DNA of 64,000 bases from Vulcanimicrobiota bacterium (GTDB lineage: Bacteria; Vulcanimicrobiota; Vulcanimicrobiia; Vulcanimicrobiales; Vulcanimicrobiaceae): assembly GCA_027459645.1 (NCBI GenBank), contig DAIDHQ010000028.1, positions 186,001 through 250,000 of the forward strand, in the 5' to 3' direction. Within the stretch, counting starts at the first letter, position 1, and each line of letters starts with the position of its first letter. A program made the position numbers and the translations under genes. Below, piece by piece: positions 1 to 64,000 of this stretch. Under the pieces are notes generated by a model. That model saw only the letters and a program-made list of their open reading frames with translations, was not told the origin of the DNA and did not search any database.

Positions 1-2
1 CG

Positions 3-1559
3 GACGTCGACGATTGTATCCGCCGCATTCTCACGCTCGCCACGCGCTCGATCGCGGACGTCGCCTACATGTGGCGCATCGACCCCGACGGTTCCGTGCG
101 TATGGCGGAATCGAGTGCGCGGCGGCCGGAAGATGCGGAGATCCTCAAAGAATTCATCGGCGACCGGCCCTTCCATCGCGACGGCGAACGCTCGATGGCG
201 CAACGATTTGCGACCGATGCGTATGTGGTCGATCCGCTTTTGTCCGAAGATCTCGCGCAGTTGTTCTTTGGCTACGCCTGCGAGCGTTTCCAACGCTTAA
301 AGCTCGGCACGCTGCTCGGTCTTCCCTTGCACGTCGGTTCCGAAGCGGCCGGCTCGCTCGTCTTCGCGCGCCGCGAAGGCACGCATTTTCTGCCGGCAGA
401 GATCGACGCGCTTAAAGACCTGGCGCGGCACGTCAATCTCGCCGTCGAGCGGCGCGCGGTCGCGCGACGAGAACGGCGCATCGCGCGCGAGCTTCAACAG
501 GCGTTGCTCCCGCAACCGCAGATGCTGCCGTCGATCGAGGGTATCGCGTTCGACGCGCTCTATCAATCGAGCTCGCTCGACGCCGATATCGGCGGCGACT
601 GGTACGACGCCTTGCAACTTCCCGACGGACGCATCGTGATCAGCGTCGGCGACGTCACGGGAAAGGGTCTGGGTGCCGCGGGTTCGATGGGGAAACTGCG
701 GCAATCCCTCTCGGCGCTCGCGCTCTACGAACCCGATCCTGCGCGCATGCTCGATGCAGTCGAATTTTTACTGAGACGGCGGTCTGCCGAAGCAATCGCC
801 ACGGCGTTCGTCGGCATCATCGCCGCCGATCGCACGAAGATGACCTACGCGAGCGCCGGCCACCCGAGACCGCTGCTCAAACGCGGGCGAGAGTTACTCG
901 CGTTAAAATCCGAAGGGCTTCCCATCGGATTGCGCGACCGCGTGCGTGGCGTAGCAGAAACGGTTTCGCTCGAAGGCGCGGAGATGCTCGTACTCTATAC
1001 CGACGGGTTGATCGAGTCGACGCGCGACATCATCGAAGGGGAAGCAATGTTGCGCGAGGTCGTTGCTTCGGATGCGGTGCTGTTTTCCCGCTCGCCGGCG
1101 CTTTTGATACGCGACGCTTGCCTTCCCCACGGGTCGCTCGACGACGCGGCGATACTCGTGGTCACATTTACCGGCGAACGGCGATGGAGCTTCGATGCGG
1201 AGAACGCGCACGCTGCGCACGACGCGCGTTCCGAATTCGCGGCCTATCTGCACGAGCGCGCGGACGACGGCGATTTCGAGGCGGCGGAAATTATCTTCGG
1301 AGAATTGATCGGTAACGTGGTACGCCATGCGCCCGGCCCCATCGACGTCCACGTCGAATGGAGCGGTGCGTATCCGGTCCTACACGTCACCGACCGCGGC
1401 GGCGGCTTCTCGCGCAAGCCGGCGCTTCCCGAAGATCCGCTGAAGGAGTCCGGACGCGGCTTGTATATCATTGAATCACTTGCACGCGCGTTGAATTTCG
1501 AACGCGTAGCCGGTTATGGTATGCACGTCGCCGTCGAACTGCCGGTTCGGCGCCGCTGA
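3..1559 (+). CDS. GAF - PP2C (SpoIIE/RsbU-type) phosphatase - HATPase fusion, 5' end outside window
   Basis: The reading frame is open to the left edge, so the N-terminus is missing; the first ATG at 69 is not a convincing start. Visible order: the end of a GAF-like sensor region, a SpoIIE-type PP2C phosphatase with metal-binding acidic motifs (IGGDWYD, VGDVTGKG, YTDGL, DDAAI), then an anti-sigma-type HATPase with an N-box (NVVRHAP), DRGGGF and GRGLYII. Such proteins act in the cytosol on partner-switching cascades: the phosphatase dephosphorylates an anti-sigma antagonist and the HATPase module can phosphorylate one or bind a sigma factor. Both opposing modules sit in one chain here. No antagonist (STAS) gene is visible. 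The domain call is firm; the target is unknown. Confidence 0.9.
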   Translation, partial: DVDDCIRRILTLATRSIADVAYMWRIDPDGSVRMAESSARRPEDAEILKEFIGDRPFHRDGERSMAQRFATDAYVVDPLLSEDLAQLFFGYACERFQRLKLGTLLGLPLHVGSEAAGSLVFARREGTHFLPAEIDALKDLARHVNLAVERRAVARRERRIARELQQALLPQPQMLPSIEGIAFDALYQSSSLDADIGGDWYDALQLPDGRIVISVGDVTGKGLGAAGSMGKLRQSLSALALYEPDPARMLDAVEFLLRRRSAEAIATAFVGIIAADRTKMTYASAGHPRPLLKRGRELLALKSEGLPIGLRDRVRGVAETVSLEGAEMLVLYTDGLIESTRDIIEGEAMLREVVASDAVLFSRSPALLIRDACLPHGSLDDAAILVVTFTGERRWSFDAENAHAAHDARSEFAAYLHERADDGDFEAAEIIFGELIGNVVRHAPGPIDVHVEWSGAYPVLHVTDRGGGFSRKPALPEDPLKESGRGLYIIESLARALNFERVAGYGMHVAVELPVRRR

Positions 1560-1577
1560 ATCCGGGAAAGGAAACAC

Positions 1578-2294
1578 GTGTCAATTCACACGGAGAACGT
1601 CGAACTTGCCGTCGGCGATGGAACGTCGATGCGAGCGTACGTCGCGTCGCCGAGGGATGGGGCAAGCGTCGCAGCGATCATGGTTTTCCAAGAAGCATTC
1701 GGCGTTAACGCACATATTCGCGATGTCGCCGAACGCTTCGCCGGTTTGGGATTGATCGCCATCGCTCCCGAATTGTTTCATCGCACGGGGCCGGGGTTTG
1801 AAGGAAGCTACGACGACTTTCCCGCCGTACGCGAACACACGGGCGCGCTCACTCGTGAAGGGCTCGAAGCCGACATCGACGCGACCTATCGCTGGATACA
1901 GGAACATCCCAAGTGCGATCCGCAAGACGTCGCCGCGGTCGGTTTCTGCCTCGGTGGCCGCGTGGCATACCTGGCAAACGCGCGCACGCCGCTGCGCGCG
2001 GCAATTTCGTTTTACGGCGGCGGCATCGCTCCGGATCTTCTTCCGCTGGCGAGCCGGCAACACGGTCCGCTGCTCATGTTCTGGGGCGGAAAAGACCAGC
2101 ACATCCTCCCCGAGCAGTACCGCGCCGTAGCCGACGCGCTATCGCAGGCGGGCGTTACCAACGAGCAAGTGGTGTTCGGCCAAGCGGATCATGGGTTCTT
2201 CTGCGATAAGCGCGCGAGCTATAACCCGATCGCCGCGCGTCAAGCGTGGGCGCTGGTCCGCGAGTTTCTCGGAGCGTACGGCGTTCTGCCCTAA
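1578..2294 (+). CDS. dienelactone hydrolase family protein
   Basis: This 238-residue alpha/beta hydrolase has the family's Cys nucleophile in GFCLGG (C124), with D173 (GGKDQH) and H205 (ADHGFF) completing a Cys-Asp-His triad. Length and order match carboxymethylenebutenolidase-type enzymes, which open lactone or ester bonds in the cytosol. The GTG start at 1578 is preceded by a GGGAAAGGA ribosome site. It follows the phosphatase gene after 18 bases and may share its transcript. Its stop overlaps the stop of the convergent minus-strand gene. No catechol-pathway neighbours are present, so the physiological substrate cannot be named. Confidence 0.9.
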   Translation: MSIHTENVELAVGDGTSMRAYVASPRDGASVAAIMVFQEAFGVNAHIRDVAERFAGLGLIAIAPELFHRTGPGFEGSYDDFPAVREHTGALTREGLEADIDATYRWIQEHPKCDPQDVAAVGFCLGGRVAYLANARTPLRAAISFYGGGIAPDLLPLASRQHGPLLMFWGGKDQHILPEQYRAVADALSQAGVTNEQVVFGQADHGFFCDKRASYNPIAARQAWALVREFLGAYGVLP

Positions 2295-3517
2295 CTTCGC
2301 CGCTCGATCAGGCGCGTAAGCGCCTCGCGTATGGCGGCGACGAAAGGCCGCTTGTAGGCGAAAACGCTGTCGGCCTCTTCATCGTGAACGAGCATCGCGG
2401 GGTCGGCTTCGAACACGAGCATCGTTCCGTCCGGCAAACGCGTCACGTCCAGCGCGACGTATTCCAAAGTGAGCGCCGCGGCGATGTCACGCGTCACGCT
2501 CTCCCACGAACCGAACACGCTCGCCGGAACCTGGAGAAACGAGAGTTCTTCGTCGCGCATCCACTGATGGTGCGCCATCGGGCTGCTCTGGTAGTGCACC
2601 ATCCATCGCGGCGAGATCGCAAGATGATAGGGAAACGCTTTCCCATCCACGATCGCGAGGCGGTACTTCCGAAAGTAGCCGTCGGGCGACCGATACTCGA
2701 CGTACGCCGATACGTCGTATGCCGGTGAGGGAAAGCGCACTGCGTGCTCGCGCAACGCTTCGCGCGACTCGACGAGCGCGAGGCCCCGCCCGGCGTGCGT
2801 TCCAACCGGCCGCACCAGTACGGGGAGCGAGATCGCGTCTAGCCCGGCGGCGGAAACCGCGTGCGATGCAACCGCACGGACGCCGCGAACGCCGGCGAGG
2901 CTTTCACGCAAGCGTTCGCGACTGCAGCGTTCGAGCATCCGAGGATCATTGATGCGCGCATGCGGAAGTGCCGCGGCAACGGCCGTCGCGGCCCCGTCCC
3001 AATGACCGAAGGCGGTCATGGCGACGGCCCCCTTCGGGAGCGCGCCCCGAAAACCGTCGATATAGCAACGATCGATCGCAACGCGGGAGCGGTCGAGCAG
3101 CAGTTCGAGCGGCGCATTCACGCTATAGGGCGCGTCGCGCATCAGCATGACCAAGCGCAAGGGGCGGATGCGCGGATCGGGATCGGCGTAATAGCGGCAA
3201 AGCGCGAGCGCCCGGTCCAGCGCACGCTCTGCGCGCGGTTCGTCCCGCAGGACGTACGCAAGATCCGACGCCGCAATCCACGCTTCGGGGAACGCCGGGT
3301 CGAGCGACGCCGCCCGTTCGTAGAGGTCGAGAGCCTCGGCATAGCGATTCTGGCGAACCAGGAGATTCGCAAGGTGCGCCAGCGTACGCGCGTCTTGCGT
3401 ACCGGCGAGCGACGCTCGCAGCGATTCTTCCAACACGCGCGAATCGGCCAGCGGCATAAGGGCCGCCGGCGCAACGGTGAATTCGGAAAGCGACGATGGG
3501 ACGCTCACGCGTCCCAT
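2291..3517 (-). CDS. TPR protein with C-terminal ATP-grasp-like domain
   Basis: The 408-residue protein starts at the ATG at 3517; a longer open frame upstream only runs into the next gene. Residues about 45-105 form tetratricopeptide-like helices. The C-terminal half resembles a RimK/D-Ala-D-Ala-ligase ATP-grasp fold: a Gly-rich nucleotide loop (RPVGTHAGRG, near residue 240) and an acidic metal-binding end (LVFEADPAM, near 375). ATP-grasp enzymes join a carboxylate to an amine or thiol, and TPRs bind partners. The substrate is unknown. Its stop overlaps that of the dienelactone hydrolase. The ATP-grasp assignment rests on motif shape only, so a catalytically dead relative remains possible. 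Confidence 0.75.
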   Translation of the reverse strand: MGRVSVPSSLSEFTVAPAALMPLADSRVLEESLRASLAGTQDARTLAHLANLLVRQNRYAEALDLYERAASLDPAFPEAWIAASDLAYVLRDEPRAERALDRALALCRYYADPDPRIRPLRLVMLMRDAPYSVNAPLELLLDRSRVAIDRCYIDGFRGALPKGAVAMTAFGHWDGAATAVAAALPHARINDPRMLERCSRERLRESLAGVRGVRAVASHAVSAAGLDAISLPVLVRPVGTHAGRGLALVESREALREHAVRFPSPAYDVSAYVEYRSPDGYFRKYRLAIVDGKAFPYHLAISPRWMVHYQSSPMAHHQWMRDEELSFLQVPASVFGSWESVTRDIAAALTLEYVALDVTRLPDGTMLVFEADPAMLVHDEEADSVFAYKRPFVAAIREALTRLIERRS

Positions 3518-3531
3518 CGTATCACGTTCCC

Positions 3532-4701
3532 CTAGGCGATCGCGGTCGCGATAAACTCGCTTCCCGTGTCGTAGCCGTAGATGTTCACGAACGTCCCCGG
3601 CTGCAGGCTTCCGTTCACGTAACCGTTCTGCTGGGCGACCGACGTATTGACGAAGACCGGCTTGAGGCTTTGCGTCAGCACGAGCACGCCGCTCCCGGTC
3701 GTTCCGATCACGACGCCTTGCAGCGACGCATTCCCAAACGGGTTGCTGAAGCCCCACGGATTCGCGTAGCCGTACGGATTCGGATTGGGCGCGCCGTAGG
3801 GATAGCCGCCGTACGCGACGGGGTAGGCGTTATAGCCGCCGCCATTTCCGTACCCGTAACCGTTGTAGTAACCATTGCCGTTTCCGTCGTCGCCATCATT
3901 GTCGTCGTAGTTGTCGTATGACGCATACGGAGCACTGTAGTACGGTTGCGCCGGATAGCTGTACGTCGCCGGCTGCCACGGGCTCCAATAGATCGGCAAG
4001 CCGCTCGACACCTGATAGAGGTACTGCGTCGCGGGCGCATACCCGGTGTAGACGTAACTCACCGGCATCGCGGGTTGCATGAGGATCGGCGGCGTAACGA
4101 CGTACTGTTGCACGACCCGCACGGGCTGCGGAACGAAGATGCGCGGCGCGACGTACTGCCGCACGACGATTTCATGCCGAACCGGTGCCGCGAATCGCGC
4201 GGGCGAGTAATATTGGACGAACGAACTGCGCCGTTCGACGCGGGGAGCGAATCTCGGCGCGACGCGCACCGGAGCCGCGCGGCGAATTATCTGACCGTAG
4301 ACCGGCCGGCGATACACTGCGTGCGGAACCGCGCGCGGAACGACGCGGACGGGCGCCGCTCGGCGCATTACCGGATGATATGCCGGACGCGAGACGACCG
4401 GATGATATGCCGGACGCGCGACGACCGGACGGTATGCGGGGCGCGCAACGGCCGGATGATATGCCGGACGCGCGACGACCGGATGATATGCCGGACGCGC
4501 GACGATCGGTTGATATGCCGGACGCGCGACGACCGGACGGTATGCGGGACGCGCGGGCGCCGCACGAGCGGGCGCTACGCGAGCAGCGGGCGCCGAGTAC
4601 GCCCGTGGCGCGGGCGTCGTTCGATCGTGCTGCGACGCGTTTGCGACTACCGGAAGGCCTGCGAGGATCGCGAGAGCGAGTAAGCTTGCCGTTCGTTGCA
4701 C
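3532..4701 (-). CDS. secreted repeat-rich protein (ARPAY repeats, Tyr/Gly/Asn-rich middle)
   Basis: The GTG start at 4701 has GGAGG ten bases upstream. The 389-residue protein begins with a signal peptide ending at ANA (residue 22). Seven nine-residue repeats of the form ARPAYxPVV follow (residues 50-112), then an Arg/Pro/Val-rich region, a Tyr/Asn/Gly-rich low-complexity stretch, and a compact beta-rich C-terminus of about 60 residues that looks OB-like. It is probably exported to the periplasm or surface; the strong positive charge of the repeat region suggests binding to envelope polymers or nucleic acid. It lies between the TPR/ATP-grasp gene and a divergent hemerythrin gene. No family was recognised. 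Confidence 0.75.
   Translation of the reverse strand: MQRTASLLALAILAGLPVVANASQHDRTTPAPRAYSAPAARVAPARAAPARPAYRPVVARPAYQPIVARPAYHPVVARPAYHPAVARPAYRPVVARPAYHPVVSRPAYHPVMRRAAPVRVVPRAVPHAVYRRPVYGQIIRRAAPVRVAPRFAPRVERRSSFVQYYSPARFAAPVRHEIVVRQYVAPRIFVPQPVRVVQQYVVTPPILMQPAMPVSYVYTGYAPATQYLYQVSSGLPIYWSPWQPATYSYPAQPYYSAPYASYDNYDDNDGDDGNGNGYYNGYGYGNGGGYNAYPVAYGGYPYGAPNPNPYGYANPWGFSNPFGNASLQGVVIGTTGSGVLVLTQSLKPVFVNTSVAQQNGYVNGSLQPGTFVNIYGYDTGSEFIATAIA
4366..4554 (-). repeat. seven tandem 27-bp coding repeats
   Basis: Seven in-frame 27-bp units encode the nonapeptide ARPAYxPVV with substitutions at the sixth, eighth and ninth positions (R/Q/H; V/I/A; one copy starts with S). The unit length is a multiple of three and the copies are directly adjacent, so these are protein repeats that can expand or contract without a frameshift. 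Confidence 0.9.
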
Positions 4702-4720
4702 GTTTTTCTACCTCCACGTT

Positions 4721-4750
4721 CCTATAGAGAACGCATTAGCTTTTACCCAA
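4721..4750 (-). promoter_or_regulatory. possible sigma-70-type promoter for the repeat protein gene
   Basis: On the minus strand a TTGGGT (4745-4750) and a TATAGG (4721-4726) are separated by 18 bases, and the predicted start site falls just before the GGAGG ribosome site of the gene starting at 4701. Both hexamers deviate from consensus; assigned by eye only. Confidence 0.3.
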
Positions 4751-4814
4751 GGTTCGCAAGCAGGCGCTCTTTCGCGCGGGTTTACGAGCCGCCCGTTCGG
4801 TTCATAACGAGAGT

Positions 4815-5333
4815 ATGGAATATAAGGCGATCGTGTCCGATGACGTCACCGAGCTCATATTGGACGATCATGCGACCTTCCGCCGGCTCTTCGCCCGTCT
4901 CGACGATGCAACGACGAACGACGAACGCCGAGAGATTTGGGTTGCACTCGCTCCCTTGCTTTCGGCACACGTCATCGCCGAGGAGCAAACGTTCTATCCG
5001 GCCCTCTTGAAGGCCGCGCACGACGATGCCGACGTGAAGGACATGATTCACGATCACAACGAGATCCGGGACGCGGTACACGCCGCCGACACCTGCGAGG
5101 CCGGGTCGCCGGAGTGGCACAAGCATGTCGCACAAGCGCGAAAGGCCAACAGCGATCATATGGCCGAGGAGGAACGCGAAACGCTACCGGCCGCGCGCAA
5201 GCACATCGCGACGGAGGACCGCGTCCATCTCGGGCTTGCCTTCCTTCGCGTACGCAACGCGTATCCGAGCGGAAGCCTACGCGACCTCGATCGCGACAAG
5301 GACCCGGAGACGTACGTGGAACGAAACGGCTAG
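4815..5333 (+). CDS. hemerythrin HHE-domain protein
   Basis: This 172-residue four-helix protein keeps the likely diiron ligands: H19, H52 with E56 (HVIAE), H81 (HDHNE), and H115 with E119 (HMAEE). Hemerythrin-like proteins bind oxygen, nitric oxide or iron in the cytosol, and stand-alone forms are often linked to oxidative or nitrosative stress. There is no fused sensor or kinase domain. The ATG at 4815 starts a clean frame and the next gene is convergent with a four-base gap. The family is clear; the bound ligand is not. Confidence 0.9.
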   Translation: MEYKAIVSDDVTELILDDHATFRRLFARLDDATTNDERREIWVALAPLLSAHVIAEEQTFYPALLKAAHDDADVKDMIHDHNEIRDAVHAADTCEAGSPEWHKHVAQARKANSDHMAEEERETLPAARKHIATEDRVHLGLAFLRVRNAYPSGSLRDLDRDKDPETYVERNG

Positions 5334-5337
5334 CGGT

Positions 5338-7410
5338 TCAAAAGAGCGGCGTCGACTCGATCGCTTTGACGATGCAATCGGGGGCGACGGGTTTTCCAAA
5401 ATAGAAGCCTTGGACGGCGTCGCAGCCCAGCGAGCGCACGAACTCCCATTGCTCCGGCACCTCGACGCCTTCCGCGATAACGCGCAAGTCGAGCGAGCGC
5501 GCGAGCGAGACGATCGCGCGAACGATGGCGCGGTCGTAGCCGTCGGCGATATCGCGAATAAACCCGCGGTCGATCTTGACGCCGCTGATCGGCAGCCGCT
5601 TCAAATACCCGAGCGAGCTATACGCGATGCCGAAGTCGTCGACGATCACGCCGACGCCGATGTTGCGTAACGTTCGCATCGTCATGAGCGCGACGTCGTC
5701 GATCATCATGCTTTCGGTGATCTCGATATCCAAGGCGTCCGGCGGCAAGTTCGTCTCTTCCAAGATCGCCGAGATCGAATCCGCAAGATCGGCCTCGCCG
5801 AAATCGCGCGCCGAGAGATTGACCGCGATGCGGAACGACGAATGTCCCTGCCGGCGCATCGTCGCCGCCTGCAGACACGCCGTCTTGAGCACCCAGCGCG
5901 AGATCGCCACGATCATGCCCGTCTGTTCGGCGATGCCGATGAATTCCTCTGGAAGGATCTCGCCGTGCTTGTCGTGGTGCCAACGCAGTAAAGCCTCTGC
6001 GCCGAGCACGCGTTTCGAGGCGATATCGAGAATCGGCTGATAGACCAAGCACAATTCGCCGCGCGGAATCGCGTAGTGCAGATCTTGCTCGAGGCGGAGA
6101 CGGTACGGCGACGCGTCTTCGCTCGCGATGTCGAACCCGATACGGCTGCGCCCCTGATGCTTGGCCCGGTACATCGCACCGTCCGCTCGCGTCAGCAGTT
6201 CTTCCGACCCGCGGCCGTCTTCTGGATACGCACTCGATCCGATGCTGGCAGCCATGAAGAGCTGCCGGTCGTCGATAAGGAACGGCTCCGACATTGCAAG
6301 CTGAATATCGGCGGCGATCATCGGGAGCGAATTTGTGGCATCGAGGGACGCCAACACAACGAACTCGTCGCCACCGCTGCGAAAAACCACCGCGCGCTCT
6401 GCGAGCGTCGAGCGCAAGCGTTCGCCGAACGCACGAAGCAATTCGTCGCCGGCGCGGTGCCCGAGCGTATCGTTGATCATCTTGAAGCGGTCGAGGTCGA
6501 CGAAGAGTACGCCGAAGGCCTCTTCGCGCGCGATCCGGGTTTCGATCGATTCACTGAGGGCCAAGCGGTTTGGCAATTGCGTCAACGCATCGACGCGTGC
6601 CAACCGGGAAAGATGATCGGCGGCTTCCTTGATCTCCGTGATATCCAACGCCACGCCGATCGCGCCGATGATCGCTCCCGACGAAGTGCGCAACGGCTCG
6701 ACGTGATGCTGCAGCCAACGTTCGTTGAAAAACACCTCGAAGCGCTCGGATTCTCCACGAAGCACCCGCTCCACGGCCGCACGCGCGAGCACTCTGGAAT
6801 CTTCGTCGGGCACGAGGACGTCGATCGTTTCTCCGGCGAGCTGGTCTTCGCTCAAGCCATGATACGCGAGGGCCGTTCCGACCACCGACGTAAACATCGC
6901 ATCCAAATCGATCGTCCACAGCAACGCGGGAACCTGGTCGAGCAACAGGCGCAAGCGGCGCTCGCTGTCGCGCAGCATATTTTCCGCGCGCTTTCGATCG
7001 CTGATATCGCGAAGATAGACGAGCACTTCGTCGAGCGCCGGTTGAATGCGAATCTCGATCCAGCGGCGGCGCGAAGCAAAATACTGAACGCGTTCGAGGG
7101 GTTCGCCGCTGCGGTGCACCGCTTGGATCTCCGGCAGCAAGTCGGATGCCAGTGGGTCGAGCACTTTGTCGAGGCGTTTACCGATTACTTCGGCCGCCGT
7201 GACGCGCAGCAAATTCTCCGCATGTTCGTTGATGTGCGTGAACTGCGAGCGCCGGTTCACGATATACACGCCGTCGCCCATGCTCTCGAGCAGGCTATAA
7301 CGCCGCTCGTCTAGCAAGCGCCCGGAGAGCGCTTGAAACTGCACGATCAGCACCAAGACCGCCGCAGCCAAAATCGCGACGATACCGACGAGCGTCGCTA
7401 TCGCGGTCAT
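5338..7410 (-). CDS. membrane PAS-PAS-GGDEF-EAL cyclic-di-GMP enzyme
   Basis: The start is the ATG at 7410, inside an ATGA overlap with the preceding gene; the longer open frame upstream is a shadow. The 690-residue chain has one N-terminal membrane segment (about 5-27), two PAS/PAC sensor regions, a GGDEF domain with an intact SGGDEF site, and an EAL domain with GAEALLRW, VNLSA and DDFGIAYSS motifs. Both catalytic signatures look complete, so it could make or break cyclic-di-GMP. No RxxD inhibitory site is evident just before GGDEF. Coupling to a TPR-LuxR regulator suggests that the two act together. A PilZ protein at 49087 is a possible effector. Confidence 0.93.
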   Translation of the reverse strand: MTAIATLVGIVAILAAAVLVLIVQFQALSGRLLDERRYSLLESMGDGVYIVNRRSQFTHINEHAENLLRVTAAEVIGKRLDKVLDPLASDLLPEIQAVHRSGEPLERVQYFASRRRWIEIRIQPALDEVLVYLRDISDRKRAENMLRDSERRLRLLLDQVPALLWTIDLDAMFTSVVGTALAYHGLSEDQLAGETIDVLVPDEDSRVLARAAVERVLRGESERFEVFFNERWLQHHVEPLRTSSGAIIGAIGVALDITEIKEAADHLSRLARVDALTQLPNRLALSESIETRIAREEAFGVLFVDLDRFKMINDTLGHRAGDELLRAFGERLRSTLAERAVVFRSGGDEFVVLASLDATNSLPMIAADIQLAMSEPFLIDDRQLFMAASIGSSAYPEDGRGSEELLTRADGAMYRAKHQGRSRIGFDIASEDASPYRLRLEQDLHYAIPRGELCLVYQPILDIASKRVLGAEALLRWHHDKHGEILPEEFIGIAEQTGMIVAISRWVLKTACLQAATMRRQGHSSFRIAVNLSARDFGEADLADSISAILEETNLPPDALDIEITESMMIDDVALMTMRTLRNIGVGVIVDDFGIAYSSLGYLKRLPISGVKIDRGFIRDIADGYDRAIVRAIVSLARSLDLRVIAEGVEVPEQWEFVRSLGCDAVQGFYFGKPVAPDCIVKAIESTPLF

Positions 7411-8933
7411 ATGGCGCCCTTGGCTTCGAGCAACTCGCGCAACTGCCGCCGGGAAGCGACGGAAAGGTGATCGTAGAGCGCGCGAACTTCGCGGCGCATC
7501 GTACTTTCGCTTCGCGAGAAACGCTGCGAGAGCACCGGCATTTCCAGACCCGAACAGAGCGCGAGCGCAAGTTGACGCTGGAACGGCGTGAGTGCGCCGT
7601 TCCACGCCGCATCCGGCCGTTCGATCGAGCGGCTGAGATAGGCGTTGAAAGCGCTATTGGGATAGTGCGCCGCATGATCGCGCGCCCGCTCGATCCAGTC
7701 TGCCGAGCCGGTAACGTCCGAAAGTCCGAGCGCCGCAAGCGCGGCGCGGAAATGATGTTGCGCTCGCGAGAAAATCGCGTAGGCCGCTTCGTAAGCGGCC
7801 GACGCTGCCTCGTCGTTAGCCAAGACTTGGTGCACGCGTCCGAGCGCGTATTGCTGGAAGCCCTCGACGCGGGGATCGTGGGCGATCGCAAGACTCGGGT
7901 CGAGATTTTGCGTGCCGAGCCTAACGTACGTTGACACATAGCGCTGGGCACGCGCGCGATCGCTCGAGGCCAGTAATGCGGCAAGCGTAACGAGGACGAT
8001 GCGTTCCTCGTCGACCGTCTGCGACCAGACGACCCCGCGCGCCAGCTCCTCGGCTTGCGCGAGTTCCTCAATCGCCCACGCCTCGTTTCCGTTCATGCGC
8101 GCGACGTAGGCACGATCGACGTGCGCCCACACGCGCCACGCGTCGTTGGGTGCCATCGCCTTGGAATCGCGGAAGAGCCACTGGGCGCGGGCGGAATCGC
8201 CGCGCAGGAATGCATCCCAAGCGTGGGTGCGGACGCACTGGAATTGCATGTCCGCAAGTTCCGGCGTCCACTCCAGCCGATCGTAGGCAGCCTGCGCTTC
8301 GTCGGACGCCTCGGCGTCGCCGAGCTCGCACGCCGCGCGCAAGAGCGAATAGATGCCGCGAGCGACCGTGTAGACATCGCAGGTTGCACCGTGATCGCGC
8401 GCCAGCGCGAGCGCGTGGCGAAGATCGGCGATCTGTTCGTCGTAACGGCCGAGACCGGCGTGCATCCAGGCGCGTACGACGAGCGTATTCACGCGCGCCC
8501 CGGCATCGCCGTTGCTGAGCGCGAGCGCGATATCGGGGTCCTCCGGCTCGAAGATGCCTTCGAGATATTTCAATCGTGCACGATGGTGCGCGAGTTCCGC
8601 GTCACCGTGCGGGCGGGTGTGCGCGAATGGCTCCGCCAGCGCGAACATTTCACGCGCGGCGGCAAAGTTGCGGCTGTTGGCGTGCGCGCGTCCCGACGTA
8701 ACATAATACGCGAAGCGCGATTCCGGGGTGGTAAAGAGATCCGATACGCGAGCCAGCGACTCGAGTGCGTCGACGGGATCCGCCCGCAATAATGCTTCGG
8801 CGCGAACGATTGCGCCTTCGGCATCGTGCGGCGACGGCCAGTCTTCACACCCCTCGAGGCGCGCGATGGCTTTCACGTACCAACCGGTACGCAAAAGCTC
8901 GCGCGCGTCGTCGAGATGCTGTTGTTCGGACAT
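7407..8933 (-). CDS. TPR-type transcriptional regulator with C-terminal LuxR-like HTH
   Basis: The 508-residue protein consists almost wholly of helical TPR-like repeats (about 1-430), followed by a C-terminal helix-turn-helix that begins LTPFQRQLALALCSG and contains SQRFSRSESTMRREV. This layout matches large LuxR-family regulators, although no MalT-type ATPase is present. Its stop overlaps the start of the PAS-GGDEF-EAL gene by ATGA, so the two are translated together. A paralogue at 10092-11411 shares the TPR part but ends just before the HTH. Target genes are unknown; the adjacent lipoprotein gene is a plausible candidate. Confidence 0.8.
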   Translation of the reverse strand: MSEQQHLDDARELLRTGWYVKAIARLEGCEDWPSPHDAEGAIVRAEALLRADPVDALESLARVSDLFTTPESRFAYYVTSGRAHANSRNFAAAREMFALAEPFAHTRPHGDAELAHHRARLKYLEGIFEPEDPDIALALSNGDAGARVNTLVVRAWMHAGLGRYDEQIADLRHALALARDHGATCDVYTVARGIYSLLRAACELGDAEASDEAQAAYDRLEWTPELADMQFQCVRTHAWDAFLRGDSARAQWLFRDSKAMAPNDAWRVWAHVDRAYVARMNGNEAWAIEELAQAEELARGVVWSQTVDEERIVLVTLAALLASSDRARAQRYVSTYVRLGTQNLDPSLAIAHDPRVEGFQQYALGRVHQVLANDEAASAAYEAAYAIFSRAQHHFRAALAALGLSDVTGSADWIERARDHAAHYPNSAFNAYLSRSIERPDAAWNGALTPFQRQLALALCSGLEMPVLSQRFSRSESTMRREVRALYDHLSVASRRQLRELLEAKGAI

Positions 8934-8943
8934 CTAGCTGCGC

Positions 8944-9885
8944 TTAGTCCTTGATCGGCGCTACTTGGGTCGTCTGACCGGCGGTCACGGCGACGCTCGG
9001 GCCTGCTACCGATGCCGACGTATTCGAATTGCCCGACGCGCTCTCCGACTCGCCGCTTGCGGTCGTATACGCGTTATAGATCGTCAACTGGTACGTGCCT
9101 GCAGCGAGCGTATGCATCGAAAATGCTCCGGTCGAATCGGTCGACGTCGTATTCGCGACGTGACCGTTCGCGTCGAGTGCAACGATCGTCGCGTTCGTGA
9201 CCGGAGAACCGGCCGCGTTCACGACGGTACCGGCGATCATCCCGGCCTGATCGTAGGGAACCGCAAACACCGTCGGCCGCGACACGATCTCGCCCGTGCT
9301 CGTTTGCGCGAATGATTCGAGCGCGTTGAAGTCGGCTTCGATCGACGCCGCCGGATTCGAACCTTCCAAGAAGTTGCCGTTCACCGTGACGGTCGCTTGG
9401 CCGTTGGCAACGGAGGTCGTCGTCGTAGCACCGGCACCCGCCGAACTCAACGCCGTGGAGTTCTCGAATTCGATCGGGTAACTCGTGCTGTTCGCGACGA
9501 TCTTGCTGGAAGCGATATCGAAGGTGAATTGCACCTGCTGATACGTTCCTTGGAAATACTGGCCGATCCCGATGGGCGCCGCGCTATCCTGGTATTGCAG
9601 GATGTTCACGACGACGGGTTGCGAGTATTGCGCGATCGGAACGACGGTACCGTTTGAGACGACACTGACGCCCGTGACACCGAGATCGATCTCGCTCGGC
9701 GTCATCGTGCCGATGCTGGGCGGTGCGTCGGTCAGGACGACGGCGATATTGCCGACGCCGCCAAGCCCGTCACCGTTTGGATGATAGACCCCAAGGCTTG
9801 GCGTGACGTGGGAACCCGTGCTTCCAGCGCATGCAGAGAGCGCAAAGCACAATAAAAGCACCAGAGGTGCGCGTCCAGTTTTCAT
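8944..9885 (-). CDS. DUF4382-like lipoprotein with carboxypeptidase-regulatory-like domain
   Basis: The ATG at 9885 has a GGAGAAG ribosome site and yields a lipoprotein signal peptide with the lipobox LSAC; upstream in-frame starts would spoil it. The mature part opens with a beta-rich domain resembling DUF4382 (VVLTDAPPS near its start). It ends with a transthyretin-like, carboxypeptidase-regulatory fold (GTVVNAAGSPVTNATI, TDSTGAFSMHTLAAGTYQL) and a Ser-rich tail. It is expected to be membrane-anchored and face the periplasm or surface, with a structural or ligand-binding role. It sits between two paralogous TPR regulator genes, ten bases downstream of one stop region. Confidence 0.75.
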   Translation of the reverse strand: MKTGRAPLVLLLCFALSACAGSTGSHVTPSLGVYHPNGDGLGGVGNIAVVLTDAPPSIGTMTPSEIDLGVTGVSVVSNGTVVPIAQYSQPVVVNILQYQDSAAPIGIGQYFQGTYQQVQFTFDIASSKIVANSTSYPIEFENSTALSSAGAGATTTTSVANGQATVTVNGNFLEGSNPAASIEADFNALESFAQTSTGEIVSRPTVFAVPYDQAGMIAGTVVNAAGSPVTNATIVALDANGHVANTTSTDSTGAFSMHTLAAGTYQLTIYNAYTTASGESESASGNSNTSASVAGPSVAVTAGQTTQVAPIKD

Positions 9886-9957
9886 TACTTCTCCACCAAA
9901 CAACAGCCGCATATGCCAGGCCTCACGACCCCAAAAGGCGTCTGGTAGCGCGAGTAA

Positions 9958-9963
9958 TATTAT
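9958..9963 (-). promoter_or_regulatory. TATAAT -10-like hexamer upstream of the lipoprotein gene
   Basis: A perfect TATAAT lies about 72 bases upstream of the lipoprotein ATG in the 206-base gap between two minus-strand genes. No good -35 element is visible at 16-18 bases, so this is only a candidate. Nothing else in the gap looks functional. Confidence 0.3.
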
Positions 9964-10091
9964 AGTGAGCGCCGCGTAAGAAATGTGTGAAGCGCGCACG
10001 GACAGCCGGCCTCCAGTGTTTAGTTTGCATTAGGCGTGCGTAAAGCAGGCGTAAAATCGCCTCGACGAACGCTACCGATAGGCCGATGGTC

Positions 10092-11411
10092 CTACGCCTT
10101 TACGCGCGCGATCTGCCCCTCGATGTACGGATAAAATGCGCTAGATGCAAAGTGAGACGCATGCTCGCGCGCTCGCGCTTTCCACGGCTGCCGGCCGGTT
10201 AGGTGGATGAGTCCAAGGGCGGCGAGGGCGGCGCGGAAGTGGTGACGCGCGCCGGCGAAAAGCGCGTAGGCCGCCTCATATGCCGCCGCAGCGGCCTCGT
10301 CGTTTCCGAGAACTTCATGGACGCGTGCAAAGGCATACTGCGAAAACGCGTGTACGCGCGGATCGTGCGCTACCGCCAAGCTGGGATCGACCCGTTCGGT
10401 GCCGCGCAAATAGATCGACATGAGCCCCTGGGCCCGAACGCGGTCGCTCGAAGCCAGCAACGCCGCAAACGTCACGAGTGCCTGCATTTCCTCATCGACG
10501 GTGCGGCTCCAATCGACGCGGCGCGCGCACTCGCCCGCGGCGGCGAGTTCGTCGAGCGCCACGGCTTCGTCGCCTTCCATCCGCGCGACGTAGGCGCGAT
10601 CGGCGTGCGCCATCACGCGCCAGGCGTCGTTCGGCGAAAGAACCCGTGCGTCGCGCATCAGCCGCTTCCATTCAGCGTTGCCGAAAAGGAACGCACTCCA
10701 TGCGAGCGCGCGGACGCATAAGAACCGGGCATCGGCGAGTTCGGGCGTCCACGCGACCGTTGCGTAGAATGCTCGCGCATCCGCAGCGGCCTCTTCGTCT
10801 GCCAGCTCGGAGGCGATGCGCAACAGCGAATGCAGCGTCCGTCCGATCGTGTAGAGGTCGGTCTGCGCCGGATGGCGGCGAGCCAACTCGAGCATCGCGC
10901 GGAGGTCGACGATCTGCGCTTCATAGTCTCCGACGCCGGCGTGCATCCAGGCGCGGATGACGAGCGTAAGCATCCGCACGTGAACGTCCCCGCCGCCGAT
11001 TGCGCGGGCGACGTCAGGGTCTTCAGGATCGTAGGAGCCCTCGAGGTAGCGCAGCCGCCCGCGTTGATGCGCGAGGTGCGCTTGCGCGTTCACGGATTTC
11101 GCATAGGGTTCGGCGGCAGCGAATGCATCGCGTGCGGCATCGAACGCGCGAGCGTTTGCACAGGCCTGTCCGAGCGTAAGGTAATACTCCAACCGCGTTT
11201 GCTCTGAAGTAAAACGCGCTGCGTGTCGTTCGAGAAGGCCGCGCGCCTGGAAGGGATCGCGCAGAAGCAGCACCTTCGCGCGCATTGCGATGCCGAGCGC
11301 ATCGAACGGCGAAGGCCACCCTTCGCATCCGTCGAGGCGCGCGAGGGCCTTCGCGTACCACCCCGTACGCCGAAACTCGCGCGCTTCGTCCAGCCACTTT
11401 TCCGCACTCAT
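10092..11411 (-). CDS. TPR-like paralogue of the LuxR regulator, lacking the HTH
   Basis: The 439-residue protein, starting at the ATG at 11411, aligns with the TPR part of the 7407-8933 regulator along its whole length. Shared blocks include RTGWY.KA.ARL.GCE.WPSP, VRAWMHAG and HHFRAALAALGL. It stops at YPYIEGQIARVKA, exactly where the other protein enters its HTH. The 206 bases downstream contain no HTH remnant, so this is an HTH-free form rather than a recent frameshift. It could compete for the same signal or partner, or bind its sibling. The gene lies just downstream of the ssrA terminator. Confidence 0.75.
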   Translation of the reverse strand: MSAEKWLDEAREFRRTGWYAKALARLDGCEGWPSPFDALGIAMRAKVLLLRDPFQARGLLERHAARFTSEQTRLEYYLTLGQACANARAFDAARDAFAAAEPYAKSVNAQAHLAHQRGRLRYLEGSYDPEDPDVARAIGGGDVHVRMLTLVIRAWMHAGVGDYEAQIVDLRAMLELARRHPAQTDLYTIGRTLHSLLRIASELADEEAAADARAFYATVAWTPELADARFLCVRALAWSAFLFGNAEWKRLMRDARVLSPNDAWRVMAHADRAYVARMEGDEAVALDELAAAGECARRVDWSRTVDEEMQALVTFAALLASSDRVRAQGLMSIYLRGTERVDPSLAVAHDPRVHAFSQYAFARVHEVLGNDEAAAAAYEAAYALFAGARHHFRAALAALGLIHLTGRQPWKARAREHASHFASSAFYPYIEGQIARVKA

Positions 11412-11478
11412 GGATCGTCGTCCGCGATCTTCCCCGTGGCTACGGCAAGAACCGTCCGGCAATACGATGCATTCGTTC

Positions 11479-11540
11479 AAAACAAAAGACGCTCTCGTCG
11501 CAGGAGGACCGTCGGGCGGTCATCGTGCGACAAGAGCGCT
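11479..11540 (-). terminator. Rho-independent terminator of ssrA
   Basis: Directly after the tmRNA 3' end, an 11-base stem (11491-11501 pairing with 11527-11537, one wobble pair) encloses a smaller GACCG/CGGTC hairpin. On the minus strand it is followed by a T-rich run (TCTTTTGTTTT). It separates ssrA from the TPR gene that starts at 11411. Confidence 0.8.
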
Positions 11541-11545
11541 TTAAT

Positions 11546-11898
11546 TGGTGGAGCTGTCGGGGTACTGCCCCCCGAGTCCGAAAAGCCTAGCCGGCGTCTT
11601 CTCCAAGCTCAGCTTTGATTTTGGCTTACTCGCGCGTACGTCTCAAAGCGGGACTTACCGCGCGCAGCAGATTCTTAATCTCGTACGTCCGTCGAATCAC
11701 GCGTGCGTACCAGCCCGAATTATTGGCCGGAAGGCAGAGCGGCTCGGGCGACCCTCTGCGTCCGGTGACTAACCTAAATTAGGCAGCCAGTGCGTATTCG
11801 TTGTTGGCAGATATTGCCGTGCGATCGTTTTAGGAGAGCTCGCAACTCCGCTTGCTAACGACGACTACGGATCTCCCCGTCGAGCCTAGTTCAGCCCC
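11546..11898 (-). ncRNA. ssrA: transfer-messenger RNA (tmRNA), one-piece
   Basis: The 353-base RNA starts GGGGCTGAACTAGGCTCGACGGGG, cut here only to show the tmRNA 5' signature, and ends CAGCTCCACCA with CCA encoded. The 5' GGGGCTG pairs with the 3' CAGCTCC, including the G3-U pair that alanyl-tRNA synthetase reads. A tag reading frame at 11779-11817 ends YALAA-stop. tmRNA rescues stalled ribosomes with SmpB and adds a degradation tag. The T stem is CGGGG/CCCCG, but the loop is GGCAGTA rather than the usual TTCRA type. A TATAGT at 11925-11930 may be the -10 element. It is one continuous molecule in normal order, not permuted. Confidence 0.95.
11779..11817 (-). other. tmRNA proteolysis-tag reading frame
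   Basis: Counting back from the TAA at 11779-11781, twelve codons read AISANNEYALAA, with GCA (Ala) at 11815-11817 as the probable resume codon. The C-terminal ALAA is the standard recognition end for ClpXP/ClpAP-type proteases. The exact resume codon is inferred from the frame and could be one codon off. Confidence 0.8.
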
Positions 11899-11956
11899 TC
11901 GAAGCGGCCCGTAGGCCGACACTCACTATAACACGGCCCGCAAGCGGCCGGTTCCG

Positions 11957-14137
11957 CTACCTCCGAAGGGCGCGTCGATCGTGGCCCGGGAGTGCGTTTC
12001 CGTCGGTGAATTCGGCCACCGCCTTGCGGATGCGCTCGGCCTCCTGGCGCAGGGAGCTGGTGAGTTCGAGGATCAAATCCGAACCTTGTGCGATACGCTC
12101 GCCGCGCATCGCCACCGCGTTTACGCCCTCGCTCGTTTCCCGCACCGCCGTCGCGCCCGACTGAGACGATTGTGAAAGGTTTTCGGCTAACGCCGCAAGC
12201 GACGAGGCCATCTCGGCGTTATCGCCGGTCAAACGCTCGACCAAGAGCGTCGATTCCAGCAGATTGTCCGTCGCCAACTTTTGCTCTTGTTGGGCGATCA
12301 CGACGCCTTCGATGCGAGCCCGCACGTGATTGACGTTATCCACGATGCGCTCGAGCGCATCGGCCACCTGAGACGTCTTGGTGCGGCCGTGTTGGACGGC
12401 TTGGCTTCCACGGCGCGTGACGGCCACCGCGCGGTCGGTCTCTTCTTGAACCGAGCGAATCAACGAGGCGATTTCCTTGGTGGCATTCGCGGAACTGTCG
12501 GCGAGCTTGCGGATCTCTTCGGCAACGACGGCGAACCCGCGGCCGTGTTCGCCCGCGCGCGCCGCTTCGATCGCGGCGTTGAGGGCGAGCAGGTTCGTCT
12601 GATCGGCGATCTCGTCGATCTTCTCGGTGATCGATCCGATCTGCATCGAACTCATGCGCAGCGTATCGATCGTTCCGACCAGCTCTTGCATGACCGATTC
12701 CGCTTCTTCCGACGTACGATCGGCCTGCATGATCGCCGCAGCGGCGGCATCGGCGCTGTCGCCGGCCGATTCCGAAATCTGCAGCACCTCGGTAGCCGCG
12801 TCGATCGTCGCCTTGGCGGTTTGGGCCAGTTCGTCCAAGCCCGCCGCGTTGGTCTGCGCGGCCGCGCCCAACCGTTCCGCCGTACCGCGCGCGTTGGTTG
12901 CCATCGCGGAAAGATCGCGTGCACCGTTTTCGACGCGACCGACCGCTTCGTCCAGCAGCGCCGTGGTATTCGAGACGCGCGAAAGGTCCACGTAGTTCGC
13001 GCGAGCGTCGGTCACGAATTGATTGGCGTTGTTCGAAAGCGTCGTCGACGAGTTTTCCAGCAACTCGGCCGTGGCGCGCACGTTCTGGATAACGGAACGA
13101 ATCACCGTAATCACGCGTCCGAAGGCAATCGCGACGACGTCGCGATCCGACGTCGGCGTAATGTCGACGCTCAGATCTCCTTCGGCCAAACGCTCTCCGC
13201 TCTCGGCCAATCGGCCCAGACCGACGTTCGCCTGGGCAAACGCCGAAACCAGCAAGCCCGCTTCGTGCCGGTGACGCGGCTCCGAAAAGAGTTCGGTCTC
13301 ACGCAACACGTCGCCGTCGCGAAGCCGCTCCATCAATCGCACCGTATGCACGATCGGGCGTGCGACGCTACGCGACAGAATGCGCGTAGCTAGGCCGCCG
13401 ATGAGCAGCGCGACGACCATCGAAAGCACGGTATACACGACGCCGAGCCGCATCGCCTGGCCCGCGACGATCGTGCCGTGATCCAATTCGTAGAGCAAGT
13501 GCATCGTACCGCCGGCAAGCGCGATCACGGTAACGACGACCACGACCGTCAGCACCACCATCAACCGGCGTCCGATGCCGCCTAGCGCGCGCGACGAGAT
13601 GGGTGCGAATTCGCGCCGCACCGAACAGAGAATCGCGATCAGCTCCGCGGCGAGCGTCTCACCGTTGAAATAATTCAACGCGCCGTCGACGAGCGCACCG
13701 CCGCCGAGTCCGGCGATCAGCACGGCCGTCAGGTTCGTCCACATCGGCAATCCGGCAAGCGTATTGCCCAGCGCCACGCTCAACGCGCCGCCCACCCCAT
13801 AGGCGGCGATAAAGTTGAGCACAATCTGGATCCTGAACCACTCGATATGCTTGATCGCGTTCTCCGTGCTCAAGCCCGAGTCGCTCGCCATGCGATCGCG
13901 TACCTTATTTAAATAGCCGCGATCGACGCGGTGCGCGACCGGCAGCGCGATCCCGCTAAAGACGGCGACGACGAGAACGACGTAGCCGAGCTCGACCGGC
14001 GTCCACTTGCCGAGAACGCCGGCGATTAAAACCGTTGCCGGAATGGCAACGAGGGCCGTGCGAACGAGGCCCCGTTGAAAATCACGAACGCGCTCGTCGT
14101 AACGGCGAGCCGCTTCGCTGAGGTCTTGTGGGGTCAT
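11957..14137 (-). CDS. methyl-accepting chemotaxis protein, multi-pass membrane type
   Basis: This 726-residue protein has about six membrane helices in its first 250 residues rather than the usual two-helix periplasmic sensor. A HAMP-like region and a long coiled-coil signalling domain follow. The conserved hairpin tip reads [20 protein letters not shown], the site that contacts CheA and CheW. With little periplasmic sequence, the stimulus is likely sensed in or at the membrane. No che genes are in the window. It lies 58 bases upstream, in genome terms, of the tmRNA 5' end, and that short gap holds the tmRNA promoter. Confidence 0.95.
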
Positions 14138-14170
14138 ACAGCTACGTTATCGGCCGCACTACGGCGGGTC

Positions 14171-14536
14171 TTACGCTTGCTCCCTGCGCGCAAGGGGGGT
14201 GGTGACGAAGGTCGAGACGACCATCATAACGATCGCGCCCACGAGCGTCGATTCCCAGGCCGGCCACGGCGTCCCCGTCGCTTTAAAGCCGGGCGAAAGC
14301 CACACGGTCAGGGCAAAGAGCGCCCAATTGATCACGATCGTGAAGAGACCCAGGGTCAGAAACGTAAGCGGCAGCGAGACCAGCCGCAGCACCGGACCGA
14401 TGATCGTATTGACCAAGCCGAAGATCACGGCCGCGATGAGCGCCCAGATCCAGCCGTCGAGATAAAAACCGGGAACGTACCGGGCCACCAGCCACAGGGC
14501 GGCGGCCGTTATCAGGAAGCGAAGAATGGGATGCAT
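14171..14536 (-). CDS. YvlD/phage-holin-like (DUF360-type) membrane protein
   Basis: The 121-residue protein is almost entirely four hydrophobic helices, with the family-like pattern FGLVNTIIGPVLRLVSLPLTF in the middle. Members are small inner-membrane proteins of poorly known role and are not true holins. The ATG at 14536 overlaps the uvrC stop as TGATG, so it is read by reinitiation; a TTG one codon earlier is the alternative. It is probably the last gene of the DedA-uvrC transcript. Confidence 0.8.
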   Translation of the reverse strand: MHPILRFLITAAALWLVARYVPGFYLDGWIWALIAAVIFGLVNTIIGPVLRLVSLPLTFLTLGLFTIVINWALFALTVWLSPGFKATGTPWPAWESTLVGAIVMMVVSTFVTTPLARREQA

Positions 14537-16575
14537 CAAGCCTCTCCTTTCGCGCGCGGCGACTCAAGGTCGCTTTTGATCTGTGCTGCAAGCGACGGCG
14601 TCATTCCCTTCACCGCAGCAATCTCGTCGATCGACGCCTTCTTGATCGCGCTCACCGATCCAAAGGCCGCGAGCAGGCGCTTACGGCGGACGGGACCGAC
14701 GCCGGCGAGCGCGTCCAACGCCGACTGGGTCATCGCCTTGCCGCGGCGCTGGCGGTGATAGGTCACGGCGAACCGATGGGCCTCGTCACGAACGCGCATG
14801 ATGAGATGGAGACCTGCGGAGTTTGGCGCGAGCACGATCGGATCGGGATTGCCCGGAACGTAAAGCCATTCGTGCTCCTTGGCAAGCCCGGCGACGGGAA
14901 TGCCCGTCATATCCATCTCTTCGAGCACCTCGACCACCGCGTGCAGCTGTCCCTTGCCGCCGTCGATCAGCAGCAGGTTGGGCTTCTTGTTGAATTTCTC
15001 TTTTTTGGCCAGCTGCCGTTCGGGCGCCGTCGCGTCGTGATCGGTTTCGTGCCGCAGATAGCGAAGACGGCGGCGCAGCGTTTCTTGCATCATCGCAAAA
15101 TCGTTGGGGCCGCGATCGTACTGGATCTTGAATTTGCGGTACTCGCTCTTTTTCGCGCGACCCTCGACGAAGACGACCATCGAAGCGACGGGGTTCGTGC
15201 CTTGGATGTTCGAGATGTCGTAGCACTCGATGCGATGCGGTACCTCGGAGAGCTCGAGCGCGTCTGCCAGCTCGGTCAGCGAGCGCGCCTGCGCGCTTTC
15301 CTGAACCTCTTGATGCGCGAGAAACGCTTTTAGATTTTGCTCGGCGTTCTTTTGCACCAGACGCATGTAATCGGCACGCTCGCCTCGCCGCGGTTGCAGG
15401 ATGCGTACGCGCGTGCCTTTTAACTGCGAGAGCCACGCTTCGAGCAGCGGAAGTTCCTCGCCGGGAAGCATCTGCACGAGCACTTCTTTGGGAACCGCCG
15501 ACGCCGTCACCGCCCGCTTGCGCGCGCGGCTTTTTTCCGGAACGGGCGACTGATTATCGCGAGCGACGCGGGTGGAGGCAAGCGCGGAGACGCCGTTGCC
15601 CTCCGCCGCGCTCGCGGTACGCGCGGTGTAAAACTGCTTGAGAAATTCGCCCATCAGCAGCGCGTCGCTTTGGTCGTGCACCCCGTCTAAGATAAAGTGC
15701 TCTTGCCCGATGAGCTTTCCACCTCGCACCATGAAGACTTGCATGCACGCTTGTCCCTGCGCGCGCGCGGCCGCGATCAGATCCATATCGAGCCGCGAAC
15801 GCCACACGACCTTCTGATTTTCCGTCACGCGCCGAACGTGCACGATACGATCGCGGATGCGGGCCGCCGATTCGAACTTGAATTCTTCCGAGGCTTCCAG
15901 CATTTCGCGCTGCAGCCGATGCAAGAGCGACTCTTGTTTCCCCTCGAGAAAGAGCACGACTTCGTCGATCATCGCGTCGTACTCGGGCTCGGTCTGATAG
16001 CCCACGCAGGGTGCGAGACAACGTTTGATGTGATACTGCAGGCACGGACGTTTGCGCCGCCCGTCGATCGGTTCGCGGCAGGTGCGAAGCGGAAAGACCA
16101 AACGCACCAGATCGATCAATTCCCGCAAGCCGTGGGCGTTCGTATACGGGCCGAAATAGCGAGCGCCGTCGTCTTTGACCATCCGCGTGAAGACCACGCG
16201 CGGAAACGCTTCGTTCGTGACCTTCAAATACGGATAGCGCTTGTCGTCCCGCAGCCGCACGTTGTAGGGCGGCTGGTGGCGCTTGATCAGGTTGGCTTCC
16301 AGAATGAGCGCTTCGACTTCGTTGTTGACGACGATCGTGCGAACGTCGGCGACGCGTTCGACCATCGCCTGCGTCCGGATGTGGTGCGCGGCCGAATCCT
16401 GGAAGTACGAACGCACGCGGTTGCGCAGGGAGACGGCTTTACCGATGTAGAGAATCTCGCCGTTGCGATCGAGCATCTGATAGACGCCCGGCGCATCGGG
16501 AACCTGCGCGAGCCGCTGCTCGAGCGTCGCGATTATGCCGTTCTGCGTTGGTTGCGTGCGCGCACGATCAGCCAT
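14536..16575 (-). CDS. uvrC: excinuclease ABC subunit C
   Basis: Starting at the ATG at 16575, this 679-residue protein makes both incisions in nucleotide excision repair after UvrA/UvrB damage recognition. Order seen: a GIY-YIG nuclease (GVYQMLDRNGEILYIGKA), a Cys-rich segment (CLQYHIKRCLAPCVGY), a UVR motif (REMLEASEEFKFESAARIRD), an RNase H-like 5' nuclease (ECYDISNIQG), and tandem helix-hairpin-helix motifs (LAGVGPVRRKRLL, AAVKGMTPSLAAQI). It is longer than the usual 600 or so residues because of a low-complexity Ala/Arg-rich insert of about 45 residues near residue 325-370. Its start lies 43 bases inside the DedA gene. Confidence 0.97.
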   Translation of the reverse strand: MADRARTQPTQNGIIATLEQRLAQVPDAPGVYQMLDRNGEILYIGKAVSLRNRVRSYFQDSAAHHIRTQAMVERVADVRTIVVNNEVEALILEANLIKRHQPPYNVRLRDDKRYPYLKVTNEAFPRVVFTRMVKDDGARYFGPYTNAHGLRELIDLVRLVFPLRTCREPIDGRRKRPCLQYHIKRCLAPCVGYQTEPEYDAMIDEVVLFLEGKQESLLHRLQREMLEASEEFKFESAARIRDRIVHVRRVTENQKVVWRSRLDMDLIAAARAQGQACMQVFMVRGGKLIGQEHFILDGVHDQSDALLMGEFLKQFYTARTASAAEGNGVSALASTRVARDNQSPVPEKSRARKRAVTASAVPKEVLVQMLPGEELPLLEAWLSQLKGTRVRILQPRRGERADYMRLVQKNAEQNLKAFLAHQEVQESAQARSLTELADALELSEVPHRIECYDISNIQGTNPVASMVVFVEGRAKKSEYRKFKIQYDRGPNDFAMMQETLRRRLRYLRHETDHDATAPERQLAKKEKFNKKPNLLLIDGGKGQLHAVVEVLEEMDMTGIPVAGLAKEHEWLYVPGNPDPIVLAPNSAGLHLIMRVRDEAHRFAVTYHRQRRGKAMTQSALDALAGVGPVRRKRLLAAFGSVSAIKKASIDEIAAVKGMTPSLAAQIKSDLESPRAKGEA

Positions 16576-17147
16576 AGTGCAATCATAACAACCACCGCGG
16601 CAATTGCGAGCGCCAGGCCGCCTTTGTGCAGGAGCGGCATCACGCGGTCGATGTGATCTCCCAACTCGTAGCCCAGCCACACCAGCAGCGCGCAGAAGCC
16701 GAGCGACCCAAGCGCATACCACATATAAAACTGCGGCAGGTCCATCTCGGCAAGGCCAGCCGGAATAGAAACGATCCCGCGAATCACGGGAATGAAGCGG
16801 CAAATGAAGATCGCAAAGCTTCCGTAACGTTGGAAGAACGCGTGAACGCGGTTGAGATTCTCGTGCGTCAGATGGACGTACTTGCCGTAGTTGTCGATCA
16901 GCGGACGGCCGCCGAAACGCCCGATCGCGTAGCCGGCGGTCGCGCCGATCAGTTCGCCGGCGACGGTGACCAGAATCGTCAGCCACACGTTCGCAAGGTG
17001 GCCGGTAGCGGTGAGGGCCCCCGCGAGCGGCAGTACGACCTCGCTGCCGATGGGCGCGCCGATGTTACCGAGCGCCATGACCAGCAGCAAGCCGCCGTAG
17101 CCGTAATGGTCGATCAAGGAGATGACGATGTGCTGCAGGTGGGCCAC
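16533..17147 (-). CDS. DedA family inner-membrane protein
   Basis: The 204-residue multi-pass protein carries the family's features: an N-terminal GNIGAPIGSEVVLPLAG segment with an acidic residue, GELIGATAGYAIGRFGG, and the arginine-containing FICRFIPVIRGIVSIPAG motif. DedA/SNARE-associated proteins move lipids such as undecaprenyl phosphate or support membrane-potential homeostasis. The ATG start is likely. The gene overlaps uvrC by 43 bases and sits nine bases after the Clp-N gene, suggesting one transcript. Confidence 0.93.
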   Translation of the reverse strand: MAHLQHIVISLIDHYGYGGLLLVMALGNIGAPIGSEVVLPLAGALTATGHLANVWLTILVTVAGELIGATAGYAIGRFGGRPLIDNYGKYVHLTHENLNRVHAFFQRYGSFAIFICRFIPVIRGIVSIPAGLAEMDLPQFYMWYALGSLGFCALLVWLGYELGDHIDRVMPLLHKGGLALAIAAVVVMIALWLIVRARNQRRTA

Positions 17148-17156
17148 GGGGGTTCC

Positions 17157-17558
17157 TTACTCTGAAACGGCGCGCGTGTTGCGTGCCGCCCGGCGAAGCA
17201 GTTCGGCCGCCGCGCTGCCACCTTCGGCGCGCACGGCCGCGAGCAGGTCGGCGGGTTCGATGCAGCGCTCTCCGGCTTGGCGTTCGGCGAGCGAAACGAT
17301 CTTGCGGACGCGGGGTGTCACGAGGATCCCTTCCCACAGCCGCTCTTCCCCGGATGCAAGGGCCCGGCGCATTTCGGCATGGAGCTCGCGAACGTCGATC
17401 CCGTCGGAATCGAGCGAGCGCAGCAGCTCGGGATCGCGCTCTTCCAGCAGGGCGAGCATCAAGTGTTCAGCACCCACGTAGTACTGATTGTGGTTTCTGC
17501 ACTCTTGCTCGGCCGCGCGCAGTACGCGCCACGATGCCGGACTAAACTTCGCGAACAC
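17157..17558 (-). CDS. stand-alone Clp N-terminal (Clp-R) domain protein
   Basis: The GTG at 17558 has AAGGAAA just upstream. The 133 residues form one Clp repeat domain: FSPASWRVLRAAEQECRNHN and YVGAEHLMLALLEE in the first repeat, ILVTPRVRKIVSLAERQAGE in the second. No AAA+ module follows. In ClpA/ClpC this domain binds substrates and adaptors, so a free copy may act as an adaptor, decoy or ClpS/McsB-type partner, as suggested for ClpC-N-like proteins in other bacteria. That role is inference; no clp gene is nearby. Confidence 0.85.
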   Translation of the reverse strand: MFAKFSPASWRVLRAAEQECRNHNQYYVGAEHLMLALLEERDPELLRSLDSDGIDVRELHAEMRRALASGEERLWEGILVTPRVRKIVSLAERQAGERCIEPADLLAAVRAEGGSAAAELLRRAARNTRAVSE

Positions 17559-17574
17559 GTTTCCTTAATAAATC

Positions 17575-17604
17575 AGGGCTCGCCCCAGCGAGCCCTCTTT
17601 TTTA
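17575..17604. terminator. hairpin terminator between tRNA-Pro and the Clp-N gene
   Basis: A nine-base perfect stem (AGGGCTCGC, 17575-17583, with 17588-17596) and a four-base loop are followed by CTTTTTT on the plus strand. On the minus strand the run after the stem is only GATTTATT. The tRNA lies on the minus strand, so the stem probably ends tRNA-Pro transcripts, yet its best U-tract faces the other way. Confidence 0.6.
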
Positions 17605-17609
17605 AGCTA

Positions 17610-17683
17610 TCGGGGCGACTGGATTTGAACCAGCGACCTCTTCGTCCCGAACGAAGCGCTCTACCAAGCTGAGCCACGCCCCG
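17610..17683 (-). tRNA. tRNA-Pro (anticodon CGG)
   Basis: The cloverleaf folds fully: acceptor CGGGGCG/CGCCCCG with discriminator A, D stem GCTC/GAGC, anticodon stem CTTCG/CGAAG with loop TTCGGGA giving anticodon CGG, and T arm GCTGG-TTCAAAT-CCAGT. CCA is not encoded. It decodes CCG proline codons, which are common in a GC-rich genome. Confidence 0.97.
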
Positions 17684-17781
17684 ACAAACCCCCGGTTATT
17701 CTCAGCGGTAAGGCGTGCTCCTGCCCAGCCTTAGAAGTCGCAAGGGGACCGAGAACATCGCCAGAACGGTTCTTCTCGCTC

Positions 17782-18456
17782 ATGAGATACCTCATCGTCG
17801 GGTGCGGCCGTGTCGGCTCCGCACTTGCGAAACTCCTCGACGCCGACGGTCACGAAGTGATCGTCGTCGACGAGAATCCCGCCGCATTCAAGCGGCTCGG
17901 CACGAAATTCAAAGGGCATGTCGTCGTCGGTACGGGCATCGATTACGACGTACTCAAACGAGCGGGCGCAAAGACCGCCGACGGATTCGTGGCCGTGACC
18001 GACGGTGACAACCGCAACATCATGGCGGCATTGATCGCACAACGCATGTTCAAGATCGAACGCGTGGTCTGCCGCATCTACGATCCGCCGCGCGGACAGA
18101 TGTATCGCGAACTCGGCGTACAGACGGTCGTTCCGACGACCGTCGGCGCGAAGCTGATTCGCGATACGCTGATGCAAGCGCCGTGGGATCCGATGCACTC
18201 GTTTGATTTCGGGAAGGTCACGTCGCTCGCGGCGGTCGTCGGCAGCGAGCACGCCGGCAAGCGGGTGGGTGAGATCGAACGGCCGGGTCTGATCCGCATC
18301 GCGGCGATCCGCCGCGGCTCGGCCGGCGTCCTCGTCGCTTCGAACGACGTCGTGCTGGAAGCGGGCGACGAAATCAACGCGGTCGTCGCTCCGGAAGCGA
18401 TCAGCGAATTTGCGCGCATGTTCCACGGCGCCGCACCACAGGTGGCGACCGCGTGA
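17782..18456 (+). CDS. TrkA-type potassium transport regulator (single RCK unit)
   Basis: The 224-residue protein has an N-terminal NAD-binding Rossmann domain (YLIVGCGRVGS, VIVVDENP, VAVTDGDNRN) and a C-terminal RCK_C region from about residue 140. Such peripheral proteins gate Trk/Ktr potassium channels in response to nucleotides. E. coli TrkA contains two such units in one chain; here each unit is its own gene, with a second copy 14 bases downstream. No TrkH/KtrB channel lies in the window. The ATG start is at 17782, 98 bases from the divergent tRNA. Confidence 0.92.
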   Translation: MRYLIVGCGRVGSALAKLLDADGHEVIVVDENPAAFKRLGTKFKGHVVVGTGIDYDVLKRAGAKTADGFVAVTDGDNRNIMAALIAQRMFKIERVVCRIYDPPRGQMYRELGVQTVVPTTVGAKLIRDTLMQAPWDPMHSFDFGKVTSLAAVVGSEHAGKRVGEIERPGLIRIAAIRRGSAGVLVASNDVVLEAGDEINAVVAPEAISEFARMFHGAAPQVATA

Positions 18457-18470
18457 GAAAGATCCGCTAA

Positions 18471-19169
18471 GTGTTCATCATCATCGTCGGCGGCGGCAAG
18501 GTCGGCTCGTACCTGACCCGCGCGCTCTTGCAGCAGAATCACGAAGTCGTCGTCGTCGAAAAGAACGACAAAAAGGCCAAAGCGCTCGATACGCTGATCG
18601 ATCGACAGGTAACGATGCTCGGCGACGGCTGCGACCCGTTCGTGCTCGACGCGGCCGGCATCGCCCGCGCGGACGTCGTCGTGGCCGACACCGGAGACGA
18701 CGAAGACAACCTCGTCGTCGTTTTGCTCTCCAAGAAAAAATCGAAAGCGCGCTGCATCGCCCGCGTGAACAATCCGCGTAACAAGCAGATCTTCGATTCG
18801 CTCGATCCCGAAGATCCCGTCACGGTCATTTCGTCCACCGAAATCATTCTCGACGTGCTCAACGAGCACGTGAATGCGGCCAGCTACTCCGCGGCGCTCG
18901 AAACGATGCACCTCTTCGGACGCGGCAATCTCAGCCTGGTGCGCATCAGCATTCCCGAAGGTTCGTCGTGCGACGGTCGCACGATCGCCGAGATATCCTT
19001 GCCGCGCAACAGCGTCCTGGTGGCGATCGAGCGTCCCAACGTCGAAGAGATGTTGATCCCGACGGGCGATACCACGCTGCGCGCCGGCGACCGCATCGTC
19101 GCCGTCGTTAAAAACGGCGCGGGCGAGAAGCTGCAAGCAACGTTCTGCGGCGGCGCGGTGGTCAGATAA
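18471..19169 (+). CDS. second TrkA-type RCK protein
   Basis: This 232-residue paralogue begins at GTG 18471, 14 bases after the first trkA stop. It has its own GxGxxG-like site (IVGGGKVGSYL), an acidic ribose-binding position (VVVEKND), VADTGDDEDN, and a C-terminal RCK_C domain. Two unequal RCK chains from one operon would be expected to form a mixed ring like the two halves of E. coli TrkA. The downstream KdpD-N gene fits a potassium-sensing role. The partner channel must be encoded elsewhere. Confidence 0.92.
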   Translation: MFIIIVGGGKVGSYLTRALLQQNHEVVVVEKNDKKAKALDTLIDRQVTMLGDGCDPFVLDAAGIARADVVVADTGDDEDNLVVVLLSKKKSKARCIARVNNPRNKQIFDSLDPEDPVTVISSTEIILDVLNEHVNAASYSAALETMHLFGRGNLSLVRISIPEGSSCDGRTIAEISLPRNSVLVAIERPNVEEMLIPTGDTTLRAGDRIVAVVKNGAGEKLQATFCGGAVVR

Positions 19170-19285
19170 ACCGCCGGTAGCGCGGTCAACCACACCGTCA
19201 GATTGGGACGCAACGCAAGCAACGCACAAAACGGCCAAGCGTCCGTAGCAGAGGGCCGGTATCACCATCGCGAAGCCTTGCCGCA

Positions 19286-21409
19286 ATGGAACGCTCCTCC
19301 CTCGAAGCGCCGCTCAAGGAATATGGCGAGCAGGCACGCCTCGTCGTGTATATCGCGGCTGCGCCCGGTGCCGGCAAAACACGGCGCCTGCTGACCGACG
19401 CGCGCCGCTTTCAGGCAGCAGGCAAGCGCGTATACATCGGCTGGATCGAGCCGAAAGGCCGGCCGGATCTCGAACGTCTCGCGGAGGACATTCCACGCGT
19501 TCCCGCGCGCAAGGTGCAAATAGGCGCCGAAACCTTCGACGAATTCGATCTCGATGCCGCAATCGCGCTCAAGCCCGAGATTCTCATCCTCGACGAACTC
19601 GCCCACGCAAATCTCGAAGGTTCGGCCAACCCTCACCGCTGGCAGGATGCGCTTGCCCTGCGTCAGGCCGGAATCACGACGCTCGGCGCATTCAACATCG
19701 CGCACCTCGAAAGCGCGTCGCCGACGGCGGAAGCGCTGCTGGGACATCCGATCCGCGCGCTCGTGCCGATGTCGTTTTTGAAAACGGCCGACGAAGCGAT
19801 CGCCATCGATGCCTCGCCCGAATTGCTCCTGCGACGCCTTGCCGACGGAAAAATCGTGGCGAGCGACGACATCCCGCGCGCGAGTTACGGCGCGTTTAAG
19901 GAATCGACGCTCACCATGCTGCGCGAGCTGTTGCTGCGAACGATCGACGCGCTCACGATTCCAAGCGTTGCCCCTGCGGCGGCCTCGGCGGCGGTAGCCA
20001 TCGTTCCCGACGGCGTGGACGCGCGCATGTTTCTCGAGCGCATCAATCCGCTCGCAAGCGCTTTCGATCTCTCGCTCGAGATCTTGCCGGCGCCGGGCGC
20101 CGATCCGATCGCGATCGAGCGGGAGGCACGCGCCCACAATGCCGACGTTCGACCCGCGCAGGAGCCCGCGACGATCGACGTTCCCGCTCTGCGCGCGTCG
20201 ATGATCGCACTCGCGAACGGAAAGCTCGCCGCAAAGCTCGTCAACGCGCCCGTCGTGCGCGACATCGCAATCGTCGACGCCTCGCAATCGTTTCTGGAAC
20301 AGTCGACGTTCACCACGCCGCTCTCGGGAACGCTGGGCGATCGCATGCGCGTGGGGTACGGCCGGCTGACGGTCTTTCTCGGCGCCGCGGCGGGCGCGGG
20401 AAAGACCTACGCGATGCTCGATCGCGGACAACAGTTGCTTGCCGAGGGCGCAGACGCGATCATCGGGCTGGTCGAGACGCATCAACGTCCCGAAACCGAA
20501 GCGATGATCGGACCGCTGCCGATCCTTGCACGCAAGACCATCGTTCACGACGGCATCACCTTTACCGAGATGGATCGCGACGCGATTCTCGCGCGAAAGC
20601 CGCAGGTCGTGCTCGTCGACGAACTCGCGCACACCAATGCGCCCGGCTCGCTCGCGCCCAAGCGCTTCATGGACGTGCTCGCATTTCTGCGCGCGGGCAT
20701 CAACGTTCTCACCACGCTCAACGTGCAGCATTTGGAGGCGTTGAGCGACGCCGTCTATCGCACGACCGGAACGATCGTGCGCGAGACGCTTCCCGACGGC
20801 ATCTTGCCGCTCGCGGATGAAGTGATCCTCATCGACGTAACGCCCGAAACGCTGCGCGAGCGGCTGCGCGCGGGAAAAATTTACCCGAAGGAGCGCATCG
20901 AAGCCGCGCTCTCGAATTTCTTCCGCACCGAAACGCTCGCGTCGCTGCGCGAGCTTGCCATTCGCGAGGCGCTGCGCTCCGAGACGCGCGAACGCATCGC
21001 CAGTCCCTTCTCCCGGCTGCTGCTTAGCGTGGTCGCCCGTGAAGAGGATATGTTGCTGGTGCGAAAGGCCAGCCGCCTAGCGTTGCGCCTCGAAGTCGAT
21101 TTTGCGATCGCGCATATCGCGGAACGCAACGATAAGGTCGATCCAAAAGCCCTCACGCAATTCCAGCGCGTCGCCCAAGCGATCAACGCCGACTGGATCG
21201 ACGAGCGCGCCGACGACGCCGCGAAACGTTTGCTTCAGGTAGCGCGAGCGCGCGCAGAAACCGTCGTAGCGGTAGGCGGCACGCACCGCGCTCCGCGGTG
21301 GCCGGCGCGTAACGCCTTCGCCCGGCGCCTGCTCGACGCCGGCGCGCGAGAACTTCTCGTGCTGGCGCGGCCCGCACCGGATGCGCCAACCTCTAACGAT
21401 ATCGACTGA
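19286..21409 (+). CDS. tandem KdpD N-terminal (P-loop) domains plus Usp-like domain, no histidine kinase
   Basis: The 707-residue protein contains two KdpD sensor domains. The first has Walker A AAAPGAGKT (residues 24-32) and LDELAHANLEGS (about 102-113). The second has GAAAGAGKT (366-374), VDELAHTNAPGS (444-455) and TTLNVQHLEALSD. A Usp-like domain follows the second unit. The DUF4118 membrane region, DHp and HATPase domains of real KdpD are absent, and no kdpFABC or kdpE is present. In KdpD this part reads potassium, ATP or cyclic-di-AMP; here it may regulate the upstream TrkA pair directly. The first copy is more divergent (FNIAHLE replaces LNVQHLE). Soluble; start ATG at 19286. Confidence 0.85.
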   Translation: MERSSLEAPLKEYGEQARLVVYIAAAPGAGKTRRLLTDARRFQAAGKRVYIGWIEPKGRPDLERLAEDIPRVPARKVQIGAETFDEFDLDAAIALKPEILILDELAHANLEGSANPHRWQDALALRQAGITTLGAFNIAHLESASPTAEALLGHPIRALVPMSFLKTADEAIAIDASPELLLRRLADGKIVASDDIPRASYGAFKESTLTMLRELLLRTIDALTIPSVAPAAASAAVAIVPDGVDARMFLERINPLASAFDLSLEILPAPGADPIAIEREARAHNADVRPAQEPATIDVPALRASMIALANGKLAAKLVNAPVVRDIAIVDASQSFLEQSTFTTPLSGTLGDRMRVGYGRLTVFLGAAAGAGKTYAMLDRGQQLLAEGADAIIGLVETHQRPETEAMIGPLPILARKTIVHDGITFTEMDRDAILARKPQVVLVDELAHTNAPGSLAPKRFMDVLAFLRAGINVLTTLNVQHLEALSDAVYRTTGTIVRETLPDGILPLADEVILIDVTPETLRERLRAGKIYPKERIEAALSNFFRTETLASLRELAIREALRSETRERIASPFSRLLLSVVAREEDMLLVRKASRLALRLEVDFAIAHIAERNDKVDPKALTQFQRVAQAINADWIDERADDAAKRLLQVARARAETVVAVGGTHRAPRWPARNAFARRLLDAGARELLVLARPAPDAPTSNDID

Positions 21410-21428
21410 GCGCTACCGCCCGGCGGCT

Positions 21429-22535
21429 TTAGGGAGCGAGATCGAGACGGCCGATTCGGCGTTGATACGTAAGCGACCCCAGCAGTATCGTGGCGATCAC
21501 GACGCCGAACGTCGCATCTCTTACCACGTTCGCATTGGGAAGTGAAGCGGGAATGCTCGACGCGAGCGCGAGCGACACAGCGCCGCGAACGCCGGCGAGC
21601 CGCACGACCGTCATCCACGAGCGCATGAATTTCGGGGAGAATTGCAGCAAGCCGTAGGCCACCAGAGCACGCGATACGAGCACGCCCAAGATCGTCCAGC
21701 CAAGAATCTCGCGCAAGTCCCACAGATGCAGCAATTCGACGGCCGCACCGATCAAAAAGAACAACACCGCGTTCGACGCCGTCGCGGCCGCGTGCCACGC
21801 GCGTTCGACGCTTTGCGCCATGCCGATATTGCAGCGAGTGCGCTCGATCTGACGCATGACGAGCGCACAGGCGATCGTCGAAAAGATCCCCGAGCCCCCG
21901 AAGGCGTCGACCGCTGCGTAGGATAGATACGCCGCTGCGAAGGTGACGACGATCTGCACCGCAACCGGCGATTTCGGACGCAACGCCGTCGACCCGGCCA
22001 ACCCGAACGCGGCGCCGGCGACGATGCCGAGCAGCGAGCCCAGGACGGCTCGACCCGCGAGCGTCGCAACCGTCATACCGGTCACCGACGCGACGGTAAC
22101 GACGCCGATGACCTCGCGGTAGAGTACGACGGCGATCGCGTCGTTGAGCAGCGATTCACTCTCCACGATCGTCGAGAGCAAAGCCGGCACGGGCAGGCGC
22201 CGGAAGATCGCCGTGACGGCAACCGGGTCCGTTGCGCTCAACACGGTTCCCAACACGAGCGAAGCCCCGAGCGCGAGTCCGCCGAGATAGTGCACGGACG
22301 CGGCAATAATCGCCGCGGTCAAGACGACGCCGGGAACTGCCAGCAGCACGATCGCACGCCATCCACGCACCATCGTTCGCAGATCCAGCTGCCACGCTGC
22401 TTCGAAAATAATCGCCGGCAAAAATACGTGAAACGTGGCGAAGGCAAAGAGCGGGCCGAAGTACGCGCTCTTCGCCTCGCCGACGATGAGCCCGGCGACG
22501 ACGAGGGCACCGATTTGCCAGAGTTTCAACGTCAT
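21429..22535 (-). CDS. CPA1 (NhaP-like) sodium/proton antiporter
   Basis: The 368-residue polytopic protein shows CPA1 signatures: a PAIIFEAAWQLD region, SATDPVAVTAIFRRLPVP, and ESLLNDAIAVVLY with the ion-binding ND pair, plus RLAGVRGAVSLALA near the end. It exchanges sodium or potassium for protons at the inner membrane. The C-terminal cytosolic extension seen in longer NhaP proteins is missing. ATG 22535 is chosen; GTG 22562 would add nine polar residues. It is convergent with the KdpD-N gene and ends the minus-strand run from miaB. Confidence 0.9.
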   Translation of the reverse strand: MTLKLWQIGALVVAGLIVGEAKSAYFGPLFAFATFHVFLPAIIFEAAWQLDLRTMVRGWRAIVLLAVPGVVLTAAIIAASVHYLGGLALGASLVLGTVLSATDPVAVTAIFRRLPVPALLSTIVESESLLNDAIAVVLYREVIGVVTVASVTGMTVATLAGRAVLGSLLGIVAGAAFGLAGSTALRPKSPVAVQIVVTFAAAYLSYAAVDAFGGSGIFSTIACALVMRQIERTRCNIGMAQSVERAWHAAATASNAVLFFLIGAAVELLHLWDLREILGWTILGVLVSRALVAYGLLQFSPKFMRSWMTVVRLAGVRGAVSLALASSIPASLPNANVVRDATFGVVIATILLGSLTYQRRIGRLDLAP

Positions 22536-22571
22536 TCTTCGCGACCGGCAACCGATGGGCACGCAAACACG

Positions 22572-23780
22572 CTAGTGCGTGTGCGTGAAATTTCCCACGC
22601 GCACGCCGTGCGCTGCGATGCGCGCGATTGCCTCGCGCATGCCGAGCGTCTGCTCCGGTCGGCCGACGGCCGCGAAATACCACGCCGGGTCGATGTTGAG
22701 CGTCCGCGTTTGAATCATGTGAACCGGCACCGCATCGAGGAAGGCATCCATCGCGGCGATTTCGTCGACGTCGTCGGTGACGCCCGGATGCGTCAGCAGG
22801 TTCAAACTCACGCGCAGACCGCGAGCGACGGCGATGCGGATCGATTCCAGCACGTCGTCCAATCCGTAGCCGATCGGGCGGTAGTACGCGGCATACGCAT
22901 GCGGCCGGAACGAGTTCAAACTCACGCGAACGGCCTGCAATCCCGCATCGATGCAGCGCTGCAGCGCCGAGGGCATGCTGCCGTTGGTATTGAGGTTGAT
23001 CGTGCCATTGTCGCGTTCGCCGCGAATCGCTTCGATCGCGCGCGCGATGGTCACCGAGCGCAGCAACGGCTCTCCCTCGCAGCCTTGCCCGAACGAAACG
23101 ATGCCCTCGGGAACGCGCTCGAGATGGTGGACGGCGACGCGGGCCAGATCGGCGGCCGTCGTTTCGAAATCGATGCGCGTTTGCGGCGACGGCAGTCCCG
23201 ATTCCGGCTCTTGCTCGGAAATGCAGCCCACGCAACGCGCGTTGCATTTCGGGGAAACGGGAAGCGCCGCTTCACCACGCTCCAAGAATACGTTCTGCGC
23301 GGTGAAGCATCCGTATTCGCGCGAGCACAGCGCAACTTGCGCGAGCACGCGATTCGAAGGGTCGGCGGCAAGGCGCGCATCGAGAATCGATTCCAGTTCG
23401 CCTTCTTCGAAGAGGCGCGGCTTCCAATCGTCGCTCTCGTCGGTCTTAACGGCCGCGACGTACAGCTGGTCTTCCACGACCGCCGCAAAGGTATAGCCGA
23501 AGAGCGGCAATGCCGGCGCGGCGGGATCGGCGTCGTACGAAGGAACGAGCAGCCGCGTATACCCCGCGGGCAAGATGGCGGCGATCGCAACGTCTTCTTC
23601 CAACACGCCGTCGGTCGTGAGCGGCCGTCGTCCGGGCAGCATCATTTCGACCGTTCCCGCCGGAGCCGGAATCAGTTCGTCGAGATCCGCCTCACGCACG
23701 ATGCCGCCGTCTGCAAGCGGCGTATACGTGTCGTCGAAATAGATGCGGCCGGCATCGTCGCAGTAAGCCAATCCGATCAT
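22572..23780 (-). CDS. radical SAM protein, probably tungsten-cofactor/MoaA-type fold
   Basis: The 402-residue protein carries a CxxxCxxC cluster motif (CNARCVGC) near residue 185, preceded by an unusual N-terminal region of about 170 residues with two further cysteines (CSREYGC). Downstream, FGQGCEGEPLL and NLNTNGS fit SAM-binding strands. The reaction is unknown. Its ATG overlaps the dapF stop as ATGA, so the two are co-translated. The cofactor-family label is only a guess from layout; radical SAM membership is firm. Confidence 0.85.
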   Translation of the reverse strand: MIGLAYCDDAGRIYFDDTYTPLADGGIVREADLDELIPAPAGTVEMMLPGRRPLTTDGVLEEDVAIAAILPAGYTRLLVPSYDADPAAPALPLFGYTFAAVVEDQLYVAAVKTDESDDWKPRLFEEGELESILDARLAADPSNRVLAQVALCSREYGCFTAQNVFLERGEAALPVSPKCNARCVGCISEQEPESGLPSPQTRIDFETTAADLARVAVHHLERVPEGIVSFGQGCEGEPLLRSVTIARAIEAIRGERDNGTINLNTNGSMPSALQRCIDAGLQAVRVSLNSFRPHAYAAYYRPIGYGLDDVLESIRIAVARGLRVSLNLLTHPGVTDDVDEIAAMDAFLDAVPVHMIQTRTLNIDPAWYFAAVGRPEQTLGMREAIARIAAHGVRVGNFTHTH

Positions 23781-24553
23781 GGCGCGATCGTCGTATCGAA
23801 AACGCGTTCGGCCGGCCCGGTCATGAGCGCCGAACCGGTCGGCGTGAACTCAATCTGCAACTCGCCGCCCGGCACCCGCACCGTTACGGGCGAGTGTGCG
23901 ACGCCGCGCGCGATTGCCGCCTTCGCGCATGCGACGGCTCCCGTCCCGCACGCCATCGTCAAGCCGACGCCGCGTTCGTAGTGCCGGGCGTCGAGCGTGT
24001 GCTCGTCACGCACGACGGCCAGATGCACGTTGACGCCGTTCGGAAAGAGCGCATCGTGTTGCAAGCGTTCGCCAAGATCCGCGAGGTCGACGTCGTCGAG
24101 CGACGCCACGAACATGACCAGGTGCGGGTTTCCGACGTCGACGGCCACCGCTTGCGGCCATGGAAGCGGCATGTCGACGACGTGCGCGCGTCCCATGTCG
24201 ACCCGAACTCGATAGACGGGACCGCGAACGAGCACGGACGTGGCGATCGGCCCCGCTTTGGTCTCGATGATCTGATCGGCACCGTCACCGCATTCGTCCA
24301 AATAGCGTGCGACGCAACGGACGCCGTTCCCACACATCTCGGCTTCACTGCCGTCCGCGTTAATGACGCGCATCGACGGTCCCGCCGCACCGCTTCCGAT
24401 GACGAGCAAACCATCTGCACCGATTCCGGTCGTGCGGCGGCAAACCGCGCGCGCGAATTCCACGACGTCGTCCAGCGCCTGCTCGCGCGTGTCGACGATC
24501 ACGAAATCGTTGCGCGCGCCGTGCATTTTTGCGACGGCGACGCGGTCGCTCAT
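23777..24553 (-). CDS. dapF: diaminopimelate epimerase
   Basis: Starting at the ATG at 24553 (ATGA overlap with hfq), the 258-residue protein has the two catalytic cysteines in the expected contexts: [13 protein letters not shown] and [11 protein letters not shown]. Other marks are [10 protein letters not shown] at the N-terminus, TGIGADG, and GNPHLV. It converts LL- to meso-diaminopimelate for lysine and peptidoglycan synthesis. It is slightly shorter than the usual 270-280 residues. Presence of meso-DAP cell wall chemistry is implied. Confidence 0.96.
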
Positions 24554-24795
24554 GAGGTGGTCGCGCTCTCGATCGGCGGAAGCTCCGCCACGGGCACGGC
24601 AGCCGAGGGAGAGATCGTCGAGATCGCGTGTTTGTAGATCAAATGCGTTTTTCGCTCGTATTCCAACAGCACGGTGAATGGATCGAAACCTTTCACCGTT
24701 CCGCGAAGTTGAAACCCGTTCATCAGGTAGACGGTTACGTGGGTGCCCGCTCGCCGGCACTCCGCGAGAAACGTGTCCTGGAGGCTGCCCGCCAT
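24550..24795 (-). CDS. hfq: RNA chaperone Hfq
   Basis: The 81-residue Sm-like protein begins [10 protein letters not shown] at ATG 24795 and holds both Sm motifs: [19 protein letters not shown] and the diagnostic YKHAIST. It forms a hexamer that pairs small RNAs with mRNAs. Position directly after miaA, in a mutL-miaA-hfq order, matches the classic arrangement. A longer open frame upstream belongs to a shadow of miaA. Its stop overlaps dapF as ATGA. The ribosome site is weak, so translation may depend on miaA. Confidence 0.97.
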
Positions 24796-24805
24796 GTTGC
24801 AAGCT

Positions 24806-25705
24806 TTAGGTCCAGCCGAGCAATTCCCTTGCCTTGCGCTCGACGTCCGGCGGTTGCACCCACTCCGTCTGAGGCTCGCGCTTGAACCAGGAGCGCTGCC
24901 GGCGAGCATAACGGCGCGTCGCGCGGGCAAGCGACGACCGCAGTTCGTCTGCGGTCGACCAACCCGAGAGAAACGCCAGCGCTTGAGGATATCCGACGGC
25001 CGTTGCCGCCACCGCAGCGGGACCGATGCGCTCCGCTTCTTCCAGCAAGCCGGATGCAAGCATCGTTGCGGTTCGGCGATCGATGCGACGGTCGTTCTCT
25101 TCGAGCGGCACGTCCAGAAAGAGTTTGGCGAAGGCGATCCCGCGGCTGCGAAGGTTGCGCCCCTCGCTTCCTCCGCGTTGCGGTGCGAGCGCGATTTCGA
25201 GCGCGCGCAACACGCGGTAGGTATCGTGCGGATCCAGGGTCGCGGCGCGGCGCGCGTCTCGGCGCACGAGCCAATCGTAGAGAAACTCGGGCGGATGCAA
25301 GCGCGCTTCGGCGGCGAGCCGTTCGCGCAGCGCTTCGTCGTACTCGGCCGCAAGGGTTACGCCGCCGGTCAGAGCACGAACGTAAAAGCCGGTTCCACCC
25401 ACGACGATCGCGCGCTTTCCGCGTGCGTGGATCGCGTCGATGCACGCCACGGCATCGGCAGAAAAGCGCGCGGCGGAATAGCGTTCGTGCGGATCCAGAA
25501 ATCCGATCAAATGGTGGGGTACCGCCGCGAGTTGCTCGGCCGAGGGGGCGGCAGTACCGATCGGCATGCCGCGATAGATCTGCCGTGAGTCGGCTCCAAC
25601 GATTTCGGCGTCGAACGCCTGCGCGAGGGCGATCGCGAGATCGGTCTTTCCCGAAGCGGTCGGTCCGGCAAGCACGAGAACGCCCGGCGTCGCGCGGCGC
25701 TCCAT
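24806..25705 (-). CDS. miaA: tRNA dimethylallyltransferase
   Basis: The 299-residue enzyme transfers a dimethylallyl group to N6 of A37 in tRNAs reading UNN codons; MiaB (31639-33048) then thiomethylates it. Motifs: P-loop [24 protein letters not shown], and [12 protein letters not shown]. The ATG at 25705 overlaps the mutL stop (TGATG). Both enzymes of the ms2i6A37 pathway are therefore in the same minus-strand run. Confidence 0.97.
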
Positions 25706-27390
25706 CAAATTCGCTTGAACATCTTTTCGATGTCGGCCGGGGCGAACCGCACCATGGTCGGGCGCCCGTGCGGGCAGTGCATCGGATTCGCGCAGACCGC
25801 CAGGCGCTCGACGAGCGTCGTCATCTCGTCGAACTCCAGCCGCTCTCCGGCGACCGTGACGGAATGACACGCAAGCGAGGCCCAAATGCGTTCGCGGACG
25901 TCGCGCTGTTTCGGTTCGTCGCCCAGATCGTCGAGGAAGCCTTGCAAATCGAAGGGGCGCGCGCCGTAACCCGCAGGCGTCGCGGTAATGCGATAGGTTC
26001 GCTCGCCGAAGGCTTCGATCTCGAGGCCGCCTTCGCGCAGGACGTGCATCGTACGCTCCAACGCCTCGCTCTTAGCGGCATCGAGTTCGACGACGATCGG
26101 CACGAGCAGCGGTTCGCTCGGCGCTCCCGCGTTTGCGCGCGCCAAGATCAGTTCATACGCGATGCGTTCGTGTGCGGCGTGCTGGTCGAGCAGCAGCAAA
26201 CCTTCGCCGTCGCTCGCGACGATGAAGGTGCGATGCAGTTGCGAAAGCACGCGCATGCGGCGCACCGGCACGTCGTCCGGATCCGCCACGATCCCGCTCT
26301 CGAAGAGCGATTGAACGTGCGGAAGTGACGGGTCGATGCTCGACGGCGCCAACGAAACGTTCGCAACCGACGTCGCGTCGCGGAAGCGCTCGGAGGCGTG
26401 ATTGCGCAACGTTGCGGCAATCGCGTGCCGGACCGCGTCAAAAACTTGCGTGCCGTAACGTAAGCGCACGTCGCTCTTGGTCGGATGCACGTTCGGATCG
26501 ACGTGCTCCGGCGGAATGTCGAGGAAGAGCACGCCGTACGGCTGCCGCCCCACCATCGCGAAGGTCGAATATCCGGCAGTCCACGCGCCGGCGAGCTGCG
26601 TGCTGCGCAGCAACCGTCCGTTGACGAAGAGCACTTGCATTCGCCGGTCGCCCCTGTCGTTGCCGGGGGCGCTGATGAATCCGCGTAAGCTGCCGTCGAG
26701 GGTCCGCGCCGCGGCATCATCGAGGGGTATCAACGTGGCCGCCGCCTCGCGTCCAAAGACCATCGCAAGGCGCTCCCGCACGTCGCCCGACGGCATCACC
26801 CACACGTCTTTGCCGTCGTGGCGGAGCGCAAAGGTGACGTGCGGATAGGCGAGCGCGAATGTCGAGAGCCACGACGATATGCGCGAAAACTCGGCGCTCG
26901 GGCTCTTCAAATACTCGCGGCGGACGGGCACGTTTTCGAAGAGTCCACGCACGATCACGTGCGTTCCCGGCGGGGATGCGACCGGCTCGACGTCGCCTAC
27001 TTCTTCCGCATGCGCGTACACGCGCGAACCGATGCCGTCGCTTGCGACGCGCGAGCGCAGTTCGACGCGCGCGATTGCGGCGATCGATGCCAAACCTTCG
27101 CCGCGAAAACCGAGCGTCGCAACGCTCTCGAGATCGCTTGCTTCCGTGAGTTTGCTCGTCGCGTGCCGCAGGACGGCTACCGGTAACTCCGGCGGCGCGA
27201 TACCGCCTCCGTCGTCGATCACTTCGATAAGATCGAGACCGCCGCGTTCGACGTTCACGCTAACGCGCGACGCGCCGGCATCGACGGCGTTCTCGACGAG
27301 TTCCTTGACGACGGACTGGGGGCGCTCGATCACCTCGCCGGCGGCGATTTGCCCCACGGTAACGGGATCGAGAACGTGAATGGTGGACAT
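25705..27390 (-). CDS. mutL: DNA mismatch repair protein MutL, endonuclease-type
   Basis: The 561-residue protein has the GHKL ATPase N-terminus (QIAAGEVIERP, ELVENAVDAGA, DDGGGI, GFRGEGLASIA). Its C-terminal domain has metal-site motifs DQHAAHERIAYE (near residue 400), ACHSVTV and CPHGRP (near 538). These mark the nicking form of MutL found in bacteria without MutH. It works with MutS, encoded about 1.7 kb upstream. The two redox genes at 27443-28923 separate the partners. Confidence 0.97.
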   Translation of the reverse strand: MSTIHVLDPVTVGQIAAGEVIERPQSVVKELVENAVDAGASRVSVNVERGGLDLIEVIDDGGGIAPPELPVAVLRHATSKLTEASDLESVATLGFRGEGLASIAAIARVELRSRVASDGIGSRVYAHAEEVGDVEPVASPPGTHVIVRGLFENVPVRREYLKSPSAEFSRISSWLSTFALAYPHVTFALRHDGKDVWVMPSGDVRERLAMVFGREAAATLIPLDDAAARTLDGSLRGFISAPGNDRGDRRMQVLFVNGRLLRSTQLAGAWTAGYSTFAMVGRQPYGVLFLDIPPEHVDPNVHPTKSDVRLRYGTQVFDAVRHAIAATLRNHASERFRDATSVANVSLAPSSIDPSLPHVQSLFESGIVADPDDVPVRRMRVLSQLHRTFIVASDGEGLLLLDQHAAHERIAYELILARANAGAPSEPLLVPIVVELDAAKSEALERTMHVLREGGLEIEAFGERTYRITATPAGYGARPFDLQGFLDDLGDEPKQRDVRERIWASLACHSVTVAGERLEFDEMTTLVERLAVCANPMHCPHGRPTMVRFAPADIEKMFKRI

Positions 27391-27442
27391 AGCGATGCGG
27401 CAGCAGCTTCGTCGCGCCGCCGCCGCACCCTATGCGTGGGCG

Positions 27443-28570
27443 TTAATCGTGTACTTTGGAAACGATCGGGACCGTCCACCAGAGGTAGTAGCGCCAGGCC
27501 GGCGTTGCGTTCTGCGTCATGTAGACCTCCGTGTAGCCGCGCAGATACTTCGCAAACCGATAGGCGAGGTCGATGTTTCCGCTTTGGAACGAGTTGCCGA
27601 GACCGCCCGCCTGCCATTCCTTGCGTGCGCTCAGGAAGAGCCGCTGCTGGAAGAACGTTTGGTAAAGTTCGGCGGTGAAACCGTTGCCGTTAGCCGCCGG
27701 CAGTTGGTTTCCGGTATTCGGATCGACGCCCGGATTCTGGTCGTTCCCGCGGATATAGAGCAGGAAGAGTCCCGGTACCGCTCCGGTAGGATCGCGTTCC
27801 GCATATCCGCCCCACGAACTGTACTGGTCGATGCCGGTGGAAACCGGAACCGAACCGCGCGAGCCGACGTAGCCGATTTCGAACGGCTTGACCGGATTTG
27901 CGTAGGCAATTTTATAGACGAACGTCTTGTCGGAGTTGCTGAAGTTGCTCGCACCCGTCCAACCGGTGTTGTCGTACATCCAACCGGCTTCGGCGTCGAG
28001 ATTGCCGCGAATGTAATTCAGCTTTGCACCCCAACGGTTTGCATCGAGCTGATAGACGTGCTCGCCGACCGTCATTTCCGGCGTAGCAAATGGCTGGATA
28101 TCGGTCCACATGCTATAGACCGAAGGTCCGGGCGATTCGATTTTACCGATGAAGATGTGGCCGTCGCGGTGAAGGACGTTGTTGTAGGCCAACCACAGCG
28201 TGTCCAGATCGCCTGCGCCGTTGTTGGACCAAATCCACTGCTGCGCATGATAGGTAAAGTCGTTGCCGATGGCTCCCACGGCATGAACCGCGAGATTGCC
28301 GAACTGCGGCTTCATCGTCGAACCCCTGGAGTCATAGTTGACCTGCTCGCCGATCCAGACGGGAAAGGCCCGACGCAGAACGTGCGGATCGAGCGACGCG
28401 TATCCCGTGCGCTGAACGTACCGTCCGTAGGCGTTGAGTCCCGGAACCTGCGTATGACAGGTGTTGCAATCGATGCCGTAGGCCTTGGCGAACGGAGGCA
28501 TCGCATTTGCGCGCGACGCCGTGACGATGCCGAGGACCGCGAAGGCGGCGACCGCCAAAAGCCGCTTCAT
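27443..28570 (-). CDS. monohaem outer-membrane porin-cytochrome, Cyc2-like
   Basis: The 375-residue protein has a signal peptide (to about residue 23). Immediately after it comes a single haem site: PPFAKAYGIDCNTCH (C35, C38, H39), with PGLNAYGRYVQRTGY. The rest is rich in alternating aromatic/polar strands separated by Gly/Asn turns, as in an outer-membrane barrel. This haem-then-barrel order is that of Cyc2, the iron-oxidising porin-cytochrome, and of related uncharacterised cytochromes. It would pass electrons across the outer membrane. Its ATG overlaps the cupredoxin stop (ATGA). It is somewhat shorter than Cyc2, and the N-terminal motif is shared by other families, so iron oxidation is not proven. 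Confidence 0.65.
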   Translation of the reverse strand: MKRLLAVAAFAVLGIVTASRANAMPPFAKAYGIDCNTCHTQVPGLNAYGRYVQRTGYASLDPHVLRRAFPVWIGEQVNYDSRGSTMKPQFGNLAVHAVGAIGNDFTYHAQQWIWSNNGAGDLDTLWLAYNNVLHRDGHIFIGKIESPGPSVYSMWTDIQPFATPEMTVGEHVYQLDANRWGAKLNYIRGNLDAEAGWMYDNTGWTGASNFSNSDKTFVYKIAYANPVKPFEIGYVGSRGSVPVSTGIDQYSSWGGYAERDPTGAVPGLFLLYIRGNDQNPGVDPNTGNQLPAANGNGFTAELYQTFFQQRLFLSARKEWQAGGLGNSFQSGNIDLAYRFAKYLRGYTEVYMTQNATPAWRYYLWWTVPIVSKVHD

Positions 28571-28923
28571 TTAACGACCTTGACCGTCAAGGTCATGTTC
28601 GGATGGCCCGCACCGCAAACGATGGAGCAATGCACGACGTAGGTACCGGCCTTCTTCGGGGTCACGGTAATCGTCGAGAATTTGCCAGGCGTTATCATCG
28701 TTTGAGAAATGCCGAGCTCATCGGATTTTACACCATGCACGCCTTCGCTCGACGTGAAGCGAAGCTGTTGCGCTTCGCCGACGTGCAGCGCGATCGTGCT
28801 CGGCGTGAATTTCCAGTTGCTGGCGACGATATCCATCGCCGGATGTGCGGATGCCTTCGGTGCCACGAGGACGAGAACTCCGGCGGCAACGAACGCACAC
28901 ATGAGAGCGTAGAGGGATTTCAT
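28567..28923 (-). CDS. periplasmic cupredoxin with CuA-type ligand pattern
   Basis: The 118-residue protein has a signal peptide ending KASA and one cupredoxin domain. The candidate ligands H63, C99, C103, H107 and M110 (CSIVCGAGHPNM) match the binuclear CuA site of cytochrome oxidase subunit II and nitrous-oxide reductase; the usual Glu between the cysteines is Ile. It should be a soluble periplasmic electron carrier. Translational coupling to the haem-porin suggests that it takes electrons from, or gives them to, that protein. An AAGGTAGG ribosome site precedes the ATG at 28923. Confidence 0.85.
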   Translation of the reverse strand: MKSLYALMCAFVAAGVLVLVAPKASAHPAMDIVASNWKFTPSTIALHVGEAQQLRFTSSEGVHGVKSDELGISQTMITPGKFSTITVTPKKAGTYVVHCSIVCGAGHPNMTLTVKVVK

Positions 28924-29056
28924 AGTACGAACCTACCTTTACGCCGTTCGGGTCCGAGGAAAGCGGTGCGAAGATTCGGGTACGAGTTGGGAAGATTCCC
29001 GCCGGAGAGCCGCCGCTTTTTGTCGCAGATGCGACCAAAGCAACCGCATGCGCCGC

Positions 29057-31540
29057 CTAATCGCGCAGAAACGTCAATTGCAGTTCGGTCGGAACGGGGC
29101 GAGAGATGCGTCGCCGCAAGGGCACTTGCTCCTCGACGTCGGCTTTGCCGGAGAGAGCGTCGGCAATCTCGCGCGCACGTTCGATGACCGCCGATGGAAG
29201 GCCGGCCATCTTCGCGACCTCGATGCCGAACGAACGCGACGAACTTCCCGGCTGCACCTGATGCGAAAAGACGGGAGCGCCGCCGCGGGCGGTGTTTTCG
29301 ACTGCGGTGATGTGATAATTGGCGACGAGCCGCCAGTGTTCGGCGAGCGAACACAGTTCGTGAAAATGGGTCGCAAAGAGCGCCATCGGCGCCTGGCCTT
29401 CGAGTCCGAGTAAGAACTCGCAGATCGCCTGCGCGATCGAGAGGCCGTCGATCGTGCCGGTTCCACGTCCGACTTCGTCGATGAGCAAGAGCGAGCGATG
29501 GGTCGAACGGCGCAGGATGTTTGCCGCCTCGGCCATCTCCATGTAGAAGGTCGACTGCCCTGAGGCCAGATCGTCTCCGGCCCCAATGCGCGTGAAGATG
29601 CGATCGACGACGCCGAGCCGCATGGACGCCGCCGGCACGAACGAGCCCAACTGCGCCATGATGACAAGCAGCCCCGTTTGACGCAGGTAGGTCGATTTGC
29701 CGCCCATGTTCGGGCCGGTGAGCAGAAGGAACCGATGCTCGTGCTCTTCCAAACGCACGTCGTTCGGGACGAAGTTCGTACGCAGGATCGCTTCCATCAC
29801 CGGGTGGCGGCCGTCGGTAACCGCAAGCGTCGTCGAATCGACGAACTCGGGCCGCACGTATCCACGCTCGGCCGCGCACTGCGCGAGGCCGCACAGCACG
29901 TCGATCGACGCAATGGCGTCGGCAGCGGCGAGCAGCGACTCGGCTTGCGATGCGACGCGTTCGAGCAGTTCTTCGTAGAGCCGCGTCTCGAGGCGCTCCT
30001 GGCGCGATTGCGCGGTCGAGATGGCGAGCTCCAGCTCTTTGAGTTCCGGCGTGATAAACCGCTCGCCGTTGGTCAGCGTCTGTTTGCGCACGTAATCGGC
30101 CGGCACGCTCGAGACAAACGATTTCGATACTTCGATGGCGTAGCCGAAGGCGCTCGCGTACTTGATCTTCAGCGACTTGATGCCGGTTCGTTGACGCTCG
30201 CGCTCTTCCAATTCCGAAAGCTTCGAGCGAGCGTCGGTGCGGAGCAGCACGCATTCGGCCAGCTCCTCGTTCGCTTCGGGCCGAATCACGCCGCCGTCGC
30301 CGAGGGCATTGGGCGGTTCGTCGACGAGCGTAGCGCACAGATCGGCGAGCAGCGGTTCGAAATCGCCGATTCGCCGTGCGTACGATTCGAGCGGCGCCGG
30401 AATCACGCTTCGCAGCGGCGGCAGCATCTCGAGGGTTCGCCGCAAAGACGCGAGATCGCGCGGGAGCGCGCGCCGAAAGCGCGCCTTCTGAGCGATGCGC
30501 TCCAAATCGAAGCATCCTTTGAGCAAATCGCGGATAGCCTCGCGCCGCGCGTGTTCTTGCAGCAGCGTCTCTACCGCGTCGGCCCGTTCCTCAATCGCGC
30601 CGCGCTCGACGAGCGGCGCATTGATCCAGCGCGCCAGCATGCGCGAGCCCATCGACGTCGCGCATGCGTCCAGCGTTGCGAGCAGCGTCGCGCGCGGATT
30701 CTGGCCTTGAGCGCGCGTCAACTCCAAGTTCTTGCGCGTCGAGTGATCGAGCATCAGGAAGTGCGAGCGCTTGTAGAATTCCGGCGCCTGAAGGCTCTCG
30801 CTCCCCGAAGAGATGCCCGTGCGTTTGATGAACGCACCGAGCGCATCGAGCGCGCGGTGGATCGCGAGCGATTCGTCGAGCGAAAAACCGTCGAGGGCGG
30901 CGCGGTCGCGGGATTCAACCAAACCGAGCGAAGGCGCGGCGAGGCGCGCTCCGAGCGGTTCGATGGCCGTCGCGAGCGTCGCGCGAAAATCGGGCGGCAG
31001 GTCCGCGACGATCTCCGAAGGCCCTATGCGTCCCAACTCCGCCAGCAATTCGTCGTACGCGGACTCGCCTGCAACCGACGTACCGGCACAATATCCGGTC
31101 GAAACGTCCGCGTATACGACGGCGAACGCGTCGTTCACGAGCGCGACGGCGCAGAGGTAATTGTTCTGCTTGCCGTCGAGCAGTTGATCTTCGATCAGCG
31201 TGCCCGGCGTCACGATCCGCACGACGTCGCGTCGAACGAGTTTATTGGGAACCGGAACTTCCAATTGCTCGGCGAGCGCGATGATGAAGCGCTGCTGCAC
31301 GAGTTTGTGCAGGTATTGCGAGAGGGCGTGGTGCGGCACGCCGGCCATTGCCACGCGCCGGCCCCCGCCGGCTTCCTTGCTGGTTAGCGCGATCTGCAGC
31401 GCGCGGGCGATCGTCTCCGCATCTTCGCCGTACGCCTCGTAGAAATCGCCCACGCGGCTGAGCAAAATCGCTTCGGGGTGTTTCGTCTTCATCCCGAAGT
31501 ATTGCTCGAGCATCGGTGAGTACTTCACGGCCTCGCTCAT
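29057..31540 (-). CDS. mutS: DNA mismatch repair protein MutS
   Basis: The 827-residue protein opens with the mismatch-reading domain (LLSRVGDFYEAYGEDA, with the Phe-x-Glu wedge as DFYEAYG). It continues through connector, lever and clamp domains, and ends with an ABC-type ATPase: Walker A GPNMGGKSTYLRQ (near residue 610), ASGQSTFYMEM, LLIDEVGRGT and FATHFHEL. It detects mispairs and recruits MutL. The C-terminal tail after the ATPase is short. It lies 98 bases after miaB. Confidence 0.97.
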   Translation of the reverse strand: MSEAVKYSPMLEQYFGMKTKHPEAILLSRVGDFYEAYGEDAETIARALQIALTSKEAGGGRRVAMAGVPHHALSQYLHKLVQQRFIIALAEQLEVPVPNKLVRRDVVRIVTPGTLIEDQLLDGKQNNYLCAVALVNDAFAVVYADVSTGYCAGTSVAGESAYDELLAELGRIGPSEIVADLPPDFRATLATAIEPLGARLAAPSLGLVESRDRAALDGFSLDESLAIHRALDALGAFIKRTGISSGSESLQAPEFYKRSHFLMLDHSTRKNLELTRAQGQNPRATLLATLDACATSMGSRMLARWINAPLVERGAIEERADAVETLLQEHARREAIRDLLKGCFDLERIAQKARFRRALPRDLASLRRTLEMLPPLRSVIPAPLESYARRIGDFEPLLADLCATLVDEPPNALGDGGVIRPEANEELAECVLLRTDARSKLSELEERERQRTGIKSLKIKYASAFGYAIEVSKSFVSSVPADYVRKQTLTNGERFITPELKELELAISTAQSRQERLETRLYEELLERVASQAESLLAAADAIASIDVLCGLAQCAAERGYVRPEFVDSTTLAVTDGRHPVMEAILRTNFVPNDVRLEEHEHRFLLLTGPNMGGKSTYLRQTGLLVIMAQLGSFVPAASMRLGVVDRIFTRIGAGDDLASGQSTFYMEMAEAANILRRSTHRSLLLIDEVGRGTGTIDGLSIAQAICEFLLGLEGQAPMALFATHFHELCSLAEHWRLVANYHITAVENTARGGAPVFSHQVQPGSSSRSFGIEVAKMAGLPSAVIERAREIADALSGKADVEEQVPLRRRISRPVPTELQLTFLRD

Positions 31541-31638
31541 GTGAACGGCCTTTCCTTAGGTGAACCGCGGCTCCAGACCTCGGCGCGCGATAACGTTCTT
31601 GTGGATAACCTCGAACGTCGTACGACGAGGCGAGCGCG

Positions 31639-33048
31639 TTAGAGCAGGCTTACGACCGGGCGCGCGACGGCGGTTGCGGCGTCGGCGAAGCGCGCGGCGC
31701 GGCCGCGTATCGTTCCCATACATCCCCACACGTGCGCCGTTTCGACGACGATATCGAGCCACGGTTCGCGTGCATAGAGCGCTTCGTCGTAGTCCTCCGG
31801 CATCGGAGCGATGACCGTGACGTTATCGCCGGTCTTTGCGGCGAGCTTCGTCGCGTCTTTTTTTGACGGTCCGGAGACCAGCGCGCGGACGGTCGTACCG
31901 ATCTTGCGGTCGTGATAGGCGCGCGTCGCCGCATTTTGCGCGTCGACGAGGCGCTTGAATCGCTCGGATGAAACGTCGCCGGGCACTTGCTCCCAGCGCG
32001 CGGCCGGCGTACCCCGCCGAATCGAATAGATGAAGGTGAACGCGTTTGCGAACACGTTGCCCTTGACGTAATCGAGCGTCGCTTCGAAATCGGCGTCGCT
32101 CTCGCCGGGGAAACCGACGATGATATCCGTCGTAATCGCCCACTGCGGCAGATACCGGTGGATCAACTCAACCTTCTCGCGGAACTGCTCCATCGTGTAC
32201 TTGCGATTCATCCGGCGCAGCATCGCGTCGCTGCCGGATTGCAGCGGAAGATGGACGCGTGGATTGAGCTGCGGAATCTCGCCGAGATCGCGGATCACTT
32301 TTTCGGTGAAATCTTTGGGATGCGGCGAGATGAAGGTCAGCCGCTCGAGCCTCGGCAGCGCCGCTGCAGCCTTGCACAAATCCCCGAAATCCTCGCCAGT
32401 CGCGGGATCTTTCCACGCGTTGACCGTCTGCCCGACCAGCATGACCTCGCGCGCGCCCGCCGCGATCAAGCCTTCGATCTCGGCGAGTATTTCGCGCATC
32501 GGCCGGTGATCGAAGCGGCCGCGCACGTGGGGCACGATGCAGAAGGTGCAATAGTACGAACAGCCGCGCTGCACGGTGACGAAGCCGCGCAGGTGCGAGA
32601 ACGCGTCGGTGATGGCATCGGCGGAGCCACCGAGCGGCATCAGCAACGCCTTCTGCTCGATCGTCTCGTCCGTTTCGCTTTCGTCACGAATCGCGGGCTG
32701 CCAGGATTCCAGCCGGTCGCCGAGCGCCACGAGTTCCTTCGTGCCGAAGACCGCGTCGACGTGCGGCGCGAGCGCCTGCATCCGGTCCCGGTCCTGCTCG
32801 GCCAAGCACCCCATGACCACGAGCCGGACGCCCGGATCGGCTTCCTTTAATACCTTGAAGTGGTTCATGCGGCCATAGGCTCGCCGCTCCGCGTTGTCTC
32901 GAACCGTGCAGGTGTTGAGCACGAGCACGTTCGCCTCTTCGGGCTTCGAGGCGATCTCGTAGCCCGCCGAGGCGGCGCGGTCGGCGATGTATTGCGAGTC
33001 GGCCTCATTCATCTGGCAGCCGAACGTCTCGATGTAAATCCTGGGCAC
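31639..33048 (-). CDS. miaB: tRNA-2-methylthio-N6-dimethylallyladenosine synthase
   Basis: The GTG at 33048 starts the 469-residue protein; the first residues PRIYIETFGCQMNEADS are exactly the MTTase N-terminal domain. The auxiliary cluster cysteines are C11, C47 and C81; the radical SAM cluster is GCSYYCTFC; a C-terminal TRAM region follows. It adds the methylthio group to i6A37 after MiaA. An extra C-terminal tail of about 40 residues is not typical. The gene is divergent from der, with only 30 bases between the starts. Confidence 0.96.
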   Translation of the reverse strand: MPRIYIETFGCQMNEADSQYIADRAASAGYEIASKPEEANVLVLNTCTVRDNAERRAYGRMNHFKVLKEADPGVRLVVMGCLAEQDRDRMQALAPHVDAVFGTKELVALGDRLESWQPAIRDESETDETIEQKALLMPLGGSADAITDAFSHLRGFVTVQRGCSYYCTFCIVPHVRGRFDHRPMREILAEIEGLIAAGAREVMLVGQTVNAWKDPATGEDFGDLCKAAAALPRLERLTFISPHPKDFTEKVIRDLGEIPQLNPRVHLPLQSGSDAMLRRMNRKYTMEQFREKVELIHRYLPQWAITTDIIVGFPGESDADFEATLDYVKGNVFANAFTFIYSIRRGTPAARWEQVPGDVSSERFKRLVDAQNAATRAYHDRKIGTTVRALVSGPSKKDATKLAAKTGDNVTVIAPMPEDYDEALYAREPWLDIVVETAHVWGCMGTIRGRAARFADAATAVARPVVSLL

Positions 33049-33078
33049 GGCGAGGGGGCGGCTTCGCTAGGCGTGCGA

Positions 33079-34470
33079 ATGGAACCCCCCGTGCAAGTGG
33101 AACCCACCGTCGAAGGCAGCCTACGCCCAGCCACCGTGGCAATCGTCGGGCGACCCAACGTCGGCAAGAGCGCGCTCTTCAACCGGCTGATCGGCCAACG
33201 CCTCGCGATCGTCGAAGATACCCCCGGCGTGACGCGCGACCGTCTCTACGCCGTCTGCGAATGGCGGGGACGGACGTTCAGCGTCGTCGACACGGCGGGC
33301 ATCGATCCCGATGCCGACGTCGCTCACGGCGACATCTTTGCCGATGCGACCAAGCGTCAAGCCGAGGCCGCGGCGCACGAAGCCGACGCGATCGTCTTCG
33401 TCGTCGACGCGCAAACGGGATTGCATCCGCTCGATCAAGAGGTCGCGACGATTCTTCGCAGCCTTCGACGCCGCGTGGTGCTGGTTGCAAACAAGACCGA
33501 ATCGCCCAACGCGGCCGCGTCGATTCACGGCGAGTTTTCACGCCTGGGCTTCGGCGAGCCGGTCTCCGTGTCGGCGATTCACGGCGAAGGCACCGGCGAT
33601 TTGCTCGACGCGATCGTCGAGCTGTTGCCGCCGCAAGCACCCAACGTGATGCCCGACGACGAATTGGCGATCGCTATCATCGGACGCCCGAACGTCGGCA
33701 AGAGTTCGCTCTTGAACTCGCTGATCGGCGAAGAGCGCGCGATCGTTTCCGACGTTCCCGGTACGACGCGGGACGCCATCGATTCGATCTTCCCGTGGCA
33801 CGATAAAAAGATTCGCCTGATCGATACGGCCGGCGTGCGGCGAAAGCCGGAAGCGCACGGTGCGATCGAATACTACGCCGCGTTGCGTTCGCTCAACGCG
33901 ATCTCCCGCTGCGACATCGCCGTGCTGGTGTTCGATTCGATGGTCGGCGTGACGGCGCAAGACCGGCGGCTGGCCGGGCTCGCGATCGAAGAACGCAAAG
34001 GCTTGATCATCGTCGGAAACAAGTGGGATCTGGCGCGCGAGCAGCAAGGCGAATTCAGTCAGGGCGAGCTTGCCAACGTCATTCACGAATTGATCCCGTT
34101 TGCGCAGTTCGCGCCGATTACGTTCCTCTCGGCCAAGACCAAACGCCGTTTGGGAAGTCTGATGCCGATCGTGAGCAAGGTCGCGGAGAACCTCGACCGG
34201 CGCATCCCGACGGCGCAGCTCAACGCGCTCATTCGCGACGCGGTGCTCGCGCATCCGGCCCCCGCCATCGGCGGCAAACTCTTCAAAGTCTATTACGCGA
34301 CCCAGCCCGCGGTGCATCCTCCGGTCTTCATCTTCTCGTGCAACGATCCCGACCTCGTGCAATCGTCCTACAAACGCTTCTTGGAAAACACGATCCGCCA
34401 ACACCACGATTTCGAAGGCGTTCCGTTGACGCTAGAATTCCGGCCGCGCCGCGAAAGTGAGAACGAGTGA
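33079..34470 (+). CDS. der: ribosome-associated GTPase Der (EngA)
   Basis: The 463-residue protein has the two tandem GTPase domains that define Der: GRPNVGKSALF (from residue 24) with DTAGI and NKTES, then GRPNVGKSSLL with DTAGVRR and NKWD. A KH-like C-terminal domain follows (VYYATQPAVHPPVFIFSCN). It is essential for 50S assembly. The ATG at 33079 is chosen because the longer upstream frame runs antisense into miaB; a GTG six bases earlier is possible. The stop overlaps plsY as GTGA. Confidence 0.97.
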   Translation: MEPPVQVEPTVEGSLRPATVAIVGRPNVGKSALFNRLIGQRLAIVEDTPGVTRDRLYAVCEWRGRTFSVVDTAGIDPDADVAHGDIFADATKRQAEAAAHEADAIVFVVDAQTGLHPLDQEVATILRSLRRRVVLVANKTESPNAAASIHGEFSRLGFGEPVSVSAIHGEGTGDLLDAIVELLPPQAPNVMPDDELAIAIIGRPNVGKSSLLNSLIGEERAIVSDVPGTTRDAIDSIFPWHDKKIRLIDTAGVRRKPEAHGAIEYYAALRSLNAISRCDIAVLVFDSMVGVTAQDRRLAGLAIEERKGLIIVGNKWDLAREQQGEFSQGELANVIHELIPFAQFAPITFLSAKTKRRLGSLMPIVSKVAENLDRRIPTAQLNALIRDAVLAHPAPAIGGKLFKVYYATQPAVHPPVFIFSCNDPDLVQSSYKRFLENTIRQHHDFEGVPLTLEFRPRRESENE

Positions 34471-35078
34471 ACGGCGCCGTGTCGGTCACCGTCCTGCTCG
34501 TGGCGGTCGGCGCATTCTTCATCGGCTCCATTCCGTTCGGATATCTGATCGGACGCTTCTTCTACCGGATCGACATCCGTAAAGCCGGTTCGGGGAACAT
34601 CGGCGCGATGAACGCTTTGCGGACGCTCGGCAAGACCGGAGCGATTGCAGTATTGTTGCTCGACGCGCTCAAAGGCGCGCTGCCGGTCCTCGTCGTGCAT
34701 CAGTCCGATACACTGGCCGCGCTCGCCGCCGCATGTGCGGTGCTCGGCCACTGTTTCTCGCCGTGGCTCGGCTGGAAGGGCGGCAAGGGCGTCGCAACCG
34801 CCTTCGGCGCAATCCTCGCGCTCAGCTGGCCGGCGGGTCTCGTCTTCGTGCTCGCTTGGATCGTGGGAGCGCTGCTCGTTACGAAATACTCGTCGGTCGG
34901 TTCCATGCTCGCAAACGTCGCCGCGCCCTTCGCGCTCTACGGCTTTACGCGCTCACCGGCAGAGACGATCTTCGGCGTCTTTGTCGCCATCTTTATCATT
35001 TGGACGCACCGGGAAAACCTGGGGCGCCTGCGAAACGGAACGGAAAACCGAATATCCCTCTTCACCCGGCGAGCGTAA
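34467..35078 (+). CDS. plsY: acyl-phosphate glycerol-3-phosphate acyltransferase
   Basis: The 203-residue inner-membrane enzyme makes lysophosphatidic acid from acyl-phosphate and glycerol-3-phosphate, the first step of phospholipid synthesis. Three family motifs are present: GSIPFGYLIGR, GSGNIGAMNALRT, and GHCFSPWLGWKGGKGVAT. The GTG start lies in a GTGA overlap with der. A der-plsY order is common. PlsX is not in the window. Confidence 0.97.
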   Translation: MNGAVSVTVLLVAVGAFFIGSIPFGYLIGRFFYRIDIRKAGSGNIGAMNALRTLGKTGAIAVLLLDALKGALPVLVVHQSDTLAALAAACAVLGHCFSPWLGWKGGKGVATAFGAILALSWPAGLVFVLAWIVGALLVTKYSSVGSMLANVAAPFALYGFTRSPAETIFGVFVAIFIIWTHRENLGRLRNGTENRISLFTRRA

Positions 35079-35084
35079 CCACGG

Positions 35085-37019
35085 ATGGGCGACTTTCGCA
35101 TCGCGGACAATTTGAATGCGAATGCGGCCGAACTCCAGATCGGCCTCACCCAAACGCGCCTTGCGAACGCCACAAGCCAGCTCGCATCGGGATTGCGCAT
35201 TCAAAGCGCCGCCGACGATCCGTCGGGCCTCGCGATCTCGCAACAACTCCTCGCGCGTTCCCGGGCGCTCGCAACCGGGTCGAAGAACGTTGCGCTCGCG
35301 CGCGATGCGGCAGCCGTTGCCGACGGGGCGCTGGCAACCATCACGTCGGTCCTACAGCGAATCCGATCCCTTGCCGTGGAAGCCTCTACCTCGGTCACGA
35401 GCGACGCCGACCGCCAAAACATCCAAATCGAGATCGATGAACTCACGCACGAAATCGACCGCATCTCGCAGAACACGACCTACAACGGGCAGCAATTGCT
35501 GGATGGCAGCCACTCCGGGTTCGTGCCGGCGCAGAGCGCGCAGCTTCAAATAACGGCAAACTCGCCGCTCTCCACCGTTTCAGCGACCGCGGGGACCGCG
35601 CAGAACAACCTCGTGCAGAGCGCAACGTTTTTGCTCGGCGCGCAACAACCGACCATCTGGTTCTCGCTGAAGCAAAACGTCACCGCGTCGGCCAATCCAC
35701 AAACCGTCCAGGTAAGCGACGCGCAATACATCGCACCGAACACGATTTTCGCACTCAACGGCGGCTTGGTCTACGTACAGTCCGTAGACGGCAACGCTGG
35801 TACGATTACCGGCGTGTTCACGGCAAGCGGCGCGAGTGGAGACATTGCGAACCCTACCGTGAACGGAAACGCGACAGCCGCAATTTCGGCGGGACAGCAG
35901 CTCGTGACGCTGACCGGCAGCCCGCAGCCGCTCTACGCCGGAGAAGCGCTGCAAGTCGACTACGGAACGTTCGCGACCAACGAAGTCGTCGTCGTACAAA
36001 AGGTGGTCAGCCCGAACAGTTTCGTCGCCGACTTCTCGAAGGCGCACGCCTCGGGCGTCAACTTCTTCAGCGAGAACGGCACCTTCGTGTCGCCCGGTAC
36101 GGTCGGCTCGTTCACCTTCAGCTTCGGTGGCACTCCCACCGACTCGCCCCAGATAGGCAGCATTGCCTACGTCATGGAGACGAGTGCCTCCGGATTTCCC
36201 CCACCGAACGGATCGCAAACGCAGGTCGTCGCTACGGGCACCGTCATCGACGGCAGCGTATCGAGCGAGACGATTTACTTTCCGACGCCGGTTCCAAACT
36301 ATTTCGGCGGCTCGTGGGAGGTGATGACGAATCTCGGCTACGGCTCGACCCCGCTCGTCAACACCGACGACGGCACTATCAAACTGCAAGTCGTAAATAC
36401 CGGCACGTCGATCGCCGTGCAAGAATCGTTCTATGATACGGCGACGCATGCAACGGAGGTCTCGCCGATCTTGCTGGCGCCGAACGAACAATCCGTGCTC
36501 TTCGACGGCGTCGTCGTCAACCTCGGAAACTTCACTACCAACGACGTCGGCCAAACGTCGTACATCAAGGTGCAGCAGGGCACGAGCGCGATAACGGCGG
36601 CCGGCAATACGGCCTTCAGCGTGCAGTCGGGCGGCGAAGAGGGCGACATCCTGCAACTCGGCATTCCGTCGGTCTCCTCCGAATCGCTGCGCGTCTCGAC
36701 GCTCAACGTGCTGGCGACGGCCGGCGGCGACCCGACGCTCGCCGCGGAAGATACGATCGGTCAAGTCGATTTTGCGCTCCAGCGGCTGCTGGCAATTCGT
36801 GCAAACCTCGGCGCGTTCGAAGTGACGCTCGGGACCGAGGGCTCCAACGACGACCAGGCATCGATGCAGACGCAGGCGGCGGCCTCGACGATAGCCGATG
36901 CAAACATCCCGGCGGAAACTGCCGCCTATACGCTGGCCCAGACCGATGCCCAAGTCGGCATGATGGTTCTGTCGCAGGCAAATCTGATGCCCAGTGAGGT
37001 TCTCCGCCTCTTCCGTTAA
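35085..37019 (+). CDS. flagellin with large central domain
   Basis: The 644-residue protein keeps both flagellin ends. N-terminal D0/D1: LTQTRLANATSQLASGLRI, SAADDPSGLAISQQL, NTTYNGQQLLDG. C-terminal D1/D0: VDFALQRLLAIRANLGA and a final LSQANLMPSEVLRLFR. About 370 residues of beta-rich, Ser/Thr/Asn-rich sequence fill the middle and would form the outer filament surface. It has no signal peptide and would use the flagellar export route. It starts seven bases after plsY, with no sigma-28 promoter seen. No other flagellar gene is nearby. Confidence 0.92.
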   Translation: MGDFRIADNLNANAAELQIGLTQTRLANATSQLASGLRIQSAADDPSGLAISQQLLARSRALATGSKNVALARDAAAVADGALATITSVLQRIRSLAVEASTSVTSDADRQNIQIEIDELTHEIDRISQNTTYNGQQLLDGSHSGFVPAQSAQLQITANSPLSTVSATAGTAQNNLVQSATFLLGAQQPTIWFSLKQNVTASANPQTVQVSDAQYIAPNTIFALNGGLVYVQSVDGNAGTITGVFTASGASGDIANPTVNGNATAAISAGQQLVTLTGSPQPLYAGEALQVDYGTFATNEVVVVQKVVSPNSFVADFSKAHASGVNFFSENGTFVSPGTVGSFTFSFGGTPTDSPQIGSIAYVMETSASGFPPPNGSQTQVVATGTVIDGSVSSETIYFPTPVPNYFGGSWEVMTNLGYGSTPLVNTDDGTIKLQVVNTGTSIAVQESFYDTATHATEVSPILLAPNEQSVLFDGVVVNLGNFTTNDVGQTSYIKVQQGTSAITAAGNTAFSVQSGGEEGDILQLGIPSVSSESLRVSTLNVLATAGGDPTLAAEDTIGQVDFALQRLLAIRANLGAFEVTLGTEGSNDDQASMQTQAAASTIADANIPAETAAYTLAQTDAQVGMMVLSQANLMPSEVLRLFR

Positions 37020-37033
37020 GCGGGGTAGGGCTT

Positions 37034-37049
37034 CGGGCCCTAGGGCCCG
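37034..37049. repeat. 16-bp perfect palindrome before efp
   Basis: CGGGCCCTAGGGCCCG reads the same on both strands and lies 15 bases after the flagellin stop and 14 before the efp ATG. It could act as a small hairpin ending flagellin transcripts (no T-run follows), or as an operator. A related GGCCCGGG follows at once. Function unknown. Confidence 0.6.
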
Positions 37050-37063
37050 TATTGGCCCGGGTC

Positions 37064-37627
37064 ATGATTTCGTCGAACGATCTCCGCAACGGCGTCACCG
37101 TCGTCGTTGACGGCAACCTCTGGACCGTCATCGAATTTCTTCACGTCAAGCCCGGCAAAGGCGCCGCATTCGTGCGCACCCGCCTCAAGAACGTCAAGAC
37201 CGGCACCACGCTCGAACGCACGTTCCGTGCGGGCGAGAAACTGGAACGCGCGACGGTCGACAACCGGCAGATGCAGATGCTCTATAACGATGCCGAAGGT
37301 TTCCATTTCATGGATCAGGAGTCGTTCGAGAACTTCACGCTGCAGCGCGAGTTGATCGGCGATCCGGCGGACTTCCTCAAGGACGGCATGGTCGTCGACG
37401 TGCAGCTTCACGAAGGCGTGCCGATCGGCGTCGATCTTCCGCCGCACGTCGAGTTGCGGATCGTCGAAACGGACCCCGGCTTTAAAGGCGACACCGCGAC
37501 GAATACCGGCAAGCCCGCGAAGCTCGAAACCGGCGCTACCGTCAACGTTCCGCTTTTCGTCAATCCGGGCGACGTCGTGCGCATCGACACCCGGGATCGC
37601 CGATACATCGGTCGCGTAAACGCCTAG
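37064..37627 (+). CDS. efp: translation elongation factor P
   Basis: The 187-residue protein starts at ATG 37064 (MISSNDLRNG, the canonical beginning); an in-frame TTG at 37052 is less likely. It shows the KOW-like domain with the modifiable lysine in KPGKGAAFVRTR (K32), and OB domains ending in VDTRDRRYIGR-type sequence. EF-P rescues ribosomes stalled at polyproline. That matters here because several proteins in this window are very proline-rich. No modification enzyme (EpmA, EarP) is nearby. Confidence 0.97.
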   Translation: MISSNDLRNGVTVVVDGNLWTVIEFLHVKPGKGAAFVRTRLKNVKTGTTLERTFRAGEKLERATVDNRQMQMLYNDAEGFHFMDQESFENFTLQRELIGDPADFLKDGMVVDVQLHEGVPIGVDLPPHVELRIVETDPGFKGDTATNTGKPAKLETGATVNVPLFVNPGDVVRIDTRDRRYIGRVNA

Positions 37628-37727
37628 CGGCGTCGTTTAAGGAAATCCGGGCCGATAAACGAAAGGGATGCGTACGCCGCGTCCCTTTCGCCTTGCTGCC
37701 CGCTTTTAGCCGCCGGGGGATTTGCCC

Positions 37728-39689
37728 GTGAACCGCCTTCTTCGAAAAATCTGGCTTCCCGCGCTGCTTTCGATCGTCGCGTCGGTCATCGGCCTGACGC
37801 TCTACCGGCTTCCGCTCGATACGCTTCCGGCGGTGAACCGTATCGCGGACTACTCGATCCTCAACTACGCGTGGCAAGATCTTTCGGGATCGTCCATCGC
37901 CGCGGCGCTCCACATTCCGGTCCAGGACGTCGACCGCCATGACGACCGCATCCGCTTGATTCGCATCGATGAAGAATCGATCGGCAATAAAGCCGCGGGC
38001 CTGGGCGGATTCCCGTTTCCGCGCTCCGTCTGGGGTAAGCTCCTCGATCGCTTGCATCAAGCCGGTGCGCGCGTGGTCGGCTTCGACGTCGACTTTATCG
38101 ACCCGCCCGCCAACCCGATCGACGACGTGAATTTCGCGGCCGGTCTGCGCAAACAACCGACGGTGCTTCCGTTCGTTTTAAACACGACCTCGGGAAGCCA
38201 ACTCGGCGTCGAGCCGCTCGATCCCAATCTTGCGCCGTTCGTGGCGGGCCAAGGATATACGACGGTCGGAAATCCCGGCGGAATACTGCTCGGTCAGCCG
38301 TACACGATCGACACCGCCAAGGTGCATTTCACCAGCTTTGCCACCCGCACGGCCGCCGTATTCGCCGGCAAGAAGGTGTCGTACGTCAACGCGCGGCGGG
38401 GGCTCTTCGGCGACACGCGCGTGCCGTTGCTCGACGGCGAAATGCTGCTGCTGCCGTTTCATCGCGAAGAGCGGCAAGACATCTCCCAACGCGTAGGTGC
38501 GGCCGATACCTCCGTGACCTTCATGCAAGGACTGAGCCTTGCCGACGCGCTGACCGAGCCGATTCCGGATCTGCGCGACTTCGTTTCCGGACGCGCCGTA
38601 CTCGTCGGCGCAACCGCGCAAGCACTGGGCGATTTCATCAGCACACCGTTCGGCCGTTTCCCCGGGGTCTATACCAACGCGCGTTTCATCGATCAACTGA
38701 TCAACGAAAAATTCATCGCGCCCGCCCCCGACTGGTTCGCCGCCGTGCTGATCTTCGCGTTGCCGTTGCTGCTGATGCTTACGATCACCCAATCGCGACA
38801 CGCGACGGCAGGCGCCGCAATCAGCATTCTGTTCATCCTCGCATATGCGGCGGCGACGATCGCCTACTACTCGGTCACGTTCGTCTGGATAGACACGATT
38901 CACGTCGCCATCGCGATGCTGCTATCGGTCATGTTCGTTTCGATCTATCGCATCGCTCGCGAGACCGCCGATCGCCGCATGGTGACGAACCTGTTCGGCA
39001 TGCACGTCAGCCCGGCGATCGTCAGCGACATCCTCTCTTCCGACGACCCGCGCGGCGCACTCGCCCTCAAAGGCAAAAAAGTCAAAGCCACCATCTTTTA
39101 CAGCGACATCCGCGGCTTTACCGCGATGTCCGAAACGATGACGCCGGAAGACATCTACGCGCAGCTCAACGAGTATTTCGAAGAGATGTGCGCCATCATC
39201 TTCCAGTACGGCGGCTACGTGGACAAGTTCATCGGCGACTGCGTCATGGCGGTCTTTTCGGCCCCATACCAAACGCCGTACGACGCGAAGAACGCCGTGC
39301 TCGCGGCCGTCGCGCAGCAGAAAAAGATCAAGGAACTCGCGGAAAAGTGGAAAGCGATGGGCAAGCGCGAGTTCACCGTCGGCATGGGCGTCAACACCGG
39401 CGACGTGGTCATGGGAAATCTTGGCGCCAGCTCGCGCATGAATTACACGGTTATCGGGGACAACGTCAATCTCGCGGCGCGTCTCTACAACGTCGCAAAG
39501 GCGGGCGAGATCATCATTAGCGACTACACCTATCAAGAAGTCCGGGACTTGGTGGTCGCGGAAGAGCGCGAACCCGTGCTCGTCAAGGGCAAAAAAGACC
39601 CGATCAAAATCTACAACATAACCGACGTCAAGGAAGGCGTCGCGGCTCCGACCAATGGGGCTGTCGCCCACGCCCCCCAACACGCATAA
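37728..39689 (+). CDS. CHASE2-sensor class III adenylate/guanylate cyclase
   Basis: The 653-residue protein has one N-terminal membrane helix, an extracytoplasmic CHASE2 domain (about 40-330, with IRLIRIDEESI and GARVVGFDVDF), three further helices, and a cytosolic cyclase domain. The catalytic region has both metal aspartates (YSDIRGFTAM and FIGDCVMAVF) and the NLAARL transition-state segment. It should turn an external signal into cAMP or cGMP. GTG 37728 is chosen because GGGGGA lies eight bases upstream; TTG 37722 is the alternative. No cyclic-nucleotide-binding protein is in the window. Confidence 0.93.
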   Translation: MNRLLRKIWLPALLSIVASVIGLTLYRLPLDTLPAVNRIADYSILNYAWQDLSGSSIAAALHIPVQDVDRHDDRIRLIRIDEESIGNKAAGLGGFPFPRSVWGKLLDRLHQAGARVVGFDVDFIDPPANPIDDVNFAAGLRKQPTVLPFVLNTTSGSQLGVEPLDPNLAPFVAGQGYTTVGNPGGILLGQPYTIDTAKVHFTSFATRTAAVFAGKKVSYVNARRGLFGDTRVPLLDGEMLLLPFHREERQDISQRVGAADTSVTFMQGLSLADALTEPIPDLRDFVSGRAVLVGATAQALGDFISTPFGRFPGVYTNARFIDQLINEKFIAPAPDWFAAVLIFALPLLLMLTITQSRHATAGAAISILFILAYAAATIAYYSVTFVWIDTIHVAIAMLLSVMFVSIYRIARETADRRMVTNLFGMHVSPAIVSDILSSDDPRGALALKGKKVKATIFYSDIRGFTAMSETMTPEDIYAQLNEYFEEMCAIIFQYGGYVDKFIGDCVMAVFSAPYQTPYDAKNAVLAAVAQQKKIKELAEKWKAMGKREFTVGMGVNTGDVVMGNLGASSRMNYTVIGDNVNLAARLYNVAKAGEIIISDYTYQEVRDLVVAEEREPVLVKGKKDPIKIYNITDVKEGVAAPTNGAVAHAPQHA

Positions 39690-39698
39690 TCGTCGGGC

Positions 39699-40472
39699 AT
39701 GAAGCTCGCCATCGAACTGTTCCTCGCCGCGTTCGCCTCGAGCGTATTCGGTTCGATGGTCGGCCTCGGGGGCGGCTTCATCCTCGTTCCCATCCTGCGC
39801 CTCTTCTTCGGCCTGCCGCCGGCCGAAGCGGCCGGAACCTCGCTCGTGCTCGTGACCGCCAATAGCGGGGCGGGCGCCACCACCTATCTGCTGCAAAAGC
39901 GCGTAGACGTCAAACTCGGCCTGATGTTCGCGATCGGGGGATTCCCGGGCGCGATCATCGGCGCCATCATGACCAAACACATCGCGCCGCAGGCGTTCGA
40001 CTGGCTCTTCGGCATCTTTCTCGTCGCCGTCGCGGTCGACATGATCTTCAACGCCCATAAACGGGTGGGCGCGCGCGCCGAGCACGACGTCGGCATACGT
40101 AAAGCGATGTCGTTTCGCATGGCGGTCGGCATCGGATTTCTCGTCGGGCTCGTTTCGAGTCTCTTTGGTATCGGCGGCGGCGTGATTGTCGTACCGTCAC
40201 TGCTCTATTTCTCGAGCTTGCCCGCGCATGCGATCAGCGCCACGTCACACTTCGTGCTGATCTTGACCTCCCCGACCGGTCTGGTCGTGCATTTCGCCCA
40301 GCACGACGTGATGCTTGCCGACATCATCCCGCTCGTGCTCGGCGGCCTGCTCGGCGGTCCCGTCGGCGCGCACCTGTCGCTCCGCTTGAAATCACCGCAG
40401 TTGCTCGTCATCGTCGGCATCGCGTTGATCTTCGTGGCCGGTTCGCTGGCCTTGCGCCACCTGATACACTAA
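39699..40472 (+). CDS. TSUP (TauE/SafE) family permease
   Basis: The 257-residue inner-membrane protein has about eight helices in two related halves, each opening with a Gly-rich motif: GSMVGLGGGFILVP and SSLFGIGGGVIVVP. TSUP proteins export or import sulfite, sulfoacetate or other organosulfur anions. The gene lies nine bases after the cyclase and seven before the MFS gene, so the three may be one transcript. The substrate cannot be deduced. Confidence 0.92.
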   Translation: MKLAIELFLAAFASSVFGSMVGLGGGFILVPILRLFFGLPPAEAAGTSLVLVTANSGAGATTYLLQKRVDVKLGLMFAIGGFPGAIIGAIMTKHIAPQAFDWLFGIFLVAVAVDMIFNAHKRVGARAEHDVGIRKAMSFRMAVGIGFLVGLVSSLFGIGGGVIVVPSLLYFSSLPAHAISATSHFVLILTSPTGLVVHFAQHDVMLADIIPLVLGGLLGGPVGAHLSLRLKSPQLLVIVGIALIFVAGSLALRHLIH

Positions 40473-40479
40473 AGAGTCC

Positions 40480-41706
40480 ATGGCCGCGGTCGCTCAAAAC
40501 GACGGGATCTTTGCATCCCGCGCGTTTCGTCAGTATTTTGCCGGACAGTCGCTCAGCATGCTGGGCGACGGCCTTCGCACGCTCGCCGTTCCGCTGCTCG
40601 CATTCCATCTGACGCATTCGGCGCTCTCGACCGGCACCGCGTTCATCTGCGAGATCGTGCCGTTCTCGCTCTTTTCACTGGTGGGGGGATCGCTGGCCGA
40701 CCGCGTCGACCGCAAATCGCTGATGATTGCCAGCGATGCGATCCGGTTTGTCATCATGACGCTCTTCGCCGTGCTGTACTGGCTGCACGCATTGACGCTG
40801 CCGATGATCTACGGCGGATTGGTGCTCATCTCGATCTGCGCCGCGGCGTTTTTGGGCGGTCAGGCCGCGAGCATTCCGTACCTGCTGGGTAAAGATCGCG
40901 CGACCCAAGCGATGGCGTCGCTGACGGCAGCCGAGAACACGAGCAACCTTATCACGCCGGTCGTTGGGGGCATCATCTTCGGGTGGTTCGGACCGCTGCC
41001 CGCGCTCGCGATCAACGCCGCCACCTACCTGGCTTCGCAAATCTCACTCTCGCGCATCGATACGCTCGGGCCGCAGAATCCGCACGGCATTCCCAATCTA
41101 CGGGAAGTGACGAGCGACGTCGGCATCGGATTTCGCACGCTCTTCTCCGACCCGGGCATGCGCGCGCAAGCGATCCTCGCGTTCTTCATGAACATCTTCG
41201 GTTGGGGCGCTTATGCAACGGTCATTCCGTTTCTCAAGCGCGATTTCGGCGCGAGCGATTCGTTCGTCGGACTCTTCTGGGGTTTGGTCGCCATCGGCAG
41301 CCTCGCCGGCTCGGCTCTTGCGGTGCGCACCGCGCGACGCTGGCCGTTCGGACGCGCCATCAGCATCGCCTACACGCTCGACGCGTTGCTTTTTCTGCCG
41401 GTTCCCTTCGTCAAGAGCGTGTGGCTCGTCGCGTTCTTTTGGGCGCTGACGAGCGGATGCGTGATGTACGAGTTCTCGCAGATCGTCGGCTTTCGCATGC
41501 GCGTGACGCCCGAGGCTCTCGTCGGGCGCATGATGGGCAGCGTGCGCGTGTTCGTACTCATGGGCATGGCGCCCGGCGTGCTCGCACTCGGATGGATCGC
41601 CGACCACCGCGATCCTCGCTGGGCGATGGCGGTCTCGGCGTTCGCCTATCTCGCCTTCGCGCTTACGGTGTGGCTGATACCGGCCATCCGCAACGAGACG
41701 CGCTAA
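40480..41706 (+). CDS. MFS transporter, DHA3-like efflux type
   Basis: The 408-residue protein has 12 predicted helices. The MFS loop motif GGSLADRVDRKSLM follows helix 2, and the opening SRAFRQYFAGQSLSMLGDGL is typical of macrolide/enterobactin-type DHA3 exporters. It likely expels a small hydrophobic compound using the proton gradient. Its TAA stop overlaps the amidase TAG stop on the other strand. No regulator gene lies beside it. Confidence 0.9.
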   Translation: MAAVAQNDGIFASRAFRQYFAGQSLSMLGDGLRTLAVPLLAFHLTHSALSTGTAFICEIVPFSLFSLVGGSLADRVDRKSLMIASDAIRFVIMTLFAVLYWLHALTLPMIYGGLVLISICAAAFLGGQAASIPYLLGKDRATQAMASLTAAENTSNLITPVVGGIIFGWFGPLPALAINAATYLASQISLSRIDTLGPQNPHGIPNLREVTSDVGIGFRTLFSDPGMRAQAILAFFMNIFGWGAYATVIPFLKRDFGASDSFVGLFWGLVAIGSLAGSALAVRTARRWPFGRAISIAYTLDALLFLPVPFVKSVWLVAFFWALTSGCVMYEFSQIVGFRMRVTPEALVGRMMGSVRVFVLMGMAPGVLALGWIADHRDPRWAMAVSAFAYLAFALTVWLIPAIRNETR

Positions 41707-43175
41707 ACCGGCTGCGTACCGCTCCATACCGGCGGCCGGCGATCGAACCACGGGCGCGCGCGTTCGAGCTGCCCCGCAAGGGAGAACAGCGTCGCTTCAT
41801 CGTTCCAGCGTCCCGCGAATTGCACGCCGATCGGTAAGCCGGTCTCGCTCCAAAAGAGCGGAACCGACATCGCGGGTTGACCGGTAAGATTAAAGACCGG
41901 CGTATACGGCAGCCAGTCGAACATGCGCGCCGAGATGTCGCGCGCCGCTTTTCGCATCAAGGCGGATGAGCGCAGGCGTGTCAGCACGGCGATCAGCAAC
42001 TCTTCATTCTTCGTCAATGCGAGTTCGCCGATCGTGACCGGAGGCGCGGCGAGCGTCGGCGTGAGCAGTACGTCGTACTTCTGCATGAAGCGCGCGAAGC
42101 GGTCGATCAATTGTCGTTGGCGGTACGCGGCGGTCGTGAGTTCGTCGGCCGGCAAAACGCGCGCGATCGTCAGCATCGCTTGCGTGGCGGGTTCCAAATC
42201 GTCGTGCATGCGAAGGCGGACGTGCGGCGTGGGATTTCCGGAACCGAGTTGCCATCCGGTTTGACTTGCGAAGAATAGCAAGAGCGCATAGGACATCGAC
42301 GGGTAATCGATGCCTTGCGGCTCGTCTTCCACCACGCTGTGCCCGAGCGATTCGCAAAGGCGGGCCGCGTCGTCGAGCGCGGCGCGCGCTTCGCCGGAGA
42401 TGCCGTGTCCGAGCATCGGACCGCGCACGACGGCCACGCGCAACGGCTTTGGATCTGTGGCGACATCGTCCAGAAATCGCGTGCGATCGTACCCGGCTTC
42501 GTCCAGAAAGGCCGCACTGTCGCGGACGCTTCGAGCGATCACGTGATCGACGTTTGCTTCGCCGATGACGCCGCCGGTCGTGCGCGTCCGTCCACGCGTC
42601 GGCTTCATCCCGAAGAGGCCCGTACAACTGGCAGGGATACGGATCGAGCCGCCCATGTCGTTTCCGTGCGCCATCGGCACCACGCCGGCCGCACACAAGG
42701 CGGCACTGCCGCCGCTGGAGCCACCGGGCGTTCGGGCGGTATCCCAGGGGTTAAGGCACGGTCCGAAGAGCCGCGGCTCCGTGCAGGGCATCAGGCCGAA
42801 CTCGGGCGTACTGGTCTTGGCGAAGGGGTTGAGGCCGGCGCCGAGCGCGGCGTCGATCAGGGGCGAGTTCTCGGCGGGGACGTAGGCCGCAAAGTAGCGG
42901 CTTCCCATCGACAGCGGGGCGCCCGCAAGCGCGGGACCGAGGTCTTTCACCAGGAACGGCACCCCGGCGAAGCGGCCGGTGCAGGCATCTTCCGCAGCCC
43001 TCTTCTGCGCCGCTTCGAACAGCCGCACGGTGGTCGCGTTGAGGATCGGATTCACGCGCTCGAGCCGCTCGATCGCCTCGGCCAACAATTCGGCCGGCGC
43101 GACGTCGCGCGAGCGGACCAACGAGGCTAAGCCTAAGGCGTCCGACGTCTCATACCTTGCGGAAATCGCTGTCAT
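41703..43175 (-). CDS. amidase signature family hydrolase
   Basis: The 490-residue enzyme has the Ser-cisSer-Lys machinery: Lys in PFLVKDLG, the Gly/Ser stretch TPGGSSGGSAAL with the cis-Ser, and the nucleophile in GNDMGGSIRIPAS. It hydrolyses an amide to acid and ammonia. GatA is unlikely, since no gatB or gatC is near and the sequence lacks GatA-specific features. ATG 43175 is chosen over a TTG at 43223. It is convergent with the MFS gene, with overlapping stops. Confidence 0.92.
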   Translation of the reverse strand: MTAISARYETSDALGLASLVRSRDVAPAELLAEAIERLERVNPILNATTVRLFEAAQKRAAEDACTGRFAGVPFLVKDLGPALAGAPLSMGSRYFAAYVPAENSPLIDAALGAGLNPFAKTSTPEFGLMPCTEPRLFGPCLNPWDTARTPGGSSGGSAALCAAGVVPMAHGNDMGGSIRIPASCTGLFGMKPTRGRTRTTGGVIGEANVDHVIARSVRDSAAFLDEAGYDRTRFLDDVATDPKPLRVAVVRGPMLGHGISGEARAALDDAARLCESLGHSVVEDEPQGIDYPSMSYALLLFFASQTGWQLGSGNPTPHVRLRMHDDLEPATQAMLTIARVLPADELTTAAYRQRQLIDRFARFMQKYDVLLTPTLAAPPVTIGELALTKNEELLIAVLTRLRSSALMRKAARDISARMFDWLPYTPVFNLTGQPAMSVPLFWSETGLPIGVQFAGRWNDEATLFSLAGQLERARPWFDRRPPVWSGTQPV

Positions 43176-43334
43176 CGAACCGTCGTTCGACGACGCGGCT
43201 CGTGCCGCTTTTGTATGGGTCAAACCGGGCTTTTGTAAAGCTTGCGCAAATCGTTAGGGCGGGAGACCTAATGGGCGCGCAAGTATCCGCGGCAACACCC
43301 GAAATTGTATGTACCGGACACTACGAGGTGCGCA

Positions 43335-43484
43335 ATGCAAGACGTTCCCGACGACATGTGCGTCATTGAGGAATGGATGATCGAGTTACTCGAGGACGAC
43401 CGTCCTATGGAGCTCGGTTCGGAACAACAGATAAGCGACGGGTTGCATTGGATGTATCGCGCGTCGCTCATTCGCTACAGCTAG
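43335..43484 (+). CDS. 49-residue acidic small protein
   Basis: An ATG at 43335 is preceded by GAGGTG at a six-base spacing. The frame runs 49 codons to TAG. The product is strongly acidic and hydrophobic in alternation (VIEEWMIELLEDDRPMELG), with helix-forming potential and a Trp/Tyr-rich end (HWMYRASLIRYS). No family is recognised. It stands alone between the divergent amidase start and the MBL gene. Support comes from the ribosome site and codon usage only. Confidence 0.55.
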   Translation: MQDVPDDMCVIEEWMIELLEDDRPMELGSEQQISDGLHWMYRASLIRYS

Positions 43485-43574
43485 CGCGCTTCGCCGCCGG
43501 CTAGGGCTTTTGGCCTCGCTCCGGTTCTCCGCGCGGACCTTCTCGATCCAGACTCGTCGTGGCCATCATGAGCC

Positions 43575-44870
43575 ATGGCGGCTTTCACGTGGCTGAACCA
43601 CGCCGGCTTTATCTTCGAGGAGGACGACGTGCGTTTGGCCTGCGACCCGTGGTTGACGGGCGCGGCCTTTAATCGCGGATGGCGTCTGATCTCCGCAAGC
43701 CGTTTCGATCCCGGCGATTTCCGTGCCGTCACGCACATCTGGTTTTCGCATCAGCATCCCGATCATTTCAGTCCCGCGGACCTGCGCGCGATCGAACCGG
43801 AGGTACGCGCCGAAATCACCGTGCTCTATCACGAAACGATCGACAAGAAGATCGTGCGCTTCTGCAAAGCGCTGGGTTTTAAAGAGGCGGTCGAACTTCG
43901 AAACGACCGATGGCATCAGCTTACGCCGCGCGTACGCGTACTCTGCAACGGCTGGTCCGATCGCGATTCGTGGCTTGCGGTCGAAACACCCGAACACACG
44001 GTTTTGAACCTCAACGACTGCGTGGTAGACACCCCCGCACTCGCCGAGCAGATCGCGGCGCGGGTTCCCCGGCCCGACGTTCTGCTGACGCAGTTTTCAT
44101 TTGCCAACTGGGCGGGAAATCCGCAAGACGTCGCATTTCGCCGCGCTCACGCGCTTGAAAAGCTCGATCGCATCCGGCTTCAGTGTGAGGCGCTCTCGCC
44201 GCGCTACGTCGTACCGTTCGCCAGCTTCGTGTATTTCTGCCACGAAGAAAACTTCTATCACAACGCGGAGATGAACCGCGCCGGCGACGTCGCACGCTTC
44301 GTCGAAAACGAGCTCGGACGCATTCCGGTGCTCATGTATCCCGGCGATCGCTGGCCCATCGGTGAAGCGCACGACTGGCGCGTCGCGGCGCGGCGCTACG
44401 ATCGCGATTTCGAACGGTGCATCGCCGAGGGACCGTGCGAACGGCGCAAACCCGTGGACCCGGCGGCATTGGAACGCGCCGCGAACGAATTTCTACGCCG
44501 CATCAAGAAACGCAATCCGCTACTGCCGTTTCTTCCGCGCATGTCGGCGACGATCGAGCTCTTCGACGACGGACGCCGCATGCACGTATCGCTGGAAGGA
44601 TTGCGAACGACGACGCAGGAGCCGGACATACGCATGAGCGCCGACAGCCTGCTCTTCGCCTTGCGCGCGCCTTGGGGTTCGAACGCGCTCGCCGTGAACG
44701 GTCGTTACACCGAAACGCATCCCGGCAGCGCGCGGCGGTTCTTCAATCTTTTCCGCGCCGCAGACTTAAACGACCACGGCAAGGGCTTCGACGGCGCGTG
44801 GCTGAGAAAAACGATAGGGGCCCGCATTCGCAAGCCCCTACGTCGACTGCTACCCGCCCGAGGCGGATAA
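43575..44870 (+). CDS. MBL-fold metallohydrolase
   Basis: The 431-residue protein has the metallo-beta-lactamase metal motif FSHQHPDHF near residue 58 and an opening WLNHAGFIFEEDDVRLACDPW similar to UlaG-like and CMP-sialate hydroxylase-related hydrolases. The last 150 residues form an additional domain of unknown role. Candidate later ligands (NDCVVD, FASFVYFCHEEN) are present. Cytosolic; substrate unknown. It is convergent with fumC. Confidence 0.8.
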   Translation: MAAFTWLNHAGFIFEEDDVRLACDPWLTGAAFNRGWRLISASRFDPGDFRAVTHIWFSHQHPDHFSPADLRAIEPEVRAEITVLYHETIDKKIVRFCKALGFKEAVELRNDRWHQLTPRVRVLCNGWSDRDSWLAVETPEHTVLNLNDCVVDTPALAEQIAARVPRPDVLLTQFSFANWAGNPQDVAFRRAHALEKLDRIRLQCEALSPRYVVPFASFVYFCHEENFYHNAEMNRAGDVARFVENELGRIPVLMYPGDRWPIGEAHDWRVAARRYDRDFERCIAEGPCERRKPVDPAALERAANEFLRRIKKRNPLLPFLPRMSATIELFDDGRRMHVSLEGLRTTTQEPDIRMSADSLLFALRAPWGSNALAVNGRYTETHPGSARRFFNLFRAADLNDHGKGFDGAWLRKTIGARIRKPLRRLLPARGG

Positions 44871-44887
44871 ACGTTCGGCGAAAACGA

Positions 44888-46321
44888 TTACTTGGGGTAC
44901 GTCATCTCTTTGGGAACGACGTATCGATCGAATTCGTCGGAGCTCACGTGCCCGAGCGAAAGCGCCGCTTCTTTGAGCGTCGTTCCCTCGTGGTGGGCCT
45001 TCTTCGCGATCTCGGCGGCCTTGTCGTAGCCGATCTTCGGCGAAAGCGCCGTCACGGTCATCAACGACTCCGCAAGATACTTCTTGATGACCGGTTCGTT
45101 CGCTTGAAGTCCTTCCACGGCATGTTCGCGGAACATCGTGCACGTGTCGCGCAGCAGATGGCAGCTATGCAAGAAGTTCGCGATCATCACCGGGTTAAAC
45201 ACGTTGAGTTCGAAGTTGCCTTGCGACGCGCCGAAGCTAATCGCCGCATCGTTGCCGAAGACCTGGGCGACGACCATCGTCATCGCTTCGGACTGCGTCG
45301 GATTGACCTTGCCCGGCATGATCGAGCTGCCCGGTTCGTTTTCCGGAAGGATCAACTCGCCGATGCCCGCTCGCGGACCCGAAGCGAGCCAACGGATGTC
45401 GTTGGCGATCTTCATTAATGCGACCGCAAGCGTCTTGAGCGCGCCCGAGGCAAAGACGAAGTCGTCGTGCGAGGCAAGTGCCGTGAATTTGTTCGGATGC
45501 GAGCGGAACGGAAGATTCGTCAGCTCGGCCAGCTTCTTCGCCATGCGTTCCGCGAACTCGGGATGCGCGTTGAGGCCGGTGCCGACGGCCGTGCCGCCGA
45601 TCGCCAGATCGTAGATGTGTTCCACCGCCTCTTTGATCGCGACGATCGCACGGTCGAGCTGCGTCACGTACCCGGAGAATTCCTGACCGAGCGTGAGCGG
45701 CGTCGCATCTTGAAGGTGCGTGCGGCCGACCTTCACGAGGTCCTTCCATTGCTTCGCCTTAACCTCGAGTGCGTCGCGCAGCTTGGCGACCGCCGGAAGC
45801 ATATGGTGCACGGCTTCGGCCGCCGCCATGTGCATCGCCGTCGGGAACGTGTCGTTCGAGGACTGCGACATATTGACGTGATCGTTGGGGTGAACGGGCT
45901 TCTTCGAACCCATCTCGCCGCCGGCGATTTCGATCGCACGATTCGAGATGACTTCGTTGACGTTCATGTTCGTCTGCGTGCCCGAGCCGGTCTGCCAGAT
46001 ACGCAGCGGGAAGTGCGCGTCGAGCTTGCCGGCGATCACTTCGTCTGCGGCTTGCACGATCAGCTTCGTCTTCTCGTCGTCGAGCTTGCCCAGATCGTGA
46101 TTGACGAGCGCCGCCGCTTTTTTCAGCTGCGCCATCGCAACGATCACTTGCTTCGGCATGACATCGCGGGGCCACGTGCCCTCGCCGATGTCGAAGTGGA
46201 TGAGCGAACGCGCCGATTGCGCGCCGTAATACTTGTCGGCGGGAACGTCGATCTTGCCCATCGAGTCGGTCTCGACGCGCGTCTTCACGTGCCCGTTGGT
46301 GGCGGTGTTTGTCGTCGTCAT
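44888..46321 (-). CDS. fumC: class II fumarate hydratase
   Basis: The 477-residue enzyme interconverts fumarate and malate in the TCA cycle. The superfamily signature [11 protein letters not shown] is intact, as are [25 protein letters not shown] and [10 protein letters not shown]. Being iron-free, it resists oxidants. ATG 46321 is selected; an in-frame ATG at 46330 adds three residues. The first 20 or so residues are a non-conserved extension ([18 protein letters not shown]). Aspartase and argininosuccinate lyase are less likely given the N-terminal motif [11 protein letters not shown]. Confidence 0.95.
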
Positions 46322-46395
46322 GGCCCCCATATCTTGGCGCTCGCCGGGGGCCTTCCGCCTGGACTTTCGTCGGCGGCGAGGCAGCCGAGCGGGCT

Positions 46396-46944
46396 CTAGC
46401 CGGGGCCGCCCCTCGCGGCACGCGCGTTTTCGACGGTCGTACCCACCGCTTCGAGCGAGGTGATTTCGTAGATCGTCAGGGGGAAGCGCGGGTTGAAGCG
46501 CCGTTTGTCGCACCGGGCGCAGCTGACCGGCTTGCCGGGCTTCTTCCGCCGTAAGACCTCGAATCCGCAGTGCTCGCAGCGCAAGATGTAGCGCTTCGAC
46601 GACTCGTTGAACGCGCGAACGTTTCCGAGGTCGTGATAGATCGAGGTCAGCCCCAGATCGCGCATCTTGCGCTTGAAGCGCGGACCATGACCCATGTCAC
46701 GAAATTTCGCAAAGCACCATGCATGCACCATTTCGTGCAGCAGCGTCTCTTCCAGCGCCTGCGGATACTTCTGGAAATGCTTGGGCGAGAGCTCGATCAG
46801 CAGCGGCGTGCGATAGGTGATCCGGCCGGCCGAGTTCGAAAAGCGAGCGTTGTAACGGATGCGGCAGTCGGGGATCTCGCCGTTGAAATGCTGATAATTC
46901 AAGCGGGCGAACAGGAGCTGAAGATCGGCTTCCGACGGGATCAC
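46396..46944 (-). CDS. SprT-like zinc metalloprotein
   Basis: The 182-residue protein has a HExxH active site (LLHEMVHAW), a third ligand in [10 protein letters not shown], and a C-terminal zinc ribbon of two CxxC pairs (CEHCG, CARC). The SprT/Spartan family includes DNA-protein-crosslink proteases. GTG 46944 ([11 protein letters not shown]) is the best start; TTG 46992 would overlap the divergent TPR gene by 12 bases. The ribosome site is not obvious, so the N-terminus is uncertain. Confidence 0.85.
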
Positions 46945-46980
46945 AAATGAAAATTTCGCCGGGCGTCCAAACGAATCTTC

Positions 46981-47409
46981 GTGGCTCAGCAACGTAGGCG
47001 CGGTCTTCCGCCGCGCGTCTATCTCCCGATCGTCGCCGTTTTCGCGATCCTCTTTCTCGCCGCCATGGCGTACCTGATCGCCGACGGCTTCGGTGTGACC
47101 GGGTCGGTTTTCGGAAAAGCCGCGGCGCCCGGCGGCTCGGCGATGCAAGCGCAGAGCGGTGGAACCAACGTGCAGGGCGGCGGACCGCCCCCCGCGGTCA
47201 TGGTGCAGTTGCAGACGCTGCGCGCACGCGTCGCCAAGCATCCGAACGACGACGTAGCGATCACGCAACTCGCCGACATGTATCTCGCCGCAAGTAAATT
47301 CGATCAAGCGATTCCGCTCTACAAACGTGCGCTTGCGATCAATCCCAAGAACGTCGCCGCACAGACCGGTCTGGCCGAAGCCCAGGAAAGCCTGCGCGAA
47401 TCGCAGTGA
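46981..47409 (+). CDS. membrane-anchored TPR protein
   Basis: The 142-residue protein starts at GTG 46981, has one membrane helix (about 13-35), a Gly/Ala/Gln-rich linker, and one or two TPR units (TQLADMYLAASKFDQAIPLYKRALAINP). It resembles the TPR part of CcmH/NrfG-like factors, but nothing nearby points to cytochrome assembly. Its stop overlaps the first M55 peptidase as GTGA, so a role in scaffolding or locating those peptidases is possible. Confidence 0.75.
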   Translation: MAQQRRRGLPPRVYLPIVAVFAILFLAAMAYLIADGFGVTGSVFGKAAAPGGSAMQAQSGGTNVQGGGPPPAVMVQLQTLRARVAKHPNDDVAITQLADMYLAASKFDQAIPLYKRALAINPKNVAAQTGLAEAQESLRESQ

Positions 47410-48239
47410 GGCTCTACGTTTCCGCCGATATGGAGGGAACGGCCGGCGTCTGTTCGTGGGCGCAAGTCGATCCGGCGAACGCATTCGAATATCCGACGTA
47501 CCGGCGCTATATGACCCAAGAGGTCGTGGCCGCCATCGCCGGCGCGCGCGCGGCGGAAACGTGCGAGGTTCTCGTCAACGACTCGCATTGGGATATGCGC
47601 AACCTCTTGTGGGACGATCTGCCGCACGACGTGCGCGTGATTTCCGGCGCGCGAAAACCGCTCTCGATGAGCGAAGGCGCGCAGGATCGCTACGATGCGG
47701 CCTTCTTTACGGGCTATCACGCAAAGATCGGCGACGCGGGCGCCGTGCTCGCGCACACGTATTCGAACGAAACGATCTACAACGTGTCGATCAACGGACG
47801 CAGGTGCAGCGAAGCGTTGCTCAACGCGGCGCTGCTGGGAACCTACGGAACCCCCGTCGTCTTAATCACGGGCGATGCGGGGACCGTCGCGGCCGCGCGT
47901 GAGGATCTGCCGTGGATCACGGGCGTCGCGGTCAAGGAAGCGATCGGGTATTATGCCGCCAATACGATGACGCCGGCGGCCGCTCGCGATGCCATTGCCG
48001 AAGGGGCGCGAGAAGCGATCGCGCGCCGGCGCGAAGCGAAAACCTTTAGGTTCGAACCGCCGATCGAGTTGACGATCGATACGGCGGGCGTCGAACATGC
48101 CGATTTCATCGAACTGCTTCCGCGCTTCGAGCGCACCGCAGGCCGCAGCGTCCGCTTCCGTACGGACGACTACATCGAAGCGTTTCACGCATTCCTCGTC
48201 GCGATGCGGCTGGCGAGCGCCGCGAACCTGCCCGCATGA
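47406..48239 (+). CDS. M55 family peptidase (DppA-type D-aminopeptidase), copy 1
   Basis: The 277-residue protein begins with the family signature YVSADMEG (D8, E10 as zinc ligands) and keeps NDSHWDMRN (H61), TGYHAKIG (H105) and LAHTYS. DppA enzymes cut the N-terminal residue of D-amino-acid peptides and form a decamer. The GTG start is in a GTGA overlap with the TPR gene; the stop overlaps copy 2 as ATGA. It may recycle cell-wall peptides. Confidence 0.93.
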   Translation: MRLYVSADMEGTAGVCSWAQVDPANAFEYPTYRRYMTQEVVAAIAGARAAETCEVLVNDSHWDMRNLLWDDLPHDVRVISGARKPLSMSEGAQDRYDAAFFTGYHAKIGDAGAVLAHTYSNETIYNVSINGRRCSEALLNAALLGTYGTPVVLITGDAGTVAAAREDLPWITGVAVKEAIGYYAANTMTPAAARDAIAEGAREAIARRREAKTFRFEPPIELTIDTAGVEHADFIELLPRFERTAGRSVRFRTDDYIEAFHAFLVAMRLASAANLPA

Positions 48240-49057
48240 AGCTCTACGTTTCCACCGACATGGAAGGGGTCGCGGGCGTGACGAGCTGGCAGCAAGTCGA
48301 CGCACGGACGCCTCATGCGGAATATGCGGCGTACCGGCGCTACTACACGCAGGAGGTCGCGGCCGCCGTGGGCGGCGCGCGCCGCGGCGGGGCGACGTCG
48401 ATCCTCATCAACGACTCGCACGGGCCGATGCGCAACCTGCTCTTCGACGAACTCCCCGCCGACGTGCGCGTGATCTTCGGCAATCGCAAGCCGTTTTCGA
48501 TGGTGCAGGACGCGCAAGGATTCGACGGCGCGTTTTTCATCGGGTACCACGGCGGCATCGGCGACGCCGACGCCGTGCTCTGCCATACCTACACGCCTTC
48601 GATCATGTACGAAGTGCGCATCAACGGCACGATTTGCAGCGAAGCGACGATCAACGCGGCGCTGCTCGGCGCATACGGCATCCCGCTGCTCTATGTCACC
48701 GGCGATCGGACGACGGTCGAAGGCATTACGCACACCATGCCGTGGGTTCGCGGTACGATCGTGAAGGAATCGATCGGGAACTTTAGTGCCAACACGATGT
48801 CGCCGGCGGCGGCGCGCGAACGCATCGAATCCGATGCAGCCGAAGCACTTGCGAACGCGCCTCACGCGAAGCCGTTCACGTTCGAACCGCCGATCACGCT
48901 CGATCTCGCGCTTGCAAAAACCGAGCAGGCCGACTATCTGCAGCTGATTCCCGGCTTTCTGCGAACGGGACCGCGCAGCGTCCGGTTCGTCGACGACGAT
49001 ATGCAGACGGTCTTCAAGGCGTTCGTGGCCTGCTTCCGCCTCGGGGCGCTCGCGTAA
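48236..49057 (+). CDS. M55 family peptidase (DppA-type), copy 2
   Basis: The 273-residue paralogue retains all metal motifs: YVSTDMEG, NDSHGPMRN (H62), IGYHGGIG (H105) and LCHTYT. It is clearly a duplicate of the preceding gene but has diverged widely, so the pair may form a mixed ring or differ in substrate. ATGA overlap forces coupled translation in a fixed ratio. Confidence 0.93.
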   Translation: MKLYVSTDMEGVAGVTSWQQVDARTPHAEYAAYRRYYTQEVAAAVGGARRGGATSILINDSHGPMRNLLFDELPADVRVIFGNRKPFSMVQDAQGFDGAFFIGYHGGIGDADAVLCHTYTPSIMYEVRINGTICSEATINAALLGAYGIPLLYVTGDRTTVEGITHTMPWVRGTIVKESIGNFSANTMSPAAARERIESDAAEALANAPHAKPFTFEPPITLDLALAKTEQADYLQLIPGFLRTGPRSVRFVDDDMQTVFKAFVACFRLGALA

Positions 49058-49086
49058 CGCAGCCTCACTAAGCTTCTTTACCTTCG

Positions 49087-49785
49087 GTGACGAAATCTAG
49101 AAACGTGCAGCAGATCACGCCTCCCTCATCGCTCGAGTCGCCCACGATGCTGAGCGCCGAAGGCCGCGAGCCGGTTATGGCGATCGTCGAGGAGGTCACA
49201 TTGCGAGCGTGCCGCTTGCGTTCTCTCGGCGAATTTGCGCTCGGCGAAACGGTCTCGTTCGATTGCACCCTGCGCGGGGCGCCGAAAGTTCCCCTTACGG
49301 GCCGCATTTCTTCGAGCGCGGAAAACGGCGTCCGTCGGTCGTACACGATCACCTTCGACGACCTGGACGGCCGCCAAGCCGATCGTATCGCGATGGCGCT
49401 CGACATGGCTCGGCGCTTCGCCGACGCGCACCACGTCGAACACCACAGCGGCACCGCGCTCACGCGTTCGAGTCCTCGCATTTCAATAGATACAGAAATC
49501 ATCTATATGTCGGATGCCCACGAACGCAGAATCGGACGCGCGACGAACGTCTCGACCGGCGGCGTGTTGATGAACGCTGCCGACGCCGACGTACCGGTGG
49601 GTGCGGCGCTCGAACTCCGCTTTACGCTGCCGGGGCGAACGAACGAGATTCGCGTACACGCGCGCGTCGTCGCGCATCAGGCACAATCGCCGAATTATAA
49701 CATCGCGTTCTATCAGGTTCCCGAGGACGCGCGCGTCGAACTCGAATCCTTCGTCAACGCGCACGCCCCGGGAAAAGCGCCGTAG
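49087..49785 (+). CDS. PilZ-domain protein
   Basis: The 232-residue protein has a first beta-barrel-like half (about 30-110, YcgR-N or degenerate PilZ) and a C-terminal PilZ domain (about 125-230). The C-terminal domain has Arg-containing SSPRISIDTEI and HERRIGRATNVSTGG, which includes the NxSxxG cyclic-di-GMP motif. It may be an effector for the cyclic-di-GMP enzyme at 5338. The start is uncertain: GTG 49087 has no strong ribosome site. Confidence 0.8.
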   Translation: MTKSRNVQQITPPSSLESPTMLSAEGREPVMAIVEEVTLRACRLRSLGEFALGETVSFDCTLRGAPKVPLTGRISSSAENGVRRSYTITFDDLDGRQADRIAMALDMARRFADAHHVEHHSGTALTRSSPRISIDTEIIYMSDAHERRIGRATNVSTGGVLMNAADADVPVGAALELRFTLPGRTNEIRVHARVVAHQAQSPNYNIAFYQVPEDARVELESFVNAHAPGKAP

Positions 49786-49786
49786 C

Positions 49787-51187
49787 TTAAGGCGATACGG
49801 CGACCGCGTTCCCGCGCAGCGCGATCGCGATTTGCGCCACGTCATCTTCCGAGATCGACAGGCGGCGCATCGCCGCCTCGTGCGCCTCGATCGTCTCAAC
49901 GCTCGCGCTCGAAACGGCGCGCTCTTCACGCAAACGTTTGATCTCCTCCGTCACCGCATGCGCGAGTTCGGGCGTCACGTCGATGCCGGCGGCCTGCAAT
50001 AGATCCGCGCTCTTGCGCAACGTGTCTTCCACGAGCGCGACGCCGGAGTGCTTTCCAAAGATGAAGGTGGTGTGGCCGCCCACGAGTTCCGAGGGAACCG
50101 CTTCGTAGATGCGCCGGTCGATCAGCACGCCGTGCGTGTGGATTCCCGATTCGTGCGCGAAGACGCCGCGACCGACGATGGGCTCGTGCTGTTGCATCGG
50201 AACGCCGCTCATGCGTTCCATGAAGCGCGCGAGCTGGCGCAGCTTTTCATACTTGAAGCCGGGGATCTCGACGCCGTAGAGCACGCGCATCGCCACGACG
50301 TATTCGTGGAGCTTGACGTTGCCGGCCCGCTCGCCGTACCCGTTCGCCGTCACCGAAATCACCTTAAAACCGCACGACGTCGCCGTCACGGCGTTGATCG
50401 TGCCCAACCCGTAATCGTTATGGAGGTGGGCGACGATCGGAATGCCTTTCGGAAGCGCGCCCACGATGCGCGTTCCGTACCAGCGCATCGCTTCCGGCGT
50501 CAGACACCCGACCGTGTCGGGCCACGCGGGACGCGTACCGCCCGCTTCCAGGCCGGCCTTGAAGTAGCTGATGAAATAATCGACGTCGCCGCGGCTACCG
50601 TCTTCCGCGCCGAACTCGATACGTTCGACGCCGCACTCGCGCGCGTGTTTGATCGCGTCGCACTGCAGCCGCACGTTCGCGTTGCGGTAGAATTCGAGCG
50701 GAAGATCCAGCCATTCCGACTCGTCGCGCCCTTCGAAGCGCAAGAGCGTCTTGCCGATCTTGTACTTCAGGTGCAAGTCGCTCCCGCTCGAGAAAATGAA
50801 GAACGTGACCGCCGACGGCTCGATGCCGACCTCTTTGAGCGTGGCGATCGTGACGTCGATGTCTTTGCGGTTGCTGCGGCACATAACGACGATCTCGGCG
50901 TCGCCGAGTTCGCCGCGCCGTTTCGCCTCCATCACGAGTTGCAGCGTGCGGCGATCGCCTTCGGAGGCGGCGGGGAAGCCGACGCTCATGATGTGAACGC
51001 CGATCTCTGCGAGCGCCTTCGCGATCTCCAACTTCTGCGCCGGAGTGTAGCAGACGCCCGGCATCTGCTCGCCGTCGCGCAGGGTTTCGTCGTACAAGCG
51101 CAGTTCCGCGGGATCGGGAAACGACACGTTGCGCGTAAACTCTTGCGGATTGCGAATCAGGCGTTCGATGGGTTCGCGTAGTTCCAT
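49787..51187 (-). CDS. 2-isopropylmalate/homocitrate/citramalate synthase family enzyme
   Basis: The 466-residue protein starts at ATG 51187, with GAGGAG six bases upstream. The TIM-barrel has DETLRDGEQMPGV and the metal motif HLHNDYGLG, plus GRGVFAHESGIHTHG. It condenses acetyl-CoA with a 2-oxo acid. The LeuA C-terminal allosteric domain is missing, so feedback by leucine is not expected in the usual way. NifV/homocitrate or a re-citrate-type role is possible. No leuB, leuC or leuD lies beside it. Confidence 0.85.
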   Translation of the reverse strand: MELREPIERLIRNPQEFTRNVSFPDPAELRLYDETLRDGEQMPGVCYTPAQKLEIAKALAEIGVHIMSVGFPAASEGDRRTLQLVMEAKRRGELGDAEIVVMCRSNRKDIDVTIATLKEVGIEPSAVTFFIFSSGSDLHLKYKIGKTLLRFEGRDESEWLDLPLEFYRNANVRLQCDAIKHARECGVERIEFGAEDGSRGDVDYFISYFKAGLEAGGTRPAWPDTVGCLTPEAMRWYGTRIVGALPKGIPIVAHLHNDYGLGTINAVTATSCGFKVISVTANGYGERAGNVKLHEYVVAMRVLYGVEIPGFKYEKLRQLARFMERMSGVPMQQHEPIVGRGVFAHESGIHTHGVLIDRRIYEAVPSELVGGHTTFIFGKHSGVALVEDTLRKSADLLQAAGIDVTPELAHAVTEEIKRLREERAVSSASVETIEAHEAAMRRLSISEDDVAQIAIALRGNAVAVSP

Positions 51188-51195
51188 AGCTCTCC

Positions 51196-52557
51196 TCAGA
51201 CGTGTGCCGCGGGATCGGTGCGGGGCGGCAAGCCCGCGTCGGCCGCAGCGCTCGATTGGGCATTCCGCGTGTAAACGCGCAATTCCGCGATGTCCCGCGG
51301 AAACATCAACTCCAGGGTCCAATCGAAGGCGACGCGCAAGCGCCGGTCCAAGCTCGGCAAGCGCAGCAAGTAGTACGAGCGCCAGAGAAACCAAGCGAGG
51401 AAGCCGGTGAGGACGCGATCGCCGGGAAGCTGCGCGACGGCTTTGCGCCCGCCGAGGGATGCCATCATGCCGAGCGATCGAAATCGAAACGGGCGCGTCG
51501 GGCGGCCGTGCAATACCGCAACCAGGTTGTCCGCGAGCGCGGGCCCTTCCCGAATCGCATGCTGCGCGGTCGGCGGATAGGTCGCGCCGCTGCCGTCGGG
51601 GATCGACGCACAATCGCCCAGCGCCCACACGCCGGGAAAACCCGGGACGCGAAAATCGCCGTCAACGACGATGGCGCCTCGCTTCGTATGCGGCAACGGC
51701 GTATCCGCGAGCGTGGCCGCCGGCTTTACGCCCGCGCTCCAGACGATCGTGCGCGTGTCGATGCGTTTGCCGCTCTGCAGCGTAATCGAGGTGGCATCGG
51801 CCGATGCGACGCCGTCGCCGGTAAGAATTTCGACGCCGCGTTTGCGCAGCAGCTCCGCCGAATAGCGCCCCATCTTTTCGGGAAGGCCCGGCAAGAGCGT
51901 TGGGCCGCCCTCGATCAGGATCACGCGCACCTCTTGCCGGCGTACGTGCGGATAAAAACGCAGCACGGAGCGGAAGAGCTCGACGAGTTCGCCCGTAGCT
52001 TCGACACCCGTAAATCCGCCGCCGACCACGACGACGGTCAGCAAGCGCGCGCGCTCGGCTTCATCCGAGATGGAATCGGCGAGTTCGAGCAGCCAAACGA
52101 AGCGGTTGCGCAAGATGCCCGCATCTTCGAGCGTCTTGAGCGCGAAGACGTGTTCGGCGACGCCGGGCAATCCGAAGGTCGACGTGGACGATCCGAGCGC
52201 GAGCACGATCTGATCGTAAGCGAGCGTTTCCACTTCACCGCTCAGCGTGTGCGCAACTTCGATCGTTTTCGCGGCGACGTCGAGCTTGCGTGCGTCGGCA
52301 AGGATGAAGCGCGTCCGCTTGAGTTGCGAACGAATCGGCGTGACGACGTGGCGCACGTCCAGCTCGCCCGAACTGACTTCGGGCAGCATCGGCGTGAAGA
52401 GCATGAAGTTTTCGCGGCTCACCAGGACGATCTCGGCCTCTCCGGGATGCAGCCGAGCTTCTAATCGGCGCGCCACGGAGACGCCGGCGAATCCGCCGCC
52501 GAGAATCACGATTCGGGAAGGACGCGTGGAAGCGTTCACGTGAAGAGCGTTAGCCAT
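51196..52557 (-). CDS. ndh: type II NADH dehydrogenase (NDH-2)
   Basis: The 453-residue flavoprotein has an FAD site (IVILGGGFAGVSVARRLE), an NADH site (VVVVGGGFTGVEATGEL), the VWALGDCASI flavin motif, and a C-terminal amphipathic segment for membrane binding (WFLWRSYYLLRLPSL). It moves electrons from NADH to quinone without pumping protons. Its ATG overlaps the divergent protease ATG by two bases; a GTG at 52539 is an alternative start. It lies eight bases upstream of the synthase gene. Confidence 0.92.
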   Translation of the reverse strand: MANALHVNASTRPSRIVILGGGFAGVSVARRLEARLHPGEAEIVLVSRENFMLFTPMLPEVSSGELDVRHVVTPIRSQLKRTRFILADARKLDVAAKTIEVAHTLSGEVETLAYDQIVLALGSSTSTFGLPGVAEHVFALKTLEDAGILRNRFVWLLELADSISDEAERARLLTVVVVGGGFTGVEATGELVELFRSVLRFYPHVRRQEVRVILIEGGPTLLPGLPEKMGRYSAELLRKRGVEILTGDGVASADATSITLQSGKRIDTRTIVWSAGVKPAATLADTPLPHTKRGAIVVDGDFRVPGFPGVWALGDCASIPDGSGATYPPTAQHAIREGPALADNLVAVLHGRPTRPFRFRSLGMMASLGGRKAVAQLPGDRVLTGFLAWFLWRSYYLLRLPSLDRRLRVAFDWTLELMFPRDIAELRVYTRNAQSSAAADAGLPPRTDPAAHV

Positions 52558-53344
52558 GACCGAAGATGATCCCACCGAGGAACCACAACCGAAGAAAAAC
52601 GGGAAAGGTGCCGCCGCGGGCAGTCTGGGCGCGCTTGCGTTGCTGGCGATCAAGTACGTTGCGATCGCCGCCAAGCTGCTCGCCGGGAGCTGGACCTTCT
52701 TGCTCTCGCTCGTCTTTTACGTGGCCTTCTTCGGCTGGCGCCTGGGGATCGTCATCTTATTCGTCATCGCGGCGCACGAACTCGGACATTATTTTGCCTA
52801 TCGCGCCTACGGCTTGCAGGCGCGCCTGCCGGTCTTTATTCCATTTCTCGGAGCGTACACGCAAGGCGCCATCGCGCCGGATCTCGAGGAAGATGCGTAC
52901 ATTGCGCTCGCCGGCCCGCTGACGGGGCTCGTGCTCTCCGCCGCGTGCTATGCGGTCGGGATCGCGCTCCACGACCGGTTTTGGCTCGCGTGTGCCGATA
53001 TCTCGGCGTTCCTGAACCTCTTCAACATGATTCCGGTGCTGCCGTTCGACGGCGGCCGCGTCATCGGCGCCGTCTGGCCCCCGCTGTGGATCGCAGGAAT
53101 CGCGCTCTTCGTGCTCGCCGCGGTCTGGCTGCACGTACCGATCTTCCTCGTGATCTTGATCGCGCTGCTCGGGATCCCGGCAATGTGGTCGGCGTTACGC
53201 GGCTCTCCCGATCCGCGCTCGCTCGCGATGACGCTGGCCGCGCGCATCCGGGTCAGCGTATGGTACGTGGCCACCGCCGCGGGCCTCGTAATGCTGATCG
53301 GCTCGGCACACGGCGCCCTGCCTTCCAACGGCGGCACGCTGTGA
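52556..53344 (+). CDS. M50 family site-2-type intramembrane metalloprotease
   Basis: The 262-residue polytopic protein has the active-site helix AAHELGHYFAYRAYG and the third metal ligand region NMIPVLPFDGGRV. An LAGPLTGL segment lies between them. No PDZ domain is present, unlike RseP. It would cleave membrane-spanning substrates such as anti-sigma factors. The N-terminus is charged (EDDPTEEPQPKKN). The stop overlaps the next gene as GTGA. Confidence 0.9.
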   Translation: MTEDDPTEEPQPKKNGKGAAAGSLGALALLAIKYVAIAAKLLAGSWTFLLSLVFYVAFFGWRLGIVILFVIAAHELGHYFAYRAYGLQARLPVFIPFLGAYTQGAIAPDLEEDAYIALAGPLTGLVLSAACYAVGIALHDRFWLACADISAFLNLFNMIPVLPFDGGRVIGAVWPPLWIAGIALFVLAAVWLHVPIFLVILIALLGIPAMWSALRGSPDPRSLAMTLAARIRVSVWYVATAAGLVMLIGSAHGALPSNGGTL

Positions 53345-53901
53345 GCGGCGACGGCGACGCTCCGGATTTCGCGATGACGCGCGCGGTCGAGATCTTGGCG
53401 TCCATCTACGAACGCAACCGGCGTTCGCCGCAAGCGCCGCCCCCCGCGACGGATCGTCCGCTCGTGCTCTTCAGCGAAACGGTGGCGTTCGACGTCACGC
53501 GCACGACGCGCGCCCAAGTCGAACGCGCGCTCGGCACGGCCTTCGCCTATCCCGCTCGCGGCTGGCACACCTACGCGGTGCGCGGCGACCGATCGCAGCG
53601 GCTCCTCCTGAGCGCGTTCTACAGCGGCGAGCGTCTGATTTCGGCGGAACTCTATCTACCGAAAGTAAAACGCGCGCCCAACTTGCAGGCGCGCGATCTA
53701 CGTTTCCGCGTGATTCCCGGCGAGATCGAGATCGGCAAGCCGGTCACCGTTCTACCCGAACATTTCGGCCCCGTCTCGGCACTCGCCGAAAAACTCGGCG
53801 CGTACGAGAACATGTTCGAAGCCCGCTTTCCGGGCGGCGCCGGCTATGCCATGGGCAACGCCGGAATCATCGAACGCTTGGCCCTCTACGCCTCATCCTG
53901 A
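53341..53901 (+). CDS. hypothetical cytosolic protein coupled to the M50 protease
   Basis: The 186-residue protein starts at GTG 53341 in a GTGA overlap with the protease gene; a longer frame upstream is a shadow. No signal peptide or membrane helix is seen. The middle has a beta-rich region (VLFSETVAFDVTRTTRAQV, GWHTYAVRGDRSQRLLLSAFY). No family is recognised. Coupled translation suggests a role with the protease. Confidence 0.7.
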   Translation: MSGDGDAPDFAMTRAVEILASIYERNRRSPQAPPPATDRPLVLFSETVAFDVTRTTRAQVERALGTAFAYPARGWHTYAVRGDRSQRLLLSAFYSGERLISAELYLPKVKRAPNLQARDLRFRVIPGEIEIGKPVTVLPEHFGPVSALAEKLGAYENMFEARFPGGAGYAMGNAGIIERLALYASS

Positions 53902-53904
53902 TCT

Positions 53905-55545
53905 CTAGATATCCACGTTCATCATATTGTCGAACGGCGTAATCGCGTTCGGATGGAAGTTCTTGAGGTCTTTGTTCGCCAGATAGACGTCCACGCGCTG
54001 CGCCGTCACCATGACGGGCACGTCTTTGGCGAATGCGTGGACGAAGGTGGCGACGTCTCTCTGACGTCCCTGCGAACTGTACTTCGTATAGAAGTCGTCC
54101 ATCGCGGCCTGCGCCTTCGGATTGCACCAGCGCGGGTCGTTCTGTCCGGCCGGCGGGAAAGCGTTGCATGCGTAGATTTGAGAGTAATCGCCGATGGCGT
54201 CGTTCTCCCATGCAAATCCTATGATGTCCCACTTATGCGAGTCATAAACGATGCCGCCCATCTGGACCGGCGCGAAGAACATCGCCGTCGGGTAATGGTG
54301 AACGTCGAGCGCAACGCCGATCTTCTGCCAGTCGGCGCGCTCGAGTTCGATTTCATCGTCGACGTCCGAGAGGCCACTCACCGCCGCATAGCGCAGAATG
54401 AGCTTCTTACCATTCTTTTCGCGAATGCCGTCCGGGCCGCGCTTCCAACCGGCCTGATCGAGCAACTGATTGGCTTTGTTCACGTCGAACGGCGTCGTCG
54501 GAACCGTCACCCGGTATGGCGCGGTCAACGGCGTCGGCGAGTCGGAAACGGTGCCGAGCCCGTGCGCGATCTTGTCGATAATTTGCTGCCTATTGAGAGC
54601 ATAGAGCAGCGCCCTACGCACCGAGACATCCGAGAGTAACGGGCTCGTGGTGTTAAAGTCGATGTGATCCCAATAGTAACTCGGTTGCTCGTGGACCGTG
54701 TACGGCTCGAGTGCCTTCGCGCGGCCGAGATAGTTGCCGCTTACGAGCCACCAGAGATCCTGCTGCTTCGCTTGGAATTCCGTCAGGAGGGTGTTCCGAT
54801 CCGGGATCTCGGTATAAATGATTTCTTTGAGCTTTGGCAGGCCACGGAAGTACAACGGGTTCGCCACCATGACGATACGTTGTCCGCGGTCCCACTCTTT
54901 ATATTTGAACGGGCCGATGCCGACGGGCAAATTATTGTACGGCACGTGGTTGATGTTGGGGTATTTGGCAAGCAAATGCTTCGGAAGCACGCACGGGTTG
55001 GCGCCTTGGCTCGTAAAAAAGTTTTCGATGAACGGCGAGTATGGCTTCTTCAAATGCAGCACGACGGTGTATTTGTCGGGCTCGTCGACTTTGCTGATCT
55101 GATCCCATCCTTCGCGGCTGACCTCATCGTTCGCCGGGTTCTGCACGACGCCGATCGAGAAGACGACGTCGTCGGCGGTGAACGGCGCGCCGTCCGACCA
55201 GCGCACGCCCTTGCGTAGATGGTAGGTGATCGTCAATCCGTCTTTGCTCACTCCGCCGTTTTGCTTCGTGGGAATGACGGTCAGCAGTTCCGGGTACGGC
55301 TTGTTGTGCTCGTCCCACTTGATGAGCCACGCCATCGTGAGCGACGACATCATGTCGAGCGTCGCAAACTGCCCCAAGTGCGGATTGAGCGTATTGACGT
55401 CTCCCACATCGGCCCAGCGCAATACGTGCGGCTGGGTAAAGCTGTTAACGCGGCCGTTGGCGAGCGTGGCGGTTCCTCCGCCGGTTTTACTGCATGCCGA
55501 GAGCACTACGGCAAGGCCGAGCGCGGCAATAACGAGTCGTTTCAA
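53905..55545 (-). CDS. oligopeptide-type ABC substrate-binding lipoprotein, copy 1
   Basis: The 546-residue family-5 solute-binding protein has lipobox LSAC and the fold's hallmarks (LRKGVRWSDGAPFTADDVVFS, VGIGPFKYKEW, VRRALLYALNRQQI). TTG 55545 lies in a TTGA overlap with the upstream stop and has GGGAG eight bases before it, giving MKRLVIAALGLAVVLSAC; ATG 55560 is the alternative. No permease or ATPase gene is in the window. Confidence 0.92.
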   Translation of the reverse strand: MKRLVIAALGLAVVLSACSKTGGGTATLANGRVNSFTQPHVLRWADVGDVNTLNPHLGQFATLDMMSSLTMAWLIKWDEHNKPYPELLTVIPTKQNGGVSKDGLTITYHLRKGVRWSDGAPFTADDVVFSIGVVQNPANDEVSREGWDQISKVDEPDKYTVVLHLKKPYSPFIENFFTSQGANPCVLPKHLLAKYPNINHVPYNNLPVGIGPFKYKEWDRGQRIVMVANPLYFRGLPKLKEIIYTEIPDRNTLLTEFQAKQQDLWWLVSGNYLGRAKALEPYTVHEQPSYYWDHIDFNTTSPLLSDVSVRRALLYALNRQQIIDKIAHGLGTVSDSPTPLTAPYRVTVPTTPFDVNKANQLLDQAGWKRGPDGIREKNGKKLILRYAAVSGLSDVDDEIELERADWQKIGVALDVHHYPTAMFFAPVQMGGIVYDSHKWDIIGFAWENDAIGDYSQIYACNAFPPAGQNDPRWCNPKAQAAMDDFYTKYSSQGRQRDVATFVHAFAKDVPVMVTAQRVDVYLANKDLKNFHPNAITPFDNMMNVDI

Positions 55546-57203
55546 ATCGAATACTCCCATGGATCCCAGAATGCGGAGATGACCGGCGAGGGCTGGAAGC
55601 CCTGCAGATCGGTGTTATACACGTACGGTTCTTTGCTGAAACCGATGATGATCGTTGGGACGTCCAGCGCCAGCTGTTGCTGGAAGATCACGTAATCGCG
55701 CTTGCGCCGAGCCTGATCGACGGTGCTGAGCGCATCTGCGAGCGCCTTGGTCGCAACCGGATTATTCCAGAAGAGCGCGTTCTGCCCGCGGGGAGCAAAA
55801 TTGTTCGCGGAATAGAGCGGATTTTGGTCGGGATCGGCGGCACCGACCCACGCAAAGATTGCCGCGTCGTAGTGTCCGCCCTCGAGCACGCCCTGCGAGC
55901 CGTTTTCGAACATCTGCGCCGTCGGATAGTTCTTTATCACGGCGTCGACGCCGACGTCGTGCCATTCGCGCTGCAGAAGCGCCTGCATCGCTTTACCCAT
56001 CGTCGATTCGGTTTGCGTGCTCAGATCGAAGCTCAAGCGCTGCCCGTTCTTGACGCGAATGCCGTCGGGGCCGGTCTTCCAACCCGCGGCGCGCAGCAAT
56101 TGCTTGGCCTTTGCCGGATCGTACGGATAGTGAACGATGTCGTTCGTATACCCCCACGAAAGCAACGGATGCTCGGGCGTATCGGCGGGATATTCCGCGC
56201 CGTGCATGATCTTGTCGATGATCTCTTTCCGGTTGGTCGCGTAGGCGAGCGCGCGGCGCACCTGGAGGTCGCTCAAAATCGGGTTACGCAAATTAAAGTC
56301 GATGTGCTGGAAGATGAACGAATTCACCTGGATCGCCTTGAGCCCGTTCTTGGGATCGGCGGCGAGCGCCGCGTAACGCGGCCAATTGATTGCCGTACCG
56401 CGTGCAAGCATATCGATGGCGTGGGTTTGAACCTGCGTCTCGAGCGTGTTCTCATCCGGCTCTATGTAAAAATCGACTTCGTTCAATTTGGGCTTGCCGC
56501 GGAAGTAATCCGGATTTGCGATCATCTTGACTTCGCTGCCGCGCTGCCATTCGATGACCTTGAACGGACCGCTGCCGATCGGCATCGCATTGAACGGCGC
56601 CGTGTTCTGGCCGCCGTGACCGTCCATGTATTTTGCAAGGATGTGCTCCGGGAGGATCGGCGCGTTGCCGTTGGGTCCGAAGATCGTTTCCAAAAACGGC
56701 GCGTAGACTTTTTTCATGTGAATGACGGCGACGTACGGATCGCTGCAATCGATGCTTTTGATCGAGCTGTAGCCGTCGGTTGCGGAGACGTTCGTGTGAG
56801 GATCCATCACGTATTGCCACGTGAAGCGCAGATCCTTACACGTCAGTGGTTGGCCGTCTTGCCACTTGATGTCGTGTCGCAGTTTATATTTGAGCGTCAA
56901 TCCGTCTTTGCTGACGTCGCCGTTCTGAACCGTGGGAATTTCGCTCAAGGCGTCGGGCTGAGGCTGCCCGTTCTGATCGTACCGAACGGCGTACGAGAAG
57001 ATGAACATCGAGAGGTCCAGCGACGTCGAATCGCCGCTCAGGACGGGATTGAGCGATTTCGCGTCCTGATTCTCGGCAAAGCGGAGCACGCCGGGACGCG
57101 TCCAGGGATGCGGGCCGCCCGCGACGGTGGTCGAGGTTTTGGTGCAGCCGGCAAGCACGGCGATCAGGCCGGCGGCGGCGAGGGATCGGGATAGATGAGA
57201 CAG
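55542..57203 (-). CDS. oligopeptide-type ABC substrate-binding lipoprotein, copy 2, probable CTG start
   Basis: The family-5 binding protein shows LRHDIKWQDGQPLTCKDLRFT, IGSGPFKVIEW and VRRALAYATNRKEI. The first ordinary start (GTG 57158) would leave only LAGC with no signal peptide. Fifteen codons upstream a CTG (57203) sits seven bases after GGGAGG and gives a full lipoprotein signal: SHLSRSLAAAGLIAVLAGC. The predicted length is 553 residues. Copy 2 and copy 1 overlap and differ widely, implying different ligands. Confidence 0.88.
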   Translation of the reverse strand: MSHLSRSLAAAGLIAVLAGCTKTSTTVAGGPHPWTRPGVLRFAENQDAKSLNPVLSGDSTSLDLSMFIFSYAVRYDQNGQPQPDALSEIPTVQNGDVSKDGLTLKYKLRHDIKWQDGQPLTCKDLRFTWQYVMDPHTNVSATDGYSSIKSIDCSDPYVAVIHMKKVYAPFLETIFGPNGNAPILPEHILAKYMDGHGGQNTAPFNAMPIGSGPFKVIEWQRGSEVKMIANPDYFRGKPKLNEVDFYIEPDENTLETQVQTHAIDMLARGTAINWPRYAALAADPKNGLKAIQVNSFIFQHIDFNLRNPILSDLQVRRALAYATNRKEIIDKIMHGAEYPADTPEHPLLSWGYTNDIVHYPYDPAKAKQLLRAAGWKTGPDGIRVKNGQRLSFDLSTQTESTMGKAMQALLQREWHDVGVDAVIKNYPTAQMFENGSQGVLEGGHYDAAIFAWVGAADPDQNPLYSANNFAPRGQNALFWNNPVATKALADALSTVDQARRKRDYVIFQQQLALDVPTIIIGFSKEPYVYNTDLQGFQPSPVISAFWDPWEYSI

Positions 57204-57256
57204 GCGAGAACCTCCCTTGCGGTGTCGTCCTACGGCGCGCGAGCCAAACCGGCGCA

Positions 57257-57300
57257 GTCGAAGGGTTGCATCCTCCGTTGGGAAGAGGCGATCCTTCGAC
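57257..57300. repeat. inverted repeat between tolC-like and binding-protein genes
   Basis: GTCGAAGG (57257-57264) pairs with CCTTCGAC (57293-57300), and an inner CCTC/GAGG pair adds a second stem. It lies just after the outer-membrane-factor stop on the minus strand. It may end that transcript, though no T-run follows. It resembles dispersed CCTTCGAC-type intergenic hairpins, which I cannot check here. Confidence 0.4.
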
Positions 57301-57329
57301 GCGCTTCGAGAGCGGCTAGGAATGACGGG

Positions 57330-58814
57330 TCAGGGAAGTTTTAGATCGCTCGTGCCCATGGCGTAGGTGTAGCGCTCCTCGGCCGTCCGCTCGTTATAGA
57401 GCGCGTTGACGTAGTCGCGCTCGGCCGTGGCGTAGTTCGCCTGCGCCGTGACGATGTCGGTTATCGTTGCCGCGCCGACGTGATAGCGCGCCTGCGTCGC
57501 CTCGAAGGTCACTTGCGCGCTGTTGAGTTCGGCCTGCGTTTGCGTAAGCGATGCGCGAGCCGAGACCAGATTGGCCAGCGCCCCGCGTACGTCGGATTCC
57601 ACCGTAAGCTTGGTGCTCTGCAACGCCGCATTGGCTTGATCGAGCTGTGAGGCCGCCAGGGCGACGTTGTAGTTCGTCAGGCCTTGATCGTAGATCGGAA
57701 TCGTGATCGTCGCACCGATCGACCCGGTGGCGGAGTACGGGGTCGCAACCGGCGGCGAATTTAAGAGCGTGCGCGACGTACCGTCGCTTGCGTTTGCCGA
57801 AATCGACGGGAAGCGAGCGAGCTTGGCGAAGCGGAGATTGGCTTCAGATGAATCGACGGTGTGAATTGCCGCCAGATAATCGGGACGCAGCGTCAACGCC
57901 TGCGCGAGCGATTGGTCGTACGTAAACGTCTTTACCTGCGGCGGATTCGACGAGAGCGGCTGCGGCGTCACGGCCGTATCCGCATCCAGTCCGAGCGTCG
58001 TCGCGAAGGTCGATTGAGCCGCGATCGCCGCACCCTGCGCCGAGATCAGCGCTCCGCGAGCTTGCGCCGTTTGGAACTGCGCGGCTGCCAGATCGGAGCG
58101 CGCCGCCGCACCCGCGCGGATCTGCGCGGTGGTATTCTTTTCTTGCGTTTCGAATTGGCGCACCAGCAGCGCGTCGGCCGATACCGTCGCGTTGGCCTGC
58201 AGCACGCCGTAGTACGCCGTCGCGACGTTGTACGCTAGCGTCTGAAGCTGACGCACGAGCGTATCTTTGCCCGCGATGTCCGATTCTTTCGCGCTGTGAA
58301 TCCCGGCGATGACGCGACCGCCGTCGTAGATGAGCTGCGTCAGGTTGACGCGTGCATTTTCGGTCGTGATCATCGTGCTGCCGCCGAGGTTTCCGCCGCC
58401 CCCGGAATTACCGTTGCCGTTGCTGCCGTAGTTTCGCGTGATGCCGGCACTGCCGCTGACGCTCGGGAAGAGCGCACCCTTTTCCGCGCCGTACTTTGCG
58501 TATATCGCGCGGTACTGCGCGCGCTGCGACGCAAAGGCGGGCGACTGCACGACGGCGATGTCGATCGCCTGCTCGAGCGAAATCGTCGGCGGTACGCCGC
58601 TATGCTGCTTCTGTGCGGCGACGTCGGGCGCCGGCGTTCCGTAAGCCGGATACGGAATCGGCGTCATCGAGGGATTCACCATCGGCACCGGAGTCGGAGC
58701 CGTAACCGGCGCGGCCCCGGCGGACGACGTTTGCGCGTCGACGTGCACCGGCAGCGCGCAGGCTGCGCCCAGCGCGAAGACGAGCGTTCGCGCGATCATC
58801 GTGCGAAGTGCCAT
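57330..58814 (-). CDS. TolC-family outer-membrane factor
   Basis: The 494-residue protein has a signal peptide (to VDA, about residue 27), a Pro-rich stretch, and two related helical-hairpin halves opening SLEQAIDIAVVQSPAF and YDQSLAQALTLRPDYL. It should trimerise into an outer-membrane channel with a periplasmic tunnel. The ATG overlaps the adaptor stop by one base (TAATG), so the two are co-translated. Confidence 0.93.
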   Translation of the reverse strand: MALRTMIARTLVFALGAACALPVHVDAQTSSAGAAPVTAPTPVPMVNPSMTPIPYPAYGTPAPDVAAQKQHSGVPPTISLEQAIDIAVVQSPAFASQRAQYRAIYAKYGAEKGALFPSVSGSAGITRNYGSNGNGNSGGGGNLGGSTMITTENARVNLTQLIYDGGRVIAGIHSAKESDIAGKDTLVRQLQTLAYNVATAYYGVLQANATVSADALLVRQFETQEKNTTAQIRAGAAARSDLAAAQFQTAQARGALISAQGAAIAAQSTFATTLGLDADTAVTPQPLSSNPPQVKTFTYDQSLAQALTLRPDYLAAIHTVDSSEANLRFAKLARFPSISANASDGTSRTLLNSPPVATPYSATGSIGATITIPIYDQGLTNYNVALAASQLDQANAALQSTKLTVESDVRGALANLVSARASLTQTQAELNSAQVTFEATQARYHVGAATITDIVTAQANYATAERDYVNALYNERTAEERYTYAMGTSDLKLP

Positions 58815-60085
58815 TATTGCGGCTTCCCGTTTCCGTTAGCGGAGGGCGACGTCGGGGCTTCGCCGTTGACCGCGACGAGGCTGCCGTTCTTGAGCGCGTC
58901 GGGACGCGTCGTGATCACCTTCGTGCCCGGCTGAACCTGCGGCGAGATCACCTGCGAGAGCGTATCGGTCTGGACGCCGATCTTTACCGGCACTTCCTTC
59001 GCTTTATTGTCGGCGCCCACCACGTAGACGGAGTTTCCGCTATCGGTTTGGGCAACGGCCGTGCGCGGCACGACGATCGCGTTGCGTTCTTGCTGCTTGG
59101 GCAGCGACGCCGTCACCAGCATGCCGCCGCGAAGCACGTCGCCGGGATTGGCCATCTTGATGCGCGCGAGATAGGAGAGCGTGCCGGAGGTCGGCACGGC
59201 GTTCACCGTGTCGATTGCGGCGCGGAACGTCTTACCGGGAAGCGAACTCGAGGTGAAGGTAACGCTCGTGCCGGGATGGATGAACGCAAGATCCTCGTCG
59301 GGCACGTTGATGTTGACCCACACGGTGTTGACCCGCGAGATCGCGAGCACCGGCGACTGCGGGCCGGCAAACGCGCCTGGGTCCATCATGCGCTGCGTGA
59401 TCACGCCGTCGTACGGCGCGTATAAGGTCGTCTGCGAGATTTCGGTGCGCAGCGTGTTCGCCGATGCGGCTGCGGCTTGCGCGCCGGCCTGCGCGGCCTT
59501 GACGTTCTGCGCGCTCACGACGTTGTTCTGCAGGCCGCTCTGCGCGTTGTTGTATTGGCTCTGCGCTTGCACGTAGGCGGCGCGCGCCGATTCCAACTGC
59601 GACTGCGATACGTAGCCTTGTTTGTAGAGCTGTTCGTTCTGCGTGTACGCGAGCTTTGCGTTGGCGAGCGCGGCGCGAGCGGTTTCGAGCGCCGCTTGAT
59701 TCTGTTGCTGCTGCACCGGCAAGCCGACTTGGGCACCGGTCGCGGTCGCACGCTGTTGCGCCGCTTGTGCTTCGGCTTGAGCGAGTTGCGCGCGCAGCGT
59801 CGAGTCGTCGATCTTCGCAAGCACTTGCCCGGCGCTGACCCGATCGCCGACGTTGACGTCGATTGACGTGATCGGACCGCTCTGCTGGAACGAGAGGGTC
59901 GATTGTTCGAGCGGCGCGATCTGCCCGTCGAGGGTGATATACGTTGCGATACTCTGACGATGCGCCGTAGCGACGTCAACGTTGAGCGCGGGCGCGGCAC
60001 CGCGGGGGCCGCCCCCCTTGCCGCCACATCCGCTCAAAGCAACGACCGCGCCGAGTGCCACGACCGCTGCGCGCTGGTAAAACAT
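58814..60085 (-). CDS. RND/MacA-type efflux periplasmic adaptor lipoprotein
   Basis: The 423-residue protein starts at ATG 60085 (GGAG upstream) and has lipobox LSGC. The order is lipoyl half, long coiled-coil hairpin, second lipoyl half (LYAPYDGVITQRMMDPGAF) and beta-barrel. It bridges an inner-membrane pump and the TolC-like channel. No RND or MacB pump gene follows or precedes it, so the pump must be elsewhere or shared. Confidence 0.93.
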   Translation of the reverse strand: MFYQRAAVVALGAVVALSGCGGKGGGPRGAAPALNVDVATAHRQSIATYITLDGQIAPLEQSTLSFQQSGPITSIDVNVGDRVSAGQVLAKIDDSTLRAQLAQAEAQAAQQRATATGAQVGLPVQQQQNQAALETARAALANAKLAYTQNEQLYKQGYVSQSQLESARAAYVQAQSQYNNAQSGLQNNVVSAQNVKAAQAGAQAAAASANTLRTEISQTTLYAPYDGVITQRMMDPGAFAGPQSPVLAISRVNTVWVNINVPDEDLAFIHPGTSVTFTSSSLPGKTFRAAIDTVNAVPTSGTLSYLARIKMANPGDVLRGGMLVTASLPKQQERNAIVVPRTAVAQTDSGNSVYVVGADNKAKEVPVKIGVQTDTLSQVISPQVQPGTKVITTRPDALKNGSLVAVNGEAPTSPSANGNGKPQ

Positions 60086-60234
60086 CTTACTCCAATCGTT
60101 CACAAACACAAACTATACGGCCCGCGGCCGCAATTTGATTCATACCTTGAACCAAGTTCCTGAGAACCGCCTGCCGGGACGTAACCTGAAATACGCCTAG
60201 GAGCATCGGGGGTTTCCTCGTATTCTCCCCCGGC

Positions 60235-60630
60235 ATGAGCGCGAAACTTGACATTGGCCGCTCGTATAGTCTGCAGACGCGCGTCGAGGAGTGGATGACC
60301 GCCGAGAAGGCGGGCAACAAGGGTGTGGACGTCCTTTCCACCTCGATGCTCGTTCAGATGGTCGAAAACGCGGCAATCGCGTGTCTCGACCCCATGCTGG
60401 ACGCCAATACGGTTTCGCTCGGCACGCACATCGACGTCGAACACCGCAAACCCGTCCCGGTTGGATTCATCGTCCGGACCGAGGTGGAGGTCGTGATGGT
60501 CGACGGCCCTCGAGTGAGTTTCGCCGTGCAGGTCTTCGACGAACAGGAAGCTGTGGCCGAGGGGACGCACGAGCGTTATCTGATCGATAGGGCAAAATTC
60601 CTAGCCAAGCTTGAAGAAAAGCTCGCATAA
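60235..60630 (+). CDS. hotdog-fold thioesterase, FlK-like
   Basis: The 131-residue single-domain protein has the family-like VLSTSMLVQMVENAA helix and SLGTHIDVEHRKPVPVG strand, matching fluoroacetyl-CoA thioesterase-related proteins. It would hydrolyse a small acyl-CoA in the cytosol. The catalytic Thr/Glu/His pattern is suggested (ST, E, H) but not certain. The gene is monocistronic, between the divergent efflux operon and the barrel gene. Confidence 0.85.
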   Translation: MSAKLDIGRSYSLQTRVEEWMTAEKAGNKGVDVLSTSMLVQMVENAAIACLDPMLDANTVSLGTHIDVEHRKPVPVGFIVRTEVEVVMVDGPRVSFAVQVFDEQEAVAEGTHERYLIDRAKFLAKLEEKLA

Positions 60631-60687
60631 CGCTAGGGTAAAGGAAAACCTTCGGTCATCGCAGCTCAAACTGCAGGGGGGCCAAAC

Positions 60688-60733
60688 AGGCTCCCGAACA
60701 CATGATTAAGAAGGAATTGTCTTGGGGGAGCCT
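60688..60733 (+). promoter_or_regulatory. inverted repeat in the leader of the barrel protein gene
   Basis: AGGCTCCC (60688-60695) and GGGAGCCT (60726-60733) can pair across 30 bases, about 57 bases before the start of the gene at 60791. A small GCAG/CTGC hairpin precedes it. It could stabilise the mRNA leader of an abundant outer-membrane protein. No riboswitch class is recognised. Confidence 0.4.
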
Positions 60734-60790
60734 ACGTCCTGAGCCGAGAGGCTGGTTCGTGGGTTCACCCTTACTTACTAGGAGGAAACA

Positions 60791-62122
60791 TTGAAGCGAC
60801 TGAGCACCGGAGTCCTGGCCGCGGTTATGGCCGCCGGCTTCGGACTTAACGCGGTCGCAGCCCCCACCTCCGCATCGCATGGAAACATCGGAACCAACGC
60901 GATCGCGCAGGGGACGGGCTCGACCATGGCGGCTCCGCCGGCGAACTTCGGTTCTCCGCCGTCGGGGCAGATCCCGATTCTCTTCAACGACCACCACGTC
61001 TATGCCAAGCCCGACGTTCTCGCGAAGGGTAACCGCGTTCTTGCCGCGCTCGTGCGCGGTGGCACGATCCTGATCCCATTGCGCTCGATGTTCGAGCAAA
61101 TGGGCGCGACCGTGAAGTACAACGCGGCTAGCAAGACGGTGGACGTTAGCAAGGCCGGAGCCGACGTCAAAGTGACGGTCGGCAAGAAGGAAGTGGTCAT
61201 CAACGGTGAGACCCGTCCGCTGGACGTGCCGCCGATGATGTATCAAGGCCACATCCTCGTTCCGGTTCGTGTCATTTCGGAAGGCATGGGAGCCTATGTC
61301 CAGTGGGTTCAGGACCGTCACATCGTCGTCGTCCGCTACGTCGTAGCGACGCCGCCGCCGCCGGCCACGCCCGCCCCGACGGAAGCACCCAGTGCTACGG
61401 CCCCGCCGACGCCGACCCCGGCGCCGGTAGCCACGCCGTACCTCGATAAGTTCATCGCCGGCGACTATATCATTTCGCCGAAGGTGTACAACGAGTTCAA
61501 CCCCGGCACCACGGCGAGCAACACGAACGGCGGCTTCTCGTACGGTATCCGTGCGGGCGCCGAGTTCAACCTGTTCAACCTGCCGTGGATGCTCGAAGGC
61601 GACTATCGCCAGCTGAACTACCCGCACAACTGCTCCGGCGCCGCAGGCGATCCGAGCTGTATGGTGACGGGCATCGGCGGCAACTACGCCACCTACGTGC
61701 CGGCGTTCACCGTGCGCGACTATGACTTCGACGCCCGCCTGGGCCTCAAGGTCATGAACCCGCGCATCTACATCGGCATCGGCTATATGTGGCGTGGAAA
61801 CAACGCCGGCTATCCGCGGATGAGCAACGTCGGCTTCGGCATCGAAAAGCTGCCGGATCTCGATCGCCCATTCTCGATCTACGGCAGCGTGTGGTACTAC
61901 GGTAACGTCAAGGGAACGACCAACGCGTCGTACTCCGGCGGCACCTCGTACACGCTCGCGTACAACGTCCTCAAGACCCAACTCGGTCTGTCGTACTCCT
62001 TCGCGAACAGCCCGCTGTTCATCGAAGCAGGCGTGGACGGTGAAAGCCAGCAAGCCAAGACCAACGCTCCGGGCGGCGGCTCCAACTTCGGCGCCTATGT
62101 CGGCCTGGGACTGAAGTTCTAG
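60791..62122 (+). CDS. outer-membrane protein: copper-amine-oxidase-N-type stalk, Pro-rich linker, beta-barrel
   Basis: The start is TTG 60791, with a perfect AGGAGG five bases upstream. The 443-residue protein has a signal peptide (to AVA), then a copper amine oxidase N-terminal-like domain (about 60-185; RGGTILIPLRSMFEQMGATV, GHILVPVRVISEGMGA). A PPPPATPAPTEAPS-type linker and a barrel of about 220 residues ending GAYVGLGLKF follow. The final Phe is the outer-membrane assembly signal. The stalk may bind peptidoglycan and tether the outer membrane. The perfect ribosome site and strong terminator suggest high expression. Confidence 0.85.
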   Translation: MKRLSTGVLAAVMAAGFGLNAVAAPTSASHGNIGTNAIAQGTGSTMAAPPANFGSPPSGQIPILFNDHHVYAKPDVLAKGNRVLAALVRGGTILIPLRSMFEQMGATVKYNAASKTVDVSKAGADVKVTVGKKEVVINGETRPLDVPPMMYQGHILVPVRVISEGMGAYVQWVQDRHIVVVRYVVATPPPPATPAPTEAPSATAPPTPTPAPVATPYLDKFIAGDYIISPKVYNEFNPGTTASNTNGGFSYGIRAGAEFNLFNLPWMLEGDYRQLNYPHNCSGAAGDPSCMVTGIGGNYATYVPAFTVRDYDFDARLGLKVMNPRIYIGIGYMWRGNNAGYPRMSNVGFGIEKLPDLDRPFSIYGSVWYYGNVKGTTNASYSGGTSYTLAYNVLKTQLGLSYSFANSPLFIEAGVDGESQQAKTNAPGGGSNFGAYVGLGLKF

Positions 62123-62147
62123 CCTAACGCCAAAACGGCAAAAGATC

Positions 62148-62182
62148 GCGGCCTCGGGGAAACCCGGGGCCGCTTCTTTTTG
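62148..62182 (+). terminator. Rho-independent terminator of the barrel protein gene
   Basis: An 11-base GC stem (62148-62158 with 62063+100-type spacing, i.e. 62163-62173) with a GAAA tetraloop is followed by TTCTTTTTG. It lies 26 bases after the stop. Confidence 0.92.
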
Positions 62183-62564
62183 TCTCACGGAGCCATCGGG
62201 AGCGGTTCTGGCGTCGCCGCTCCTCGCAATTCCCTCCATGGAATTGCTCCTGCTGCCTTCCTCGCGGCTCTCGCCCTCCATGATGTCTTACGAAAAGTAC
62301 GCAGAGCATACTTCTCGTAAGACAGCTCCGCCGCTTCGTTCAGAGCCGCCGCCAGAGCAGCTCCCGATGGCTCGGTGGGGTTTGCAGTCTACATTCGATC
62401 ATGGGCCGGGGCGTCGCGGTGGGCGTTTCGCGGGGCATCTGAGCGAGGCGCGGAGCCAGGATGGCGGGAGCGCCGAGGAGGTGAGTAGCCGTTTCGCAGG
62501 AGGCGAAAAAGGCGCGCGTCCCCGCGGATCGCCTACCGCGACGGCATGGCTCGGCGACAACGGC
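62183..62564. other. gene-free stretch with structured DNA
   Basis: About 380 bases between two terminators hold no convincing gene: the frames that cross it have no family similarity and run antisense into the Pro-rich gene. It contains the hairpin at 62284-62324 and several small stems such as TTTCGC/GCGAAA near 62490-62510. It may be an untranslated RNA or a decayed element. Confidence 0.5.
62284..62324. repeat. 16-bp near-perfect inverted repeat
   Basis: TGTCTTACGAAAAGTA (62284-62299) and TACTTCTCGTAAGACA (62309-62324) pair at 15 of 16 positions around a nine-base loop. Its AT content is higher than its surroundings, and no T-run follows, so it is more likely an operator or mobile-repeat end than a terminator. 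Confidence 0.7.
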
Positions 62565-62601
62565 AAAAGAAAAAGCGGCGCTGGAGCAATCCCGCGCCGC
62601 T
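62565..62601 (-). terminator. Rho-independent terminator of the secreted Pro-rich protein gene
   Basis: On the minus strand AGCGGCGC (62594-62601) pairs with GCGCCGCT (62574-62581), followed by TTTTCTTTTG. It begins 14 bases after the stop of the gene at 62615. Confidence 0.85.
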
Positions 62602-62614
62602 CTGTTGCGCTACG

Positions 62615-63373
62615 TTACGGGTGGTGCGTCGCGGCCGGTGAGGGGGAGTTCGAGGGGGCCGCGGCCGGCGTCGCGGCCGGCGAGGGGAAGTTCGAGGGAG
62701 CCGCGGTCGGCGTCGGCACCGGCGAAGGCTGGACGCAAGGCGGGTCGATGATCTGGACCCTCGGCTCGCCGGGCTTCGGGGTCGGCGACGGCGTCGCCAC
62801 CGGAGCGTTCTGGGGAGCCGGAGCTCCGGACGGAAGCGGCGTCGGGCAGAGTTGCGCGTTTGCGAAATAGTGCTCGGTGAAGCCCTTCGCGAGATCGGCC
62901 TTCATGACACGTCCGAAGTACGTCGACGGAAATTTCGAAACCAGGATGTGCATGTAGGTCCACGCTTCCTGTTGGATCGGACGCGTGTAGATCTTCTTCA
63001 TTACCTGGATCGCCAAGAAGTAGCTGCGTGCCAGCTGCGGATCGTTCGGGTAGCGGCTCGCCCATTGACGCAGGGCCTCATCGGCAAAGTTGACCTTGTT
63101 GATCAAATTGCTGTTCGTCGTGTACGGGCCGGCTTCGACGAACACGTCGTGGAACGTATTGTTGATGCCGAGGTAGCTCATCTTCATGCGGCCGAAATAT
63201 TCGTCTCCAGGCGCGGAGGAGTTGTACTCCTCGCATTCCATGCGCTGGTACTTGCTCGGCTTGGTTAGGCACGGATCGTGCGATTTCGAAGGCGACGCTG
63301 CAGCGTGGGCTGCGGCGGAACTTCCGGCGGCGACGACGAGCGCCGCGCACAATATGGCTAGGGTGCGGTTCAC
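62615..63373 (-). CDS. secreted protein with helical domain and Pro-rich tail
   Basis: GTG 63373 follows AGGAGAGAG. The 252-residue protein has a signal peptide ending AHA, a Cys-containing start (HDPCLTKPSKYQRMEC), and a helical, possibly TPR-like domain (FADEALRQWASRYPNDPQLARSYF). A tail with PSPVPTP and repeated APSNxPSPAAT units ends in HHP. Three or four cysteines may form disulfides. No family is recognised. The Pro-rich tail would probably need EF-P. Confidence 0.75.
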   Translation of the reverse strand: MNRTLAILCAALVVAAGSSAAAHAAASPSKSHDPCLTKPSKYQRMECEEYNSSAPGDEYFGRMKMSYLGINNTFHDVFVEAGPYTTNSNLINKVNFADEALRQWASRYPNDPQLARSYFLAIQVMKKIYTRPIQQEAWTYMHILVSKFPSTYFGRVMKADLAKGFTEHYFANAQLCPTPLPSGAPAPQNAPVATPSPTPKPGEPRVQIIDPPCVQPSPVPTPTAAPSNFPSPAATPAAAPSNSPSPAATHHP

Positions 63374-63488
63374 GTGAGGACTCTCTCCTAATGGCGGTAA
63401 CGTTGGAGGATTTCGAACTCTATTCGTTACCAAAAACGCAGCTCCCATCCGAAATGTCACACGAAGGCGGCAGTAGAAGCGAAGGACG

Positions 63489-64000
63489 GTGAAACGAACG
63501 ATTCGCGTGGCCGCGTTGCAATTGGCGGCCCACGACCGTGCGGCATTCGAGCGCGGGGAGATCCGGCTTGACGCGGCATCCCGCGCCGCCGCAGACGCCG
63601 ATCTTCTCGTGCTCCCCGAAGGCACGCTCCCGGCATACGTCCTGGGCGATGCCCAGGTCGACGATTCCGCAATTACCGCCGCACTGCACGAGTTACGGAC
63701 GATCGCGCGCACCGCCCGGTGCGTCATCGTCGCGGGCATCGCGCAGCGGCGCGACGGCAAGCTCTACAACAGCGCGGTCGCGATCGACGCCGACGGTTCG
63801 ATCGCGGGGAGCGCCGAGAAAATCTTTCTGTGGCATTTCGATCGCAAGTGGTTTGAGGCCGGAACGCGGATCGAGCCCGTCGACACCAGCGTGGGCCGGC
63901 TCGGTATCATGATCTGTGCAGATGGACGGATGCCGGGGATCGCAAGCGCTCTTGCCGACCGGGGCGCCGAGCTCTTGGTCATGCCGACGGCGTGGGTCAC
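63489..64000 (+). CDS. carbon-nitrogen hydrolase (nitrilase superfamily), 3' end outside window
   Basis: GTG 63489, preceded by AAGGA, opens a frame of at least 170 codons that runs off the right edge. It begins KRTIRVAALQLAAHDR and keeps the Glu-Lys-Cys triad contexts: LLVLPEGTLP, SAEKIFLWHFD and GIMICADGRMP. The usual CYDxRFPE is altered to CADGRMPG. It hydrolyses an amide or nitrile; the substrate is unknown. Confidence 0.9.
   Translation, partial: MKRTIRVAALQLAAHDRAAFERGEIRLDAASRAAADADLLVLPEGTLPAYVLGDAQVDDSAITAALHELRTIARTARCVIVAGIAQRRDGKLYNSAVAIDADGSIAGSAEKIFLWHFDRKWFEAGTRIEPVDTSVGRLGIMICADGRMPGIASALADRGAELLVMPTAWV

Follow-up and report, generated by a model that had tools for sequence, protein, structure and literature searches.

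A Cyc2-like haem-porin and its CuA-type cupredoxin partner in Candidatus Eremiobacterota

Introduction

Cyc2, the fused cytochrome-porin of iron oxidisers, has its nearest folds in OprO and OprP, and electron flow through the characterised Cyc2 proteins is inward; outside the characterised clusters the function is uncertain (Keffer et al., PMC8406198). The published screen for Cyc2 includes the motif AXPXFAR[Q/K][T/Y] upstream of the haem site (Keffer et al. 2021, PMC8406198). In Acidithiobacillus the gene order of the rus operon is cyc2-cyc1-cup-coxBACD-rus (PMC10654088). Cupredoxins linked with Cyc2 in the literature searched are mononuclear, namely rusticyanin and AcoP (PMC4059628, PMC10654088), the ligands of the latter being H85 and C159-x6-H166-x4-M171 (PMC4059628). 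In Candidatus Eremiobacterota, a Cyc2-like protein has been reported, by BLAST against Cyc2, from one MAG (MAG 15, acid mine drainage; PMC8357290); besides this gene report, no iron-oxidation physiology of the phylum was found in the literature searched.

Here we analyze a window of 64,000 nucleotides, which is part of a 3.14 Mb assembly from Candidatus Eremiobacterota (WPS-2, Vulcanimicrobiota). A previous sequence-only reading had pointed to two coupled secreted proteins, a Cyc2-like haem-porin and a CuA-type cupredoxin, and had proposed that they form a minimal trans-outer-membrane electron-uptake module. Our analysis shows that the pair is real and conserved, that it varies the fused cytochrome-porin plan by having CuA as the usual partner, and that this variant is undescribed in the literature searched. 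It suggests a compact wire, predicted to lead electrons from outside the cell into respiration.

The gene pair and its host

Both reading frames proposed earlier were found, and both lie on the minus strand, which the sequence-only reading had left unstated. The cupredoxin gene is the upstream one of the pair and the haem-porin gene the downstream one, and the ATGA by which they had been said to be coupled is indeed common to both. The features of the locus are as follows.

27443-28570, minus strand: haem-porin gene, 375 aa, with a Sec-type N-terminus (residues 1-23, by inspection), a haem domain and a 16-strand barrel
28567-28923, minus strand: CuA-type cupredoxin gene, single domain, 118 aa, with a Sec-type N-terminus by inspection and without a membrane anchor
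28567-28570, minus strand: ATGA, overlap of the cupredoxin stop with the haem-porin start (sequence and open reading frames)
28454-28468, minus strand: haem-binding motif CNTCH, residues 35-39, within AMPPFAKAYGIDCNTCHTQVPGLNAYGR (sequence)
27467-28360, minus strand: predicted 16-stranded outer-membrane barrel, residues 71-368 (AlphaFold model; OprP/OprO and general porin folds)
28058-28060, minus strand: codon of the invariant His171, candidate second haem or metal ligand (conserved in 51/51)
28594-28629, minus strand: CuA ligand loop C99-x3-C103-x3-H107-x2-M110 (conserved in 47/47; residue-by-residue alignment with the 6pty CuA domain)
28735-28737, minus strand: codon of the cupredoxin His63, CuA ligand
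29057-31540, minus strand: mutS, upstream neighbour (context only)
25705-27390, minus strand: mutL, downstream neighbour (context only)

Sec-type signal sequences recognized by inspection agree with the earlier view that both proteins are secreted. A scan for a sigma-70-like site and a terminator at the pair found neither, the scan being uninformative at this base composition. Elsewhere in the window, the plus strand encodes a protein of 707 aa in which the KdpD sensor domain occurs twice in tandem (Pfam PF02702, two stretches; 19286-21409) and a flagellin of 644 aa, whose N- and C-terminal flagellin domains are separated by a long middle part (35085-37019).

The host genome contains an Omp85 gene and a cytochrome c assembly gene, and cultivated Vulcanimicrobium has a typical Gram-negative envelope including an outer membrane (PMC9758169). 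RuBisCO has no match in the host genome, and thus lithoautotrophy via RuBisCO is unlikely.

The haem-porin

As had been read from the sequence, the haem protein contains exactly one CxxCH, the CNTCH at residues 35-39. Residues C35, C38, H39, P43 and L45 are invariant in all 51 aligned members of the family, as is H171, which, judging from its conservation, may serve as a second ligand, of the haem or of a metal.

The chain described earlier as barrel-like is predicted by AlphaFold to form 16 strands in residues 71-368, while a short helical N-terminal domain surrounds the haem site (mean pLDDT 84.4, pTM 0.82; the input included 51 family sequences). The best structural match is OprP (2o4v; VIA Z 22.9, rmsd 2.8, 275 residues in the second-look alignment), followed by OprO (4rjw; VIA Z 22.8), but further porins score within one Z unit of these two, and so the protein can be ranked as a porin of the OprP/OprO-like kind and no finer. 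PDB sequence searches with the single sequence and with the family profile returned no solved relative, and Pfam and NCBIfam gave nothing credible; the plasmid-borne Cyc2-like proteins considered below likewise have no match in Pfam/NCBIfam.

Homologues are present in 52 of 60 related genomes (E<=1e-5), far beyond chance. The genome-collection scan, which used only two peptide patterns, yielded 66 family loci, whose titles are all Candidatus Eremiobacterota or unclassified bacterial MAGs, and no relatives outside Eremiobacterota. Hosts of the family include palsa, bog, fen, soil and Antarctic MAGs.

Two other haem-porin families were observed in Eremiobacterota: family II (L168-L176) is of the PxFA[HQ][RQ]Y type, and family III (L177-L185), often with a C-terminal cytochrome c, is of the FANGQG type. 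The host genome (G000) itself encodes a second haem-porin of 575 aa with a C-terminal cytochrome c domain (L061:9577-11304, contig C6) and a third one of 558 aa (L062:9035-10711, contig C42), in which a second CxxCH lies in the C-terminal cytochrome c-like part. The second haem-porin gene overlaps by 4 bases with the gene of a 477-aa multicopper oxidase (L061:11301-12734), and these two possibly form another, outward-facing redox unit.

Relation to Cyc2

The haem-porin family was compared with six plasmid-borne Cyc2-like proteins, from Methylocystis, Paraburkholderia, Caballeronia, Ideonella, Acidithiobacillus ferrooxidans and Polymorphobacter; the comparison rests on these six as references in place of characterised Cyc2. 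The profiles match (hhalign 96.7%, E 4.5e-10) in a region that comprises the haem domain and part of the barrel, with identical spacing at the haem site. Moreover, several features that characterise Cyc2 are present in the window protein: a single N-terminal CxxCH in a secreted protein (the secretion signal being recognized by inspection only), PXL after the haem site (P43 and L45, in 51/51), and a C-terminal 16-strand OprO/OprP-like porin in a chain of 375 aa, the lower limit for Cyc2 being 365 aa.

The motif AXPXFAR[Q/K][T/Y] upstream of the haem site is absent. Here the family has AMPxFA[QKE]AY, the window protein reading AMPPFAKAY, and none of the 51 members has the motif arginine. Among the references, those from Methylocystis, Paraburkholderia and Caballeronia show the published motif as AXPXFARQT, and the one from Ideonella reads AIPLFNRQT, while in those from Acidithiobacillus ferrooxidans and Polymorphobacter alanine replaces the arginine.

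In the maximum-likelihood tree the haem-porin family (family I) is one clade (support 100/99), families II and III and the Cyc2-like set also form one clade each, and a long branch (2.07) leads to the Cyc2-like set. Hence the description of the protein as a Cyc2-like haem-porin stands as far as homology and the common plan are concerned; with respect to its distance from outer-membrane cytochromes the outcome is mixed, the family constituting its own Eremiobacterota clade behind a long branch and lacking the strict motif. Given the homology and shared plan on one side and the missing arginine on the other, we call it Cyc2-like, and not Cyc2 by the published screen. Searches demanding the published motif would miss this family.

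The cupredoxin

CuA is known from oxidases and N2O reductase, where it is a fixed site, and CuA centres are usually high-potential. The copper ligands named by the sequence-only reading, H63 and C99-x3-C103-x3-H107-x2-M110, are those of the cupredoxin, and all five residues are invariant in 47 of 47 relatives. Both Pfam Cupredoxin_1 and COX2 score above the cut-off, while NCBIfam CoxB reaches 38.3 bits against a cut-off of 147.7, covering the CuA part only. The family-profile search ranks CuA domains of ba3 oxidases first among solved relatives (6pty, 2.6e-15; 2cua, 3.6e-14), and the alignment with 6pty places the cupredoxin ligands on the CuA ligands.

The structural model (pLDDT 88) agrees: CuA domains match at Z 13-14 (VIA Z 13.7 for 2cua) and Foldseek E about 1e-8, and those of ba3 oxidases are among the best solved relatives in Foldseek. 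In fold, CyoA, a Bacillus cupredoxin and nitrosocyanin come almost as close, and therefore the CuA assignment rests on the ligand set, which upholds the CuA type proposed earlier. By its sequence the protein is a soluble, secreted, CuA-type cupredoxin with a putative binuclear copper centre.

Two other identities were rejected. Nitrosocyanin or plastocyanin does not fit, since the ligand set is that of CuA in spite of the near nitrosocyanin fold (Z 13.1), and oxidase subunit II does not fit either, because the 118-aa chain has just a signal-like segment at its N-terminus and no membrane anchor. The host genome also encodes a free CuA-like cupredoxin of 121 aa (L063:9442-9807, contig C39 of G000), beside a 360-aa protein with a match to the di-haem oxidoreductase/peroxidase family (L063:9876-10958).

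Conserved adjacency and fusions

Conservation of the pair in relatives, on which the earlier reading depended, was assessed in 64 family loci, which come from species-level genomes. A cupredoxin gene adjoins the haem-porin gene on the same strand in 51 of them, with the identical 4-base overlap in 33 of these 51; a tri-haem cytochrome c adjoins it in 11/64, and one or the other in 59/64. Some of the loci belong to close relatives, so that these counts are not independent events.

Three proteins are natural haem-porin-CuA fusions, in which CuA is a C-terminal extension (L116, and L118 and L119, both copies in bin6A), and five haem-porins of the same family have a C-terminal cytochrome c domain instead (L108, L109, L153, L155, L157). 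The porin C-terminus faces the periplasm, and hence the CuA and cytochrome c plug-ins are both on the periplasmic side. All plasmid Cyc2-like genes examined have a c-type cytochrome gene adjoining or nearby.

Adjacency and fusion indicate partnership, not the direction of electrons. The suggestion that the pairing may be new holds, as no CuA paired with Cyc2 or with a haem-porin was found in the literature searched, in which few subscription journals were covered.

Oxidases and other neighbours

In 18 of the 64 loci the haem-porin gene has a COX1 gene at a distance of no more than about 6.5 kb, and in relatives a 155-residue subunit II is encoded beside this COX1. From its sequence similarity to 1ehk (E about 5e-118), COX1 is assigned, together with this subunit II, to a ba3-type oxidase. 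The host genome has three COX1 genes, none adjoining the pair; the one on the contig of the pair is only distantly similar to the ba3 set, no COX1 match in this genome is clearly of the ba3 type, and there is no ba3 orthologue beside the pair. The window locus also lacks the rus-type arrangement of cyc1, coxBACD and rus in one operon.

Genes for two-component regulators, universal stress proteins, phosphoketolase and acetate kinase are found repeatedly near the family loci. Secreted proteins of about 155-160 aa, alike by eye, are encoded near the pair or the oxidase in several relatives (L071:8128-8595, L075:19007-19486, L076:2413-2883); the L071 copy has no Pfam or NCBIfam match. A further protein, of about 160 aa, is repeatedly encoded close to oxidase-linked loci (cluster C02, L042:6667-7149 and others); it has no match in these databases either.

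Proposed electron route and its alternatives

We consider it probable that the pair is a Cyc2-like conduit across the outer membrane, in which electrons reach an oxidase by way of a CuA carrier. The haem-porin would be located in the outer membrane, and its one c-type haem would sit where the 16-strand barrel opens to the periplasm. An extracellular reductant would pass one electron to the haem, from which the soluble periplasmic CuA cupredoxin would accept it directly and deliver it to an inner-membrane haem-copper oxidase, likely ba3-type in many relatives; the acceptor in the host genome is probably one of its three other COX1-type oxidases. As a terminal oxidase and probably further carriers would be needed, the module cannot be called minimal, as it was in the sequence-only reading.

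The conduit is supported by the 16-strand model with an N-terminal haem domain, nearest to OprP/OprO as in Cyc2, by the homology to plasmid-borne Cyc2-like proteins, each with a c-type cytochrome gene near it, and by the ba3 CuA domains being the best solved relatives of the cupredoxin. The adjacency (51/64 and 59/64), the CuA and cytochrome c fusions, the ba3-type COX1 near 18/64 loci, and the Omp85 and cytochrome c assembly protein of the host point the same way. The absence of a clearly ba3 COX1 from the host genome and from the vicinity of the pair, of the strict Cyc2 arginine from all 51 members, and of a RuBisCO match count against it. A broader version, in which a free or fused periplasmic CuA takes electrons straight from the haem-porin throughout Eremiobacterota, and CuA and cytochrome c are interchangeable plug-ins of the uptake system, seems to us evenly balanced.

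Among the candidate donors, Fe(II) ranks first by analogy with Cyc2, with roughly even chances. The same conduit could tentatively be assigned another donor, such as Mn(II), humic quinones, phenolics, reduced copper or an electrode-like mineral, which we hold to be possible but less probable. The palsa, bog and fen MAGs among the hosts, the uncertain function outside the characterised Cyc2 clusters (Keffer et al., PMC8406198) and the multicopper oxidase adjoining the host-genome paralogue are consistent with such a donor, but no donor-specific gene is consistently found beside the pair.

A role of the cupredoxin in copper handling or oxidase assembly, as a supplier of copper to CuA, is unlikely; the porin would then be a channel for copper or small molecules with a structural haem. 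The linkage to the ba3 oxidase, whose subunit II needs CuA, and the ligand set common to the cupredoxin and subunit II would fit, but the cupredoxin is linked to the haem-porin in 51/64 loci versus 18/64 for the oxidase, fusions join it to the haem-porin, and in its absence the neighbouring or fused partner is usually cytochrome c, that is, a redox protein and not a copper chaperone.

Quite unlikely as well is an outward conduit, through which a cell short of oxygen would get rid of electrons to acceptors outside. The surroundings of many loci, with universal stress proteins, two-component regulators, phosphoketolase and acetate kinase, could suit oxygen limitation, but the oxidase linkage and the usual high potential of CuA favour inward flow, and characterised Cyc2 proteins run inwards (PMC8406198).

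If the inward conduit to CuA is correct, a little-cultured phylum has its own porin-cytochrome route for extracellular electron uptake. Moreover, the soluble CuA carrier and the natural fusions would then provide small proteins for probing trans-outer-membrane transfer by one haem, which is an open point for Cyc2.

The mutS-mutL setting

The neighbours of the pair in the window are mutS, mutL, miaB, miaA and hfq-like genes. The position noted earlier, between mutS and mutL on the same strand, is correct, but it reflects a lineage-local insertion: in 21 of the 40 relatives where both genes could be placed, mutS directly adjoins mutL (<=150 bp) and the pair is not between them. A haem-porin between mutS and mutL occurs in the window genome, in its same-family relative G034 and in G001; the last has a tri-haem cytochrome c in place of the cupredoxin. 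Thus, this position says little on the function of the pair. A DNA-repair or oxidative-damage-sensing role, suggested by the same-strand position in the window genome, G034 and further loci, is strongly disfavoured and was rejected, given these 21 relatives, the location of most family loci elsewhere and the secreted appearance of both proteins.

Comparison with known systems

The haem-porin resembles Cyc2 in being secreted, in having one N-terminal CxxCH with PXL after the haem and a length within about 375-550 aa, and in its 16-strand barrel, nearest to OprP/OprO; it differs in the family motif, AMPxFA[QKE]AY instead of AXPXFAR[Q/K][T/Y]. The partner of the family is CuA, unlike the c-type cytochrome found near the six Cyc2-like references. 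The MAG 15 protein (PMC8357290) comes from the same phylum as the host, and no cupredoxin is mentioned in that paper; it may belong to family I or to families II/III, the likeness being one of phylum and Cyc2 resemblance only.

The cupredoxin shares the fold and the H/C/C/H/M ligand set with the CuA domain of ba3 oxidase subunit II (2cua, 1ehk), but it is a soluble protein of 118 aa with a Sec-type N-terminus and not part of an oxidase. As in the rus operon, an outer-membrane haem-porin, a periplasmic copper protein and a haem-copper oxidase are linked in the genome. In contrast to that operon, with its mononuclear rusticyanin and AcoP, the ligands here are those of CuA, a single copper-protein gene is directly coupled or fused to the haem-porin, and the oxidase in relatives of the window pair appears to be of the ba3 type.
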